Source of the DNA: Cliona cf. orientalis
Taxonomy: Eukaryota > Porifera > Demospongiae > Clionaida > Clionaidae
Direction: 5' to 3'
Length of the DNA: 64,000 bases
Assembly (NCBI GenBank): GCA_963930775.1
Contig: OZ005701.1
Span: forward strand, 6,827,669 to 6,891,668
The first letter of the stretch is position 1, and the number at the start of each line of letters is the position of its first letter. The translations under genes were made by a program, and so were the position numbers. Positions 1-64,000 of the stretch are shown piece after piece. Under the pieces are notes generated by a model. It was not told the DNA's origin. It did not search any database and worked only from the letters and a program-made list of their open reading frames with translations.

Positions 1-66
1 TTGTATATTTTTTGTACAATAATTTTATAGTACCCACAACTTTTGTACATAGTATGGCTATATTCG

Positions 67-351
67 CTACCTTCCTTCAGTCTGCTGTTCGAAAAAGGAA
101 AAGGTCCAACACAGAGAACTCATCACTGACAAGCACATCTGTTTTACGAAGCTTTGCGGCCTGGATATAGTACCATTTTCAAGACTGCTATTACAGTCAA
201 TATCAAATCCAAAAAAAATGTGAATCGCAGTGCCACCAATGAGGTGTGCGGCAACAACACTAGGAGCAAGCTTCATACATGTACCTACTAGATGGTTGGA
301 CTTTAGAACCTCTATGAGACCACGCAGGGAATAGTATACCTGCAGGTCCAA
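67..351 (-). pseudogene. PIF1-like helicase fragment, frameshifted
   Basis: The minus strand encodes a piece resembling the first helicase motifs of PIF1-type helicases. It contains an APSVVAAHLIGGTAIHIFFG stretch, like the region after the Walker A loop in this family, then a CNSSLENGT segment. About 30 codons later a Walker B-like TDVLVSDEFSVLD follows, but in another frame (roughly 75-140), so there is a frameshift near position 140-145. The upstream Walker A GKS motif and the whole C-terminal helicase part are absent. PIF1-like genes in animals are either host helicases or belong to Helitron-type elements; the isolated, broken state suggests a transposon remnant. The family call rests on two motifs in the right order. 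No function is expected. Confidence 0.5.
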
Positions 352-365
352 CTATGGCCACTGAG

Positions 366-441
366 TAGCCTCGTCCCCAGGCAACCCGATCATTTCAACG
401 CACGTGCGTTGAAATGATCGGGGTGCCTGGGGACGAGGCTA
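366..441. repeat. 76-bp near-perfect palindrome (TAGCCTCGTCCCCAGG family)
   Basis: The two 38-bp arms are exact inverse complements except for one base, centred on CACGTG near position 403/404. The ends read TAGCCTCGTCCCCAGGCA. The same termini occur near 17270, 24647, 26452 and 28902, so this is the shortest member of a dispersed miniature inverted-repeat family. Confidence 0.85.
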
Positions 442-925
442 GCCACTGAGCCTCTGTTTACCAGCTGAGAGTCCCACCTGTATGCTCTCCTTTGAGAATC
501 TGCATGTATATGTATAGACCTGCTTGCTTGCTATCCACGATTAAAATTATATGCATGAAACTTCAAGCATTGATAACCTACATTATATGTCCAGAGACGT
601 TTTGCATCAATTTGGTAATAAAAATATTATACCAGTACATGTATTAAAGTTTAGTTGCTATACTTTGCTGTGGCACCCGGTATACAGTAATCTATTCTAC
701 TGTTATCATTTATTATTATATATGGATACCTTCAGTTGGGGCACTTTGAACTTATCCTGCAACAGAGATTGATTTTACATCCATTAGCTGATAATATTCC
801 TGATGTTCTGTAATATTAATAAACACTGCAATGCCCCCCGGTAATTGTGCAAAAATTTAACGATAGGATCATAGAATTCTATGTGTATACATGTATGATA
901 TTGGGCTTTTCCATTTTATAAGCAA

Positions 926-1240
926 ACACCCCCTATTGAGGAGCAAATTGTGAAATGACCCCTCAGGAACTAATTAACTCATTTTGCCCCCTAAGAATAA
1001 TTAATTCGGACAGTTGAACCCCCTAGGATCAATTAAATTTATCTGAAATACCCTCTGGAAATTAATAAGTGGTTATTTGACCCCTCCAGAATCTATTTTT
1101 TGATAGAAAATACCCCACGAGATTAATTAAAATCGCCAAAAGAGCCCCATAAGAACCAATTAAATTGCCAAAATGACCCTCAAGAAACTCACAAAAAAAG
1201 ACCCCTCAGGATGTAATTATCACTCCTCAATGGGGGGTGT
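926..1240. mobile_element. Miniature inverted-repeat element with internal degenerate repeats
   Basis: The terminal inverted repeats at 926-943 and 1223-1240 match at 17 of 18 positions (ACACCCCCTATTGAGGAG type). Between them lies a degenerate tandem series of about 35-45 bp units, each a CCCCT/CCCCC block followed by AATTAA-type sequence. No coding potential. The remainder of 1-1626 outside this element, the palindrome and the helicase remnant shows no gene. Confidence 0.6.
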
Positions 1241-1626
1241 ATGCCTATTAAATGGAAGAGCCCATTGTGTGATTAATATTACACAGGCCGGGTATTATTC
1301 TAACAACTTACAGTATTTTCCTGCTATCTGCATAATTATAATATTATGTGTACAGTAATCTATTATTAACATAGTGCATATATGCAAGCTAGCCATACCA
1401 TGATCGATGCATCTTAGCTATAAGCTACTGCAAAGCTATACTTTGATGTAGCTTCATTCACCTGTTACAACATGAATCCCATTACAATTTAATACGTGCA
1501 TGTTTATGTATGTACATCTACATGTATACGTACATGGCTACATGCATTCTCCTCGACCACCAGCCCCACCCACCCACTCACATCCTTGTCCTAATTAAAG
1601 CTCACCGTGGCTGTTGATGCACTAAA

Positions 1627-4261
1627 ATGTCCCTTACTCTGGACGATTTAATCGCTCAGTTTGGAGTCAAGAATATTGACAAAAAGTGTAGTGACGAGAA
1701 TATCTTAGCTTTTGGAGATTTTTGTGATCCCTGGGAGGAAGTGGGGACGTTTCTTGGACTCAGTGCATCAGATATTAGTGCCATTGCTGAAGATCATCGA
1801 ACAACGTCTTTGAGGCGTTTGGGAGTCCTTCAGAAGTGGAAGTCAAAGTTTGCATTCAAAGCTACTTACAGGGCACTGATTACTGCTCTTCTGAAGTGTA
1901 AGAAAGCTGATCAAGCTTGTCAAGTGTGTCAAATTCTCGCTCAAAGAAAAGGTAAGCCTACTAAGCTTGATCAGATATATCATAATTATTTTAACTAGCT
2001 ACAAGCACTTACATTTAATTACCAGGCTCTCATCCTGGAGCAAATACTATGATTCAATACCCCATCGAGGACTTTTTTTTTTTCACCCTATGAAAATATT
2101 GATCAAACCCCTGATCTGCACAGGACATGTTATGCACCTATCAATGTCATGCCCCACCTACCCCAAGTCGGGCTAGGATGGGGGCATATAGGGGTTTTGC
2201 ACCAATTAATTAGCAAAGTACTTACCCTAGGGGCAACTCTTGGATTCAAAGTCCCCTATTGTAGATAGGGGATCAGTAGGGGCCATGGTATAATGATGCT
2301 CATATGCGCAGAAGTTACTGACACAGTACCAAAAGATATGGTACAAATCCCCAACCCTCGGGATAAATCTTGATACAAACCCCCTACAAAATCCCCTACC
2401 TGGCCCGACTTGGGGTAGGTGGGGCATAACAATGATAGGCGCATTACTACTTAATAGCATACTTGCATGCACTGTGCACTGACTATATCTCATGGTTGCA
2501 GATCATACTGAATCCACTGCGACCGTACCGAAGGTGGAGATGATGGCACAAACAGCAATCCAACAAACTACATCACCAACAAAACCCACAAGGTAGCTAA
2601 TAATTATGGTCAATAATTTAGTAGTTATGAATTCAAATTCTTAATCTACAATCTAATACTGCAATGAATTTTTTAATTAATAGCAGACTAGATTTGGTGA
2701 TTGACACAGAAAGTCGATCGTCCAAGCATCTTGGCCAGATTGCAAACTCCATGTACGAGTGGGAGGGTGCCATTGCCGAGCAGCTGGGACTAACTACCGC
2801 AGACGTTGCTGCCATCAACACGAAGCATCCCAAAGAGCTGAAGTTACAAGCGTAAGTTGCACAATGAAATAGGACATGATTCTCAGGGTCTATCTCAATA
2901 TTTCAGCCATCCATTTTTATCCTATAGTTGCTGTATAAAAGTATAGGGAAGCTTAAAAGCCCTCGAGATGAATGAGGTTAATTTTAAAGAGTATGCAAAT
3001 CTCATGGTATACATGCATGCATTGCCTTCAGCCCTGGGTTTTGTTGTACAATGCTACGGTGGTTATCTTTCAATTGAATTGCTTCCATAATATAATGTTA
3101 TTGCTGTAGGAGGGAGGCCTTGCAGAAATGGAAGCAAGTTAATGGCTCTGCAGCCACCTACGGGAATCTCATTAGAGTATTTGAAAAAGTAGGCTACAAA
3201 GGATATGCTGATATTGTTCGCAGCATCATTTCTCAGCCTGGTGAGTACTGCATGTACTTAATAATTATGAAAATTGATGGGTAGCGCTCGGACCACTTCA
3301 ACTTGTTTCTCGGGCCTGACCGACCCTACTTTTGGAGAAACCTTTCATTAATTTTGAGGTCAGAGGTCGGGTTTTGTTGCATTATGAGCATGTGCAATAG
3401 ATTTTTTCCAGAAAAGATTCAATTAGTGAACTAGGACACGCCCAGTTGATTGAATTATTTTCATTTACATGTACAAGCCAATCTAGCCACCCTATCCTGA
3501 GGAAAGGCCAGCCCAAGAAGCATTAAAGTGACCAAATTTAATTACTATAATATTCACATGCTACAGGACCAAATGCAGCTTCTTCAAGTCCTGAAGGTGC
3601 TCATGGTGGTGGTGTAACCTCTCCAGTTCAACTGGTTAAGCCAGCGCCGGTATAATAATAATTTTAACTCCCCTATAGTAATGTGCCTCAACAATAGTTA
3701 TAATTATATACATGATCATGACATTGTATTATTCTCTCATAGCAGGAACCTATTCATCATCCAAAGGCTGTGTCCACGTTTGACAGTACACCTGGTAGCC
3801 ACATGATTGAGGTACACTATTGTACATAATAAAGTACGGTAATTCTTAGTCACTCTTGACCTATGATAATGTCATCATTTCTTCCTCTCCTATATTATCT
3901 CCAGGCTGCTGAAGCTCGTCAATCATTTCCTACCAAAGTTCGGGACAATCATTTGAAGCTCATCAAGTGGACTGAAGGTGGTGAAACAAAAAGATTCTAC
4001 CTCATGGAGAAAGTCCAAACCAAATGGCGTGACATTGGACAGGTTGCTCGTCTCTCGATAGCTCAACTGGATAGTATTGCGATCGAGCATCGAGATAAAC
4101 CGATGGAGTGTTGCAGAGCGGTCCTTGGCAAGTGGCTGGAAAACCCTCCCAAAGAGTATCCTATTACATGGGACGGGCTCATTGAACTTCTTGAGGACTG
4201 TGCGCTAACTCAGGTGGTGAAGGAGCTTAGAAGTGTCTTGAGCAAAGCTAACTTGTCTTAG
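1627..4261 (+). CDS. Triple Death-domain protein (modules A-B-C), 405 aa
   Basis: Seven exons join in phase: 1627-1951, 2502-2592, 2687-2851, 3110-3240, 3567-3649, 3746-3811, 3905-4261 (TAG). Exon 1 starts MSLTLDDLIAQFG and holds a first Death fold (module A: DPWEEVGTFLGLS, LQKWKSKF, TYRALITALL). Exons 3-4 form a second Death fold (module B: WEGAIAEQLGLTTADVAAI, LQKWK, GNLIRVFEKVGY) with an intron inside the domain. Exon 7 is a third (module C: KWRDIGQVARLS, ECCRAVLGKWLENP, LIELLEDC). Exons 2, 5 and 6 are Ser/Thr/Pro-rich linkers. Death domains are homotypic interaction modules that build receptor and inflammasome-like complexes; no enzyme, receptor, signal peptide or membrane segment is visible, so this is a bare adaptor-type protein. 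Exon 6 has a tandem acceptor that could add one Gln. The exon model is strong because all phases agree; the cellular role is unknown. Confidence 0.82.
2132..2443. mobile_element. TGCACCTATCAA inverted-repeat element in Death gene 1
   Basis: Long terminal inverted repeat: CCCCACCTACCCCAAGTCGG at 2152 pairs with CCGACTTGGGGTAGGTGGGG near 2405. Same family as 35492-35863. It occupies most of the first intron. Confidence 0.7.
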
Positions 4262-4583
4262 CTATAAATAATTATTATCAATGAAACTTTTGTACCTTGC
4301 AATTCCGAACAGATTCCGTCAGTGCCATACACCAGGCTTAGAATGTGTGCAATTAGTTGTGATTATTTTAATAGTCTGGCGAGCAGGCTGGCCTGCCAGA
4401 CTAAGTTGTATTCTGCATAGCTCCATCACATGAACTTGGAAACTTGTTATTGGAAATTTTATATAGACCTAAGGCAATACATGTAGCTAGCTACAAGTTC
4501 ATGTGATGATCCTGTACCGAAAATATTATGATCGCGGACACTGATCGGTCTAAATAAAGCCCACCAAAAACATTGAGATCAAA
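4262..4583. other. Short intergenic gap between Death genes 1 and 2
   Basis: About 320 bp of AT-rich sequence with a copy of the common ACATGTA word. The promoter of the next gene must lie here, but I see no clear TATA box and no repeat. Confidence 0.5.
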
Positions 4584-6331
4584 ATGTCTCTCTCTGTGGA
4601 AGATTTAGCAGCCAAAGCTGGTGTTGTAGACATCAACACAGAGTGTAGCAAAGACGATATCCTATCCCTCGCCAGCTACTGCGATCCCTGGCAGTTGATT
4701 GGACAACGTCTTGGTCTAACTCCAGCTCAAATTAGCGCCATTGATGGTGATAATCGAAACACAGACCTGAAGCGTTTGGGAGCCCTGCAGAAATGGAAGG
4801 AGATGTGCGTATTCAAGGCCACCTATAGAGTTCTGGTTGAAGCTCTGATTGACTGTGACAAGGGGCAACAGGCAATGGAAGTGTGCAAGCATCTAGCACA
4901 AAAAGAGAGTACGTGGATCATGTATAATAATGAATAATCCTGCAACTCTTCTATCATGCATACATGTATGTAAGCATAGACGATAGAGTAGGGAAGATGG
5001 ACTGAAAACGGGTGGACGATGTTCAGTATGGTTGAGCATGACCACCTAATACTTCATACATGTACTGATGGGTTTTAGAAAGTGCACCATTACATTCTAC
5101 GTCACAATTCGGATTATACCAGCCATTAATGCCATATAGATTAATTACTAAAATTTTTCATAAAAACTAGGAATAAATTTTTGTATGGAAAAACGTATTG
5201 AAATATAAAGGTTGTGGCTTTATGGCTTATGGTGAAAATAAACACAACCGATACAACCCCCAAATATCTTGCCATTACATTATCCTTGTATTGCTGAATG
5301 TTCTAGAAAAAAGCCATAAGTAACTCATAAAAACTACAAAAGACTGTATTAAAAATCCCTATACAACAGAATTGAACCAAACTGAACATGTGCCACACTT
5401 TTCCTATATATAAAAATTATTATATGGACGTTTCCAGTCCCTTTCCCCCTTCTACTGTCTATGATATAAGAGCTGAATGGCCTATGAGATGTGTTATGAT
5501 TGATCCTAGCTTGTTCATTAGCTATGTTGGACTAGTTTTTCTCAGCAGGGTCTGGGTCTTGCATCTATGTAGCTATATAGCATGTCGATAGATAAAGGCA
5601 CTGAGGCTATAGACCAGCTAGAATCCTTGACCACCCTCAGTAGTGGATACAAAACATCTGCATGGTGAATGATCCCTCTTCAGTGTAAACACTTAATTTT
5701 TTTCATTTATCCCCACTATCAGCTCTTGCTATCAGTATGTGAACCCAAAGTTGTTCTTTGATGCTGATATCTACATGCATGCACCACAGGATCACTTGGA
5801 GTAACTGCTCCACCAGATGGTGTCCACAAACCACAGGCCAACGCATCAGCAGTGCCCCCAGGCTCTCGCTCCACCAATCAAGACCAGCCTCGCCCTGCTC
5901 ATACCTCACCATCCTCCCCCACACCTGCACAGCCGACTACATCAACATGTACCAGCAGCCCTAGTGCTAGCCAGAGTGCTGCTACCCAGGCATTTCCAAA
6001 TCCCATCAACCCCAGTCATTTACAGCTCGTTAAGTGGAAGGATAGACAGGGGAAAACCCATCGATTTTATCTCATGGATGTGATTGGGAACAAGTGGCGT
6101 ACCGTTGGACATCAGCTTGGCCTTCTGCCATCGCAGTTGGAGGGAACTGCGACACAATTTGGTAACAATGCTACAGAGTGTTGTCGAGCTGTTCTCGGGG
6201 AGTGGCTGGAGAATCCACCGACTGACTATCCGGCCACGTGGGAGGGACTCATGGAACTGCTCGAGGACTGTAAGCTAACTCAGGTGGCTGTTAATCTAAA
6301 GGCTGCTCTGACTGAAGCTAAACTATTGTAG
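4584..6331 (+). CDS. Double Death-domain protein (modules A-C), 288 aa
   Basis: Two exons join in phase 1: 4584-4908 (donor GTACGT) and 5790-6331 (acceptor CACCACAG). Exon 1 is exactly 325 nt, like exon 1 of the upstream gene, and encodes the same module A Death fold (DPWQLIGQRLGLTPAQISAI, LQKWK, FKATYRVLVEALIDC). Exon 2 begins with a linker of about 75 residues rich in Pro, Ser and Thr, then a module C Death fold (KWRTVGHQLGLLPSQLEG, ECCRAVLGEWLENPPTDYP, LMELLEDC). Compared with gene 1 the middle module B and its linkers are missing. The 881-nt intron shows no exon resembling module B. Role inferred: cytosolic homotypic adaptor. The last exon is very like that of the next gene, suggesting recent duplication or exchange. 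Confidence 0.82.
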
Positions 6332-6720
6332 CTAGCCATAGTCTAAAATGTATTCACTTTTGAATTTGTGATGTAGAGTTATACGGTAGGTTAATAGCAT
6401 AAATTATAATAAGTATAGTGCTCTGTGTGTGTGTGTGTGTTGTAAACTAGATCCCTTTGTGGACCCAAGCATGTCCTATTTACTTCAAAATTTAATAAAT
6501 ACTCTTGACTTGGTTAGTGCGCGCTGCAGTCACGACCCTGTACCATTCAGGAAGGGGTTCACGCGGTACATAACGCTACCAGATCACGTATACTACCACA
6601 CCCACCTATTTATGTAGCGCTACGAGGACACGTACACACAGATCGCAAAAATTGTGCTTGCAAATTGAGGCTTCAACTGTTCGGATTGTCTACTGAATCT
6701 CAGCATCCATAAAATTAATT
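6332..6720. other. Intergenic gap upstream of Death gene 3
   Basis: No coding signal is visible. A short GT run lies near 6424-6440. The 30 bp before the tiny first exon at 6721 (CTACTGAATCTCAGCATCCATAA type) recur before the first exon at 13453, so this is probably conserved 5' UTR or promoter sequence of the two paralogues. Confidence 0.45.
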
Positions 6721-9700
6721 ATGGCAAAGTAAGTTTAATACCAAATTATCAGTGTTTTGCTATTCCAGTTTGTATAAAGATACACCCCCTGCGTGTTGAG
6801 ACTATTTTGATTTACTCAGGGGAACTGGACAAAATATTAATTACTCAATAGGAGTGTATCCTCATAACCGTATATTGACCCATTAAACATCTGGTACCAC
6901 TGATTATTCACAAGGAGGGGTCACTCCCATTGATGCTGTGTCCAGAGCGGTCAAAATGCAGTCAAAGGGTCAAGGCACTTCTCATGGGAGATAGGTCAAG
7001 TGTGTTCTGGTCCCTGTCTCCAGCACGTATAGCTAAGCGGCAGAGAGGCGGAGCTGAGATTCTGTGCATGCGCAGTTAGCCGATTGTCAACAGGTCAAGG
7101 GCAAAAATTCGCCATGCATGGTCAAGCAGTCATGGCCCTTTTTAAACGGTCAAATATCTTGACCACGGTCGCAGCTCTGGACACAGAGACTATGGGAGTG
7201 ACCCCCCTTGATTCAGTGGCCTGCTTAGAGTTTAATTATTCATAAGTGCCTCTAAGGGGGGCTTATCCAAAGTCCTTGTGGAAAAATTTAACTTGTGACA
7301 TAATTATGACATTAAATTTACCACCCATCCCCCCCCCCCCCCCCGCTTACACAGCATAACATTTCAGCATACATGTAGATTCAACACTGAATGTCTGATT
7401 CTGCTCCATTTAGCCTACGTATTCGGTGTTCACTCGTATTCCTACAGTGCTAGCTACATGTATGTCTTTATGGCATACCTGTGCAGTTTCTTGCATCTAT
7501 AGCTGTCACTAAAATGCAAAATTTGACACATTGACTTATTTAACCACAAGAATGTATAATCACAACTAGTTGTGGACTAAGACCCCCTCCCCAACGTCGT
7601 AATGATGTTAATTTTTCCACAAGGCTTCGGACAAGCCTCCTAAGTTTAACTGTCCATCACCATAGATCCAGATCCCAGAGTCAGACTTGCCTAAGGTGTC
7701 CATGCTAGCAAAGAGGGACGATCTAGATCAGTCAAGCACCCTGAATAATCTCATTAGGGTGACATTTTGAGGTGTGGCTATTCAACTATTTTGTAGTTCA
7801 TCATCATGCACCATCACCAGTGTGAATTAACCAATAGAGTGACTTCTTTTTGCTTCTCTTCCACATGGCAAATTCAAACTTTATTCCTAGTTTTGATCTG
7901 TAGGGCTACCTTCACGTTTCTTAATAACAAACTAGCATACAATAGCATAAACCAAGTTGGGAGGCATTCATTAATAATTTTACAATCATAGAAATTCCAG
8001 AAGAGCTACGAACGTGGCTTGAGTTAGGTGCACATTTGTACCGAAGCCTTGTTCGCCACGTGGAAGGGAATTTTACGTTACTTTATATTGATGATGACGT
8101 CACACGCAGTCACTCTACATCTTGGATCCCCCTTCCCCACCTACCCCCGGCCCTCCCCCCTCAAGTGTGGGTAGGGTGTAGAAGATGTTGACCTCAAGTG
8201 TCTATCCATCTGGCCCTACTGCAGGGTTTGAAATTTGAATAATGACCACCTTTCTGCATGCAGAGTAGAAAAGAAAAAAGCATGGCAATGGACAGCACTG
8301 TGAAATAATACCATATAGCGGGAAATTTTCAAGGGAGAAAACTTTCACCGATTGGTAGGAAAGGAGCATTTCGCGGAGAAAATTTTCGTGGAATATTAAA
8401 ACTGGTCGCATAGTGGGTGTGGCATGCCTAGAATTTCGTGGAGAAAACTTTCGCGGATGGCTGAAAAATCGTGAAATTCATGAAAGTTTTCTCCCTCGAA
8501 AGTTTCCCGCTATACGGTATTAGTTTGTCCCACCGGGGACTATACATTATGTGCATAATATGTTATTACTGTATACAAGTTGTAGCATGCATGATAGTAT
8601 CATTGCATCCCTATAGTGTGTTGGATGATGTGAAACACATTGGCCCCATAGCTGATTCTATGTCAGAGTGGGGAGGGGCTGTTGCAGATGCTCTAGAGCT
8701 AACGTATGCAGATCGAGAGGCTATATCAGCAGCACATCCTGGAAGAGTTAACTTACAAAAGTAAGTTTATGCTGTTCTTTATAAAGAGATTAAGGGAGGA
8801 GGGAGAGGGAACACTGGCCTGCTCACCCAGCAGATATATCAGAAGCACATCCTGAAAATTTTAGTTGCAAAAGTAAGACTTAGTGTTCTTATGCACAGTT
8901 TCCAATCATTATGGAGAGTATATACTGCTGCATAAATTTGTATTTGATGGCACTCAGGCATACAATTATTGCAAGGTTACTGTACTCCTTTGGCTGTTCC
9001 GATATGGTCGGAGCATATGAACAGCTGAAGGAGGAAACTTTGAAAGTCTGTAAACGTTTCATAATTTTAGGAGAATGGCTCTAATGCTGTGGAAGCAGAA
9101 GATGGGTAGCCGGGCAACTGGTGAAAACCTAGCCAGGGCCTTCGAGAATGTTGGCTACCAGAAGTACGCAGATAATGTCAGAAACATTTGCGGCCAGTCA
9201 GGAGGTGCACAGAGTTAGTTATCCATATACCATAGACCAAGAGATTTTTATTGGGGCGAGCCTGAGCGAGCCCCACATAAACGGTAAAGCTGTGCGCGAA
9301 TTGTATATGTTTATATATATTATTATTATGGTATGTCCGACCGTCACTCACGTATAGCTCTACGGACATAAACGCGAAACATTCTATTGCGCATTCTCAT
9401 GCCTGGGACTCGACACAGGCCGTATATAGGCCTACGTCGTTCTGATTTAGCGAATTGCAAATTTACACTCGTGCTTGTATTGATCAAGCAAGCTCAGTAT
9501 GGGTACCGTACGCGTACTGCGCCGTAGAGAAGGCTCCAAAGGAGGAGAAAGCGAGGCAGTGCTCGTTATCAGCTCAACAGCCCAACGGGACCAGCTATTA
9601 AAGAACGCGATAAAGATAGACTAGGCGTGCTACTCACTGATGACTCTGAAAACAGAGCCTGGCAATTAAATTTTTTTGTATTGACTGCCAGTCGGCACTG

Positions 9701-10531
9701 TAGGATCATTGGAGGGGAATAGTCTATCGTACAGCTGTAGACCTACAGGCCTACACGGCACTATGAGACTGTCATTGTTTGCTTGGATCTGTATCGGTGG
9801 TCTTCAAGTTCTATCGTGCTATGGCTTTATTAAAGTTTTCTAGTCGCAGCTCAACTAGACATTCAGAGGCTCAGCTCAGGCTCGCCCCAAACAGGCCCTG
9901 CATGACACTAGTAATTATAATGACAGCTTTACCCCTTGCACATGCCTGCGGGGAAATGACTAACCCTCGGCGCATGCGCGAGGGGTACGGTAGTCGTTCT
10001 GTGTGTGTGTCTGTTACTGCGCCAGCTGCTACATACCTGTTTTGTACGTCGAAAACAAGGTGCCATTAGGCTTTTTGTGGTAGTTTCAAGATCTGAATTG
10101 TGTGGATTTCGTTGAAAACGCTTTGTTCAAAAGTTCTGGCGACATTTGCTGACCACCGCTGCCTTCTTCGCTTCTTGTCGAGCTCTCGATCAACGAAAGT
10201 GACAGCAACCGCTTCATTTCAAGAAGATTAGTGTGTAGGTCTAGCAATAGTTCTTATAACTCGACCGACTCATCACTAGGCTATCAACTACGCTCCTTGG
10301 CTTTGCGCTTGCGCTGCAGATCTGGCACGCACGTGGTACTATTACGTAATGCTGTGCAATCTGTACTGCATGTACTAGCTGTGCATTCTTGTGGTTACTC
10401 CAATAGTGTTGCTGGCTTAGCTGTACTCTATCACTATTATACTAGTAGTGCAATAGATGTCACAGCGCCGAGGGTTTTGCACCAATGGTGTTCATTAACC
10501 CTCGGCGCATGCGCGAGGGGTACGGTAGTCG

Positions 10532-10566
<35 letters not shown>

Positions 10567-11774
10567 TGTTATCACGCCAGCTGCTACATACCTGGTTAAT
10601 ACGATGCAAACAAGACGCCATTAGGCTTTCTACAGCATTTTCAAGGTCTGATTTGTGTGGATTTCGTTGAAAACGCTTCGTTCAAAAGTTCTGGCGACAT
10701 TTGCTGACCACCATGGGCTTCTCCGCTTCTTGACGAGCTCTCGATCGATGAAAGAGATAGCAATGGCTTCATTTCAAGATTAGTAGTGTGTAGTTTTAGC
10801 AAAAGTTCTTAAAACTTGACTGACTCTTCACCGATCTCAGTAGGCTATCAACTATGCTTCTTGGCTTTACTTTGTACTAGATCTGCTGATCTGGCATGCA
10901 CGTGGTACTATTACGTAATACCGTGCAATCCGCATTGTTGTGGCTAACATAGTATAGTACCACTGTTGCTTGGCTTATATACATGACAGCTTGCAAAATT
11001 GCAACATGCAGACTAGCTATTGCTATTGCGCCGAGGGTTTTGCACTATAGTGCTTCATTGTATCAGCACACAGCAATTACTATAAGCAGGTCCTCCAAGA
11101 TGGAAAGTAAAATTCTTCAGTATAATACTATTTTGAGCACCTACTCACTTTGCTCTCCTGATTCCTGCTGCTATTTTCTTTTATCAAGCATGATGCATAG
11201 TACAAACATCTTGTGAGTGAATGATCGGTTCCCCCCCCCCTCCCAATTTCAGTGTAGGCACATAATTTTCATTCATGCCCACAATTTATCAGTGAGCACG
11301 GTACTGTGATAAACCCAAAGGCATTAAGGTATTATTTATTATTGTGTGTGTACATGTACCACAGGATCACTTGGAATAACTGCTCCACCAGTAGGAGCGG
11401 CCAACACATCAGTGGTGCCCCCAAGGTCTCACTCCTCCAACCGTTCCGTCAACCCCAGTCATTTACAGCTTGTTAAGTGGAAGGACGGACAGGGGCAAAC
11501 ACATCGATTCTACCTCATGACTGAAGTTGAGGAAAAGTGGCGTACCATTGGACAGCAGCTCAACCTCCTACCATCGCAGTTGAATGAAATTGCAACACAG
11601 TCTAGAGACAACGCTACAGAGTGTTGTCGAGCTGTTCTCGGGGAGTGGCTGGAGAATCCATCGACTGACTATCCGGCCACGTGGGAGGGACTCATGGAAC
11701 TGCTTGAGGACTGTAAGCTAGCTCAGGTGGCTGTTAGTCTAAAGGCCGCTCTGACTGAGGCTAAACTGCTGTAG
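6721..11774 (+). CDS. Double Death-domain protein (modules B-C), 231 aa, with an 8-nt first coding exon
   Basis: Proposed exons: 6721-6728 (ATGGCAAA, donor GTAAGT), 8617-8760, 9071-9204, 11365-11774. All phases fit (2, 2, 1), giving 696 nt. The start begins Met-Ala-Asn-Val-Leu-Asp-Asp. Exons 2-3 encode a module B Death fold (SMSEWGGAVADALELTYAD, LMLWKQKMGSRATGENLARA, GYQKYADNV) with an intron at the same place as in gene 1. Exon 4 encodes a short linker and module C (KWRTIGQQLNLLPSQLNE, ECCRAVLGEWLENP, LMELLEDC), nearly the same as in gene 2. The long introns are full of repeats: inverted-repeat elements at 6898-7219 and 8309-8519 and a tandem repeat pair at 9961-11048. The tiny exon is the least certain part, but the same 8 nt plus donor occur before the next paralogue. 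No enzymatic domain; a Death adaptor by inference. Confidence 0.72.
6898..7219. mobile_element. Inverted-repeat element in intron 1 of Death gene 3
   Basis: The ends match as inverted repeats: CCACTGATTATTCACAAGGA at the left and its partner CTTGATTCAGTGG at the right. The inner parts are also complementary (GGGGTCACTCCCAT; TGTGTCCAGAGC). Non-coding. Confidence 0.6.
7277..7634. repeat. Loose inverted-repeat element with poly-C tract
   Basis: GTCCTTGTGGAAAAATTTAAC at the left pairs with GTTAATTTTTCCACAAGGCT at the right. Between them lie a poly-C run near 7330-7345 and no ORF. Ends are approximate. Confidence 0.4.
8309..8519. mobile_element. TACCGTA-type miniature inverted-repeat element, copy 1
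   Basis: A 211-bp element begins TACCATATAGCGGGAAATTTTC and ends with the inverse of that motif and TACGGTA. The interior repeats the words TTTCGCGGAGAAAA and TTTCGTGGA. Close copies lie at 28509-28719 and 54660-54870. The TA at both edges suits a TA target duplication as in Tc1/mariner-type elements. Confidence 0.75.
9240..9895. repeat. Inverted-repeat bounded insertion in intron 3 of Death gene 3
   Basis: The left end contains GGGGCGAGCCTGAGCGAGCC; the right end contains CTCAGGCTCGCCCC, roughly its inverse. The interior has no convincing gene. Boundaries are approximate. Confidence 0.4.
9961..11048. repeat. Two tandem copies of a ~0.5 kb inverted-repeat element
   Basis: Copy 1 spans about 9961-10476 and copy 2 about 10496-11048. 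Each starts AACCCTCGGCGCATGCGCGA, has a GT-rich tract, then GTGGATTTCGTTGAAAACGC, and ends GCGCCGAGGGTTTTGCAC. A third, interrupted copy lies at 43693-45345 and a related end at 37707. The (GT)n tract at 10536-10566 belongs to copy 2. The reading frames here are by-products of the repeat. Confidence 0.7.
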
Positions 11775-12385
11775 CCATAGTCTAAGAATCAACATATTGA
11801 CTTTATTAACAAAGTATATATGTGTGATTTGAGATTATCAAGGTTTCTGTGAATAGCAGGGGTGTAGCTAGCCCAGTGTGGCTAGCTGAAGTGTATCAAA
11901 AATGGGATAAATTAGCATTGAAACTGAGATGCTAATACGTTTATATCCGAGATTTAGCATTTTTCACACAAGCTCAAAAAGAATGCTATCTATGGGGAAG
12001 ACGTGCCAGTATCCATGTGTAATTAATTTATGGAGTATGCTGCAGTCACGACCCTGTACCATATTCTTTGGGCTAGATGTGGAAGCTATCGATACCTTAA
12101 CCATCATAAATTGCTAGTGCTACCAGTTGCCAATACCTTAATTGGGGTGCATGGTCGACTCGGAATGCACCCTAGCTGTGAGCGTCTTGTTGGAAGTTGT
12201 TGACCCATGACCTCCTCTCATCATACATACCCTATGATCATCCATACCCCTTTGGTAAGCTGGCAATTTGACTTTGGTTGCTAGATAATGGCTCAATGAC
12301 AAATTTAATCTGTAATGCTGTTATGTTCTCAGATTATAACATACTTTTTTTATATACTTTTTTTAACCCAGTTGTGAGGAAGCAA
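11775..12385. other. Non-coding stretch after Death gene 3 with a dispersed repeat
   Basis: No gene is visible. The part at about 12130-12310 (a GGGGTGCATGGTC and ACTTTGGTTGCTAG region) resembles 32320-32465 in the kinase intron, so it is a dispersed repeat. Confidence 0.4.
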
Positions 12386-12664
12386 CTAAGGTGGCTGTTC
12401 TGCTTCAGATATTATTGCCAGTAAGTAACGCTTGATGACAATCCGGGCTGGCAATTCTGGACATCTTAACAAGACTAGACTTGAATGTATCAAGATCCTG
12501 ACGACTATCTTCGAGAGATGCTGCATCTGTGGCTGAACCCGGCCAATCCTGCCCCCACCAGAGTGATACTTGCTAGTGCAGTTGAACCATACAGTCCAGC
12601 AATTTCTCAAACAATTCAATCCGATTTTAGTTGGCTCCCGAAAAATATAAAGGATCGAGGTTGA
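12386..12664 (+). pseudogene. Decayed Death-domain (module D) fragment
   Basis: The plus strand holds a damaged copy of the second Death domain of the gene at 13453-16912. The part at about 12493-12630 reads YLREMLHLWLNPANPAPTRV and continues with LASAVEPYSPAIS, matching CLREMLNDWLNQKDPAPTKS and VDAVEMYNPSLAD of that gene. Upstream, LQILLPVS is still recognisable (about 12401-12424), but stops and frame changes interrupt the middle. It is probably a relic of an older tandem duplicate. A cryptic exon is less likely because no intact frame links the two halves. Confidence 0.6.
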
Positions 12665-12703
12665 TGAAAGCTTCAATAACTGCATAATACTATTATACAT
12701 GAC

Positions 12704-12894
12704 TACCGTAAATCTGGAAATTTTCGTTGTAAAAATATTTTCGTAGTTGGTGGCGGCTACGAAAATTAATCTTACGAAAATTAGTATGCACCGTTAATGC
12801 TAATGCGGTAAGGGGTCGTTCCTACGAAAATATTTTTACACGAAAATTTATCATACGAAAATTTCTGTACACGAAAATTTCCAGATCTACGGTA
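12704..12894. mobile_element. TACCGTA-type miniature element, divergent member
   Basis: Starts TACCGTAAATCTGGAAATTTTC and ends GAAAATTTCCAGATCTACGGTA, a clear inverted pair. The interior repeats ACGAAAATT words. It belongs to the same superfamily as the copy at 8309 but with other inner sequence. Confidence 0.7.
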
Positions 12895-13452
12895 TTTAGA
12901 TGTGTATATCCCCATATTAAATTTTATGATTCTAGCCACTGAGCTACCATACATATGTACATGTAGATACGTGCCGCCCACGCACCACACCATTCGCCAT
13001 GCACGGATATCCGGATATGGGATATGGGATCCGGATTCTTATTAGAGCGCGTTTGCGCAATTGCCATGCCATTAGAATATATACGCCCACGCAACCCAGA
13101 TCTGATCTGAGTCAGCAAAATTAAAAACAAACAACAGTGCATGCAGTATACTATATTCTATATACATTGCGCAATTGCATGATGTGGCCGGCCCGGCCGC
13201 GCCGGGGAAGACCCGGAGGAAGTACCTGGCCGGCCGGCCCAGCTTTGAGGGCGGGTCTGGGAACGTACTGCTCATGCTGACAGGGCTAGGTCCTCTATTC
13301 CCGATCCCATTCCATCGTTCCAGTCCACCGAATCCCAAACATCCCTAGCGCCAGTAGCGCCAGCTAGCTGACGAAGCAGGATTGGCCACCCTATTTAATC
13401 GAGGCTACGGTTTTTTTTTACTCATACCGTCTACTGAATCTCGGCATCCATA

Positions 13453-16400
13453 ATGGCAAAGTAAGTAAAACTAGTTTTGCTTAAATATCAGTCATATTAA
13501 TGGGCTAGTCCAGAGATACACCCATCGAGGAACGATAATTACATCCTGAGGAGGGTAGCTTGACTTGATGAAGTCTTTGGGGGGGGGGGGGGGGGGGTGT
13601 TTAATGATGGGTTTGGGTTTGGATTTCAAGGGGGATGAAGCGGTGTTTTTTAACTTGGCAATGTCTTAGGGGTCACTGCCTCCATTTTAATAGTAAGTCT
13701 TCAGGAGGAAGGGGCCTATAGCGATTCCGGATAATCGACCTAGGCACATAAAGTCAGTTATAACCGCTTTGCAACAGAGGGGATTAACGACAAAAATCAC
13801 AAGATAGCTTAGGAAATTCTCTTTCATTTAAGGTTACGGGATAGTATTCGACGCGCAATTTATAAATGATTGAGCACAAACACAGTTCACATATATTTTA
13901 GTGCGGTTTAGTCGGAAACGCAAATGAACGGCGACCATTTCCAGATATAAATAAAGTCCAAGTTTCTGCCTCAACTTTTGAAGACCAGAGACTCAAACGA
14001 ACTGACTTCGCTGTCGTTCACGATAGTCCATCGATCAGAGCAGGGCCAAATATAGCTCTTTTTCGAAAACTCTAAGATGATAAGTCATCAGACAAGGTTT
14101 TGTCCTGGAGGGCCACCATTAAGCGAGTCACATGGCAGCTGAGCAGTAAGTTTTTATGTTCGCTTTCTGTTCGTGTAACTCGACAGAGTTTAAACGCTAT
14201 ACTTGGCCCTGTAGAGACTCGTAAGCTATCATTTTGTTTGTATGTATGTAATTACATAAAGGCTGTTTACCGTGGCAAAAACTGACGCAGGAAATTGCAC
14301 GTGGACAAAAACTGGAATATAACTACGTATCTCATTTATTATTCATGTAAACTTTGACCATGCGTGGGCGGAACACTATCCCGTAACCTTAGGCCTCGAA
14401 ACAAGTGAATCAGTTCAGTGCACGCCTTGTGCATTTAATTTTTAGCTCTATGGAAATTTGTATGGGAAAATAATATTCAGCACGTAACTCAGACAAATTT
14501 CAACCGTTCAAAAAAACACGTATCGCTGAATATCCCTCACCGAGTGGAAGCTATTGATACCTTAACCATAGATATTGCTAGTGCTTCCAGTTTGTGCCAT
14601 CGAAAATTTAGGCGTCCGTAATCGCTACCTATTACTTGTCTTCAGGTGAAATAGAAAAGTATTCCTCAACAGGGGTGTATCCTGTATTGGCCCAATATTT
14701 ATAATTCCAGTGACCAGCCCCACTAGATATATTTAATATAATATTGGTGCCCCTTATCTCATAGGTATGAGAATCAGGCTGTCTAAGGGGGCGTTCACAA
14801 ACAGGTTTCTGTCACGCTTAGCGTCAAATTGACGTTAGGGGGGCCGGGGAGGGGATCTTGCCATACGTTATGAAAAGTGCTGACTCAGCATATGTACCAG
14901 TAGAGTACAGTGCATGCAGCTGCAGCTACATTTAATATATAGTACCACGTGTTACCAACCTTCCTTCATTGCTGGATTGTTGCCTATTTTAAATAACGAA
15001 GACAAAAACGGTGATCAAAAAGTAAATTTTCCACACAGAGAAGGATATTTATGGTGGTCGGTAGGTGATCAAATCTAATATTTTTTTATGGCATGGCTCG
15101 AGCTCATCAGTCAAAATCCCAGGCCAAGACAACTTCAGCGCTAAATAATAGTTAGAGGCCTTTTCCAATGGTCCCTATGCTCTTTTAAGGCCACTCCAAA
15201 TTGGTTCATTGTTCCCTAGCCGATATGCGATGCGGGTGGGCAGCTCAGCTGGAAATGGTCATTTATTCACAAGGTTGGTTGGAAATGGTCGTCAAAACCA
15301 TAAGTTGAGCGATCTGAAGCGGTATACTGTCCTAGAAATATATACGGGCGGAAATCAAGAGGGAATAAGAATCAACTAATTGATTTGGAGTGGCCTAATA
15401 GAAGACCCAAAGGCCTGAGACTGTAGCATCTCAAATGACGTGAGGGCACTACTAAGGATCTGAGTATCTTGGGTTCTACCCCCCCCCCCCCCCCCCACCA
15501 CCACAACCACCACCTCAAATGCTCTAATTAGTGGGTGGGACATATATGATCTCGAACTCGGGCATCAGCTCTCACTACTGGTTTGAAATCTAAAACAACT
15601 ACCTTCCTGCATGCAGAATATAAAAATCTGTGATGATACTATGAGTTTGTCCCACCTATTAACACAGTGCAAGTGTACAATGTCATCACTGGCGTAAGAA
15701 GTGGGGGGGCTGTAGCCCCCCCCATCTTTTCAGGCAAGTGGGTGTAGTTCCACATAAGCCTGGTAACAAGAAGTCTATTTTGCTAGAGATTTTGTGAATG
15801 AACATCCACTTTAAAGCCAAATTAGCACAAAAATGGGCATGATTTAAAGGCATTTAAGTGTGGTCCAAAAAATTTTAGCGCGCTTTGCGCGCAATATATT
15901 TTAAAGCCCCCCTATTAAAAATCATCTTCTTACGCCACTGGTCATGTATGTACGTATAGTCTTCAGCATGTTATGTCAAAGCCTCAATACTTTATGTATA
16001 TCCCTACAGTGTATTGGATGATATAAAGCACGTTGGCCGCATAGCTGATTCTATGTCAGAGTGGGAAGGGGCTGTTGGAGATGCTCTAGAACTAACGTAT
16101 GCAGATCGAGAGGCTATCAAAGCAGCACATCCGGGAAAACTCAACTTACAAACGTAAATTTCTCTCTATATATTATATATACACACACACACCTTAAGAA
16201 CAGCATATATTACAATGTCATAGCTTGGCAGCAGGAAATTTGCATTTATTATTCTAGCCTTGTCCCTAGGCTCCCCTCTCAATCTTTCACTGTTATGTCA
16301 TAGAAAAATGGGACATGACCACATTATAACATAGCATGAAAGAATAGAATTTGAATTAGATGTGTCCAATTGCTGCTAAATTCTGAAGTAAACTTCTAGC

Positions 16401-16912
16401 GAAGTCTATATATAAGTGTTTTTCTCGGCAATCGACTAGTTAACCTTTAATATTATTCATTTACTAGGAGGATGGCTCTAATGCTGTGGAAACAGAAGAT
16501 GGGTAGCCGGGCCACTGGTGACAATCTCGCCAGGGCCTTTGGAACTGCTGGCTACCAGCTGTATGCAGATAATGTCAGAAGAATCTGCGGGGAATCAGGA
16601 GGTGGGGGAGGTGCACCTAAAACTGCTTCAGTGACAAACGCCAGTTCTGACAGTCCACCTAATCTGCCTACGTTGTTCAGGATTTTGCTTCCAGTGAGTA
16701 GCCAGTGGATGAACATAGGGGTGATGCTGTCACTCAATCACGGACGTCTTACCGCGATTGAAACTCGATGTAGAGGTGTTCCCGATAACTGTCTGCGAGA
16801 GATGCTAAATGATTGGCTCAATCAGAAGGATCCTGCTCCCACCAAATCGGCACTCGTCGATGCTGTTGAAATGTATAATCCATCACTGGCTGATAGGATT
16901 TCTGCCCTGTGA
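13453..16912 (+). CDS. Double Death-domain protein (modules B-D), 198 aa, with an 8-nt first coding exon
   Basis: Exons: 13453-13460 (ATGGCAAA, donor GTAAGT), 16010-16153, 16468-16912 (TGA). Total 597 nt, phases 2 and 2. Exon 2 is 144 nt, as in gene 3, and reads VLDDIKHVGRIADSMSEWEG. With the start of exon 3 (MALMLWKQKMGSRATGDNLA, GYQLYADNV) it forms module B. In gene 3 an intron follows here; in this gene the frame continues through a Gly/Ser-rich linker into a second Death fold (module D: LFRILLPVSSQWMNIGVMLS, REMLNDWLNQ, LVDAVEMYNPSLADRI). No catalytic or membrane part is seen. The first exon is inferred from conservation with gene 3. A CG-rich stretch at 13180-13260 precedes the start and may be its promoter region. 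Confidence 0.74.
13719..14627. mobile_element. 909-bp inverted-repeat element in intron 1 of Death gene 4
   Basis: The ends TAGCGATTCCGGA and TCCGTAATCGCTA form short inverted termini. A 364-bp deleted copy in reverse orientation lies at 37202-37565, and an internal piece (AGACTCAAACGAACTGA, GGCCCTGTAGAGACTCGTAA) recurs at 42246-42752. No transposase frame is seen; it is a non-autonomous element. Confidence 0.65.
15187..15397. mobile_element. AGGCCACTCCAAATTG inverted-repeat element
   Basis: The left end AAGGCCACTCCAAATTGGTT pairs with the right end CAACTAATTGATTTGGAGTGGCCT. A related end occurs at 52140. About 210 bp, non-coding. Confidence 0.6.
15687..15940. mobile_element. CAGTGGCGTA-type (hAT-like) miniature element
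   Basis: The left end CACTGGCGTAAGAAG and right end CTTCTTACGCCACTG are inverse with one mismatch. The CAGTGGCGTA terminus is typical of hAT non-autonomous elements; a second member lies at 44814-45181. No clear 8-bp target duplication was seen. Confidence 0.6.
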
Positions 16913-17413
16913 TAACTTTCCTTGAGCATCGGAGAAGCACCCAGTCATTTTTTGTAAAGTTGTAATCATTATACTTTTGTATATATAGCCTCATGCCCAT
17001 CCCTATTCCCACCTTTTCAATGTTACGCTAACTTTTGTACTTTTGTATCATACTTTTGTAGTACTTTAGACAACCAACTTTGTTATTGTTATGTCTAATA
17101 TGTTATTCGTTCTCAGTATGTCATTTTTGTATATTATTGTTGCTTTCAGATGTACAATATTATTATAGGACATACCAAACAGACTTTAATTAACTTACTA
17201 GCTATATATGTGGTTGGAATAATCAAGCTAGGGCATAATAATAATATTATAGATTTGGGTCCAGGGTAGTCTCGTCCCCATGCAGTAGGGACCAGCCTCC
17301 TTGCGTGTGTGAAAGAGGGCTAGGGACAAGACTAGATCCAGGGTTGATATTAAATTTTTATGATGGTGGATGGCTACCTTTAACTTACTTACCTCAATAT
17401 GCATGCTCTGTAG
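16913..17413. other. Gap between Death gene 4 and the G6Pase-like exons
   Basis: This 500-bp stretch contains an inverted-repeat piece at about 17270-17334 (GTCTCGTCCCCATGCAG; GGGACAAGAC). It lacks any exon matching the N-terminal 110 residues expected for the gene that follows. Confidence 0.55.
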
Positions 17414-17633
17414 GTGTACCGAGTGGTCATGTGATGATCTCTACAGCTGTGTTGCTCACCTGCACCCACTACTTTTACTCTACAAAACACCCGAGTCAGC
17501 CTACATCAACCAGTGGTGCTAATCTTAAGAAAGATGCAGCTTTGGCATTTACTCGAATGGGTGTACTGCTGTTTGGAGTGGTCATTGGACTGACAAGAGT
17601 GCTCATCTCATCCCATTTCATACATCAGGTGGA

Positions 17634-17673
<40 letters not shown>

Positions 17674-20020
17674 TCAGCCTTTTGGGTAAAGGTCATATAC
17701 AGCCACAAGGAAATGTAGTGGTTAGATTAGATAGCACAGTCATTCTGTACTAATTTGGGCATGATTTATTATTACCGTACCCTCGCGAAAGAGGGCCCAC
17801 TACGGAATGTCGGCCCACCCCCCACTTTGGGCTCAAGTTCCTGCTAAGGTCTAGTGTTTACTCGAATATGCGCCCATGTGTAGCTGCCCTTGAAAACGCA
17901 GCTCAAATGGCTGGTTTGTGAGGACTAAACTTCGAATATTCCGATAAATAACGTGCTAAACAGCCGTGAAAACTAAGCCTAGCTAGCTTTATGTCACGTT
18001 TCAGCACAAGTATTAAGGTACCATTAAATTGCGTGGGCGTGAGGTGGGGGATATGACACCTAAACCACATCAAAGTCATTAGTGAGGTGCATGTTGTGTA
18101 ACCACGCCCTTTTAATTGCACAGGTCTCAGGGGTGTGGCTGCTAGAGCCGGAAGTGTTCATTTAATATCCTCCATGGACCGGAAGCCGAGCCGGAAGGGA
18201 GGGGCCAGGCCACGCCCAAAACAGCCCCACCCTGTTCCCCAAGGACCACCATTCTCAATCAAGTGCCTACTAACCACCGGATGTCCACCGGAAGCCCACA
18301 ATCAATCCCAATTAAAACACACAGCTTCCTCAAGGCCAAAACACGCACAAACACTTGGAGGCCGTTCTGCCACACCGCCCACGCAAGAGCTCACCTCATT
18401 TCCTGTGTGGGCGGAGTAACAACACGTCATCGCAACCACATCCGCTTCAAACCATCGTCAGCTTCCGTCCAGCCGTACAGGCCCCTCGATCGCACCGCCG
18501 TACAGTGCCTCATTAACAGACATGGCCTCACCTTTGACCTCCTGCCACGCCCCCAAAGCCTCCTCGCGGGGTTCAAAGGTCACCACCGCTTCCGGGACAC
18601 GCCCACCTATCGCCGAGGCCAAGTCCCAGGCGCCGATGTCCAAGCACTGGCCCGTGAAGCCACGCCCAATCGGAAGCAATAAAACCTGCATTAACGCACA
18701 CGCACACACTCCACACAGTGCCAGGAACACGCCCACTAGCTTAATTAGGCCTAATAAGCTTTTTTTTTTTTTAAGTCGTTGCGGTTAATAGTTAAGAAAG
18801 AATGCTTTGATCTTGCTTTGATGTGGGCAATTACCGGCCTTTTCTTCAGGGGCCACTTCCGGTCGCTAATTACACGCGCATAATCATCCCTGGCCGATTC
18901 TGGACACGCCCACCTTCGACCAAAAGCACTCGTATGGCCTCTTCGGCCACGCCCCTTCACGATTCGCTAATTGAATTAGCCATTCCTGACGCTCACGCCC
19001 ACGCAATTAAATGGTACCTTAAGTGATCGTACACGGCTAGCGATCGTAGCCACGCCCACTTATACGGTTGCACTCAACGACACACGGTGAAGTATCACGG
19101 CCGCCCCTTGCTATGGAGTGGTAACCGCGCTTGAATAAGGCTGAAATCAATGGTAGCTGCCGAATTAGGAAGCCTTTAGCGTGGGTAACTTACCTGGGCG
19201 CTCTTTCGCGTATAAATGCGATACTGATACCTCGAATATCGCCCCATCCCCCAATCTTGGCCCAATGTAAGGTGCACCGCCCATGGGCCCTCTTTCGCGA
19301 GGGTACGGTAAATTATGTTGCAATCTATCAACCGTGTTGTTCGACGACCTTTACCCACACCATCAATGGAGTTGGTAAAGGTCGTTGAACGAAAATCTGC
19401 ATTTGTCTGAGGCATGCACTGTGGATGTGGAAAATTGTTTCATAATCATACAGGTAGTCCTGGGACTTGGTGTTGGCTATATGATTGACAAGATCTCATC
19501 ACATTCCACTGCTGTCTTTCTCTCTAAGCTTCAGAGGATGCTACCCAATAGTAAAATCAACCTCTTTATCTCGTCAGCAGTACTCCTCCTCAGTGGAGTG
19601 GGCATCTACCATGGCCTCAAGGTGGTTGGACTAGATCCAGAGTTCTCAGTTCCACTGGCAGTCAAGTATTGTCAGGAAAGGTCATGGGTTCATCCAGACA
19701 CGACACCATTTTATAGCCTGATGCGCAGCACAGGGGCTCTGCTGGGAATGGCAGTCATGGCTTATCTTGTTGGAGACAAAATGGTGAAGATAGAGAGAGG
19801 ATGGACCACCGAGAGACTTCGGAGAGTTGGTGTGAGCCCTGTACTTATTAAGTTTTTTGGATTGATTTTTAGTTTAGCTATGGTTTTCTTTCTTCATTCT
19901 AAGTATGCGGTTCCTTCATTTATTAAGAGTGGTGATATTGTGTTCTATTCTGTGGCTTTGTTTAAAGCTGCTTCCATACCCTGTGTTACCTTCCTTCCAT
20001 GTTTGTGCATAGTTTATTAA
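17414..20020 (+). CDS. Glucose-6-phosphatase-like protein (PAP2 superfamily), N-terminal part not found
   Basis: Two exons join in phase 0: 17414-17628 (acceptor CTCTGTAG, entered in phase 1) and 19454-20020 (TAA end). The product carries phosphatase motif 2 (GVPSGHVM, His of SGH) and motif 3 (TRVLISSHFIHQ, Arg and catalytic His), continuing across the splice as HQVVLGLGVGYM. The C-terminal part has the family signature WVHPDTTPFYSLM and several membrane segments ending FYSVALFKAASIPCVTF. G6Pases hydrolyse glucose 6-phosphate in the ER membrane with active sites facing the lumen. The first 100-110 residues, with motif 1 (Lys and Arg-Pro), are not in the 500 bp upstream or elsewhere nearby. 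Either distant exons were missed or the gene is 5' truncated. G6PC1, 2 or 3 type cannot be told. Confidence 0.78.
17772..19312. mobile_element. 1.5 kb GC-rich element with 28-bp perfect terminal inverted repeats, inside the G6Pase-like intron
   Basis: The left terminus TTACCGTACCCTCGCGAAAG continues into AGGGCCCA, and the exact inverse closes the element at 19285-19312. TA flanks both ends. After the termini both sides continue with similar but diverged sequence (GGGCTCAAGTTCCTGCTAAG type at the left). The interior at 18130-18990 is much richer in GC than the neighbourhood, with many CCACGCCCAC words and several overlapping open frames up to 139 codons. None resembles a transposase I recognise. 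A foreign or captured segment is possible. Confidence 0.8.
19345..19386. repeat. Small hairpin of the GGTAAAGGTCGT motif
   Basis: TTCGACGACCTTTACC and GGTAAAGGTCGTTGAA face each other around a short loop. Each arm contains the dispersed GGTAAAGGTCGTCA-like motif discussed in the findings. Confidence 0.6.
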
Positions 20021-20976
20021 TACTCATAATTAATTTTCTGTAATCTAAAGCTAATCATCACTAGTCTTGTTAGTTCATAGGTAGATTTACGTAATTTTCA
20101 TTAGCTATCAGTTCTGCACAATCATGTGTGATCAAGTGTTAATGATTATGGTACAGCAAGAGTACATGAGCACTGCAACTGCCTTTGATAGCTAGCATTC
20201 TTGCATATATGAAACTACTATTCCTAGTAGTAATAATGGTATTGTTGTGTAGCTGCAGTGTAAACTGTAGCAAGGCTGCATGTCCCTTTGCCAGAAGCTA
20301 GCTGGTAAACCACAGCTACGGTACATACTAAAGCTACATAGTAAAGGACCACACTGGCTATTATCATAATAAAATTAATGGTTAGCAGCTTGTTCAATAC
20401 CTACAATAGTAATAATTGGTGACTGTTATGATGTCAATATGACTGAAGCACACAATGTCATGTATGTGGTCTCAGCAGTATATACCATATTGAAGGTATT
20501 CCATCTCATCATGTAAACTGAGTCAGCACCTGAGCAGTGTGTCGTCAGTAATTGTTGAAATTTCTAGACACCTGCAGATTTACTTCCTCAGCTATTAGAC
20601 CAGTGACCACATCTGCATGGTGTGGTATTGTTAATAATGTGTTACACTGTAGCTCCATATCACCATGTGTACCGGACTGAAGTGCCAGATCGATGTACAG
20701 TGTAGCTAGTTATAATTGTTTGACTGTCACAATAATTTTGTGTTCCAGTTAATGATGGTGGCTTCATGCACTTAATATACCATAGTAACTATAACTATTA
20801 TATTGCATTATACTCTGTACACATGTATGTCTAGTAGTGCTATAGGATAACTAATAATTATCTGGTATGGTAGCCCTGGGTAAGACAAACATGAAGCATT
20901 GGTTGCAAGCTATTACCATCGACAGCTATGGTTGAGCTTCTAAGTGCACAGCACACCTGCATGGTGCACCAAACTC
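20021..20976. other. AT-rich intergenic region
   Basis: Between the G6Pase-like gene and the small secreted-protein gene I see no exon, RNA gene or bounded repeat. It probably holds the 3' UTR of the former and the regulatory region of the latter. Confidence 0.45.
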
Positions 20977-20983
20977 TATATAA
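20977..20983 (+). promoter_or_regulatory. TATA box of the small secreted-protein gene
   Basis: TATATAA lies 122-128 bp upstream of the ATG at 21105. With initiation about 25-30 bp downstream, the 5' UTR would be near 95 nt. This is the clearest core promoter in the window and suits an abundant secreted product. Confidence 0.6.
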
Positions 20984-21104
20984 GCTGGCTCTCTCTTGCA
21001 ACTTCATCCTCTATCAAAAAACTCCAGCACTTGCAAACATCAATCGATCTTCAGAATCTCTATTATATCATCGTTTCAACGTCAATTAACGGCTAAACTT
21101 TAAG

Positions 21105-21774
21105 ATGAAGGTGGTTGCTGTTTTTGTTGTTGCTTGCATCGCAGTGGCTCTTGCTTATCCCTACGATGACCAGAAAATGGAGATTCGACGCGGGAATCCA
21201 GTGGTCTACAATCAAGCTCTCAACAAGTGGGAGGAACAAACTTCTCAGATACAGGAGGAATGTGATGAAGGTGGGTATTGTTGTATTACTATAATTATTC
21301 TTATTTTTAGCTTTTTAAGGATCCCTGTATGGCACCGTATACGTATACATGAAAAACTTTTCGTTGGATAAACATTTCACCAAACCCAGCTACCCATGGC
21401 CAGTTGTACTAGATGATTATTTTTGCCAATGCACGATAAACTTATCTTCTGGCATGCAATCTTTAAAACATGCATGCATGACGTGATAAAAGTACTAATT
21501 TAAAATTTCTATGTACTAATTATTATGGCTATTACAGCTATTATACATAATAATTAATAATATTATACAGTGCATGCAGATCTACTATGATAGCTTATTA
21601 ATAGCTTATCTTATTGTGTATTTATGATGGTACCCTAAAAAAACTGCAGTGTGTGTTGGCTGCTTCAAGACCAAGTGCTGTGGTAAAGCTTTTGGCAAGT
21701 GTGTCTGCAAGGAACCATATTGGAAGGACTGCTGCAAGAAGGACACTGTGTGCACCCCAGTTGCAAAGCAGTAA
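21105..21774 (+). CDS. Small secreted cysteine-rich protein, 96 aa
   Basis: Two exons, 21105-21270 and 21650-21774, join in phase 1. Exon 1 starts MKVVAVFVVACIAVALAYPY, a typical signal peptide with cleavage likely after the ALA stretch near residue 17, followed by an acidic/basic spacer. Exon 2 encodes nine of the ten cysteines found after the signal peptide (VCVGCFKTKCCGKAFGKCVC, then KEPYWKDCCKKDTVC) and ends VAKQ. The pattern C-x2-C-x4-CC-x6-C-x-C-x7-CC-x5-C suggests a disulphide-rich fold stabilised outside the cell. I do not recognise the family; roles could include defence, matrix or signalling, and none is supported over the others. The intron lies between the spacer and the Cys-rich domain. 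Confidence 0.75.
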
Positions 21775-22347
21775 CTGTATTTTACCATGCCAATTAAGAA
21801 TTGATCTTTCAAAGCAATAATTATTAAGTAGCTAGCCATAGCATGTGAACAGAGTGCAATAATTATAAATAGTTAGTCACAAAGTTTGAGTTTGTTGTCT
21901 CGATTGTGCACTTTAGTTTTGTATAATTAGGTATAATAATAATAATATTATAATAATATTATCTCCTGTGATGTTAAGAGGGGGGAGGGTCGGGTCAAAG
22001 TTAATGTCACAATTAATTTTCATCAATAATTATTATCACAGTGATTGATCACCCATAGCTACGTAAAATTATATACCCCCCAATAGCTGGCATAAAAATT
22101 TTGGTAATGGCCAGCAAAATTTAACAAATTTTCACGCATTCATTGAACTCAGCGACATTAAGGCCCGAGTCTATAGTAATGTAGCTGATTTGAGCTCATT
22201 AAATATGTGTATTTACAATAACTCAACAATGCTTTTATACAATGGCTTATAACTTGGTTTATATATACTACTTAAAGAAAGAAAAAATTTAAGTGGTTAA
22301 TTAAATCACACAATTAATGAAAATTTGCCCTGAGGGACTTTAAGAGA

Positions 22348-22940
22348 TACCGTATAGCACAAAAATTTCGATGGATAAAAATTTCGTTCAATGCTCATAC
22401 TTTGTATTGGCACAAAAATTTCGCCGAATTTAATTTCGCCCACAGCGCTAGTGTGGGTTGCTCACCAGGAAGTAGTGGGTGGAGCTCTCGAATAAACACG
22501 CCACGCACGGGCCCGAATACCGCGTACAGTGCGTACGATCCTCGGCACGATCGATCTCTCGCTTCTTTGTTTCCTGGTCTTAGCTTGCTACACACCGTTC
22601 ACAGCAGTGTTGGCCTCTGCAATGGCGGAAGGCTATAGCTTTGATGATAGGGGTCCCGCAGGATCCAACAAATCCGAGGTGTAGTGTGGAAGTACAACAG
22701 TAGCGACATCAAGCTAGGCTGCAGATCGAGAAAGAAGTCTCAAGAGGTTTTGAATACCAGGTAAAACAGCTGATTGATGATCATGAGGCACTACTAGTAC
22801 TGCTTGGCAGCCACGTGTAAAAAAATTGTGACAAAATTTTCACTGGGTAAAATAATTCGCCGAAAAAAGTTTCGCCCACAACGTGCCTGGGTGAAAAAGG
22901 CGAAAATTTTCTCCAGGCGAAAATTTCCGGCTATACGGTA
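22348..22940. mobile_element. 593-bp TACCGTA-type element with a possible captured segment
   Basis: It begins TACCGTATAGCACAAAAATTTC and ends CGAAAATTTCCGGCTATACGGTA. The inner arms repeat AAAATTTCGCC words. The middle (about 22440-22770) differs: GC-richer, with a start-like context ATGGCGGAAGGCTATAGC at 22622 and splice-like GT/AG sites after it. This could be a captured promoter and first exon, but no product is recognisable. Confidence 0.6.
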
Positions 22941-24085
22941 TTAACAAAATAGTCAATATTTTCTATTCAAAGCCCATCCTAAAAACCACATTTTTCTAAA
23001 AATATCAGAAACAAAATGTTTTATCAAAAATCACTCAGGATAAAACTTTGATATTTGTTGAGACGAAGCAGCAAAATTAATTCTGTGGTTAATTAACGCT
23101 AATTAATAGGCCGCCTAATTAAAACTAATTAAAAAAAACACTTTTGGTGTCACGCCCACTATGACGTCATATTTTGAGGTTAATTAATGTAATTAATTTT
23201 CTGGAAAGAGTAAAAGTTGGGCTTTGTGATGATGCATAATTGATGTCCATAGCATGTTCTGATGCTGAGATATGTAGCATTATATTTGGTATTATACTGA
23301 CATGCAGATATAATAATGCTGACCCAGGTCTTAAGTATATACGCTGAGAACCAGTGGCACTGCTTACCTATACCAATCCCTTCTCTGCCTTGCAAGTCAT
23401 TATTTATAATGCTAATGATTGTGATCAATCTCTCGGGCATGTAATATAATATGCATGATCATAAAATCCTGAGACAAGAATTAATAATATTATTAAATTT
23501 AATGACACTGTATGATTATCATAATAATGAAAAACTTGACCACATCCCCAGTAGCTGCATAGTTCTAATGGTGCATGTGGTAAAGGTCGTCAATATACAC
23601 ATCGATGCCGGGGCCTCAATCGCAGAGATGGAGTCTAAGATGCTAAGATCGACTCTCGACTTCGAGTTTCGATGCTTCAATCAAAGGAGATGAACTCGAC
23701 AGCACAGTACAGCTTCCGAACTTCAGATCGGTCGTGGCATGGCGCGTGCTATAAATAGCGTAAGGCTAGCTTTATTTATCCACAGGATTACGTCAGCCAA
23801 GAGAACGCGTGAAGTTCGGCCAGCATTACTTGTCAGAGAAAGTAGTGCTCAGCTTTTAATGTATTCGCTGGATATGTATGTAAGTTAATATATGATTCTG
23901 TGGATTTTCAGGTCTCAGAAGTGTTCTGTAAAGGCTCTGAATTTTAGCGCTATGACGACATAGGTTACATCATAATTACAACATAATTACCTAATAACCG
24001 CAAAAAAGTAAATTTATACTGGGGATGTAATTATTATTATAGCTTGCGCTTGTAGCAAATCTAGATAAAATCTGTCTACTGAGTC
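22941..24085. other. AT-rich intergenic region downstream of YIPF6
   Basis: No exon is recognised. A GGTAAAGGTCGTCAAT motif lies at 23579. The sequence 23590-23700 has a short open frame without family resemblance. Confidence 0.4.
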
Positions 24086-27000
24086 CTAGATGAGAGGTCT
24101 GTTCTGAGCAAGAATCAAGCAGCTAATACAGAAGTAAAACAGTACAATGGGATATACAGCTAGAGCTTTCCGATCAGCCGGCAGATAGTCTGATAGAAAT
24201 CCAAGAGAGGCTGCAAATACAGAGGGAGCAGGTTAACAATTATATTATTATAATTTAAAAAATGCGCATTTTCTGGTGAAGGTCGTCAATCCCTTCATAA
24301 TAATAATATATGGATTGGATCATACGATTAACTATGGTACCTAGTCTAAGTCACAAGCATCTATCAGTAAAATTATTCCTACACGTAGTTTGAAGCCTAC
24401 GTGTGGATAGTAGAGGTAAAGGTCGTCAGGAAAATATGGTCTAGGCTTAACTGAAGCCACTCCTGCAGCCCAAAATTAATTATCGAAAACAGCTGAGGCT
24501 AGTCTAATCTATCGCTGGTCTCAGTAGTATTTGCCATACGACTTTCTCCAGACACAATAGTTAATTATTATCGTGTCAAGATTTTTTTTGTGATACACAC
24601 TACAATGTAACGATGAAAATTTCCCAAGATAATAATATTATATAACTAGCCTTGTTCCCAGGCCACTCCCAGTTTTCTTCATGGAACAACGAAAAACTGG
24701 GTGTAGCCTGCCATGGGAACGAGGCTCTAGTCCTGTTGTCAGAGCTACCTATTATATCATATAAATTATTGGTACTCTTAATTACCAGCACAGCTATAAT
24801 TACCGTATTTATTCTAAAAATTCGGCCCTTCTAACTATTCTGCACCCTTTACCGAATATAGTCTCTAATTTTTCGGCAAAGGTCATCATGCATATATGCT
24901 ATAAACGGGAATGGAATGCACACACAGACAGAATGTTGAATAATTTCTAAAAATTCGGCGAATCTAAAGCAATATTATTATTTTCATGCCAAAGTTTTAG
25001 AAGAAATACGGTATACTCACCCCAGGACGACCATACCAAGGCAACCATGATAATCGTGAATCGAATGAAGAAGATGAGCAGTGAGAAATGTGACACCATG
25101 AGAATGATGCGAGAGATGAGCAGAGAGAGAGACAGAGGAAGGAGACAGTAGCCAAGCGTACACACACTCTGAAAGAAGGATCTGTGTGTGTGTGTGGGGG
25201 GGGGGGGGGGGGGGGGAGGGAGGTGTGTGTGTGCAGTGACTGTACATGATTATGTACATTTTTGTTGCCATATCACATGACAGCTATATACATGTACTGA
25301 CATGCAACGTATAGTGTCATGGCTAGAGGGGGATCCTGCAATGAACAGGCAACGTTAATAGTGCCCCACCCTCCAATACCAGCACAGAGGGGGTTCAACT
25401 AAAAATCCAGTATTGATCTACTGGTACCCCCCCCCCCCTCCCAAAATGATAATACACAATGTCATGACATTGTGCATGTTCCCCTGAGTACCTGAGCATT
25501 GACCCTCCTACCAGCACAGAGGGTATTCAACTATTGATCTATAGGTACCCCCCCCCCCCCCCCAAAAAAAATGATAACATACACTTTCCCCTGAGAAGCT
25601 GAGTGTCACGGCGGCCCCTCCCCACACCAGTACAGAGGGGGCTAAACTAAAATTCAATATTGATACCCGCCCCAGTGATAACGTACACTTTTCCCCTGAG
25701 TAGCTGAGCATTGACAGTGACGACGGCGGCCCCTCCCCACACCAGTAGGAACACGTTGATGAAGTGAATGGTGTGCTGTTGTGATGCAGTCTGGTCCTGA
25801 GAGCGACCGTGGAGCAAGCTGCAGATACAATTATATATGTACATACATGTACATACATGTAGAGCGATATCATCCGAGTTTATATATAATCAAGAACTGG
25901 CTCAGTTAGGCACAATAAATTTCGTTTGCACACATGCAAAGGCAGAGCCATCTTTCAGTTGCGGGGACGGAGAGTATCACAAGGGTGGATACAGGAGGGT
26001 TAAAGCACCCTCTCCCCCCCCCCCCCCCCGGCCCCTTCATCAGCCAAGATGATCATGACAGTTCATGTATTATGTATACTGGCTTCAATGGACACAATAT
26101 TATTATTGCTGGACAGCCCATCCCATGGCCACTTCTACATTTGTACCTTCTCAGCTTTTCAATACTCTCCACAGAAAACTAAAGCCTAACTCTACAATAG
26201 GGCATGGGGACGAGATTACCTTAATAATGGTACGGGATCCCATGCACTACTTACATTGCCATGGAGACACACAGCAGAAGTGGACCCCACAAGTCCCCTG
26301 CAAGGTAGAGAATTGGATAGCAATACCAGAAATGGCAGTACATCATACTGTATATCACATGATGCATTAGAATCGTAGGGTAAAAGGTATGACATGTAGT
26401 GAAGTAATAGAAAAATTATCGATCTCTAAAATTAAGATTATGTAGGAATATTAGCCTCATCCATATGCAGGCCACTCCCATATTATTTCAATGTTCTGCA
26501 TGTAACATTGAAAACGTGGGAGTGGCCTGGGGACAAGGCTATATAGGAATATGGCATAATGACATAATTGCGTAGATCATGAATCACACTTTTAGCAACC
26601 ACACCTACATACCATCTCATCCCTAGACCCTCATTAAGTTTCTCTATAAACTACTTCATAAACGTTGTACTACTCACAGTCGTGTAGCAGTGCTTTGTTG
26701 GCTCTGACTGGCACAAGAACGTGGAAGCATTTGTGCAGAATTGCCTTCAGATCACGTTTCTGTAAGTAACAAACAGTGTAGACACAGTGTAACTGAACTG
26801 GTTATCATAGCGTGACATTGTAATTGTACATGCAAATATACACGTAGATAAGATGAAGGATCGTGATGCTCTAGACATGGCTCGGTTTGAGATAAAATTT
26901 TTTCACTGAGTACCAGTTGGTTCTCATAGTGATTCTCATAGGCTCTTGGTGGTTCTCATAGGTTCCCATAAGTTTTCAGTGGTTCTATAAGTTCTTGGTA

Positions 27001-27837
27001 GTTGGTATCCCATATCACAATTTAGTCTCGCTAGCCACACCCTTCAATCTCAAGAGAAAGAGGGTCTGGTGACCATGCGTACAGCTAGTTGTTCCGTCGG
27101 AATGCAATAATTACAAAATACGTCACGGGTAACCGCAAACAACGCGGGGCCGACTGTATTGCGCGCGCGCCGCATGTAAAGCGTTGCCAAGCAATAAATT
27201 TAAATCTCGAATCTGATTGGACGCGACCAAATCCTGTCGCCAGAACAATTCGTTGTATGCACGGTCACCAGACCCCTCTTTCCCTCGGATTGGGGGGTGT
27301 GGCGCGCGAGACTAATCACAATTCACTACTGCTACTACTACAGGCATTGGTCTACATGTAGTCTGGGTGTAGCCTTGTCCCCAGGCCCTCTCTCGATCTC
27401 CTAGCTTTTAATGTCGCAGCTAGTCTGGGTGTCAGCCCACAACCCCCACCCCGTCACAAGAGAGAAAGGGGCTGGTACCAACCCAGATGAACCTACAAAC
27501 TTCCCCTGAGGACAGTGCAACTATACTTTAACAAAGGATCACTACCTTACTATACTCTTCAATAGCTCAAACCATGTGATTAAACTCAAACACGTAGTTT
27601 TCATCATCACCAGACAATTTTACACGACTTTTAATAGCTACGCTATATATACTGATCATGAGGTATAATATAGCAGCAGCTCACCAGTGTTGTCCATACT
27701 GGCTCATCGAGTGTGGATCCTCCCTCATCTTCAACCTCGCCGTCCATGAGAGGGATACGGATCTCCCCGCTAACCTCGCCATCCAGGCCGCCAAGGTCGC
27801 CCAACTCCTGAAACTCCACTTCTACCTCTTTCGACAT
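24086..27837 (-). CDS. YIPF6: YIPF6, Yip1-family Golgi membrane protein, 231 aa
   Basis: Six minus-strand exons join in phase: 27837-27685, 26759-26678, 26297-26255, 25818-25687, 25181-25021, 24210-24086 (TAG). The product starts MSKEVEVEF, has the cytosolic SGEIRIPLMDGE segment, the conserved RDLKAILHKCFHVLVP and DLWGPLLLCVSMA, then LVWGGAAVVTVNAQLL, SFFQSVCTLGYCLLPLSLSL and RKALAVYPIVLFYF, ending NRPLI. This matches YIPF6 across its length (human about 236 aa), with five hydrophobic segments. Yip1-family proteins bind Rab GTPases and act in ER-Golgi membrane traffic. An in-frame Met ten codons upstream (27867) could also start translation; the shorter start is preferred because the extension is inside the promoter shared with RHEB. 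Exon 4's 3' end has been copied into a tandem repeat in the following intron, and a small transposon sits 7 bp from the exon 5 donor. Confidence 0.92.
24647..24727. repeat. TAGCCTTGTTCCCAGG inverted-repeat element
   Basis: Left arm TAGCCTTGTTCCCAGGCCA and right arm GGGAACGAGGCT. Inner arms around CCCAGTTTTTC and AAAAACTGGG are also complementary. Same family as 366-441, 26452-26541 and 28902-28978. Lies in a YIPF6 intron. Confidence 0.65.
24801..25013. mobile_element. TACCGTATTT miniature element beside the YIPF6 exon 5 donor
   Basis: Starts TACCGTATTTATTCTAAAAA and ends TTTTAGAAGAAATACGGTA. About 213 bp with TA at both edges. On the minus strand it begins 7 bp after the last base of YIPF6 exon 5, directly after the GTGAGT donor. 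Confidence 0.7.
25184..25229. repeat. (GT)n / poly-G tract upstream of YIPF6 exon 5
   Basis: A GT run followed by about 20 G. On the minus strand this is a C-then-CA tract just before the acceptor of YIPF6 exon 5 and may serve as its pyrimidine tract. Confidence 0.7.
25352..25760. repeat. Tandem repeat derived from YIPF6 exon 4
   Basis: Three to four imperfect units of about 110-140 bp, each with CCCCTCC...ACCAGYACAGAGGG, a C-run and TTCCCCTGAGNANCTGAG. The unit at about 25687-25760 is part of the real exon 4 (VWGGAAVVTVNAQLLRGK and its donor). The next unit still reads VLVWGGAAVTLS on the minus strand but is out of the gene model. The array thus arose by repeated duplication of an exon-intron boundary. 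Confidence 0.7.
26452..26541. repeat. TAGCCT...AGGCTA inverted-repeat element
   Basis: Arms carry GCAGGCCACTCCCA and TGGGAGTGGCCTGGGGACAA, about 90 bp in all, within a YIPF6 intron. Confidence 0.6.
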
Positions 27838-27976
27838 GATGGGCAGTATTCGAGTTCGAGTTGGCAACGGGTGTTTGATGTGACGACCATTACCTAATCA
27901 ATTGGATGATGTCATTGTTTATGAGTTTTGACGACCATTGCCGATTGTGAGCTTTTGAAAGAAGGAAGATTCAGTC
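27838..27976. promoter_or_regulatory. Bidirectional promoter between YIPF6 and RHEB
   Basis: The two start codons face away from each other 139 bp apart, so promoter and 5' UTRs of both genes must share this space. It holds two direct copies of TTTGACGACCATTRCC-like sequence (about 27877-27893 and 27926-27942), the inverse of the GGTAAWGGTCGTCA motif seen elsewhere. No TATA box is evident. Confidence 0.6.
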
Positions 27977-28229
27977 ATGCCTGCAAAGTCGAGAAAGATC
28001 GCGATCATGGGCTTCAGAGCCGTTGGTAAGGCGAAATATTTTGTTCTTTAAGTTTCCGTTGGAAATCGTGACTAAAGCTGTGATCGAATTATGGCTTTTA
28101 TTGAAAATTTATGTCACACCTGCACACACCATACACACCTGCATGAAGGCAAGTCCTCTCTAGTGATACAGTTCGTTGAGAATCAATTTGTAGACTCGTA
28201 TGATCCAACTATTGAGAACAGTAAGTTCA

Positions 28230-28274
<45 letters not shown>

Positions 28275-29315
28275 CCTACCTCCCTCTCTCATGTCTCCCT
28301 TTTCTCTTTGACTGCTAGACATGTACATAATGTCATGTATGGTTACGTAAACATTAAATTTTACTTACCTACAGCCTTTGAGAAGGTGGTACACTACCGA
28401 GGACAGGAGTATCTCACTCAGCTTGTTGACACTGCTGGACAGGTACTCCATGTACATACTATATTTTACATGTGCATGTGCATGTACATGTCATGCAATT
28501 GGTGAAGGTACCGTATAGCGGGAAATTTTCGAGGGAGAAAACTTTCGCGGATCAATAGGAAAGGAGCATTTCGCGGAGAAAACTTTCGTGGAATGTTAAA
28601 ACTGGTCGCATAATGGGTGTGGCATGCCTAGAATTTCGTGGAGAAAACTTTCGCGGATGGCTGAAAAATCGCGAAATTCGTGAAAGATTTCTCCCTCGAA
28701 AGTTTCCCGCTATAGGGTATTTGGCCTTTTTTGTTTTGAAGGAAGTGGACCACTTTATAAGACTCTGAGAAACCTTTGCACACTCAAGGGCTTGAATCAG
28801 CCTTTATCCCTTTGCAAAGCACCCCCAATGTATATAGATGTACCAGTCATTAGCAAAGCAAAATGGGTGTGGCTACTCGCATTTTGGACCATAGTGAGCA
28901 TTAGCCTTGTCCCCAGGCCACTCCCGATTTTTCAGTGTAATTATACATGGAAACATTGGAAACTCGGGAGTGGCATGCAATTGTTGCATTACAATGTATA
29001 ATGTGCCGGCCCAGTGTATGATGTCAGCGGCAATTGTGAATGAATTGATATGCCGTAATGTGCAGTTGTAAGTATGGAGTATACACCTGTTACTTTCTTA
29101 GAAATTGGTGATAACTAGCACGCTGAGCATGGGTGTTTCTTGTTAACCATAACAAATTTTGAATTCCCAAAGGTGTAAATATACACTGATGCAAACATAA
29201 CTGTATTATGTACTTTGTCACATGATATGTATATTATTAGTATTATTATGATCTCTATCACATCTTCGGGACATTTTTTTGACTGAAATATTATAACTCA
29301 ATCACTTACCTCTCT

Positions 29316-29347
<32 letters not shown>

Positions 29348-30792
29348 CCTCCCCTCTCTCTGTCCCCCTCCCCTCTCTCTGTCCCTCCCTCTCCCTCTCT
29401 CCTCCTCTCTTGTCCTCTATAGGATGAGTACTTTCTTCTTCCTCAGAGCTACACAGTGGGTATTCATGGCTTCGTGCTGGTCTACTCTGTGACCTCCATG
29501 AAAAGGTCAGTATCAGGGAAATGATAGCTACATGTATTTTGGGACTGGCGCTCGTCCCTCTTGAGTGAAATACTCCATGATAATATAGTACCCTGTATGC
29601 GAGCATTATATAATATAGGCAGAGCCACTGAGCTTGAGGTGCCTGGCCTCGATGATTAAGGGTGATATGTGAAGAAAGACTTCCTTCCTAGTACCTATGT
29701 ATAGTCTGTCCAGTGTGTATAATATGTATATGTATTATTATATGCTATGAAGCTTGACCTGCATACTGAAATTAATGTTAACAATAGAGAGACAATAAGC
29801 GTTGAAGGCTATTGTTTTGTTTGGTATAATTATTGTGGTGCGTCCATGCAGTTATGATGTAGTGAAGGTGATCCATGACAAGCTACTCGACCAGCTTGGA
29901 TCCAACAAGTAAGTGACCTTCAATGGGTGTCATCATATGCATGCTGGGACAAAGTACAAAATAATATGTACATACGTACGTATTAAGTTATGCCTTTGAA
30001 GGCTCAAATTGAAAAAAGGTGTTGCTATGAAAATTTGGCAGGGAACCGAAATAATTTAAAGGGTGGATGACAAATATATCCTGCTGACGTTTTTCTATCT
30101 TTTATACACTGTATATTTTCTTTTTCTGCACTCTCCATAGGGTTCCCATAGTGCTTGTGGGGAACAAGAGAGACCTCCACATGCAGAGAGTGGTCACATT
30201 TGAGATGGGGAAGAAGCTGGCCAACGAGTGGAACGTCTCCTTCATTGAGTCATCTGCCAAGCAAAATGAGGTCAGTTGAAACCTATAGGTGTGTGTTAGG
30301 GCGGGAAAGAGGGAGAGTTGAGAGGAAGGGAGAGAGAGGGAGAGAAAATGTAGAGCTCTTAGCCTTGTCCCCAGTTTTCACACTGGGGGCGTGGCTTATC
30401 TCTCTTCCCTCCCTCCCCCCTCCCTCTCTCTCTCTCTCTCTTTCTCAGTGTTCTTCCCAGCATACCTAAGGCATGTCGGCCAACAAGCCTTCAGTTTAGA
30501 ATTCCCTTTGATGTGGGAATGGTGCTAATCCATAAGCTTTGATGTGGCCACAGTCTCCACCCAAGCTATGCCCTATTATAATGCCTTAAATTTTGCCTGG
30601 GGAGAACACTGAAAGGGAGGGAGGGAGACAGGAAAAGTATAATTATGCCATTTTTTGTTGTTGTTTTTTCAAACCCTGAGTCATAAGATACGCCTTGCAC
30701 TATAGGAGGTGGACGTAGTGTTTCAGAGGATGTTGCAAGAGATTGAGAAGCAATCTGGGACTCAAGAAGATAGCAATTGTGTCATTTTGTAA
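27977..30792 (+). CDS. RHEB: Rheb small GTPase, 181 aa
   Basis: Seven exons join in phase: 27977-28025, 28149-28220, 28375-28442, 29423-29505, 29852-29908, 30141-30270, 30706-30792 (TAA). The product starts [20 protein letters not shown]: the P-loop with Arg where Ras has Gly, as in Rheb. It then has the switch [29 protein letters not shown] and ESSAK, the full G1-G5 set. Length is close to human Rheb (184). Rheb-GTP activates TORC1 on lysosomal and endomembranes and is switched off by TSC2. The C-terminus is CVIL: Cys as prenyl acceptor with a final Leu, which predicts geranylgeranylation rather than the farnesylation of vertebrate Rheb (final Met). Shares its promoter with YIPF6. Confidence 0.95.
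28509..28719. mobile_element. TACCGTA-type miniature element, copy 2
   Basis: 211 bp, in a Rheb intron. Nearly the same sequence as 8309-8519, including TTTCGCGGAGAAAACTTTCG and the ATGGGTGTGGCATGCC centre; the right end reads TAGGGTA instead of TACGGTA. Confidence 0.8.
28902..28978. repeat. TAGCCTTGTCCCCAGG element with a degraded right end
   Basis: Left arm TAGCCTTGTCCCCAGGCCAC; inner arms CACTCCCGATTTTTC and AAACTCGGGAGTG pair; the right terminal motif is lost. Lies in a Rheb intron. Confidence 0.55.
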
Positions 30793-31546
30793 CTTTGTAT
30801 GTGTGTGTTTTCTCACTTCTACTATTTCACGCTGCACTTTCATAATTATTATTAACACAAGCCTTTAAATTTATTATTATTGTAATTGTACAGTGTCACT
30901 CAACTGGGAGTTTAATAGAATGTTAAACGATGTTAACTCGCGAGGTGAGAGGCGCGGGGCTGTGCGCATACGCAATTGGTTAGTCAGTGCATACTGCCAA
31001 CTTAACATGGCTGCCTCATGTCAACTACATGTACATGTAGCCATGGTCTCTACAAGGAGTTTGTCTCCCTCCCTTCCCTCCACTTTGGTTAAGATTTTAA
31101 CTTTAATCTAGTGTAATACTTACTCTTCCATCCATTAGGGATGGGACGAGGGTGGTGGCTGTGTCTGTTCAATACAGGGGTTGTTCCCCGACATCACACC
31201 CGTGTATTGGTAGGTTAGTATGGTAAGGGATCAGGTACCCCATAACTTGGTTGGTCCCAACTGTTATGTCCCTTCAATTTGGTGGTAATGTTGGCCAAAT
31301 AGATTCAGGTATACTTTAACTGTCGATAATGGGCCCCACTTCAGTTAACCAGCAGTCTACCCGGGCACCAGCAGGTGTAGAGTGATGGTGGGTAGCAATA
31401 TGGTATGCATGGTGCGGGGGGTTGGAAGTGATCGTCAAAATCGCTAGCGCTAACGGCGATTGCGATCTTGCGTATGTTGACTCTACCCACTTATTTTGCA
31501 GGTATCCTAGCGCTTCCAGTCGGTACGTGGATTCGTTTTCAATGCA
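30793..31546. other. Intergenic region between RHEB and the kinase-Kelch gene
   Basis: No exon is recognised. A TTTGCAG at 31496-31502, about 45 bp upstream of the kinase ATG, could be an acceptor of a 5' UTR intron. A GTGATCGTCAAAATCG motif at 31428 resembles the dispersed GGTCGTCA motif. Confidence 0.4.
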
Positions 31547-34500
31547 ATGGATAGTCAACAACGCGCAGAGAATTCCCTGGAGCAGTACAGACTGCTCACT
31601 GCTCATGAAACGGGACTGGAATTTGGCAGAGGCTCCTACGCAGCAGTCGTTGAGGTGGACTACAAAGGTCTGCGCTGTGCTGGAAAGAAGATCCACCGCG
31701 TTCTCTACGAAGGACAAGTGGATAACTTAGTCAGGCGTTTCCAGGAAGAATGCAGGCTCCTGAGCCAACTTCGACACCCGCACATTGTCCAGTTCCTGGG
31801 CATCTACTTTGAGGTGGACACCAATGCACCAGTTCTGGTGATGGAGTTCCTGCCCACCACTCTCACCCAGTGCCTGGACCGCTATGGTGTCATGCCAGAG
31901 GAGATCAACTGCTCCATCCTTCAAGATGTGGCCGTTGGTCTGCGATACCTTCACGATCGACGTGATCCCATCATCCATCGCGACCTCTCCGCCAACAATG
32001 TGCTGTTGACGGCAGACATGAGGGCCAAGATCTCTGATCTGGGCGTGGCCAAGATTGTGGAGGATAATTCCAGCAGAATGTCCACCATGACCAGGGCTCC
32101 TGGAACACAGTGCTATATGCCACCAGAGGCAATGATGCATAGACCACGGTACAGTATTAAGGTAATTAAGTACCATACATACCACGTCACTGATGATGTA
32201 TAGCACTCATACAGATTCAATTATGACTGAAATTTCATTATGAAGCCAGATGAATACTGTGGAATATAACTCCCAAATGTTTGTTTTTCCATTGCATGTA
32301 ATAATTGAGAGAGCGAGATATGCGTGGTTGAATGCACCCCACTGAATTAAGGTCTTGTACCAATTCTGTAATCTGTTGGTGCATGACCCCTCGATCTCAT
32401 TATGATCATTATGATGATCTACACCCCTCTGGTAGCCGATAATAAACTTTGGTTGCTAGTCGCTTTAGAATTTGATTTAGTAACACAAGTGGTAGCCATC
32501 AATGACAATTTCTTGCATTTTCAGTGCTCGCCATGTGCTCCCTCTATCTTTAGCTCCCTCTTAATTTTTGGCTATCATCACAGCCTTAATAATATCCAAT
32601 GCTGCAGCAGCAATCACAAACAGAAAGTAATCTGACAGAATTGAGGCACGCATATAGCATAGACAGTTAAAATAACATAAATTATATCAAGAAATTTATT
32701 GTTATTAGTACTTGTAGCTAGCTATACTTAGTCAAAGCAGTAAGTTTATATAGTATATCTGACAGCTATTACCAACAGCTGCTACAGTTTGTTTTGGTTA
32801 TGTAAACCAGATTCAACAACAGTTGCACCCTAATCCAAATTCTGAAGTGCTTGCATAATTAGCTATAAGGTTTGAGTGCTATGGATTGAGCAGGCTAATA
32901 GATCCTAGCTGTCAATAATGAAGAATGATGATTGTCTGTCAGGGACAATTGCTCTTAGTGCATTAGTAGGTTCCATCTTATATACTACTTGATGTCTGAT
33001 CAATAGTCCCCCTACCAACAGTATCCTGTGCCTGCAGGAGCACGACAGTCGAGTCTAAGTTAAAGTCAGTATAACACGTAGTGTTCTGAAGAATACATGA
33101 CATGCAGGGTAACTCTGTTTCTGAGTAGTTCAGGCACAAATTTCTATGCCATAACTCAGTGGCCTATAAGATGTATGACAGATGAGTCTAACTTACATGT
33201 AGTGCTCTGAAGAATACATGATAGGGTAATTTAGTAGTCCAGGCACTTTAGCTAGCTGTACTCAGTGGCCTATAGGAAGGTATTTTGGAGTGGGGGTGGG
33301 GAGGTGGCTGAGAATTGGTCACTAATGGGAATCTGTGGTTAGGCCAAGCCACATGAGTGCATTCCTACGCTGCTATCCAATGATAATATCTCCTATTCAC
33401 ACAAAAAATAAAGGCTTCATGTAACATGAGATGATCAGAGAGAGAGAGAGAGAGAGACTAGCACATCAATTAACTTCAGTGTCTAATATTCATGATTTAT
33501 TCATAGTTTATTAACCAACAAATGGTTGACACTTGCACGTTAACTGCTGTGCATGAATTTCAGTTCCAAACCATATGTAGCCATTGGTCTTGAGTGGGAG
33601 TGACCATCCCACAGTGACATTCCAGGCCCACCCACATGTACCAAGGAATCGAGTAAACACAGCTACTGGTTGTTGTCATGAATCCACCTGTGCAGGTTGA
33701 CATCTTCTCTTATGGAGTGATGATGGTGCATGTGTTGAGTGGACAGTGGCCTTTCCCTGGAGAAGCTGTACGAGTCAACCCCAGAAATCCAAATAATCCT
33801 AACGACCTTGTTGGAGTGTCAGAGTTTGATCGTCGTGAAGAATACATCAATCTGATCGGAAACGAGCACCCTCTAATGATTTTGATCCAAGGATGTCTTA
33901 GCAACAGCCCCTCCCACCGCCCCACCTCCTCAGAGGTCCACCAGGGAGTGAGTGCAGTGGCAGCTGACCATCCTCCCTCCTTCACCAACAGAGTCGAGAT
34001 GATGGACAGGATAAAAACCATCAGTGAGGAAGCAGAAGCAACAAAAATGGAGAAAGAAGACATGCAAATGCAGATTTCAAATCTTCAAGCTGAAGTAGGA
34101 CGGTTGCAAAATTTTTCATCACCAAATAATGCTCAAGCCTCTGCAGCCCATAACTCAAGTAGAGGAACACAAGAAATAATGGACAGAACTGGCCCTAGAT
34201 CATTTCCACCGAATACAAGAATTGAATTCAAGAATGTGGCTGATATGCCATTGGCAATAGACGGTGCTAATTTAGTTCACATTGGAGGAAGCATATACGT
34301 TCACAGTAAGTATAGGGATAAAGGAGACTTGTTTGAATATACACTATGCAATGGAAGATGGAAGATTCTTCCTAAACCACCAGTAAGATGCTTTAGTATG
34401 TGCAGCATATTCGGAAAAGTCTTACTAGTTGGGGGTCAGCATACAGGAAGTATTCGTGAATTTGATGAAGCCTCCCAGCAGTGGGTTAAATCAACCTCCA

Positions 34501-35126
34501 TACCACCAATGCCAACAGCACGTTCATCAGCAACAGCTGTCAGCTGGTCATCACCACCAGCTCTGATCGTCTGTGGGGGGCAAGATGGCCACAAAGAGCC
34601 AATGACTACTGTTGAGGTGTACCATAGCTATACCCCACAGTGGCATACTCTCTGTCCACTTCCCTTCCCACGTAGTCACATGATGAGTACTATAATCCAC
34701 AATTCACTCTTCCTCGTGGGAGGTTACGAGTCATCGATTTATTCCACCAGATCTGTGATATTTGTATCAGTTCCAGATCTACTCGATCAGTGCTATCAAT
34801 CATCTCAGCAAAAAGTTAGCTCTGCTCATTGCCAGTGGCAAAGTCTTCCAGCCACTCCCATATACTGCTGTGGTGCCGCTTCACTAGGAGGGTGTCTTTT
34901 AACGGTTGGGGGCCAAAGTCGATACTATGCTGGTCGTGTCTTCTCCTCGATTTATGCCTACACTCCCTCCAATTCGTCCTGGATCCGTGTTGGAGATCTA
35001 CCCCTCAACCACACGGACTGTGGAGCAATCTCTCTCCCTGGTGGGGAACTTCTTGCGATAGGAGGTGAAGAAGAAACTTTCGCTGCAAGTAAAAGTGTCT
35101 ACAAAGGTAGAATTGTTTTCAATTAA
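31547..35126 (+). CDS. Tyrosine-kinase-like protein kinase fused to Kelch repeats, 681 aa
   Basis: Two exons join in phase 0: 31547-32161 and 33696-35126. Residues about 20-285 are a protein kinase: Gly loop FGRGSYAAV (26-34), Lys in AGKK (47-48), HRDLSANNVLL (144-154), SDLGVAK (DLG at 164-166 instead of DFG) and MPPEA (191-195). The splice falls before VDIFSYGVMMVHVLSG, the helix F region. A coiled coil follows (about 305-350, SEEAEATKMEKEDMQMQ), then four or more Kelch-type blades (about 370-681) with GG pairs in LLVGGQ, IVCGGQDG, FLVGGYES, LTVGGQ and LAIGGEE. Kinase-dead status is unlikely because Lys, HRD Asp and DLG Asp are present. Kelch propellers bind proteins, so a propeller-targeted Ser/Thr or dual kinase is inferred. 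No signal peptide or membrane segment. Confidence 0.88.
33077..33275. repeat. Tandem duplication in the kinase intron
   Basis: Two units of about 100 bp: CGTAGTGTTCTGAAGAATAC at 33078 and TGTAGTGCTCTGAAGAATAC at about 33198, each ending near ACTCAGTGGCCTATA. The rest of the 1.5 kb intron shows only dispersed repeats and a (GA)n tract at about 33437-33460. Confidence 0.6.
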
Positions 35127-36073
35127 AGTTGTGTGTTAATACTGAAGTTATAGGTCGTATCAGGTATATATATAGTCATAAGACTTAGTGCTGTAATGAT
35201 TATGACATTAATTGTAGGTATGATTACACCAGCTTATGTTCACATTTAAATGTTTAATGGAACTATAATGATTATTATAATAATATCTTCGAGGTAAACA
35301 GAAAATTTTGCCAACTTAAATGAGAGCAGGTGGAAAAATTGGCAAAAACTTAGCTGCATTACTTTTAGTTAACATACTACATCATACAGAAAAGTGAGAA
35401 CAAAATAATTTTACATAGCTACTGCCATAATATTATACTTGAGACAAATAGTTTCTACCATGTTCCTGCAGTCTTTCAATCGGTGATTTTATGCACCTGT
35501 CAACGGTATGCCCCAGTATCCCCCTCCCGCTCCAAGTAGCTATAGGGGCATACTAGGGAATTTGACAATAATCATTTCAATTGCCCCAGGGTCGGAGCAA
35601 TATTTGAAGTCAAATCCCCTATTCAGTACCTAGCCTATATCCTAGGGGAACATAGGGGATTTGATTGCCTTCATGCTGGTTCTGTTGCAACATGGCAATC
35701 ATAGTCTCGTGAGCCACATCCTCTAGCTTACAAATAGTTTACGTCAATGTGCACAGAAAAGTCAAATGCCCCACCCTAGGTCCAGCTTCTTCTGTAAAAA
35801 CCCCTTGGTGCCCCTTGGTTTTGCGCGGGAGGGGGATAGTGGGGCATGCCATTGACAGGTGCATTAGTGTAGACTGTAGCTATGTACATCTGGGATGCAC
35901 TCCTGCTTATCAATAATTAACAGCAAGGGGATGAGAAATACTGCTAGAATCATTAGCACCTTGATAATTGAACAACTTTTAATCTCCTTTTTAAAATAAA
36001 AAAGTACTTCCTGTATAATATTGGTCGTTAGGTGCACTTTTGATGGGTGTGGCTGATAACTATTAAAACCACA
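35127..36073. other. Intergenic region between the kinase gene and the Death-GTPase gene
   Basis: Besides the inverted-repeat element at 35492-35863, no coding or RNA feature is visible. Confidence 0.45.
35492..35863. mobile_element. TGCACCTGTCAA inverted-repeat element
   Basis: Left end TGCACCTGTCAACGGTATGC, right end GCATGCCATTGACAGGTGCA. A related member at 2132-2443 (intron 1 of Death gene 1) has ends TGCACCTATCAATGTCATGC and ATGATAGGCGCA plus a paired CCCCACCTACCCCAAGTCGG. Confidence 0.65.
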
Positions 36074-36759
36074 ATGGCGGAGCGGGCAGTAGTAGGCAAA
36101 TCCAGCGGTCGAGAAGGTGAGTAAATGAGTATCGGTGAACATTTACAAACGGAAAATATTAAAGTACCAGTAACTCTATAACTAGTATAAAGTGTTGGGC
36201 GGCCCGGCGCGTAGGCTATAGATCTATACCTGATAGGATCCAGATGAGATAGCTATACATACAAGTGGTAGGAGCCCTGATTATTGGTGGCCCTGTAGCT
36301 AGCGTAAAATGAACCATTTGCGCTTATGAATGTTGTCAACCGTGTCCAGCCCCACCCCTCACACTCAATAATGTATTTGAGGTGGTGAAGACAGTGAGGC
36401 TGAGCTGGAGAGAGCTGGCCAAGCATCTGATGGGCTGGTATGGTTTTAGTGATGAGGATCGAAAGGAGCTAGATGCCATCGAACGTCAGCATGTCTCTGA
36501 TGAGGCTCGTCTAAAAGCTGTGGTGGAGGCATTCCTCCGTGACTACCAACCCTCATGGAGGATGCTGATCCATAAACTACACAAGGCTGGAGAGACCAGT
36601 GTGGCTGAAAAGATCGAGACCAATGCTGAACCACAGCAAGGTGAGTGGGTCTCGGTGTGGAGAGGGAGATGATTATGCTCACGTATAATGTATGCATCTA
36701 GCTTGTTGGGGTCAGACTATTATTTGCTTATAAGAGCTAGATACTATATATGTACATGC

Positions 36760-36793
<34 letters not shown>

Positions 36794-39700
36794 ATTATGT
36801 GCACAGTACCAGTATATCTAGTGATCGAGTAGCATGGTTTCAAACTTATTTCTTCCATAGCACTGGTCATTATAACATAACTCTGTCCCCCCAGACCCCA
36901 CTATGACAGTGGATAATGTCACTCAAATACTGAACAAGATACCAGGAGACAAGTGGGAGAAGGTGATGGATAGACTTAATATTCCCAGGCCACTGCTGGA
37001 GGAGATCCAGAGGAGATACATGTACTCCACTGACATAGAGAAGAACCATGCATGTGCTGACTACTATGTGAACTGCCATCCTGACGCTGAGTGGATACAT
37101 CTTACCAGAAAACTATATTATGAAAAGGAATTTGCCTCAGTAAGGGAATCCAAGTCATTCATATCAACTGGTAAGAATACTGCCACTACATAGCATAACT
37201 ATAGCGATTCTGGATGCCTAATTTTTCAGCTTGATGGTGCAAACTGGCGGCAATAGCAATTTATATGGTTAAGGTATCGATAGCTTCCACTCGGTGAGGT
37301 CTATTCAGCAATATGTATTTTTGTTGAAAGGTCGAAGTGTGCCCGATTTACGCGCCGATTATTGTTTTTCCATACATTTTTCCATAGAGCTAAAAATTAA
37401 ATCTGCAAGGCGTGTACTCAACCGATTCACTTGTTTCGAGGCTTAAATGAAAGAGAATTTCCTAAGCTACAATGTATCTTGTGATTTTTGTTTTTGTTGT
37501 CAATCCCCTCCGTTGCTGAGTTACAACTGTTTTTATGCGCCTAGGTCGATCGTCCGGAATCGCTAATAACTACTGATATGTTATACTCTACTGACGTGCT
37601 CGTATAATAAACTACTTATACAATTGCTGCATACATATTCATTAGTTAGCACTGTCTAGTTTGCCATGCATCCTACATACTGGCATGAGCTTGCGTGATT
37701 AACCTAACCCTCGCCGCAAAGCGTATATAGGCGGAGGGTTACTGTAATCGTTTGGCGATTTTGTCCATCCGTCCGTATGGTAATGGTCGTCTGAGAGCAA
37801 GTACGCATCTGAGGTTTACCAGCATCAAGAAAGAGCGGTCACATCAAGTCCTGCCCAGTGGTGTACTGAGTAGTGTGCAGCTGTTGCCAGTCTGTTTTTA
37901 CATAGCACCTACGGTACCTCAGCTACATGACTCTGTGCCTTGCTGGTCAGTGGTCAATGCAGTGACAGTGTAAACAGGCAGTGGCTCTCAACAAGTGCAT
38001 ATAATTCAGTTAAGTAGTCACAGAGGCTTTCAGTTAATATTATAGTGACATAGCCAGGTGCCTTTCCCCTATGCCTATATCGTGCACTGACTCTGAAGAA
38101 AACCTGAGTACCAGTGAGCAGGCATACACATTGAGACATGCTATAGATCTATACGGAAACCGAGAGGGGCAATCCGATACCATCGCTGACGTGGTCGCCA
38201 ACACCATGCATCGCCGATGCCTTTGCCGACGCCCAACATCTTCGCCAATAGTTATTATCATTGTTATTATAAGACACACCACAACAGGTGCAGCAGGATA
38301 TAGTATCGCCGATAACATCATCGACACATTGCCGACACCTTCGCTGCCATCTTCGCCAACAGTATCGCCGACACTATTGCCGAAGCCTTCGCCGATACCA
38401 TCACCGACAGTATCACCGACATCTTCGCCGATACTATCGCCAACAGTATCGCCGACATCTTCGCCGATATCATACTGGGATATTACATCAAGTAGCGGGG
38501 ATGCACAGCATTTATAACATGGTTATTACCAGATTTAGCAAGCGCTTGATGTCAGCTTTAAGTCTAAGTCCCCTGTGTTATTTTATGTATTCACACAAAG
38601 CTCTACCCTGGCTTTTACCAGTTTGGATTACAACAAGCTGTACTGTCACCGTCATTTGAAGCAGCTATTGTGGTGTGTTTTATCAATTAATAATAATAAT
38701 AGTAATACACACATCAAGATATTCCTTGTGCAAATTTTCCCCAACCTCTTTTAATAATTACTCTCTTGGAAGGAAGGGGAGTTCGAAGTCATCATCGCTA
38801 TCCGCGGCTGTCCCAAAATTGAATGCCTGCGCATGCTCAGCCCCACCCACCGCATTAAGAGCCTCGAGTTCGCAGCACATAAACTCGCCCTTGTGTTTGC
38901 TTAATGTCATAAAGAGAATCTTTTACGCCACTCAGTAGACTCAGTACGATCCTTTGCGCATGCTCAGTCCCTCCCACTGCATTAAGAGCCGCGAGTTCGT
39001 GGCACATAAACTCGCCCTTGTGTTTGTTTAGTATCATAAAGAGAAGTTTTTATACGTCACTCATATGGTTGGCGTATAATCTTCCCTTCATAATGTTATA
39101 ATAATGTTCAAACACAAGGGCAGATATGCGCCAAAATACCTTGCGTAAAAAGGAAACACTGACGTATAATATTCCCTTTAGGTCTAAGGGAAATATTTCC
39201 TAAAATACGCCATTGTGTACATAACTGTGGGCGACAACGTTGGCGATGGTGTCGGCAAATGGGTCGGTGACGATATCGGCGAAGGCATCGGCGATGGCAG
39301 TGCTACCAATTCAAATTTTAATATATCCAATCAAATATCATGATTATCCAAAGTTGATGCACAAAAATCCAAAGTATTATATAAGTATAATGTCATACAC
39401 AGTATTGCAGTTACATAGATTGTTTAAGTTCACTTATTGCATTCTTGCATTTACCAATAAGTTCTTTTGTTGGCTTGAATTCGTAACATTTTTGTGAAAC
39501 GTTGAATTGTATTGTTAAAAGTGAGTTTAATGTATCGATAGAGAGAGAATTCCTGAGTTTCGTTTTGTTCAAACCAAGATGACTAAAAAGTCGCTCAGTG
39601 TCGGCATTTCCATGAGGAATAATAAGAATAGCTTTCGCCAGCTTTGTTAGCAGAGGATATCTAAGGGCACTGTCAGAAAGATCCTTTACTTGACTAACAG

Positions 39701-42700
39701 CATGCCAGTAGGCATCAACTTCTTTTATTGCTTTAATATCAGACGATAGTGGTGATGTACAAAAATCCATGTACTCCTCTTGTAATTCAGATTTTTCATC
39801 ACTCGTGATAACCTGTGGAAGACTATCAGCTGCCAAAAGAACCTGATTCATAAGACTATACTGCTGCAGTGAAGGTTGAAGCCACTTTAAGCTGGTTAAA
39901 AATCTATTTTGCAGCGGTAGTCGTTTTATTGCCTCCTTTGAGCATGTATACCACCAGGATCTGATAGTTTTTTGGAAGTTTCTTAGGTCAGCGGTAGAAA
40001 GAGAGTCTTCCAAAGCTTCTTCAAGATACTGAGAAGTAGTATGACCAACAAAAACCTCATCTAATGGTAGGTATTGAGCTTCATCGTCCAGGCATGCCTC
40101 ACTAATCGTGGATAGCTTGCATACATAGTCAGATTTCATAAACCTAAGCAACAGTTTACGCACAAGACCTTCAATCTCTTGCATAAATACATGTAGTAAA
40201 GGTGCTTGTTGCTGGTTAAAGTAATTTATGATCGGAAGAGCATTGCTAAGAAATAGAAGATACGCCTTAGTGATTGGTTTTTCAAGCACTATTGTTATTC
40301 TCCTAACAGCAGCAGTGGTGTCACTGGTGCTACGAAAATATGAAAGCAAAGCATCATACTGCTCAATGAGACGGTTAACACATGCCTCAAGGCTAAGCCA
40401 CCTTGTTTGACAGGCTTTTAGTAGTTTGTGTGGTTTGACCTCAACAAAACACTGAAATCGTGCAAACTCTCGCATGCGTTTAGCACTTTTATGGAAGTAG
40501 TACCACACATCAGTAGTTAACTCCTCCAATTCCTTGGGAATTACTGAACAAGCATGGTTTGCAGTAAGTGCTGCAATATGACAATTACAGTGAAGGGCAA
40601 TTAATCCTGGCTGCTTAGAACGTAATCGTGACATTACGGAATTCCTTTCTCCCATCATGACATTACAACCATCAGTACCCAATCCAATTAGATGATCATA
40701 GGTTAGCACGTCACTATTTTGAAAATGCTGATCGATGCTATCAAACAAGTGACTGGCATCAGCCTCTTCAACTTTATCCAATGCGTAAAAGAGGCACCTA
40801 ACCTTTCCCAAGGAGTTATCAAAATATCTAAGCATGACAGCAGCCTCCTGGGTAACCGTAATGTCAGTTGTTTCATCAGTTTGCAGGCTAAAATACTGAG
40901 AATCGCTTACTGCACACAGAAGCTTTTTTTGAACATCTTGAGCAATAACCTTGAGTATAGCCGTGGCCTTCGTTCGCCCACACTTAAAATCCTTGGCAAT
41001 TACAGAATCAGGGAACATAGAACGAAACAGTCGATTGCAATGGTCAGCAAGCAAAAAAGCAAGATGATGCTCCCCCAGAAAGTATCCAAACTTAACCTCT
41101 GCCACTATTACCTCCTCGTTTCTTACAGGACCAAAATAAGAGTGTAAAGGCTTGATTCCTGAAGTGCCTTGGTGGGCTTTGGTGTGGACAGTTGTTTGCT
41201 CATGTTTTCTTAAATCCTTAGTACCACCCTGAGCCAGGCTTATATCTCTACCACAAGGCATACAAAAAGCAAAAGAAGGCCCTTTCTTTGAGTCGGTTGC
41301 CCATGGAAAACATTTATTGTACTCCTTTCGGAAATTACATGAATATTTCTTACGTTTCTGTGGCGGTCCCGACATTTCACCGCCAGTAGCGTTTCCTGAA
41401 TTCTCAGTCTCGTCAGCTTCAGATTCAGAAAGTCGATCAGAACTCTCCGTTTCGGTGATAGCGGGTAATTCAGCCATGCTTGCAACCACACTTGGCCAAA
41501 AAAATGAGAGCGTGCAAAGAGAGAACAGTCACATGATAAATAACCACACCTACCAAACGTGTGCGACGGTGCGCATGCGTCAAATCAATCTGTGGCGATT
41601 ATTAGCCTTCATAGCCTAGGGTTGTACCGAATGTCCGACTAATATCGCCATCAGTCCGACTATCCGAAGAGAAAGCAATAAATCCGAAGTATTCGGACAA
41701 AATCCGACACTTTGGCAGCACTGCGATGGTATCGGATTGTGGCGGATTGCCCCTCTCTGCTTCCGTAGATCTACATGTGCATGAGTCATGCATACGTGTA
41801 GCGGTGAGGGTTCTGCACTCCTGTGCATTCATTTAGTGTGAGGTCTAGTAGTGATGTTGTCCACCCTCTTCCCCCCAGACCCCACTCTAACCATGGACAA
41901 TGTTAGTCGCATCATGGATAAGGTCGATCCGAAAATGAAGGCGCAGGTGTGGGTGGATGCTTGTGATGCTAAAATGGAGAAGGATAAGATGGAGGAGATG
42001 TGCACGTCTGGGAAGGAGGATGAATGTGCTGACTTGTATGTCAACTACAACCCATATTCTTCATGGGAATATCTTGTCGGATCACTATACCGTCATCACC
42101 AGGTGGCTGCAGTTGAGGAAGTGAGGTCATATCTCCCTCCTAGAGGTGAGCCTGGCTTTACACATGTTGCTATGAATGTACATGTAACTTAATAAAATTA
42201 ATGGTAAAAGATAATTACTTAACAAGAAAGTAAATTATAAAAACAAAAGTCCAAATTTCTGCGTCAACTTCTGAAGACCAGAGGCTCAAACGAACTGAAT
42301 TTGCTATCGTTCATGATAGTCCATTGATCGGAGCAGGGCCAAGTATGGTGAATCATCAGACAAGGTTTAATTTGTCCTGGAGGACCGCCTTCAAGTGAGT
42401 CACATGGCAGCTGATCAGCAAGTTTTTTATTCACTTTCTGTTCGTGTAACTTGGTGGAGTTCAAATGCTATACTTGGCCCTGTAGAGACTCGTAAGCTAT
42501 CATTTCGTTCGTGTGTCATTTCTTACAGGCTGTTTGCCTTGGCAAAAACTGACGCAGAAAATTGCAAAACTAACCCGCGCTTGCAGACAGACAGTGGCAG
42601 GTTTGCTTTCATTTTTGTGGACCAAGGGGTAGGCATCAGGAAAGCTACTTACCTGTGCCTTGAATATACAAAGAACGTGGACAAAAACTGGAATCATTAA

Positions 42701-45700
42701 TTATTCATGTGAACTTTGACAACGTGTGGGCGGAACACTATCCCATAACCTTAATCTAATCAATACAAAATATGGAAAAAAAATCAATTTTGAAAAAATG
42801 CACTTTTCTGGTAAAGGTCGTCAATCGATATGTATACATGTTATGAGAATTCATAAAATGCTAATTTCTTACATTAAATTGGATCATACATCATATTCAA
42901 TTAACTACGGTATCCCTCCCCCCCCAGACCCCTCTCTAACAGTGGACAATGTCAATCGTATCATGGAGAAGGTCGATCCAAAAGTGAAGACGCTGGTGTG
43001 GATGAATGCTTGTGGTGCTTTAATGGAGAGGGATAAGATAAAGGAGATGTGCACGTCTAGGAAGGAAGATGAATGTGCTGACTTGTATGTCAACTTACAA
43101 CCTTCATGGGAAATGCTTGCCCAGTCACTATACTATCTTGACCAGGTGGCTGCAGTTGAGGAAGTGAGGTCATATCTTCCTCCTAGAGGTGAACCTTATT
43201 ATAAATGTAACCTAATAATAGTGCAACTCAGGATAGGTAATTACGTATTAAACAAGAGGGGGAGGGCGATAAGCAAATCAAGGTTACCTCAACTAGATAT
43301 TGTTGTGGGTTGTATGGAATGTTTTTGTGTCATAATAATTATTGTTTGCGAAAAATAATGTATGAATATTATTAATTTTTGTCCTTGCACAGACCTCACT
43401 ATAACTACTGAGAAACTAATGGAACTGTTTGCACTACTGTACCCTGACATTGTAGATGAGCTTGGAGATGACCTACAACTACCACAGTCTGAGAGCGCCA
43501 GAATACAGAAGGTCTACCAGAGCCCCACCCAGAGGAAAGAGGCCTACCTAGACCTCTACGTCCATCAACATCCCTGCCCTACTTGGAGCCAGGTTGCTTG
43601 GGCACTCCGCAATTGGGTCAATCTTCGCAAACAGGCTGATTTGGTGGAGAATACTTATGTCAAAGGTAAACGACACACTGTATAAAATTATTAACCCTTG
43701 GTGCATGGCAAGGGTTATGGTAGTCGTTCTGTGTGTGAGTGAGTGAGCGTGTGTGTCTGTTACTGCACTAGCTACTACTTACTGATAGCTACCTAATTAT
43801 TTTATACATTGAAAACAAGGTGCCATTAGACTTTTCATGGTAGATACAATGTATTACGGTGGCCGAGAAGGACACTGCCGCGGCGGCTAAAGCCGCTGTG
43901 GGCCGCCCGAAAGCCGCTGTTGGCCGCGAAAGGGCCGCCCATCGGCTGCGGCTAGCCGCCGCGGCTCAGCCGCGCCCGCCAATCTGTTTGAAAATTGATT
44001 CTCTAGCTTATGACTGGTTAACGAGACTATTATCCTGCACGCATGCGCAAGGGGTCAGTTTGTCGGTCGGTCTTTGTCATCCTCCGCACGATATGCATAG
44101 GCATCTGCATGGGCACGGTGGGTTATAACGGCAATCAAATATAGCAAAGAAACGGACTCGGCCTCGTTTGGATTCGATCAATACTGGCTACATGGGCTAA
44201 AATGCTTGTTTGTCACGCCTATCAACCGCGTGCTTTCTGCTCATGTGCGCGCAGTACTAACTTACCAGACCACGCCCACCACAGCGTTTAAGCGTGCGCT
44301 TTCGATCTCTGCTAAGCACGTGAACGATCACCACTGATAAAGAAAGGGTGGTATACGTCACATAAACGTTTTCTTTCTCGATACTCCCACCGCTGCAGTG
44401 TTTAAGATTTTCTGACAAACACGCGGAGGGCTGAATTCCAGAGATCTATACCACACCAAACGTTGTCCAGTTAACCATTTGTAATCTGAATAACGATTTT
44501 AAAATGTTGGCGGGCGCGGCTGAGCCGCGGCGGCCAGCCGCAGCCGATGGGCGGCCCTTTGGCGGCCAATGGCGGCTTCAGGGCGGCCCCAACGAGGCTT
44601 GGGCTGCCGCGGCAGTGTCCCTCTCGGCCACCGTAATATATGCATTGTGTGGATTTCGTTGAAAATGCTTTGTTCAAAAGTTCTGGCGACATTTTCTGAC
44701 CACCACAGCCTTCTTCATTTTTTGTCAAGCTCTCGCTCAATGAAAGGGATAGCTAGTAGCCGCTTCATTTCAAGAAGATTAGTGTGTAGCTCAAGCGATA
44801 GTTCTTATACATGCAGTGGCGTATCTAGGATTTAACAAAGGGGGGTGCTTAATGATCTGCGTGCGCGAAAAATTAAGAAACCACGTTACTTTTGTTGACC
44901 ACACCCACCATTTTTGCCCGTTATTGGGTGTGCATTATTAACAATCGCCCATGTGCTCCACTCTTCACCGCTCAAAAACTATGAAAATGTTCAGGTGAGC
45001 AGCTACTAATGAACTATCTAGCGATTTTGAAGCTTTAGTATAGCATAGTAAAATGCTAGTGACATTATTTATTGATGCAAACTAAGGCAAATTAGCACTA
45101 ATTAATCATATTGTATGCCTCTGAGCCTAAGGGGGGTGCTCGAGCACCCTGAGCACCCCCCCCCCCTTGGATACGCCACTGACTCGACTGACTCATCACC
45201 AGTCACAATAAGCTATCAGCTATGCTTCTTGGCTACTAATCTGGCATGCACGTGGTACTACAGCTGTATTACATAATACTGTGCGATCAGTAATGCAACA
45301 TGGAGCCTGACTAGTCATTACTCTCGAGGTTTAGCACCAATAGTGTTCATTATAATAGGAAGCCCTGTATGTTACAATCTCTATGTGCCCACCCTATCAC
45401 TGCTGTGTATTCCGTGATACATAAGCTGGCCATTAATTTTAAGTTACCTTACTCCCTACACTTGAATTGGTCGCTTGCTTTTATGTACAGATTTATTAAA
45501 AAATGCCGTGCTTTACTAGGTAAAGGTCGTTAAAACTACATGTATAAAACTCTAAATATTTGGTAATGATTAACAAGTGTATGTGCTCTTACCCACATTG
45601 TGGGGTGCCCAATACACACAGCGTGTAATATCATGCATAATAATTATTATTACACATTATATATACCATAGTGTCCTGGGCAAGTGCCCATGTAGCTACA

Positions 45701-48697
45701 GCATTTCAAGGGGCCACTGTAGCAGCTTCTATGCAAGCATAATATGGGATTTTGATCCCGGGTAAGCACTCATGCAGGCCAAAATCACGAGTTATGTTTA
45801 AGGCATAAATTCCCACAATAATGTTTGCACAATGTAGTGGCTACAACTTGGTTCACTGCTGTGGTATACAATCATGCCACATTAATTACATTAATTTTAT
45901 TTATCCAATGAAAAATATGAAATTGGGATCCTCAAAAATTTCCTGCTTTATTATATAGTTTTAGCATCCTAATCATAATTTGCACATAGCACATGCATAC
46001 ATTCTTGCACTCACACACACACACACACACACACACTCATACTCACACATGCATCCTCCACACAAGCGATACCACTCTGGTACACCAGAATAAGCTAGCT
46101 CACGTTTTCCTTGCTTTGCTCTGTTCCTACAGTTAGTGAGAAAACCCAGCAGTGCTTTGATGCAGCCATGATGGCGGGTGAAGTATCGTTACGAAATGGC
46201 AGCGCCTTACTCTTAGGGGTGGGAGGATCAGGAAAAACACACTTTCTTGCAGCTTTCCTCAAGGAAGATCCTCCATCCATACGAGAAAGCACTCCATGTG
46301 CAAAGAAGCCAGTGAGAGCTGTAGCTCGCTGTAAGGCCGGAGTAAACGACGACCACTTTGTACGAATCACCGATGACCACTATTCTGACATGCTTGTAGG
46401 AACAGCTGAGTTGTCAATCGAAAGTGGAGCTGTTTCTGAATCTTCTACCCAAGCCGAGGCTAAGGATGACTCAAACAGTTTAGCTAGTGCTTCATCTCCT
46501 AGTCAGAAGGAAACCACGAGGCAGCCATCATCAGCTGTCAAAGTAGATGCTTCACGAAGAGAGGAAACATGGAGTGTTCGTCGTGCTATGAAGAGGCAGT
46601 ACCTGAGACGAATGCAGGCAGGAGCAAAGAAGATCAAACTTAGCAATAAAGAGTTGCTCGATGTCGATGACACAGGAGGCCAGCCTATGTTTCACGAGGT
46701 TCTCCCTGTATTCATCAAAAACACCATGCTTGGTATGCTGATAGTGAAGCTCAATGAGCCCTTAGACAGCTTTCCGAAAGTTGAGTTCTACACCAGGGGA
46801 GTATGCATTGGAGAGCCATTCAATTCACCTTTTACGCACTTGGATACGCTTCGCCACTGCATGAGGGTGATACGATCAACCTGTGACCGCAACACATGTC
46901 CAAAGATTGTATTTGTGGGCACACATAAAGACCTCGCACACGAGTGCCCACAGGAGAGCATAGAAATAAAGGAAAAAAAGCTTCGAAGCATAATACCTCA
47001 GGAGATGGAGGATAATATCATCATCGATGGAGAGTCACTACTGCTTGCTGTCAACGTAAAAACACCAGGAAAAGAAGATGAGAAAATGATATCTATTTTG
47101 AGAGAGAAAGCAATCATAGAGTTACGTAAATTGAAGCCGAAAAAGATGCCACTTCGATACATTCCCTTGGAAATGGCCTTTCAGCGAATGGCCAAGGAGC
47201 AACGAAAATCAGTGATGAGTAAAGAAGAGTGCTTTGAAGTTGCAGCTACCTACAATTTCACACGAGAATCATTTGAGGCAGCACTGAAGTACCTTCATGG
47301 GCTGAAACTGATCTTCTACTATGAAGAAGTTCTTCCAAATGTTGTATTCATCGATTCCCAGGCCATCCTCGATAAAATCACTGAGCTTGCGGTGCACAGT
47401 CTATCATTGCAAGCCAAATCAAGTGATAAGCTTCTTGGTGCTCTGAAGAAATTCGTGAAACATGGAATCGTGACGGCAGAGATACTTGAACACTTCTCGT
47501 CTCATTACGTCCCTAACCTTTTCATGAAGGAGCAGCTGATCTTGGTCCTCAAGCACCTGAGGATCATGGCCGAGGTTGGAGAAGGTGAGTATCTCATGCC
47601 CTGCCTCCTGAGGAAACAAGGCATACCACGTCTTGTGGTAGGTGCTTCATCGCCAGTCATCCCCGCTCTTCTCTTCTACTTTGGTCGAGACGGCCCCAAG
47701 CTTGGAGTTTACTGCTTTCTTCTTGCTTCTCTCATCACTGAAGCCAAGTGGGAGCTTCTTGAAGAGGATGGCTACCCCATACAAGTTTCTCGCAATCGAG
47801 TTCAATTTGCTCTTTATGGAAAAAATCCAGGCTGCGTGACGATAACTGATCCTTTTTCCTCAAATTTTCACGTTATTGTTGAGCTTGAGCCCCCTGAGGA
47901 TGCAATCGCTGATGAGATCCAACAAATCTACGAAGAAATATGTCCAGTGATTCGCGAGACCATCCTCACTGGGATACGAAAGGCATCGCAAAAACTGAAC
48001 TACAACAGTTCAATTCCCGAAATTGCCTTTCCTTGCCCAAAGCATGATGATCTTCATCCAGCTATAATTTCAGACAATCAAAGACATCTGATCTGCACCA
48101 GCAACCGACGAGTCTATACGGAAGTGACAGAGCAGCACAAGCTCTGGCTTGGCCTAAAAGGTACTGTCAATGTTTATGGTATCTCTGTATAGATAAAGCT
48201 CTCTCTTAAGAAGTAGTATGATAAATATTATTCTTCTATTGTGTAGGGGAGTCAAAAAATCAAGGAGCTTCTACTGGTGGTCCAGGAGCATCATCTTCAC
48301 AAACTGCCATTGGTTAGTAATTCCGATTTGATCAACTATATGCTATAATTTCATGATATGAATCTCTTCTACAGATATTGACGCTACTCCAACACTCAAA
48401 AACTTATCAATAATGAAGACAAAAGAAGGAACGAGGATCAAGATCATAGACACAGTTGCATTTAAATGGAAAGCAATAGGAGACCAGTTGGAATTTGACG
48501 AGTTCGGTTCAAACTTGAATACGATCCAAGTCAAGAATAACAATGACCCGCAAGAATGCTGCCGTGAGATGTTCCAACTCTGGTTGAAGGGGAGTGGAGT
48601 AAGACCTTGCTCGTGGCGCAAACTCATTGAACTGCTCGAAGACTGTGACTTTGAGGTGCTGGCTGGACAGGTGAATGCTATTATTAGTGCAAAGTAG
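36074..48697 (+). CDS. Multi-Death-domain Roc-like GTPase, 1275 aa
   Basis: Nine exons: 36074-36116, 36350-36640, 36895-37170, 41879-42145, 42928-43188, 43393-43665, 46133-48160, 48247-48312, 48375-48697 (TAG). Every internal junction is phase 1, giving 3828 nt. Exons 2-6 each encode one Death-like helical module (about residues 15-470); exons 3-5 are alike (TVDNV start, ECADLYVN, WEMLAQSLY). Exon 7 has a P-loop GVGGSGKT (about 499-506), DVDDTGGQPMFHEV near 650, VGTHKDL near 740, then an alpha-helical and winged-helix-like region as in COR domains. Exon 8 is a Ser/Gly linker; exon 9 is a Death domain of module C type (KWKAIGDQLEF, ECCREMFQLWLKG, LIELLEDC). DTGGQ and THKD suit a Roc (ROCO) GTPase. 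It probably couples GTP binding to Death-fold assembly, loosely like DAPK1. Intron 3 contains a hAT transposon. Exon-by-exon phases make the model solid; the COR call is weaker. Confidence 0.85.
37202..37565. mobile_element. Deleted, inverted copy of the 13719-14627 element
   Basis: Begins TAGCGATTCTGGA and ends TCCGGAATCGCTA. It matches the two outer parts of 13719-14627 in reverse orientation, with the middle missing. Confidence 0.65.
38175..38480. repeat. CGCCGAYA-type minisatellite
   Basis: Imperfect short units such as TCGCCGACA, TCTTCGCCGATA and ACAGTATCGCCGAC repeat through the interval. A short inverse-oriented block (GTCGGCGATGG type) lies at 39238-39300, beside the transposase. The Ser-Pro-Thr-rich open frame here is a by-product of the repeat. 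Confidence 0.65.
38828..39063. repeat. Direct duplication of a ~107-bp unit
   Basis: Units at 38828-38934 and 38955-39063 share TGCGCATGCTCAG, CGCATTAAGAGCC, ACATAAACTCGCCCTTGTGT and TCATAAAGAGAA. It lies 3' of the hAT transposase and may be part of that element's non-coding end. Confidence 0.7.
39411..41489 (-). CDS. hAT-family transposase, intact 692 aa
   Basis: One uninterrupted minus-strand frame. The N-terminus has an acidic Ser-rich stretch, a basic PQKRKK segment, then a BED/TTF-type zinc finger (FCMPCGRDI, followed by RKHEQTTVHTKAH: C-x2-C and H-x5-H). The central part has QTDETTDIT and GLGTDGCNVMMG, the expected acidic positions of the RNase H-like catalytic core, with the HCNCHIAALTANH insertion segment. 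The C-terminus has the hAT dimerisation signature (IPHGNADTERLFSHLGLNKT, then LSIDTLNSLLTIQF). hAT transposases cut and paste DNA with 8-bp target duplications. It lies in intron 3 of the Death-GTPase gene on the opposite strand. No stop or frameshift is seen, so it is recent or under selection; terminal repeats were not found with confidence. Confidence 0.9.
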   Translation of the reverse strand: MVASMAELPAITETESSDRLSESEADETENSGNATGGEMSGPPQKRKKYSCNFRKEYNKCFPWATDSKKGPSFAFCMPCGRDISLAQGGTKDLRKHEQTTVHTKAHQGTSGIKPLHSYFGPVRNEEVIVAEVKFGYFLGEHHLAFLLADHCNRLFRSMFPDSVIAKDFKCGRTKATAILKVIAQDVQKKLLCAVSDSQYFSLQTDETTDITVTQEAAVMLRYFDNSLGKVRCLFYALDKVEEADASHLFDSIDQHFQNSDVLTYDHLIGLGTDGCNVMMGERNSVMSRLRSKQPGLIALHCNCHIAALTANHACSVIPKELEELTTDVWYYFHKSAKRMREFARFQCFVEVKPHKLLKACQTRWLSLEACVNRLIEQYDALLSYFRSTSDTTAAVRRITIVLEKPITKAYLLFLSNALPIINYFNQQQAPLLHVFMQEIEGLVRKLLLRFMKSDYVCKLSTISEACLDDEAQYLPLDEVFVGHTTSQYLEEALEDSLSTADLRNFQKTIRSWWYTCSKEAIKRLPLQNRFLTSLKWLQPSLQQYSLMNQVLLAADSLPQVITSDEKSELQEEYMDFCTSPLSSDIKAIKEVDAYWHAVSQVKDLSDSALRYPLLTKLAKAILIIPHGNADTERLFSHLGLNKTKLRNSLSIDTLNSLLTIQFNVSQKCYEFKPTKELIGKCKNAISELKQSM
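42241..42755. repeat. Internal part of the 13719-14627 repeat family
   Basis: Same orientation as 13960-14390, sharing AAGTCCAAATTTCTGC, GTCACATGGCAGCTGA and GGCCCTGTAGAGACTCGTAA. Its reading frames equal those in the other copy and are not genes. Confidence 0.65.
43855..44635. mobile_element. 781-bp GC-rich element with ~127-bp terminal inverted repeats
   Basis: The left arm 43855-43981 (TACGGTGGCCGAGAAGGACA start) is inverse to the right arm 44507-44635 (ending CTCTCGGCCACCGTA), with scattered mismatches. The arms are dominated by GCCGC words. TA at both ends fits a TA target duplication. The interior has no transposase. Inserted into an older repeat. Confidence 0.85.
44814..45181. mobile_element. 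CAGTGGCGTATC hAT-like miniature element
   Basis: Ends CAGTGGCGTATCTAGGA and TTGGATACGCCACTG are inverted partners; 368 bp. Such termini are typical of hAT non-autonomous elements, but I see no clean 8-bp duplication. Confidence 0.65.
46011..46036. repeat. (AC)n microsatellite
   Basis: A run of AC dinucleotides about 100 bp upstream of the GTPase exon 7 acceptor. Confidence 0.8.
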
Positions 48698-49113
48698 CTA
48701 ATTACCCATGTAGACACCGGCTTGAATTATTGTATCATATTATTATTTTATTTTTATGCACAACCATGCCAATCACACTATCTTTTTGCTAATTAGCTAT
48801 AGTCCGAGTGCTTATTAATTTTTGTACCATGCCATGGAATTCATGACACATAATAATTCCTGTGGACCACATTTTCATTCACAACAATTTACATTCTTTC
48901 AGTATAATACATATGAGTGCACTAAATTTACAATGAATGATTAATGAATTTTGTACATGTATAATTATAGTTAATGAAGCAGTGCAGATTATAGTTGTGC
49001 GCATGTACAGCATTAGCATCTGCTTGAATTATAACTATTTCACATAAATGAAATTGCATGTATAAAATCACCATGATGTAATAGTACAGAAAAACAATAA
49101 ATCAATTGCGACT
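48698..49113. other. Convergent 3' region between the Death-GTPase and ubiquitin-Death genes
   Basis: No coding signal. The part 48975-49113 is alignable with 54185-54323, downstream of the second ubiquitin-Death gene (shared CAGCATTAGCATC, CCATGATGTAATA and ACAGAAAAACAATAAATCAA), so it is the duplicated 3' flank or 3' UTR. Confidence 0.55.
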
Positions 49114-51901
49114 TTACCCTATTACTACCACATTATACTTCTGACGAATAGTTTCTGCCATGTTCCTGCAGTCTACCTGGTCCAGAGCACTTGCCACTGC
49201 ACTCCACGATACGTGATAGTTGTTGACCCAGTGGTCGATGACATTTACGAGGCATCTGTAGACATCCCTGTGGTTCATCGTGATGCATTCAATGGTGTCG
49301 GGACTGAGGCCTAAGTGAATCCCAAATCTGTCGTAGCGGCAGGCTACTGAATCCTTCAGTAACTCATTCATGAGCTGCTGGCAGGATGGGGCGAGGACTG
49401 CATAATAAGGAAAATTTCTTATCATTGATTATGACATTGTGTACATGTATATTATATGCCACAAACCCTGGCCTGGCCAGTGTAGCTATATCTTTGCTGC
49501 CATGGCAAAATAATTGTTGAAAAATCATGGCTAATCTTATAATTATTGGGCTTCTCATATAATGAATATGGCAACCTGGGAACGAGGTGACTGATAGCTA
49601 TATTATTATATACATAGTCGTACAAATGGAAGTTGTATTCCCATACCTTTTACTGAAATCTGAGATCCATTCTCGATACCACACTGGCTCAGAGTTAGGT
49701 TGTCCTCCAACAGGTTTTCTTCGAGAAACAGCTGCTGTTGGGATTGGGGAACTCGCAAGTTCTTGTCCGAATTAACTCTCTCTTTAATTGATTGTACAGT
49801 GTCAAAATATTCAAGGTATAAAATCAAGAAGCCTGGGAGACCATCATGTTTCTTGACATAAACAGAAACCAGCTTCCCTGCACATAGATGAAAATGGATA
49901 GTCTTATACACTAATACCATGATTGTAGATACCATGCATTAAGCATGGGATGGTCAAGTGTGGCTACTTTCACTTTCGTATCCTAGTATTAAAGAATTGT
50001 TAAATTAAAAGTGGTTACAACCAGGCCAATTCTTATATTGCAATGATAAAGCATTGAAGCTTAGTCTAGCAAGCAAATTCAGGCCTGAAATGACATCATA
50101 GATTCATAACCTATATCTATTTAATAGTCTAGTAATTATTACCATGCTAGCAGATTCTATACGTTTTTCTACCTATGACAATGTCATGTCACAAAAGTAA
50201 TATTAAATTTCTAGCTATAACCTTTCAGCACAAGATGCAGATTATTCGAACGGTGATAATGAAGTACTTCTCCATCCGAGAGATCATCACAGTGCCCAGG
50301 TTCAACAAGCCTTTGTTGATGGGCAGGATAGAGGGGCTCCATGTTTTCGATTTTTGATTTAACAATTTGAACTGTGTCTTCATGTAATGCCTGTAGAGAG
50401 ATGGAACTTCCTGTTGGTAGTTGCACATCAATTGGAAATGTAATTGCTGGAGCACGAGGACTGGCTGCTGCTGGCAGATCTTGAGTTGGTGGACCGTTTG
50501 CAATGATTTGTTCTAGAAGATTATTATAATATTAAACATTCTTATATATTTTATGTAATGTCGCTATAATTAATTGCCATAGAAAGACTCCAATCTGTGT
50601 ATGCATGCATATCCATTATACCTGATACAATATTATTGTACAGAATCTCATATTATGGTTCAGCAGGATACTATTAATACGACATTGTAGTATACCTGCT
50701 GTTGTAGTTTGGATGACATCACCAGGTAATTTTGAATAGCCCCGAAGTTCATCTCGACGTCGTCTCCTATTGTAGCATTCTGTAATTAAGACACAGGGGA
50801 AACACAACACTGCGACTATACGATGCTTAATTGTACGTTGTCTAAATTTCTGGCGAGTACGTTCGAGATCTTGACTACGGGAAAATTCTGCACGGTCATC
50901 CAATTGCTCGCATCTCTGTTGAACTTTGTCAATTTGCAATTCAATTTGCTGTTTAACTTTGTCAATTTGCAATTGCAACAGTTTCAGTCGCTCAAGATTA
51001 ATACTGCTGTCAGCGGTTTCCTGCAAAAATTGTATATGTAGCATTGATCCATCCTGCACCTTGCAATCAGAGAGTGTGGCAGAATCTGGCAGTTCCTTTC
51101 CTAAGAATCGCAAGCAATACTGAAACTCATTTGGAAGTCGTTCTGTTTGAACTATTCTACGTTTAATGTCATCAACTGTATCAGATGATAGAGCAGACAG
51201 AGAAATAGTACTAGTATTGCAGTATGGCCTTGCCATCATTCTAATTTGCAACTGTAGTGTTTTGGAGAGCTGCAAAGTCGACTGAGACTCTGGATCCACT
51301 CCACAATCTTTCAGCTCCAAGCTCTCCTTGAGTAGCTTTCCATTGAAATAAAGATCGTACTTGGGTGGTCGTTTTCCTACATCTGGTTGCACATAGTCTA
51401 TGTACCTCTTGATATCTGCAATGGTGTTAGTTGATTCGACATCCATACTGAGAAGAGGGGCTCCAGAAACATCCAATCTTATGGTGATTACCATTCCTAT
51501 AAAGGGTAATGACAAATAATTACTATGGAGAAATAATTTATGAACACCATGAGTGCTAAACACTTGGTGTAGAAATTTTATAACCACACTTGAATTTTCA
51601 ATTGTATTATGATACTATACTTTAGCGGTACATGTATATGTAGCTACTCACCTGTTGGTTTAATCACAAGAAATAAGACGGAATTATCTTCAATGCCATA
51701 CTGCTCCAGTGAGTGTCCATCTTCCAACTGTTGACCAGCAAAGAGTAGCAGCTGCTTGTATGTGGGCAAAGATGGCTCCAAATGTTGTATTTTTCGCTTT
51801 ATAATTTCAACTTCATCCTTCTGAGTAACCTCAAGATTAATAATTTTTTCTTTGTCATCTTTGGAGTCACTCCAAGAAAGAATTTTTATGCTGATATGCA
51901 T
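49114..51901 (-). CDS. Tandem ubiquitin-like / Death-domain fusion protein 1, 618 aa
   Basis: Five minus-strand exons, all joined in phase 1: 51901-51652, 51496-50696, 50512-50222, 49877-49647, 49397-49114 (TAA). Exon 1 is a ubiquitin-like domain (MHISIKILSW start; LLLFAGQQLEDGHSLEQYGI is close to ubiquitin). Exon 2 has two more (MVITIRLDV; LQLQIRMMARP to DGSMLHIQF), a coiled coil (about 250-300, KLLQLQIDKVKQQIE), then a hydrophobic stretch IVAVLCFPCVLI flanked by basic residues. Exon 3 encodes a Pro/Ala linker and a fourth, divergent fold; exon 4 a fifth (QQLFLEENLLEDNLTL). Exon 5 is a Death domain (CRYDRFGIHLGLSPDTIECI, VIDHWVNNYHVSWSAVASAL). No domain ends in Gly-Gly, so the chain should not be cleaved or conjugated. 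It looks like a fixed ubiquitin-chain mimic tethered to Death signalling (inference). The donor after exon 3 (GTTATA) is weak. Confidence 0.85.
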
Positions 51902-52822
51902 TATTGACTCTCAAGTTCAACCTGATGACAACTGGCAATGATACAAATTCAAGATTCTCAAGACAATTATGTGATGATTGAAAACAGTTGGCTGCACTTG
52001 CAGGCAAGATATTGTGACACAGACAGAAGGGCAGTGGACCACTACTTAATATCAACTTCTTTTGTCCAACTCCTCCTCTGATCAATGGCACTGCAGCTGG
52101 GAGATCGAGGTTAATGATATGAAAAACTTCTCAATGGTTAGGCCACTCCAAGTCAATTATTAGTTTCTGGTCACACCAGTTGTCTCAAGTACATGCGGGT
52201 GGGTGGGTGGTTAGGACTATGGGACTATGACTAATTAAATTAAGACAGGAAGAGGAAGTACTTAAATTATACCATAGATGAATGTTCAACAAACCTCGAG
52301 TGCAAACAACACTGTCAACAGCCTGTCAGATCCGATATTATTATCACACACAGCTCATGCTATGAGAATGACAAACCATAGTGCACAAAATTAATATTCG
52401 ATCACCATCATGGAATGTGCAGCACACTAGGTATAATGAGCTTGAGATCGTCACATCTTTCTGCCAAGCGTGTGTGTACTATTCCAATCGGGGAATGGTA
52501 CATAACATGTTGATTGCTATAACTAAAAAGCTACACTACTGATTGACTCCAAACTTGAAATAATAGCATGTAAGTACCTCTCTGCTTATTCTACTGATGA
52601 ATTTAACACTTGTACATGCACATTATGCACAATAGTATTTCTGAAGTGGAATCTATTCTTAAAGTGTAAGACAAGCCCTGAGTTCTTTAGAAGTAATAAA
52701 GAGTTTAAAGTGCGTACACTTTCTATGTATCATATTTTTGACAAAAATAGTCTAGCTAGGAGTAGACTAAAGTGTGAGCCCAAAATTTTGTTTTTCATAT
52801 CAAGTTTCAACGCATTTTATCA
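51902..52822. other. Upstream region of ubiquitin-Death gene 1
   Basis: No exon is recognised. At 52141 there is a half-copy end of the AGGCCACTCCAA element family. The promoter of gene 1 (minus strand) must lie here; no TATA box is obvious. Confidence 0.4.
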
Positions 52823-53292
52823 TACAGTGGAACCCTGCTTAACGGACACCCCTCAACGGCAGACTCCTGCGATGTAACAGGACAATTCTGAATGTCTGGA
52901 TTGCATTTCCATAGACTTCACTATATTCAAATCCCCTCAACAATGGACACCCCGCTATTCCGTATACGGACACTTTTTTGGTCCCGTTCGAGCCTGCGCA
53001 ATAGTGAACAATCTCGCATAACGGACAGTTAGGCCACACCCATGGCCACCATTAAAATCGGTCAGTTCAGCGACCAGTAACTACAGTAAAGCCTACGTAT
53101 TCTTGCTTAGGAGCTGTCAGTTGACAGATCTCTTATTAATACTGTCTTTTTCATCATCCACAGAATTATCATAGCTGGCTGCGATTGTAGGAGGGGCATG
53201 GTCAACCACTAACCCCTGAGCTAAGGACACCTTGCTACAGCAGGCAAAATTTTTGATCCCAATGGTGTCCACTTTAGAGGGGTTCCACTGTA
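52823..53292. mobile_element. TACAGTGGAACCC inverted-repeat element
   Basis: Left end TACAGTGGAACCCTGCTTAA, right end GAGGGGTTCCACTGTA, with inner pairs around GGACACC and GGTGTCC. 470 bp with TA flanks, of the Tc1/mariner-like non-autonomous type. Confidence 0.7.
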
Positions 53293-54323
53293 TGTACACA
53301 TAGCTAATATCATTTTATACAAAGTGAAATGCTTATCAAGTTCAACCAAACACTTAGAAACTACTAAAAAATTTGAAATCTAGATGCCCTGGAGCCCTGC
53401 AATGCCAGAAGTGGTTACAACCCAACATTTTGGATACTGCAGTGTAGTGCTACCTTTGCTGAAGCCTGCATGTGGTGCAAGTTTGGTGTTCGTAACACAT
53501 TGTAGTGAGTAGTTATGACCCCTGAAACTTCATAATATTATTTATATTAATTTTTTGGGATTCTGACATGCCTATATAATTTTATACAGAATAAATCTTG
53601 CTCACAGTGACTGTATACGTAACTATTAAAATTAATATGACAACTGTTGGAAGTATTAATCGTACAAATATTATTTCTCTTGTATCATAATTATAAGGGA
53701 TCTAAATATAACTTATAAGGCTTGATGGACATATCGTGAGGTGGCCATGGCTTGGAATACTCCTTATACCAATAACCCTGAATTGCTAGCTGTAGCTGTA
53801 TGGGATGACAAGCAAATTGGAAAGGAAATAATAATAATATTATTATCACGTAGTTCTATGGTCAACAATCATTGTTTACACTGCTGTGCTTAAGAAAGGT
53901 GCTGTATAAACTGTCATGAGAATAATTTCCCAATTATGAATCTTACTGCAATTGTAAACTGTGCCTTGCCACCCGCGTTGAAAGGGCGAGTATCATACAT
54001 AATCAAAATATCAAGACTTAGTATATACGCCGTGATACTGAGCTAACCTGGCAATATCAGCACTGCTTTCAAAGTTGAATTCGAAGACAGGAGGCTACTG
54101 GCTTTCTGAATATGATTTTCAAGGGCGGTAGCTAGGCTGTTTCAGTCCAGTAGCTGACATTGAACAATCCGGGATCCTGTGATAGTTCGTGAAGCAGCGC
54201 AGCTTATAATAGTGCGCATGCGCAGCATTAGCATCCGCTTGAATAATTTCGCGTAAATAAAAATCGCGCATATAAAAAGCCATGATGTAATACATAGTAC
54301 AGAAAAACAATAAATCAAGGACT
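53293..54323. other. Region between the two ubiquitin-Death genes
   Basis: Mostly AT-rich single-copy sequence without recognised genes. From about 54185 to 54323 it is the duplicated 3' flank shared with the first gene. Confidence 0.4.
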
Positions 54324-57300
54324 TTACCCTACTACTACCACATTATACTTCTGACGAATAGTTTCTGCCATGTTCCTGCAGTCTATCTGGTCCAGAGCAC
54401 TTGCCACTGCACTCCACGACACGTGATAGTTGTTTACCCAGTGGTCGATGACATTTACGAGGCATCTGTAGACATCCCTGTGGTTCATCGTGATGCATTC
54501 AATGGTGTCGGGACTGAGGCCTAAGTGAATCCCAAATCTGTCATAGCGGCAGGCTACTGAATCCTTCAGTAACTCACTCATAAGCTGCTGGCAGGAGGGG
54601 GCAAGCACTGCATGAAAACCATGAAAATACAATATTATCATTATGGGCTTTCTATGAAATACCGTAGAGCGGGAAATTTTCGAGGGAGGAAACTTTCACG
54701 GATTGGTAGGAAAGGAGCATTTCGCGGAGAAAACTTTCGCGGAATGTTAAAACTGGTCACATAATGGGTATGGCATGCCTAGAATTTCGTCGAGAAAACT
54801 TTCACGGATGGCTGAAAAATCACAAAATTCGTGAAAGTTTTCTCCCTCGAAAGTTTCCCACTATACGGTACTTAAACACAAAATTACATCATGCACCTGT
54901 CCCTATCCCCCTACCCTTCAATATCATAAGTGAGAATGTAGCAGTATCCCTATACCATTTAGTATAATCTGAGATCCATTCTCGATTCCACACTGGCTCA
55001 GAGTTAGGTTGTCCTCCAGCAGGTTTTCTTCAAGAAACAGCTGCTGTTGGGACTGGGGAACTCTCAAGTTCTTGTCCAAATTAATTCCATCCTTGATCGA
55101 TTTTATGGTGTCAAAGTATTCAAAGTACAAAGTCAAGAACCCAGGAAGGCCATCTTGTTTCTTAACATGAACAGAAATCAGCTTCCCTGAAAAAGAATAA
55201 TATTTACAGTAGCCTTTTATTGTCTGTAGTACCGTAGAATCCCGCGATTACGCCCCCCCTCGCGCATAAGCCCCCCCTGCATTTTTAGCTCAAATTCCTG
55301 CATAGGTAGTTTAGTCTCGCGTATAAGCCCCCCCCCTTCCCTGACTGTAAAATGGAGTCCATAAGTCAATAAAAACAGTAGCTACAGCTAGTAAACTAGC
55401 TATTTGTGTCACAATATGCCTTACTTTGTCGTTTTTCTCGAGTTTTGCCCACCAAACAGCCAGAGAAAGTAAGTAGCCATTAAAGACAGAACAGTTACCA
55501 TTTATTAATTCAAGTTAAATCACGTGTACAGACGCATATTATTATACATGTACTATACGTGTATGCGCTATGTATCAATGCTACAATGTCACGGGATGAC
55601 TGGAGGTGTCTGCTGGTGACTCGAGGTGTTCATTGGTGACTGAAGGTGACTAGAGGTGTCTTCTGGTGACTGGAGGTGTCTGCTGGTGACTCGAAGTGTT
55701 TACTAGTGACTGGAGGTATCTGCTAGTGACTGGAGGTGTTCGCTGGTGAATGGAGGTGTCTTCTGGTGACTGGAGGTGTTCGCTGGTGACTGAAGGTGAC
55801 TGGAGGTAACTAGAGGTGTCTGCTGGTGACTGGAGGTGTCTGCAGGTGACTCGAGGTGTTCGTTGGTGACTCGAGGTGTTTGCTGGTGACTGGAGGTGTC
55901 TGCTAGTGACTGGAGGTGTTTGCTGGTGAATGGAGGTGTCTTCTGGTGACTGGAGGTGTCTACTGGTGACTCAAGGTGTTCGCTGGTGATTGGAGGTGTC
56001 TTCTGGTGACTGGAGGTGTTCACTGGTGACTGAAGGTGACTGGAGGTGACTAGAGGTGTCTGCTGGTGACTGGAGGTGTCTGCTGGTGACTGGAGGTGTC
56101 TGCAGGTGACTCGAGGTGTTCGTTGGTGACTTGAGGTGTTTGCTGGTGACTGGAGGTGTCTGCTAGTGACTGGAGGTGTTTGCTGGTGAATGGAGGTGTC
56201 TTCTGGTGACTGGAGGTGTCTACTGGTGACTCAAGGTGTTCGCTGGTGATTGGAGGTGTCTTCTGGTGACTGGAGGTGTTCACTGGTGACTGAAGGTGAC
56301 TGGAGGTGACTAGAGGTGTCTGCTGGTGACTGGAGGTGTCTGCAGGTGACTCGAGGTGTTCGTTGGTGACTCGAGGTGTTTGCTGGTGACTGGAGGTGTC
56401 TGCTAGTGACTGGAGGTGTTTGCTGGTGAATGGAGGTGTCTTCTGGTGACTGTAGGTGTCTACTGGTGACTCAAGGTGTTCGCTGGTGATTGGAGGTGTC
56501 TTCTGGTGACTGGAGGTGTTCACTGGTGACTGAAGGTGACTGGAGGTGACTAGAGGTGTCTGCTGGTGACTGGAGGTGTTCGCTGGTGACTGGAGGTGTC
56601 TGCAGGTGACTCGAGGTGTTCGTTGGTGACTCGAGGTGTTTGCTAGTGACTGGAGGTGTCTTCTGGTGACTGGAGGTGTCTGCTAGTGACTGGAGGTGTT
56701 CGCTGGTGACTAGAGGTGTCTGCTGGTGACTCGAGGTGTTTGCTGGTGACTGAAGGTGACTAGAGGTGTTTTCTGGTGACTGGAGGTGTCTCCTGGTGAC
56801 TGGAGGTGTTCGCTGGTGACTGAAGGTGTTTTCTGGTGACTGGAGGTGTCTGCTAGTGACTGGAGGTGTTCGCTGGTGACTGAAGTTGACTAGAGGTGAC
56901 TAGAGGTGTCTTCTGGTGACTGGAGGTGTCTACTGGTGACTCAAGGTGTTCGCTGGTGATTGGAGGTGTCTTCTGGTGACTGAAGGTGACTGGAGGTGAC
57001 TAGAGGTGTCTACTGGTGACTGGAGGTGTCTGCAGGTGACTTGAGGTGTTCGTTGGTGACTCGAAGTGACTGGAGGTGTCTTCTGGTGACTGGAGGTGTC
57101 TGCTAGTGACTGGAGGTGTTCGCTGGTGACTGGAGGTGTCTTCTGGTGACTGGAGGTGTCTGCTGGTGACCTGAGGTGTTCGCTGGTGACTGAAGGTGAC
57201 TAGAGGTGTCTTCTGGTGACTGGAGGTGTCTCCTGGTGACTGGAGGTGTTCGCTGGTGACTGAAGGTGTTTTCTGGTGACTGGAGGTGTCTGCTGGTGAC

Positions 57301-60300
57301 TGGAAGTGTCTGCAGGTGACTCAAGGTGTTTGTTGGTGACTCGAGGTGTTTGCTAGTGACTGGAGGTGTCTTCTGGTGACTGGAGGTGTCTGCTAGTGAC
57401 TGGAGGTGTTCGCTGGTGACTAGCGGTGTCTGCTGGTGACTGGAGGTGTCTGCTGGTGACTCGAGGTGTTCGCTGGTGACTGAAGGTGACTAGAGGTTTC
57501 TTCTGGTGACTGGAGCTGTCTCCTGGTGACTGGAGGTGTTCGCTGGTGACTGAAGGTGTTTTCTGGTGACTGGAGGTGTCTGCTGGTGACCGGAGGTGTT
57601 CGCTGGTGACTGAAGGTGTCTGCAGGTGACTCGAGGTGTTCGTTGGTGACTCGAGGTGTTTGCTAGTGACTGGAGGTGTCTTCTGGTGACTGGAGGTGTC
57701 TGCTAGTGACTAGAGGTGTTCGCTGGTGACTAGAGGTGTCTGCTGGTGACTCGAGGTGTTCCCTGGTGACTGAAGGTGACTAGAGGTGTCTTCTGGTGAC
57801 TGGAAGTGTCTGCTGGTGACTCAAGGTATTCACTAGTGACTGGAGGTGTTTGCTAGTGACTGGAGGTGTCTACTGGTGACTAGAGGTGTCTGCTGGTGAC
57901 TCAAGGTGTTCGCTGGTGACTCGAGGTGTTCCCTGGTGACTGAAGGTGACTAGAGGTGCCTTCTGGTGACCCAAGGTGTTTGCTAGTGACTGGAGGTGTC
58001 TACTGGTGACTGGAGGTGTCTTCTGGTGACTGGAGGTGTTCACTGGTGACTGAAGGTGACTTCTGATGACTGGAGGTGTTCACTGGTGACTGGAGGTGTT
58101 CTCTGCTGATTGGTGTGATACAAATTGTTTTACTGGCTGATGAAGTTAATGTGTTCATTATTGATGACGTGATAATGATATTAATATTACTGCAGAGACT
58201 GCAGTTTATAGATTTATTATACTGGTCAACATTGTCGTTACATAATGGACAAAAGAGCATCTATTCTTTTATTTTGTTTTAAATAAACTACTTTTACAAG
58301 GCAGTGGAAGGATTCTATGTGTATGTTAAGTATTTACAGGCCTAGGAGTGTAGCACCTAGCATGAGTGGCCCAGTGCTGGATCTTTGAACAGTGGCTTTG
58401 CTGAAAGTAGAGCAAGAACTCATCCAATCATTTTCTGTTAAGAACGTTAGAAATTTCTGTAGCTTCTTGTTGAATTCAATCAATAAACTTTCTTATAGCA
58501 AAAATTAATTATCAAATGGGGATACACTTTAGGTTGAAGTTCCTTGTCCTCGATCTTTTCTTTTATCGCTCACCTCTAATTTTGTCTGGATGCCAGCAAC
58601 ACAACTTTTTTAGCAGAATTTTCACCAAATACTCTGTCACGATATGAAATACAGTAAAACCACCATGCCAGTGGCCCTGGGTTCGATTCCCGGTGGCTGC
58701 CCGGATTTTTTCTCTTCCAGCTAGCTTTAGGATGTAGATGGGGTGATGAGAGTGTGTGTGCCCATCCTTGTTAAGCTAAGAACTTTCATGCAGTGCTTAA
58801 GTTTCATAACATGACCATAATTATGATTGTAATGTTGACCAGTAAAATAACTGCAGTCTCTACAGTAATAGCTATTATCATTGCCATCAATAGTGAATAC
58901 TTTAACTTCATCAGCCAATGAACAATTTTTGTCACACTAGTCACTGTCAATCACCAGTGAACACCTGCAGTCACCAGAGAACACGTCCACTTACTAGCAG
59001 ACACCTCCAGTCACCAGAAGACACCTTCAGTCACCAGCAAACACCTCCAGTCACCAGAAGACACCTCCAGTCACCAGCGAACACCTCCAGTCACTAGCAG
59101 TCACCAGAAGACACCTCCAGTCACTAGTAAACTCCTCCAGTCACCAGCAAACACCTCCAATCACTAGCAGACACCTCCAGTCACTAGCAAGTACCTCCAG
59201 TCACTAGCAGACACCTCCAGTCACCAGAAGACACCTCTAGTCACTAGTAAACACCTCCAGTCACCAGCGAATACCTCCAGTCACTAGCAGACACCTCCAG
59301 TCACCAGAAGACACCTCCAATCATCAGAAGACACCTTCAGTCACCAGCGAACACCTCCAGTCACTAGCAGACACCTCCAGTCACCAGAAAACACCTCCAG
59401 TCACCAGAAGACACCTCTAGTCACCTTCAGTCACCAGCAAACACCTCGAGTCACCAGCAGACACCTCCAGTCACCAGAAGACACCTCTAGTCACCAGCGA
59501 ACACCTCCAGTCACTAGCAGACACCTCCAATCACCAGAAGACACCTCCAGTCACTAGTAGACACCTTCAGTCACTTCGAGTCACCAACGAACACTTCGAG
59601 TCACCTGCAGACACCTCCAGTCACCAGCGAACACCTCCAGTCACCAGAAGACACCTCTAGTCACCTTCAGTCACCAGCGAACACCTCCAGTCACTAGCAG
59701 ACACCTCCAGTCACCAGAAGACACCTCCAGTCACTAGTAGACACCTCCAATCACTTCGAGTCACCAACGAACACCTCGAGTCACCTGCAGACACCTCCAG
59801 TCACCAGCGAACACCTCCAGTCACCAGAAGACACCTCCAGTCACCAGCGAACACCTCCAGTCACCAGAAGACACCTCCAGTCACTAGTAGACACCTCCAA
59901 TCACTTCGAGTCACCAACGAACACCTCGAGTCACCTGCAGACACCTCTAGTCACCAGCGAACACCTCCGGTCACCAGAAGACACCTCTAGTCACCTTCAG
60001 TCACCAGCAAACACCTCCAGTCACTAGTAGACACCTCCAGTCACCAGAAGACACCTCCAGTCACTAGTAGACACCTCCAGTCACTTTGAGTCACCAACGA
60101 ACACCTCCAGTCACTAGCAGACACCTCCAGTCACCAGAAGACACCTCTAGACACCTTCAGTCACCAGCGAACACCTCCAGTCACTAGCAGACACCTCTAG
60201 TCACCAGAAGACACCTCCAGTCACTAGTAGACACCTCCAGTCACTTCGAGTCACCAACAAACACCTCGAGTCACCTGCAGACACCTCCAGTCACCAGCGA

Positions 60301-63300
60301 ACACCTCCAGTCACCAGAAAACACCTTCAGTCATCAGCGAACATCTCCAGTCACCAGCAGACACCTCCAGTCACTAGAAGACACCTCTAGTCACCTTCAG
60401 TCACCAGCGAACACCTTGAGTCACCAGCAGACACCTCCAGTCACCAACAGACACCTCTAGTCACCTCCAGTCACCTTTAGTCACCAGTGAACACCTCCAG
60501 TCACCAGAAGACACCTCCAATCACCAGAGAACACCTTTAGTCACCAGTAGACGCCTCCAGTCACCAGAAGACACCTCTAGTCACCTCCAGTCACCTTCAG
60601 TCACCAGCGAACACCTCCAGTCACTAGCAGACACCTCCAGTCACCAGAAAACACCTTCAGTCACCAGCGAACACCTCCAGTCACCAGGAGACACCTCCAG
60701 TCACCTGAAGACACCTCTAGTCACCTTCAGTCACTAGCGAACACCTCGAGTCACCAGCAGACACCTCTAGTTACCAGCGAACACCTCCAGTCACTAGCAG
60801 ACACCTCCAGTCACCAGAAGACACCTCCAGTCACTAGCAAACACCTCGAGTCACCAACGAACACCTCGAGTCACCTGCAGACACCTCCAGTCACCAGCGA
60901 ACACCTCCAGTCACCAGGAGACACCTCCAGTCACCAGAAGATACCTCTAGTCACCTTCAGTCACCAGCGAACACCTCGAGTCACCAGCAGACACCTCTAG
61001 TCACCAGCGAACACCTCCAGTCACTAGCAGACACCTCCAGTCACCAGAAGACACCTCCAGTCACTAGTAGACACCTCCAGTCACTTCGAGTCACCAACGA
61101 ACACCTCGAGTCACCTGCAGACACCTCCAGTCACCAGCAGACACCTCTAGTCACCTCCAGTCACCTTCAGTCACCAGCGAACACCTCCAGTCACCAGAAG
61201 ACACCTCCAATCACCAACGAACACCTTGAGTCACCAGTAGACACCTCCAGTCACTAGAAGACACCTCTAGTCACCTCCAGTCACCTTCAGTCACCAGCGA
61301 ACACCTCCAGTCACCAGCGAACACCTCCAGTCACCAGAAAACACCTTCAGTCACCAGCAAACACCTCCAGTCACCAGGAGACACCTCCAGTCACCAGAAG
61401 ACACCTCTAGTCACCTTCAGTCACCAGCGAACACCTCGAGTCACCAGCAGACACCTCCAGTCACCAGCAGACACCTCTAGTCACCAGCGAACACCTCTAG
61501 TCACTAGCAGACACCTCCAGTCACCAGAAGACACCTCCAGTCACTAGTAGACACCTCCAGTCACTTCGAGTCACCAACGAACACCTCGAGTCACCTGCAG
61601 ACACCTCCAGTCACCAGCAGACACCTCTAGTCACCTCCAGTCACCTTCAGTCACCAGCGAACACCTCCAGTCACCAGAAGACACCTCCAATCACCAACGA
61701 ACACCTTGAGTCACCAGTAGACACCTCCAATCACCAGAAGACACCTCTAGTCACCTCCAGTCACCTTCAGTCACCAGTGAACACCTCCAGTCACCAGAAG
61801 ACACCTCCATTCACCAGCGAACACCTCCAGTCACTAGCAGACACCTCCAGTCACTAGTAAACACCTCCAGTCACCAGCGAACACCTCCAGTCACTAGCAG
61901 ACACCTCCAGTCACCAGCAAACACCTCGAGTCACCAACGAACACCTCGAGTCACCTGCAGACACCTCCAGTCACCAGCGAACACCTCCAGTCACCAGCAG
62001 ACACTTTTAGTCACCTCCAGTCACCTTCAGTCACCAGCGAACACCTCCAGTCACCAGAAGACACCTCCAATCACCAGCGAACACCTTGAGTCACCAGTAG
62101 ACACCTCCAGTCACCAGAAGACACCTCTAGTCACCTCCAGTCACCTTCAGTCACCAGTGAACACCTCCAGTCACCAGAAGACACCTCCATTCACCAGCGA
62201 ACACCTCCAGTCACTAGCAGACACCTCCAGTCACTACTAAATACCTTCAGTCACCAGCGAACACCTCGAGTCACCAGCAGACACCTCCAGTCACCAGAAG
62301 ACACCTCTAGTCACCTTCAGTCACCAATGAACACCTCGAGTCACCAGGAGACACCTCCAGTCATCCCGTGACATTGTAGCATTGATACATAGCGCATACA
62401 CGTATAGTACATGTATAATGATATGCGTCTGTACACGTGATTTAACTTGAATTAATAAATGGTAACTGTTCTGTCTTTAATGGCTACTGAGAAAGTACAG
62501 AGATCGCGCGCCCACGTGGCATTCGGCGGTCGGTAATGGTCGTCACACGGAAATGTTAGGATCCCGCATATAAGCCCCCTCCCCACTTTTGCCCAATCCT
62601 AGCATGCACAAAGGGGGGGCGTAATCGCGGGATTCTACGGTACATACAGGAAGTCAAAATTATTATAATTTTGTCACATTGTATATTCTGTTATAATAAT
62701 ATTATACAATTGAGGACAGACAAGCCCAGCTAATTTCATATACAGGACAAACAGTATTCACGGCTAAACATTACTTTTCTAGACAGAAGTGACGACCTTT
62801 ACCAGAAAAAGCATTTTTTTAAGCTACTACAATAAACATGGTACTTCTGACTAAACTTTTCACTGACCTCTTACTACAAGATGAGATTGATTATTTAATC
62901 GCAGAATCATATGTACTGGTAGCAGTTCATCATCCAACAGGTCATCGTAGTGCCCAGGTACAACAAGCCTTTGGTGAGGTGCGGGATAGATGGGCTCAGC
63001 TTCTTCGATTTGTGATTTGACAACTTGAATCGTCTGTGCACGTAATACTTGCAGAGTGATAGAATTTCCAGACGGCAGCTTCACCGCTATTGGAAAAGTA
63101 ACTACCGCAGAACAGGATTTGGCTGGTACTGGATCTTGAGCATAAGTAGGTGGCTTTGTAACAATTTGATCTGGGGTGATAGAATTTGTGGAATAATTTT
63201 GAATTATGTCTTACATGCATCTAAAAATGGCCACATCCCAATAAGGCTTATTCTCCATAATAATTATTATTATTCTTATTATGCTGCAAGATTTGCATTC

Positions 63301-64000
63301 AGACAATGAAGATTAGGCAGTGATTGTATGCAAAAGGTAGGATTTGGGTTAGATAACAGGATTGTATTGTTGTGGGTAGGTTAAATTAAAATCCGAAAGT
63401 TTAGCTATAGCTACTGAGTCAGCACAAATCCTCTAGGCTCTTGTACATACCCTGTACAGTGGCACTTCAGTATGCAACATTATCATAGCATTATATAAAT
63501 AACTTCACTCACCTGTGTTTTGGACTCCGGATTGATTATCATGTGTTTCTCTTTCTTGATGTTGACTTTGATAGACATTCCTGTACAAGTCTACGCAACA
63601 TGCAACTAAAATACAGGGAAGGCATAGCAGTGACAGCACAGCTTTTGGGCAACAGCTATCGTGCTTGGAATAAGTGACTGCTATTCTAGTATGTCTGTTT
63701 CCTACAGGTAAATCACGGGCATGTTCACAATCACAGAATTTCAATCTTGAACCATCTTCCATAATATTGTAGTCGGAGAGCTTTGAGGTGTCCTCCAGCT
63801 TCTCATAGTTATTATAATACAAAAAACACACCGATGGCTCGATCGTTAACTGCTGTATCCGAATTATTTTATCTTTAACAGCATCAATTGTATCGGATGA
63901 AGAAGCTGTGAGAGTCAGCGAGGTATCGGACAGATCTGCAAAGCTTAATCCTTCCATATCAACATGCAGTTCGAGCATTGTTGAGAGCTGCAAAGTTGAC
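54324..64000 (-). CDS. Tandem ubiquitin-like / Death-domain fusion protein 2 (5' part outside the window)
   Basis: Four minus-strand exons match exons 2-5 of the first gene with the same phases: 64000-63513 (partial), 63170-62868, 55186-54956, 54607-54324. The last two have exactly the same lengths as in gene 1 (231 and 284 nt). Visible are a ubiquitin-like fold (about 63999-63740, SLTLTASSSDTIDAVKDKI), a Cys-rich hydrophobic segment AVLSLLCLPCILVACCV in place of the TM-like stretch, a divergent ubiquitin-like fold (LPSGNSITLQVL, IYPAPHQRLVVPGHYDD), another (QQLFLEENLLEDNLTL) and the Death domain (CRYDRFGIHLGLSPDTIECI). The coiled coil of gene 1 is absent from exon 2 here. The Death exon differs from gene 1 at only three residues, while the 5' exons are far more diverged. 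A 7.68 kb intron contains the foldback element. Confidence 0.83.
54660..54870. mobile_element. TACCGTA-type miniature element, copy 3
   Basis: 211 bp between the Death and ubiquitin-like exons of gene 2. Starts TACCGTAGAGCGGGAAATTTTC and ends TTCCCACTATACGGTA; nearly the same as copies at 8309 and 28509. Confidence 0.8.
55593..58105. repeat. Left satellite arm, 20-bp unit TGCTGGTGACTGGAGGTGTC
   Basis: About 2.5 kb of tandem 20-bp units built from two related 10-mers (NNCTGGTGAC and TGGAGGTGTC/T). Extra 10-bp units (TGAAGGTGAC, TGGAGGTGAC, TAGAGGTGTC) are inserted often. Length changes are in multiples of ten, so register is kept across kilobases. Higher-order repeats of about 230-240 bp are visible (for example 55820-56050, 56055-56300 and 56305-56540). 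Confidence 0.92.
58650..58720 (+). other. tRNA-like 3' half with a B-box
   Basis: GGGTTCGATTCCCGGTGGCTGC includes a good T-arm (CTGGG stem, TTCGATT loop, CCCGG stem) and a possible acceptor 3' strand. No matching 5' acceptor strand, D-arm or anticodon arm is present upstream, so this is a tRNA relic or tRNA-derived repeat, in the centre of the foldback element. Confidence 0.4.
58942..62365. repeat. Right satellite arm, inverse orientation
   Basis: About 3.4 kb of the inverse unit (ACCAGAAGACACCTCCAGTC type) with the same 10-bp stepping and variants as the left arm. Repeated blocks of 180-360 bp are visible (for example 61012-61150 and 61490-61630 are almost the same). The right arm is about 0.9 kb longer than the left. 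Confidence 0.92.

What the first reader, a model, noticed from the sequence alone, without database searches (positions are those of the whole stretch)
55230..62642. Giant foldback transposon with 20-bp satellite arms inside a host intron
The two satellite arrays are in opposite orientation and are bracketed by matching inverted unique sequence and identical outer termini, so the 7.4 kb is one symmetrical unit rather than two chance minisatellites. Foldback elements with tandem-repeat arms are known from Drosophila (FB); this one has a 10/20-bp period and TA-flanked TACCGTA termini shared with small elements nearby. It could form a very large hairpin and destabilise the locus. The two arms differ in length and repeat order, so they evolve separately.
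Basis: partly seen in the sequence, partly recalled or inferred. Interest (0 to 1): 0.85.

Follow-up and report, generated by a model that had tools for sequence, protein, structure and literature searches.

The report
Foldback transposon nested inside a MITE
A 7-kb sponge jumping gene with long mirror-image arms of a 20-letter repeat has landed inside an older, unrelated small jumping gene; it is a well-preserved new example of a known kind of element, not a new kind.

Summary
The symmetrical structure is real, but the boundaries given are wrong: two nested elements were read as one. The foldback transposon proper is 55472-62488 (7,017 bp): 128-bp unique terminal inverted repeats (127/128 identical), 2.5- and 3.4-kb inverted arrays of a 20-bp (10+10) repeat, and an ~820-bp non-coding middle, flanked by an exact 9-bp duplication, GAGAAAGTA. 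It sits inside a 387-bp TA-flanked MITE, which supplies the TACCGTA ends (39 other places carry that end). Without the inner element and one 9-mer, the MITE is 98.45-99.5% identical end to end to 5 of 7 copies read. One interrupts a ZU5-domain frame that is open once the element is left out. No transposase was found in the element. The 9-bp duplications, and one transposase-bearing MULE with 15-bp tandem-repeat ends (1 of 20 MULE loci read), point to mobilisation in trans by a Mutator/Foldback-type (MULE) transposase; its actual partner was not found. The arms evolve mostly as separate left and right lineages. The strict 10-bp lattice is explained by recent amplification; selection is not shown.

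The parts
55230..55471 (+). Left part of the host MITE (starts TACCGTAGAATCCCGCG), including one copy of the 9-bp duplication
   Evidence: joined halves align end to end at 98.45-99.5% to 5 of 7 other loci compared
55463..55471 (.). Target-site duplication, left copy, GAGAAAGTA
55472..55599 (+). Left terminal inverted repeat, unique part (128 bp, starts AGTAGCCATTAAAGACAG; runs a few bases into the array)
   Evidence: 127/128 identical to the right one
55597..58112 (+). Left satellite arm: decamers A (GGTGACTGGA-like) and B (GGTGTCTGCT-like), mostly alternating, 20-bp unit, 251 decamers
58107..58233 (+). Left inner inverted repeat, 77% identical to 58831-58943
58113..58936 (+). Middle (824 bp); no ORF of 110 codons or more between stops, no Rfam match; lies on the other strand in the C14 copy
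58664..58786 (+). 123-bp insertion absent from the C11 and C14 middles, flanked by CATGC repeats; contains a tRNA-B-box-like stretch (motif recalled) and belongs to a dispersed repeat
58831..58943 (-). Right inner inverted repeat
58937..62363 (-). Right satellite arm, same 20-bp unit in reverse orientation, 342 decamers
62361..62488 (-). Right terminal inverted repeat, unique part (ends CTTTAATGGCTACT)
62489..62497 (.). Target-site duplication, right copy, GAGAAAGTA
62498..62642 (+). Right part of the host MITE (ends CGCGGGATTCTACGGTA)
54975..55187 (-). Host exon, ubiquitin-like domain; probable 3' boundary of the intron
   Evidence: 31.7 bits, cut-off 25.4; splice site read by eye, no transcript
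62860..63210 (-). Probable host exon upstream, ubiquitin-like
   Evidence: 25.1 bits, just below the cut-off 25.4

Best explanation
A non-autonomous foldback-type DNA transposon, most likely of the Mutator/Foldback (MULE) superfamily, inserted into a pre-existing 387-bp MITE in a probable intron of a sponge gene. Shown: ends, exact 9-bp target-site duplications in 4 of 4 two-ended copies, near-identical uninterrupted MITEs elsewhere, an open reading frame across another insertion site once the element is left out, a middle too small and too closed for a transposase, low divergence between the middles of three copies. Inferred: a MULE transposase encoded elsewhere recognises the unique ends, and perhaps the repeats, and moves the element by cut and paste, duplicating 9 bp. 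The arms grow and shrink mostly in 10-bp steps by tandem duplication and deletion, each side largely on its own. Deletion between inverted arms makes short derivatives such as the C5 copy.
For: Four copies with matching ends and exact 9-bp duplications (GAGAAAGTA, CAGCAGGCA, GATTTTATG, CCTGTTTAC). Joined MITE 387 bp, 99.2-99.5% identical to L002-L005 and 98.45% to L006. Leaving out the C11 copy gives a 256-residue open frame whose ZU5 match, 24.3 bits against cut-off 21, spans the junction. 881 of 889 satellite-pattern hits in the genome lie in the four fetched copy regions. Middles differ by 8/657, 8/631 and 4/631 substitutions. Same-side arm homology in 97 of 133 windows. 58 MULE-domain matches in the genome, 56 over the cut-off. 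MULE locus L054 carries inverted 15-bp tandem-repeat ends around its ORF, and L072, a partly deleted relative, has them too. Print: Tm1 combines FB-like tandem-repeat ends, 9-bp duplications and a Phantom/MULE transposase (passages); Tetris was placed in Mutator by its 8-10-bp duplications (section read).
Against: No transposase-bearing copy with these ends was found. None of the 20 places matching the first 17 bases with up to 1 mismatch lies within 10 kb of any of the 58 listed MULE matches (coordinates compared by hand). The ends gave only weak hits in the 22 MULE loci compared (best E 0.025, 20 bp, inside the TIR), with short flanks. Of the 20 MULE loci that were read, only L054 showed inverted tandem arrays (flanks 1.5 kb); its 15-bp repeats do not share the 20-bp sequence. 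8 of 889 satellite-pattern hits were not located. The primary assembly is incomplete (k-mer completeness 60.5%, BUSCO 80.8%), so absence of a partner is weak evidence either way.
Confidence: 0.83

Rival explanations
1. One 7.4-kb foldback element with TA-flanked TACCGTA ends.
For: Outer 31 bp are perfect inverted copies.
Against: 39 other places carry the same left end; of 7 read, 5 are complete 384-389-bp MITEs without satellite. The inner ends occur at three other two-ended copies, each with its own 9-bp duplication and no TACCGTA in the 40 flanking bases shown.
Confidence: 0.01
2. A foldback-type element moved by a non-MULE transposase (P/Galileo-like, hAT, Rehavkus treated as separate, or another superfamily).
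For: Foldback ends arose in different superfamilies; Galileo is P-superfamily. [quoted passage not shown]
Against: 9-bp duplications in 4 of 4 copies fit MULE, 8-11 bp; from recall, P and hAT elements usually give 7-8 bp. A MULE with tandem-repeat ends lives in this genome.
Confidence: 0.14
3. Assembly artefact: an inverted misjoin of two chance minisatellites.
For: Long inverted tandem arrays are hard to assemble; the assembly needed 201 manual join corrections and keeps 216 gaps.
Against: Four loci with exact, different 9-bp duplications, near-identical uninterrupted MITEs elsewhere, an open reading frame across the C11 site. PacBio and Hi-C assembly whose reads average about 9 kb, my division of the printed base and read counts.
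Confidence: 0.01
4. The arms are kept by selection as a phased lattice of transposase (or host protein) binding sites rather than being passive amplification.
For: 3 off-register breaks in 22,230 bp, BB decamer pairs 3 against AA 190, core positions 93-100% constant in A decamers. Galileo tandem repeats do bind transposase (abstract and passages).
Against: Control: among 33 singleton decamers with a one-step parent (8 more had none), 26 of 33 changes hit core positions, against about 70% expected (core 14 of 20 positions, my arithmetic): no depletion. The control leans towards core, because a change at a variable position often recreates a common variant, so it is not conclusive. 3 off-register breaks are unremarkable beside 33-54 rare substitutions, so recent amplification of few founders suffices.
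Confidence: 0.2

Closest known systems
Tm1 (root-knot nematodes, Mutator/Foldback, Phantom subclass; PMC3169594)
   Same: Composite ends: outer motif, variable number of short tandem repeats (13-15 bp), conserved inner stretch; 9-bp duplications; non-coding and transposase-bearing members; nested elements also described (abstract and passages seen)
   Different: No sequence likeness noticed to the motifs printed there (not formally compared); the two intact Tm1 copies whose lengths I saw are 1,080 and 2,593 bp; here arms reach about 4 kb and the unit is 20 bp
Drosophila FB (Foldback)
   Same: Inverted arms of short tandem repeats including 10/20-bp periods, 9-bp duplications (recalled, from no call)
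   Different: No sequence comparison made; host is a sponge
Tetris (Drosophila virilis; PMC4079207)
   Same: Non-autonomous, three complete copies, tandem repeats in arms, 8-10-bp duplications, no autonomous partner found (abstract and sections 3 and 17 read)
   Different: 220-bp units; its repeats also form free satellite arrays, whereas here 881 of 889 hits stay inside the four copies
Galileo (Drosophila, P superfamily; PMC3688188)
   Same: Long internally repetitive ends; repeats contain transposase-binding sites (passages seen)
   Different: P-type transposase; shorter duplications (recalled)
Rehavkus (PMC6446971; PMC10218199)
   Same: 9-bp duplications, minisatellite near or in the ends (passages seen)
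   Different: Described with a PHD finger in its transposase; no transposase here. Listed hosts are arthropods and annelids
MULE loci L054/L072 of the same genome
   Same: Inverted tandem-repeat ends; L054 holds a MULE-domain ORF, L072 pieces of the same ORF
   Different: 15-bp units, arms of about 75 bp, no shared end sequence

Membership tests
Foldback-type transposon (structural class) | Long terminal inverted repeats made largely of tandem repeats, unequal arms, little or no coding middle | tested here: met
Foldback-type transposon (structural class) | Mobile: several copies with target-site duplications | tested here: met
   4 of 4 two-ended copies, exact 9 bp; the single-end pieces (C17, C11:1235667, C13:4518421) cannot be tested
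Mutator/MULE superfamily | 8-11-bp target-site duplication | tested here: met
   9 bp in 4 of 4; range from PMC6446971, passages seen
Mutator/MULE superfamily | Encoded MULE transposase, or ends shared with an element that encodes one | tested here: inconclusive
   No ORF of 110 codons or more in the middle of the window copy; the C11 and C14 middles are shorter and alignable, C5 has none. Only weak hits of the ends in 22 MULE loci (L037-L056, L072, L073: 21 of the 58 matches plus one relative), short flanks only. No 17-bp end within 10 kb of a listed MULE match
Rehavkus | Transposase with PHD finger | not testable with these tools
   No transposase found in the element
P superfamily (Galileo) | 7-8-bp target-site duplication (recalled) | tested here: not met
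   9 bp in 4 of 4
TACCGTA MITE (outer element) | About 387 bp, TA-ended, identical 31-bp ends, no satellite | tested here: met
   Joined halves 387 bp; 5 of 7 loci compared align end to end, 98.45-99.5%

The most novel reading that the evidence does not exclude
In this sponge one MULE lineage repeatedly builds its ends from phased short repeats: about 75-bp arrays of 15-mers on transposase-bearing copies, kilobase arrays of 20-mers on this element. The giant arms act as a transposase sink, several hundred sites per copy, that lets a coding-free element outcompete its provider. Arm length would then be a trait under selection for capturing transposase.
Probability: 0.12. Interest if true: 0.65.

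Novelty: new member of a known kind. Interest (0 to 1): 0.4.

Why it matters
It is a low-divergence foldback family in a sponge, with complete copies, paralogous uninterrupted sites for one insertion, and one insertion in a coding frame. The terms sponge, foldback and transposon together gave 7 papers, none about such an element by title; Cliona with transposon gave 13 papers, and none of the 10 listed was by title. Only an open-access library was searched. Its side-specific arm lineages allow a direct reading of how satellite-like arms form inside transposons. It also shows a reading trap: nested insertions look like one element with double termini.

Tried and rejected
Tried without result: an autonomous copy by end sequence. 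One search gave 12 places, 11 of them the eight known ends, C11:1235667, C17:1898988 and C13:4518421 (control 0); the twelfth, C15:3105968, looks like a kinase-type host gene by eye. One search gave 20 places, the same 11 without mismatch and 9 with one mismatch, against 5 in the control; two variants among these 9 occur twice each. None of the 9 was fetched at that point (the C15 one had been). ORFs beside the two single-end fragments and the C13:4518421 end were listed; no protein-family search was run on them, and they looked host-like by eye only. More copies of the L057 end: only itself. Rfam on 54800-63200 and tRNA scan of the window: nothing. Sea-urchin TU literature: 0 papers. The Phantom paper: not held. 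A target-site duplication for L054: none convincing.

Considered and rejected: a selected 10-bp lattice as the first explanation (control is against it, though it leans towards core); a palindromic origin of the C5 copy from two right arms. At diagnostic site 141 both C5 ends are right-type, but the interior of its long arm is closer to left arms (4 of 6 windows), so a reversed orientation plus one converted or mutated site is enough. The near-identical 128-bp ends are not used as a clock: the inner inverted repeats are only 77% alike, which suggests that the outer ends are homogenised or conserved.

Not followed: the 8 satellite-pattern hits outside the four copies were not listed by the tool. 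38 of the 58 MULE matches came without loci; one of these was fetched later (L073). The arrays themselves hold open frames of up to 210 codons, which I take as repeat-born; they were not searched against protein families.
Full report
What is there. The window is contig C13, 6,827,669-6,891,668, of a 216.8-Mb genome in 149 contigs. Thirteen contig lengths seen (11: 37.5, 11.46, 9.79, 9.46, 9.36, 8.93, 8.40, 8.35, 7.98, 7.82, 7.76 Mb; 2: 9.99, 9.89 Mb) match, number by number, those printed for Cliona cf. orientalis, a demosponge (PMC12639293, passages seen; lineage of Cliona orientalis). The totals differ slightly: 217.17 Mb in 307 scaffolds in print.

Two elements, not one. The inverted sequence flanking the arrays is in two separated blocks: 31 bp at the extreme outside, and 128 bp next to the arrays, 127/128 identical; between them only short matches were found. 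The inner block begins AGTAGCCATTAAAG at 55472 and ends CTTTAATGGCTACT at 62488. Directly outside it is GAGAAAGTA on both sides.

The outer element. The first 171 bases of the finding match 39 other places in the genome at 95-99% (40 of 924 candidates were scored, so a lower bound). When the inner element and one GAGAAAGTA are left out, the rest is a 387-bp sequence with TACCGTA...TACGGTA ends. Of 7 other loci compared, 5 align end to end at 98.45-99.5%, and 2 align over 376-382 bp at 97.4-98.1%. This is an ordinary TA-ended MITE, and the foldback element broke it.

The family. The inner ends occur at four places as pairs, and at two more as single ends; a further diverged end is C13:4518421. 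The paired copies are 7,017 bp (C13, this window), 8,629 (C11), 7,955 (C14) and 1,722 bp (C5). All four have exact 9-bp duplications of different sequence. In C11, joining the flanks gives one open frame of 256 residues across the junction, with a ZU5 match that spans it (residues 118-194, 24.3 bits, cut-off 21), so this copy sits in what looks like a coding sequence. The joined flanks of C14 and C5 gave only short frames of 65-80 residues. C14 has its middle on the other strand, which means insertion in the other orientation. C5 has lost the middle: a short and a long arm meet at a small palindrome.

The arms. They are a lattice of two decamers, A (GGTGACTGGA-like, 1,202) and B (GGTGTCTGCT-like, 1,012), mostly alternating: AB 1,007, BA 1,003, AA 190, BB 3. 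In 22,230 bp there are 3 register breaks. Arms carry higher-order repeats that differ between copies and sides: 260/240 bp in C13 left, 480/380 in C13 right, 100 in C11 left and in C14 left and right, 310 in C11 right. Some are nearly private (the 240-bp unit: 3 in C13 left, 1 each in C13 right and C11 left, at 8% mismatch) and some shared (the 100-bp unit, in seven of eight arms at 8% mismatch). Interior windows match best the same-side arm of another copy in 97 of 133 cases, the opposite arm of another copy in 12, the opposite arm of the same copy in 3, and are tied in 21; the outer 300 bp of each arm and the short C5 arm were left out.

Is the lattice selected? Against it: of 33 singleton decamers with a one-step parent, 26 carry their change in core positions, no fewer than expected; 8 others had no such parent. 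This control leans towards core, since changes at variable positions often recreate a common variant, so it is not conclusive. The three register breaks are also no surprise beside a few dozen rare substitutions. Recent amplification from few founders explains the regularity. The 77% complementarity of the arms is matched at many offsets (70-81% in the 25 longest of 1,145 pairs), so it is not evidence of a conserved giant hairpin.

The satellite belongs to the element. Of 889 pattern hits genome-wide, 881 lie in the four fetched copy regions. The other 8 were not listed. The diverged end at C11:1235667 keeps a few degenerate repeats of the same kind, so the repeats seem to predate the present copies.

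Who moves it? The middle has no ORF of 110 codons or more between stops. The genome has 58 MULE-domain matches at E up to 0.001, 56 over the cut-off (a lower bound). Of the 20 MULE loci read with 1.5-kb flanks, one, L054, has inverted arrays of 15-bp repeats at both ends around a 401-codon ORF with a MULE domain (42.8 bits). A partly deleted relative, L072, has the same ends, and a third locus, L073, shows a 15-bp array on one side only. So a MULE with tandem-repeat ends lives in this genome. This does not show that it moves this element: the end sequences are not shared, and no 17-bp end lies within 10 kb of a listed MULE match.

Age. The three middles differ by 0.6-1.3%. No mutation rate is available here, so I give no date.

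Comparison with print. Tm1 of root-knot nematodes is the closest described design, then Tetris, Galileo and Rehavkus; of these I saw abstracts, passages or named sections, not whole texts. The Drosophila FB resemblance, including 10/20-bp periods and 9-bp duplications, is recalled, not tested. The element is therefore a new member of a known kind. What is of interest is its completeness, low divergence, host and arm history.

Noticed in passing
window 39411-41528 (-): 705-codon open frame with a hAT dimerisation domain (33.6 bits): a hAT-type transposase in the same window.
   Followed up: no
window 58664-58786: 123-bp insert with a tRNA B-box-like stretch (motif recalled), absent from the C11 and C14 middles; the same ~127-bp piece recurs across the genome, often at 288-bp spacing (e.g. 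C1:8419271, 8419559, 8419847), so a dispersed short tandem array. No tRNA found by ARAGORN.
   Followed up: partly
L054, L072, L073: MULE loci with 15-bp tandem repeats at the ends (both ends in L054 and L072, one side in L073): possible relatives of the enzyme that moves the foldback element.
   Followed up: partly
L019 (C11:9346608-9355236): A foldback copy interrupts an open frame with a ZU5 domain, likely a disrupted or segregating allele.
   Followed up: partly
window 54660-54870: TACCGTA...TACGGTA pair of another small element with a different interior (TACCGTAGAGCGGGAAATTTTCG), also at 22348 and 28509 in related form.
   Followed up: no
L058 (C15:3098000-3107900): An unrelated long minisatellite with units like GTCACTGGAGACACTG; whether it sits in a transposon was not checked.
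   Followed up: no
L057 7500-7844 (C13:4518099-4518443): Single diverged end of the family followed by irregular GACACACTGAAC-like motifs; only one copy found in the genome.
   Followed up: partly
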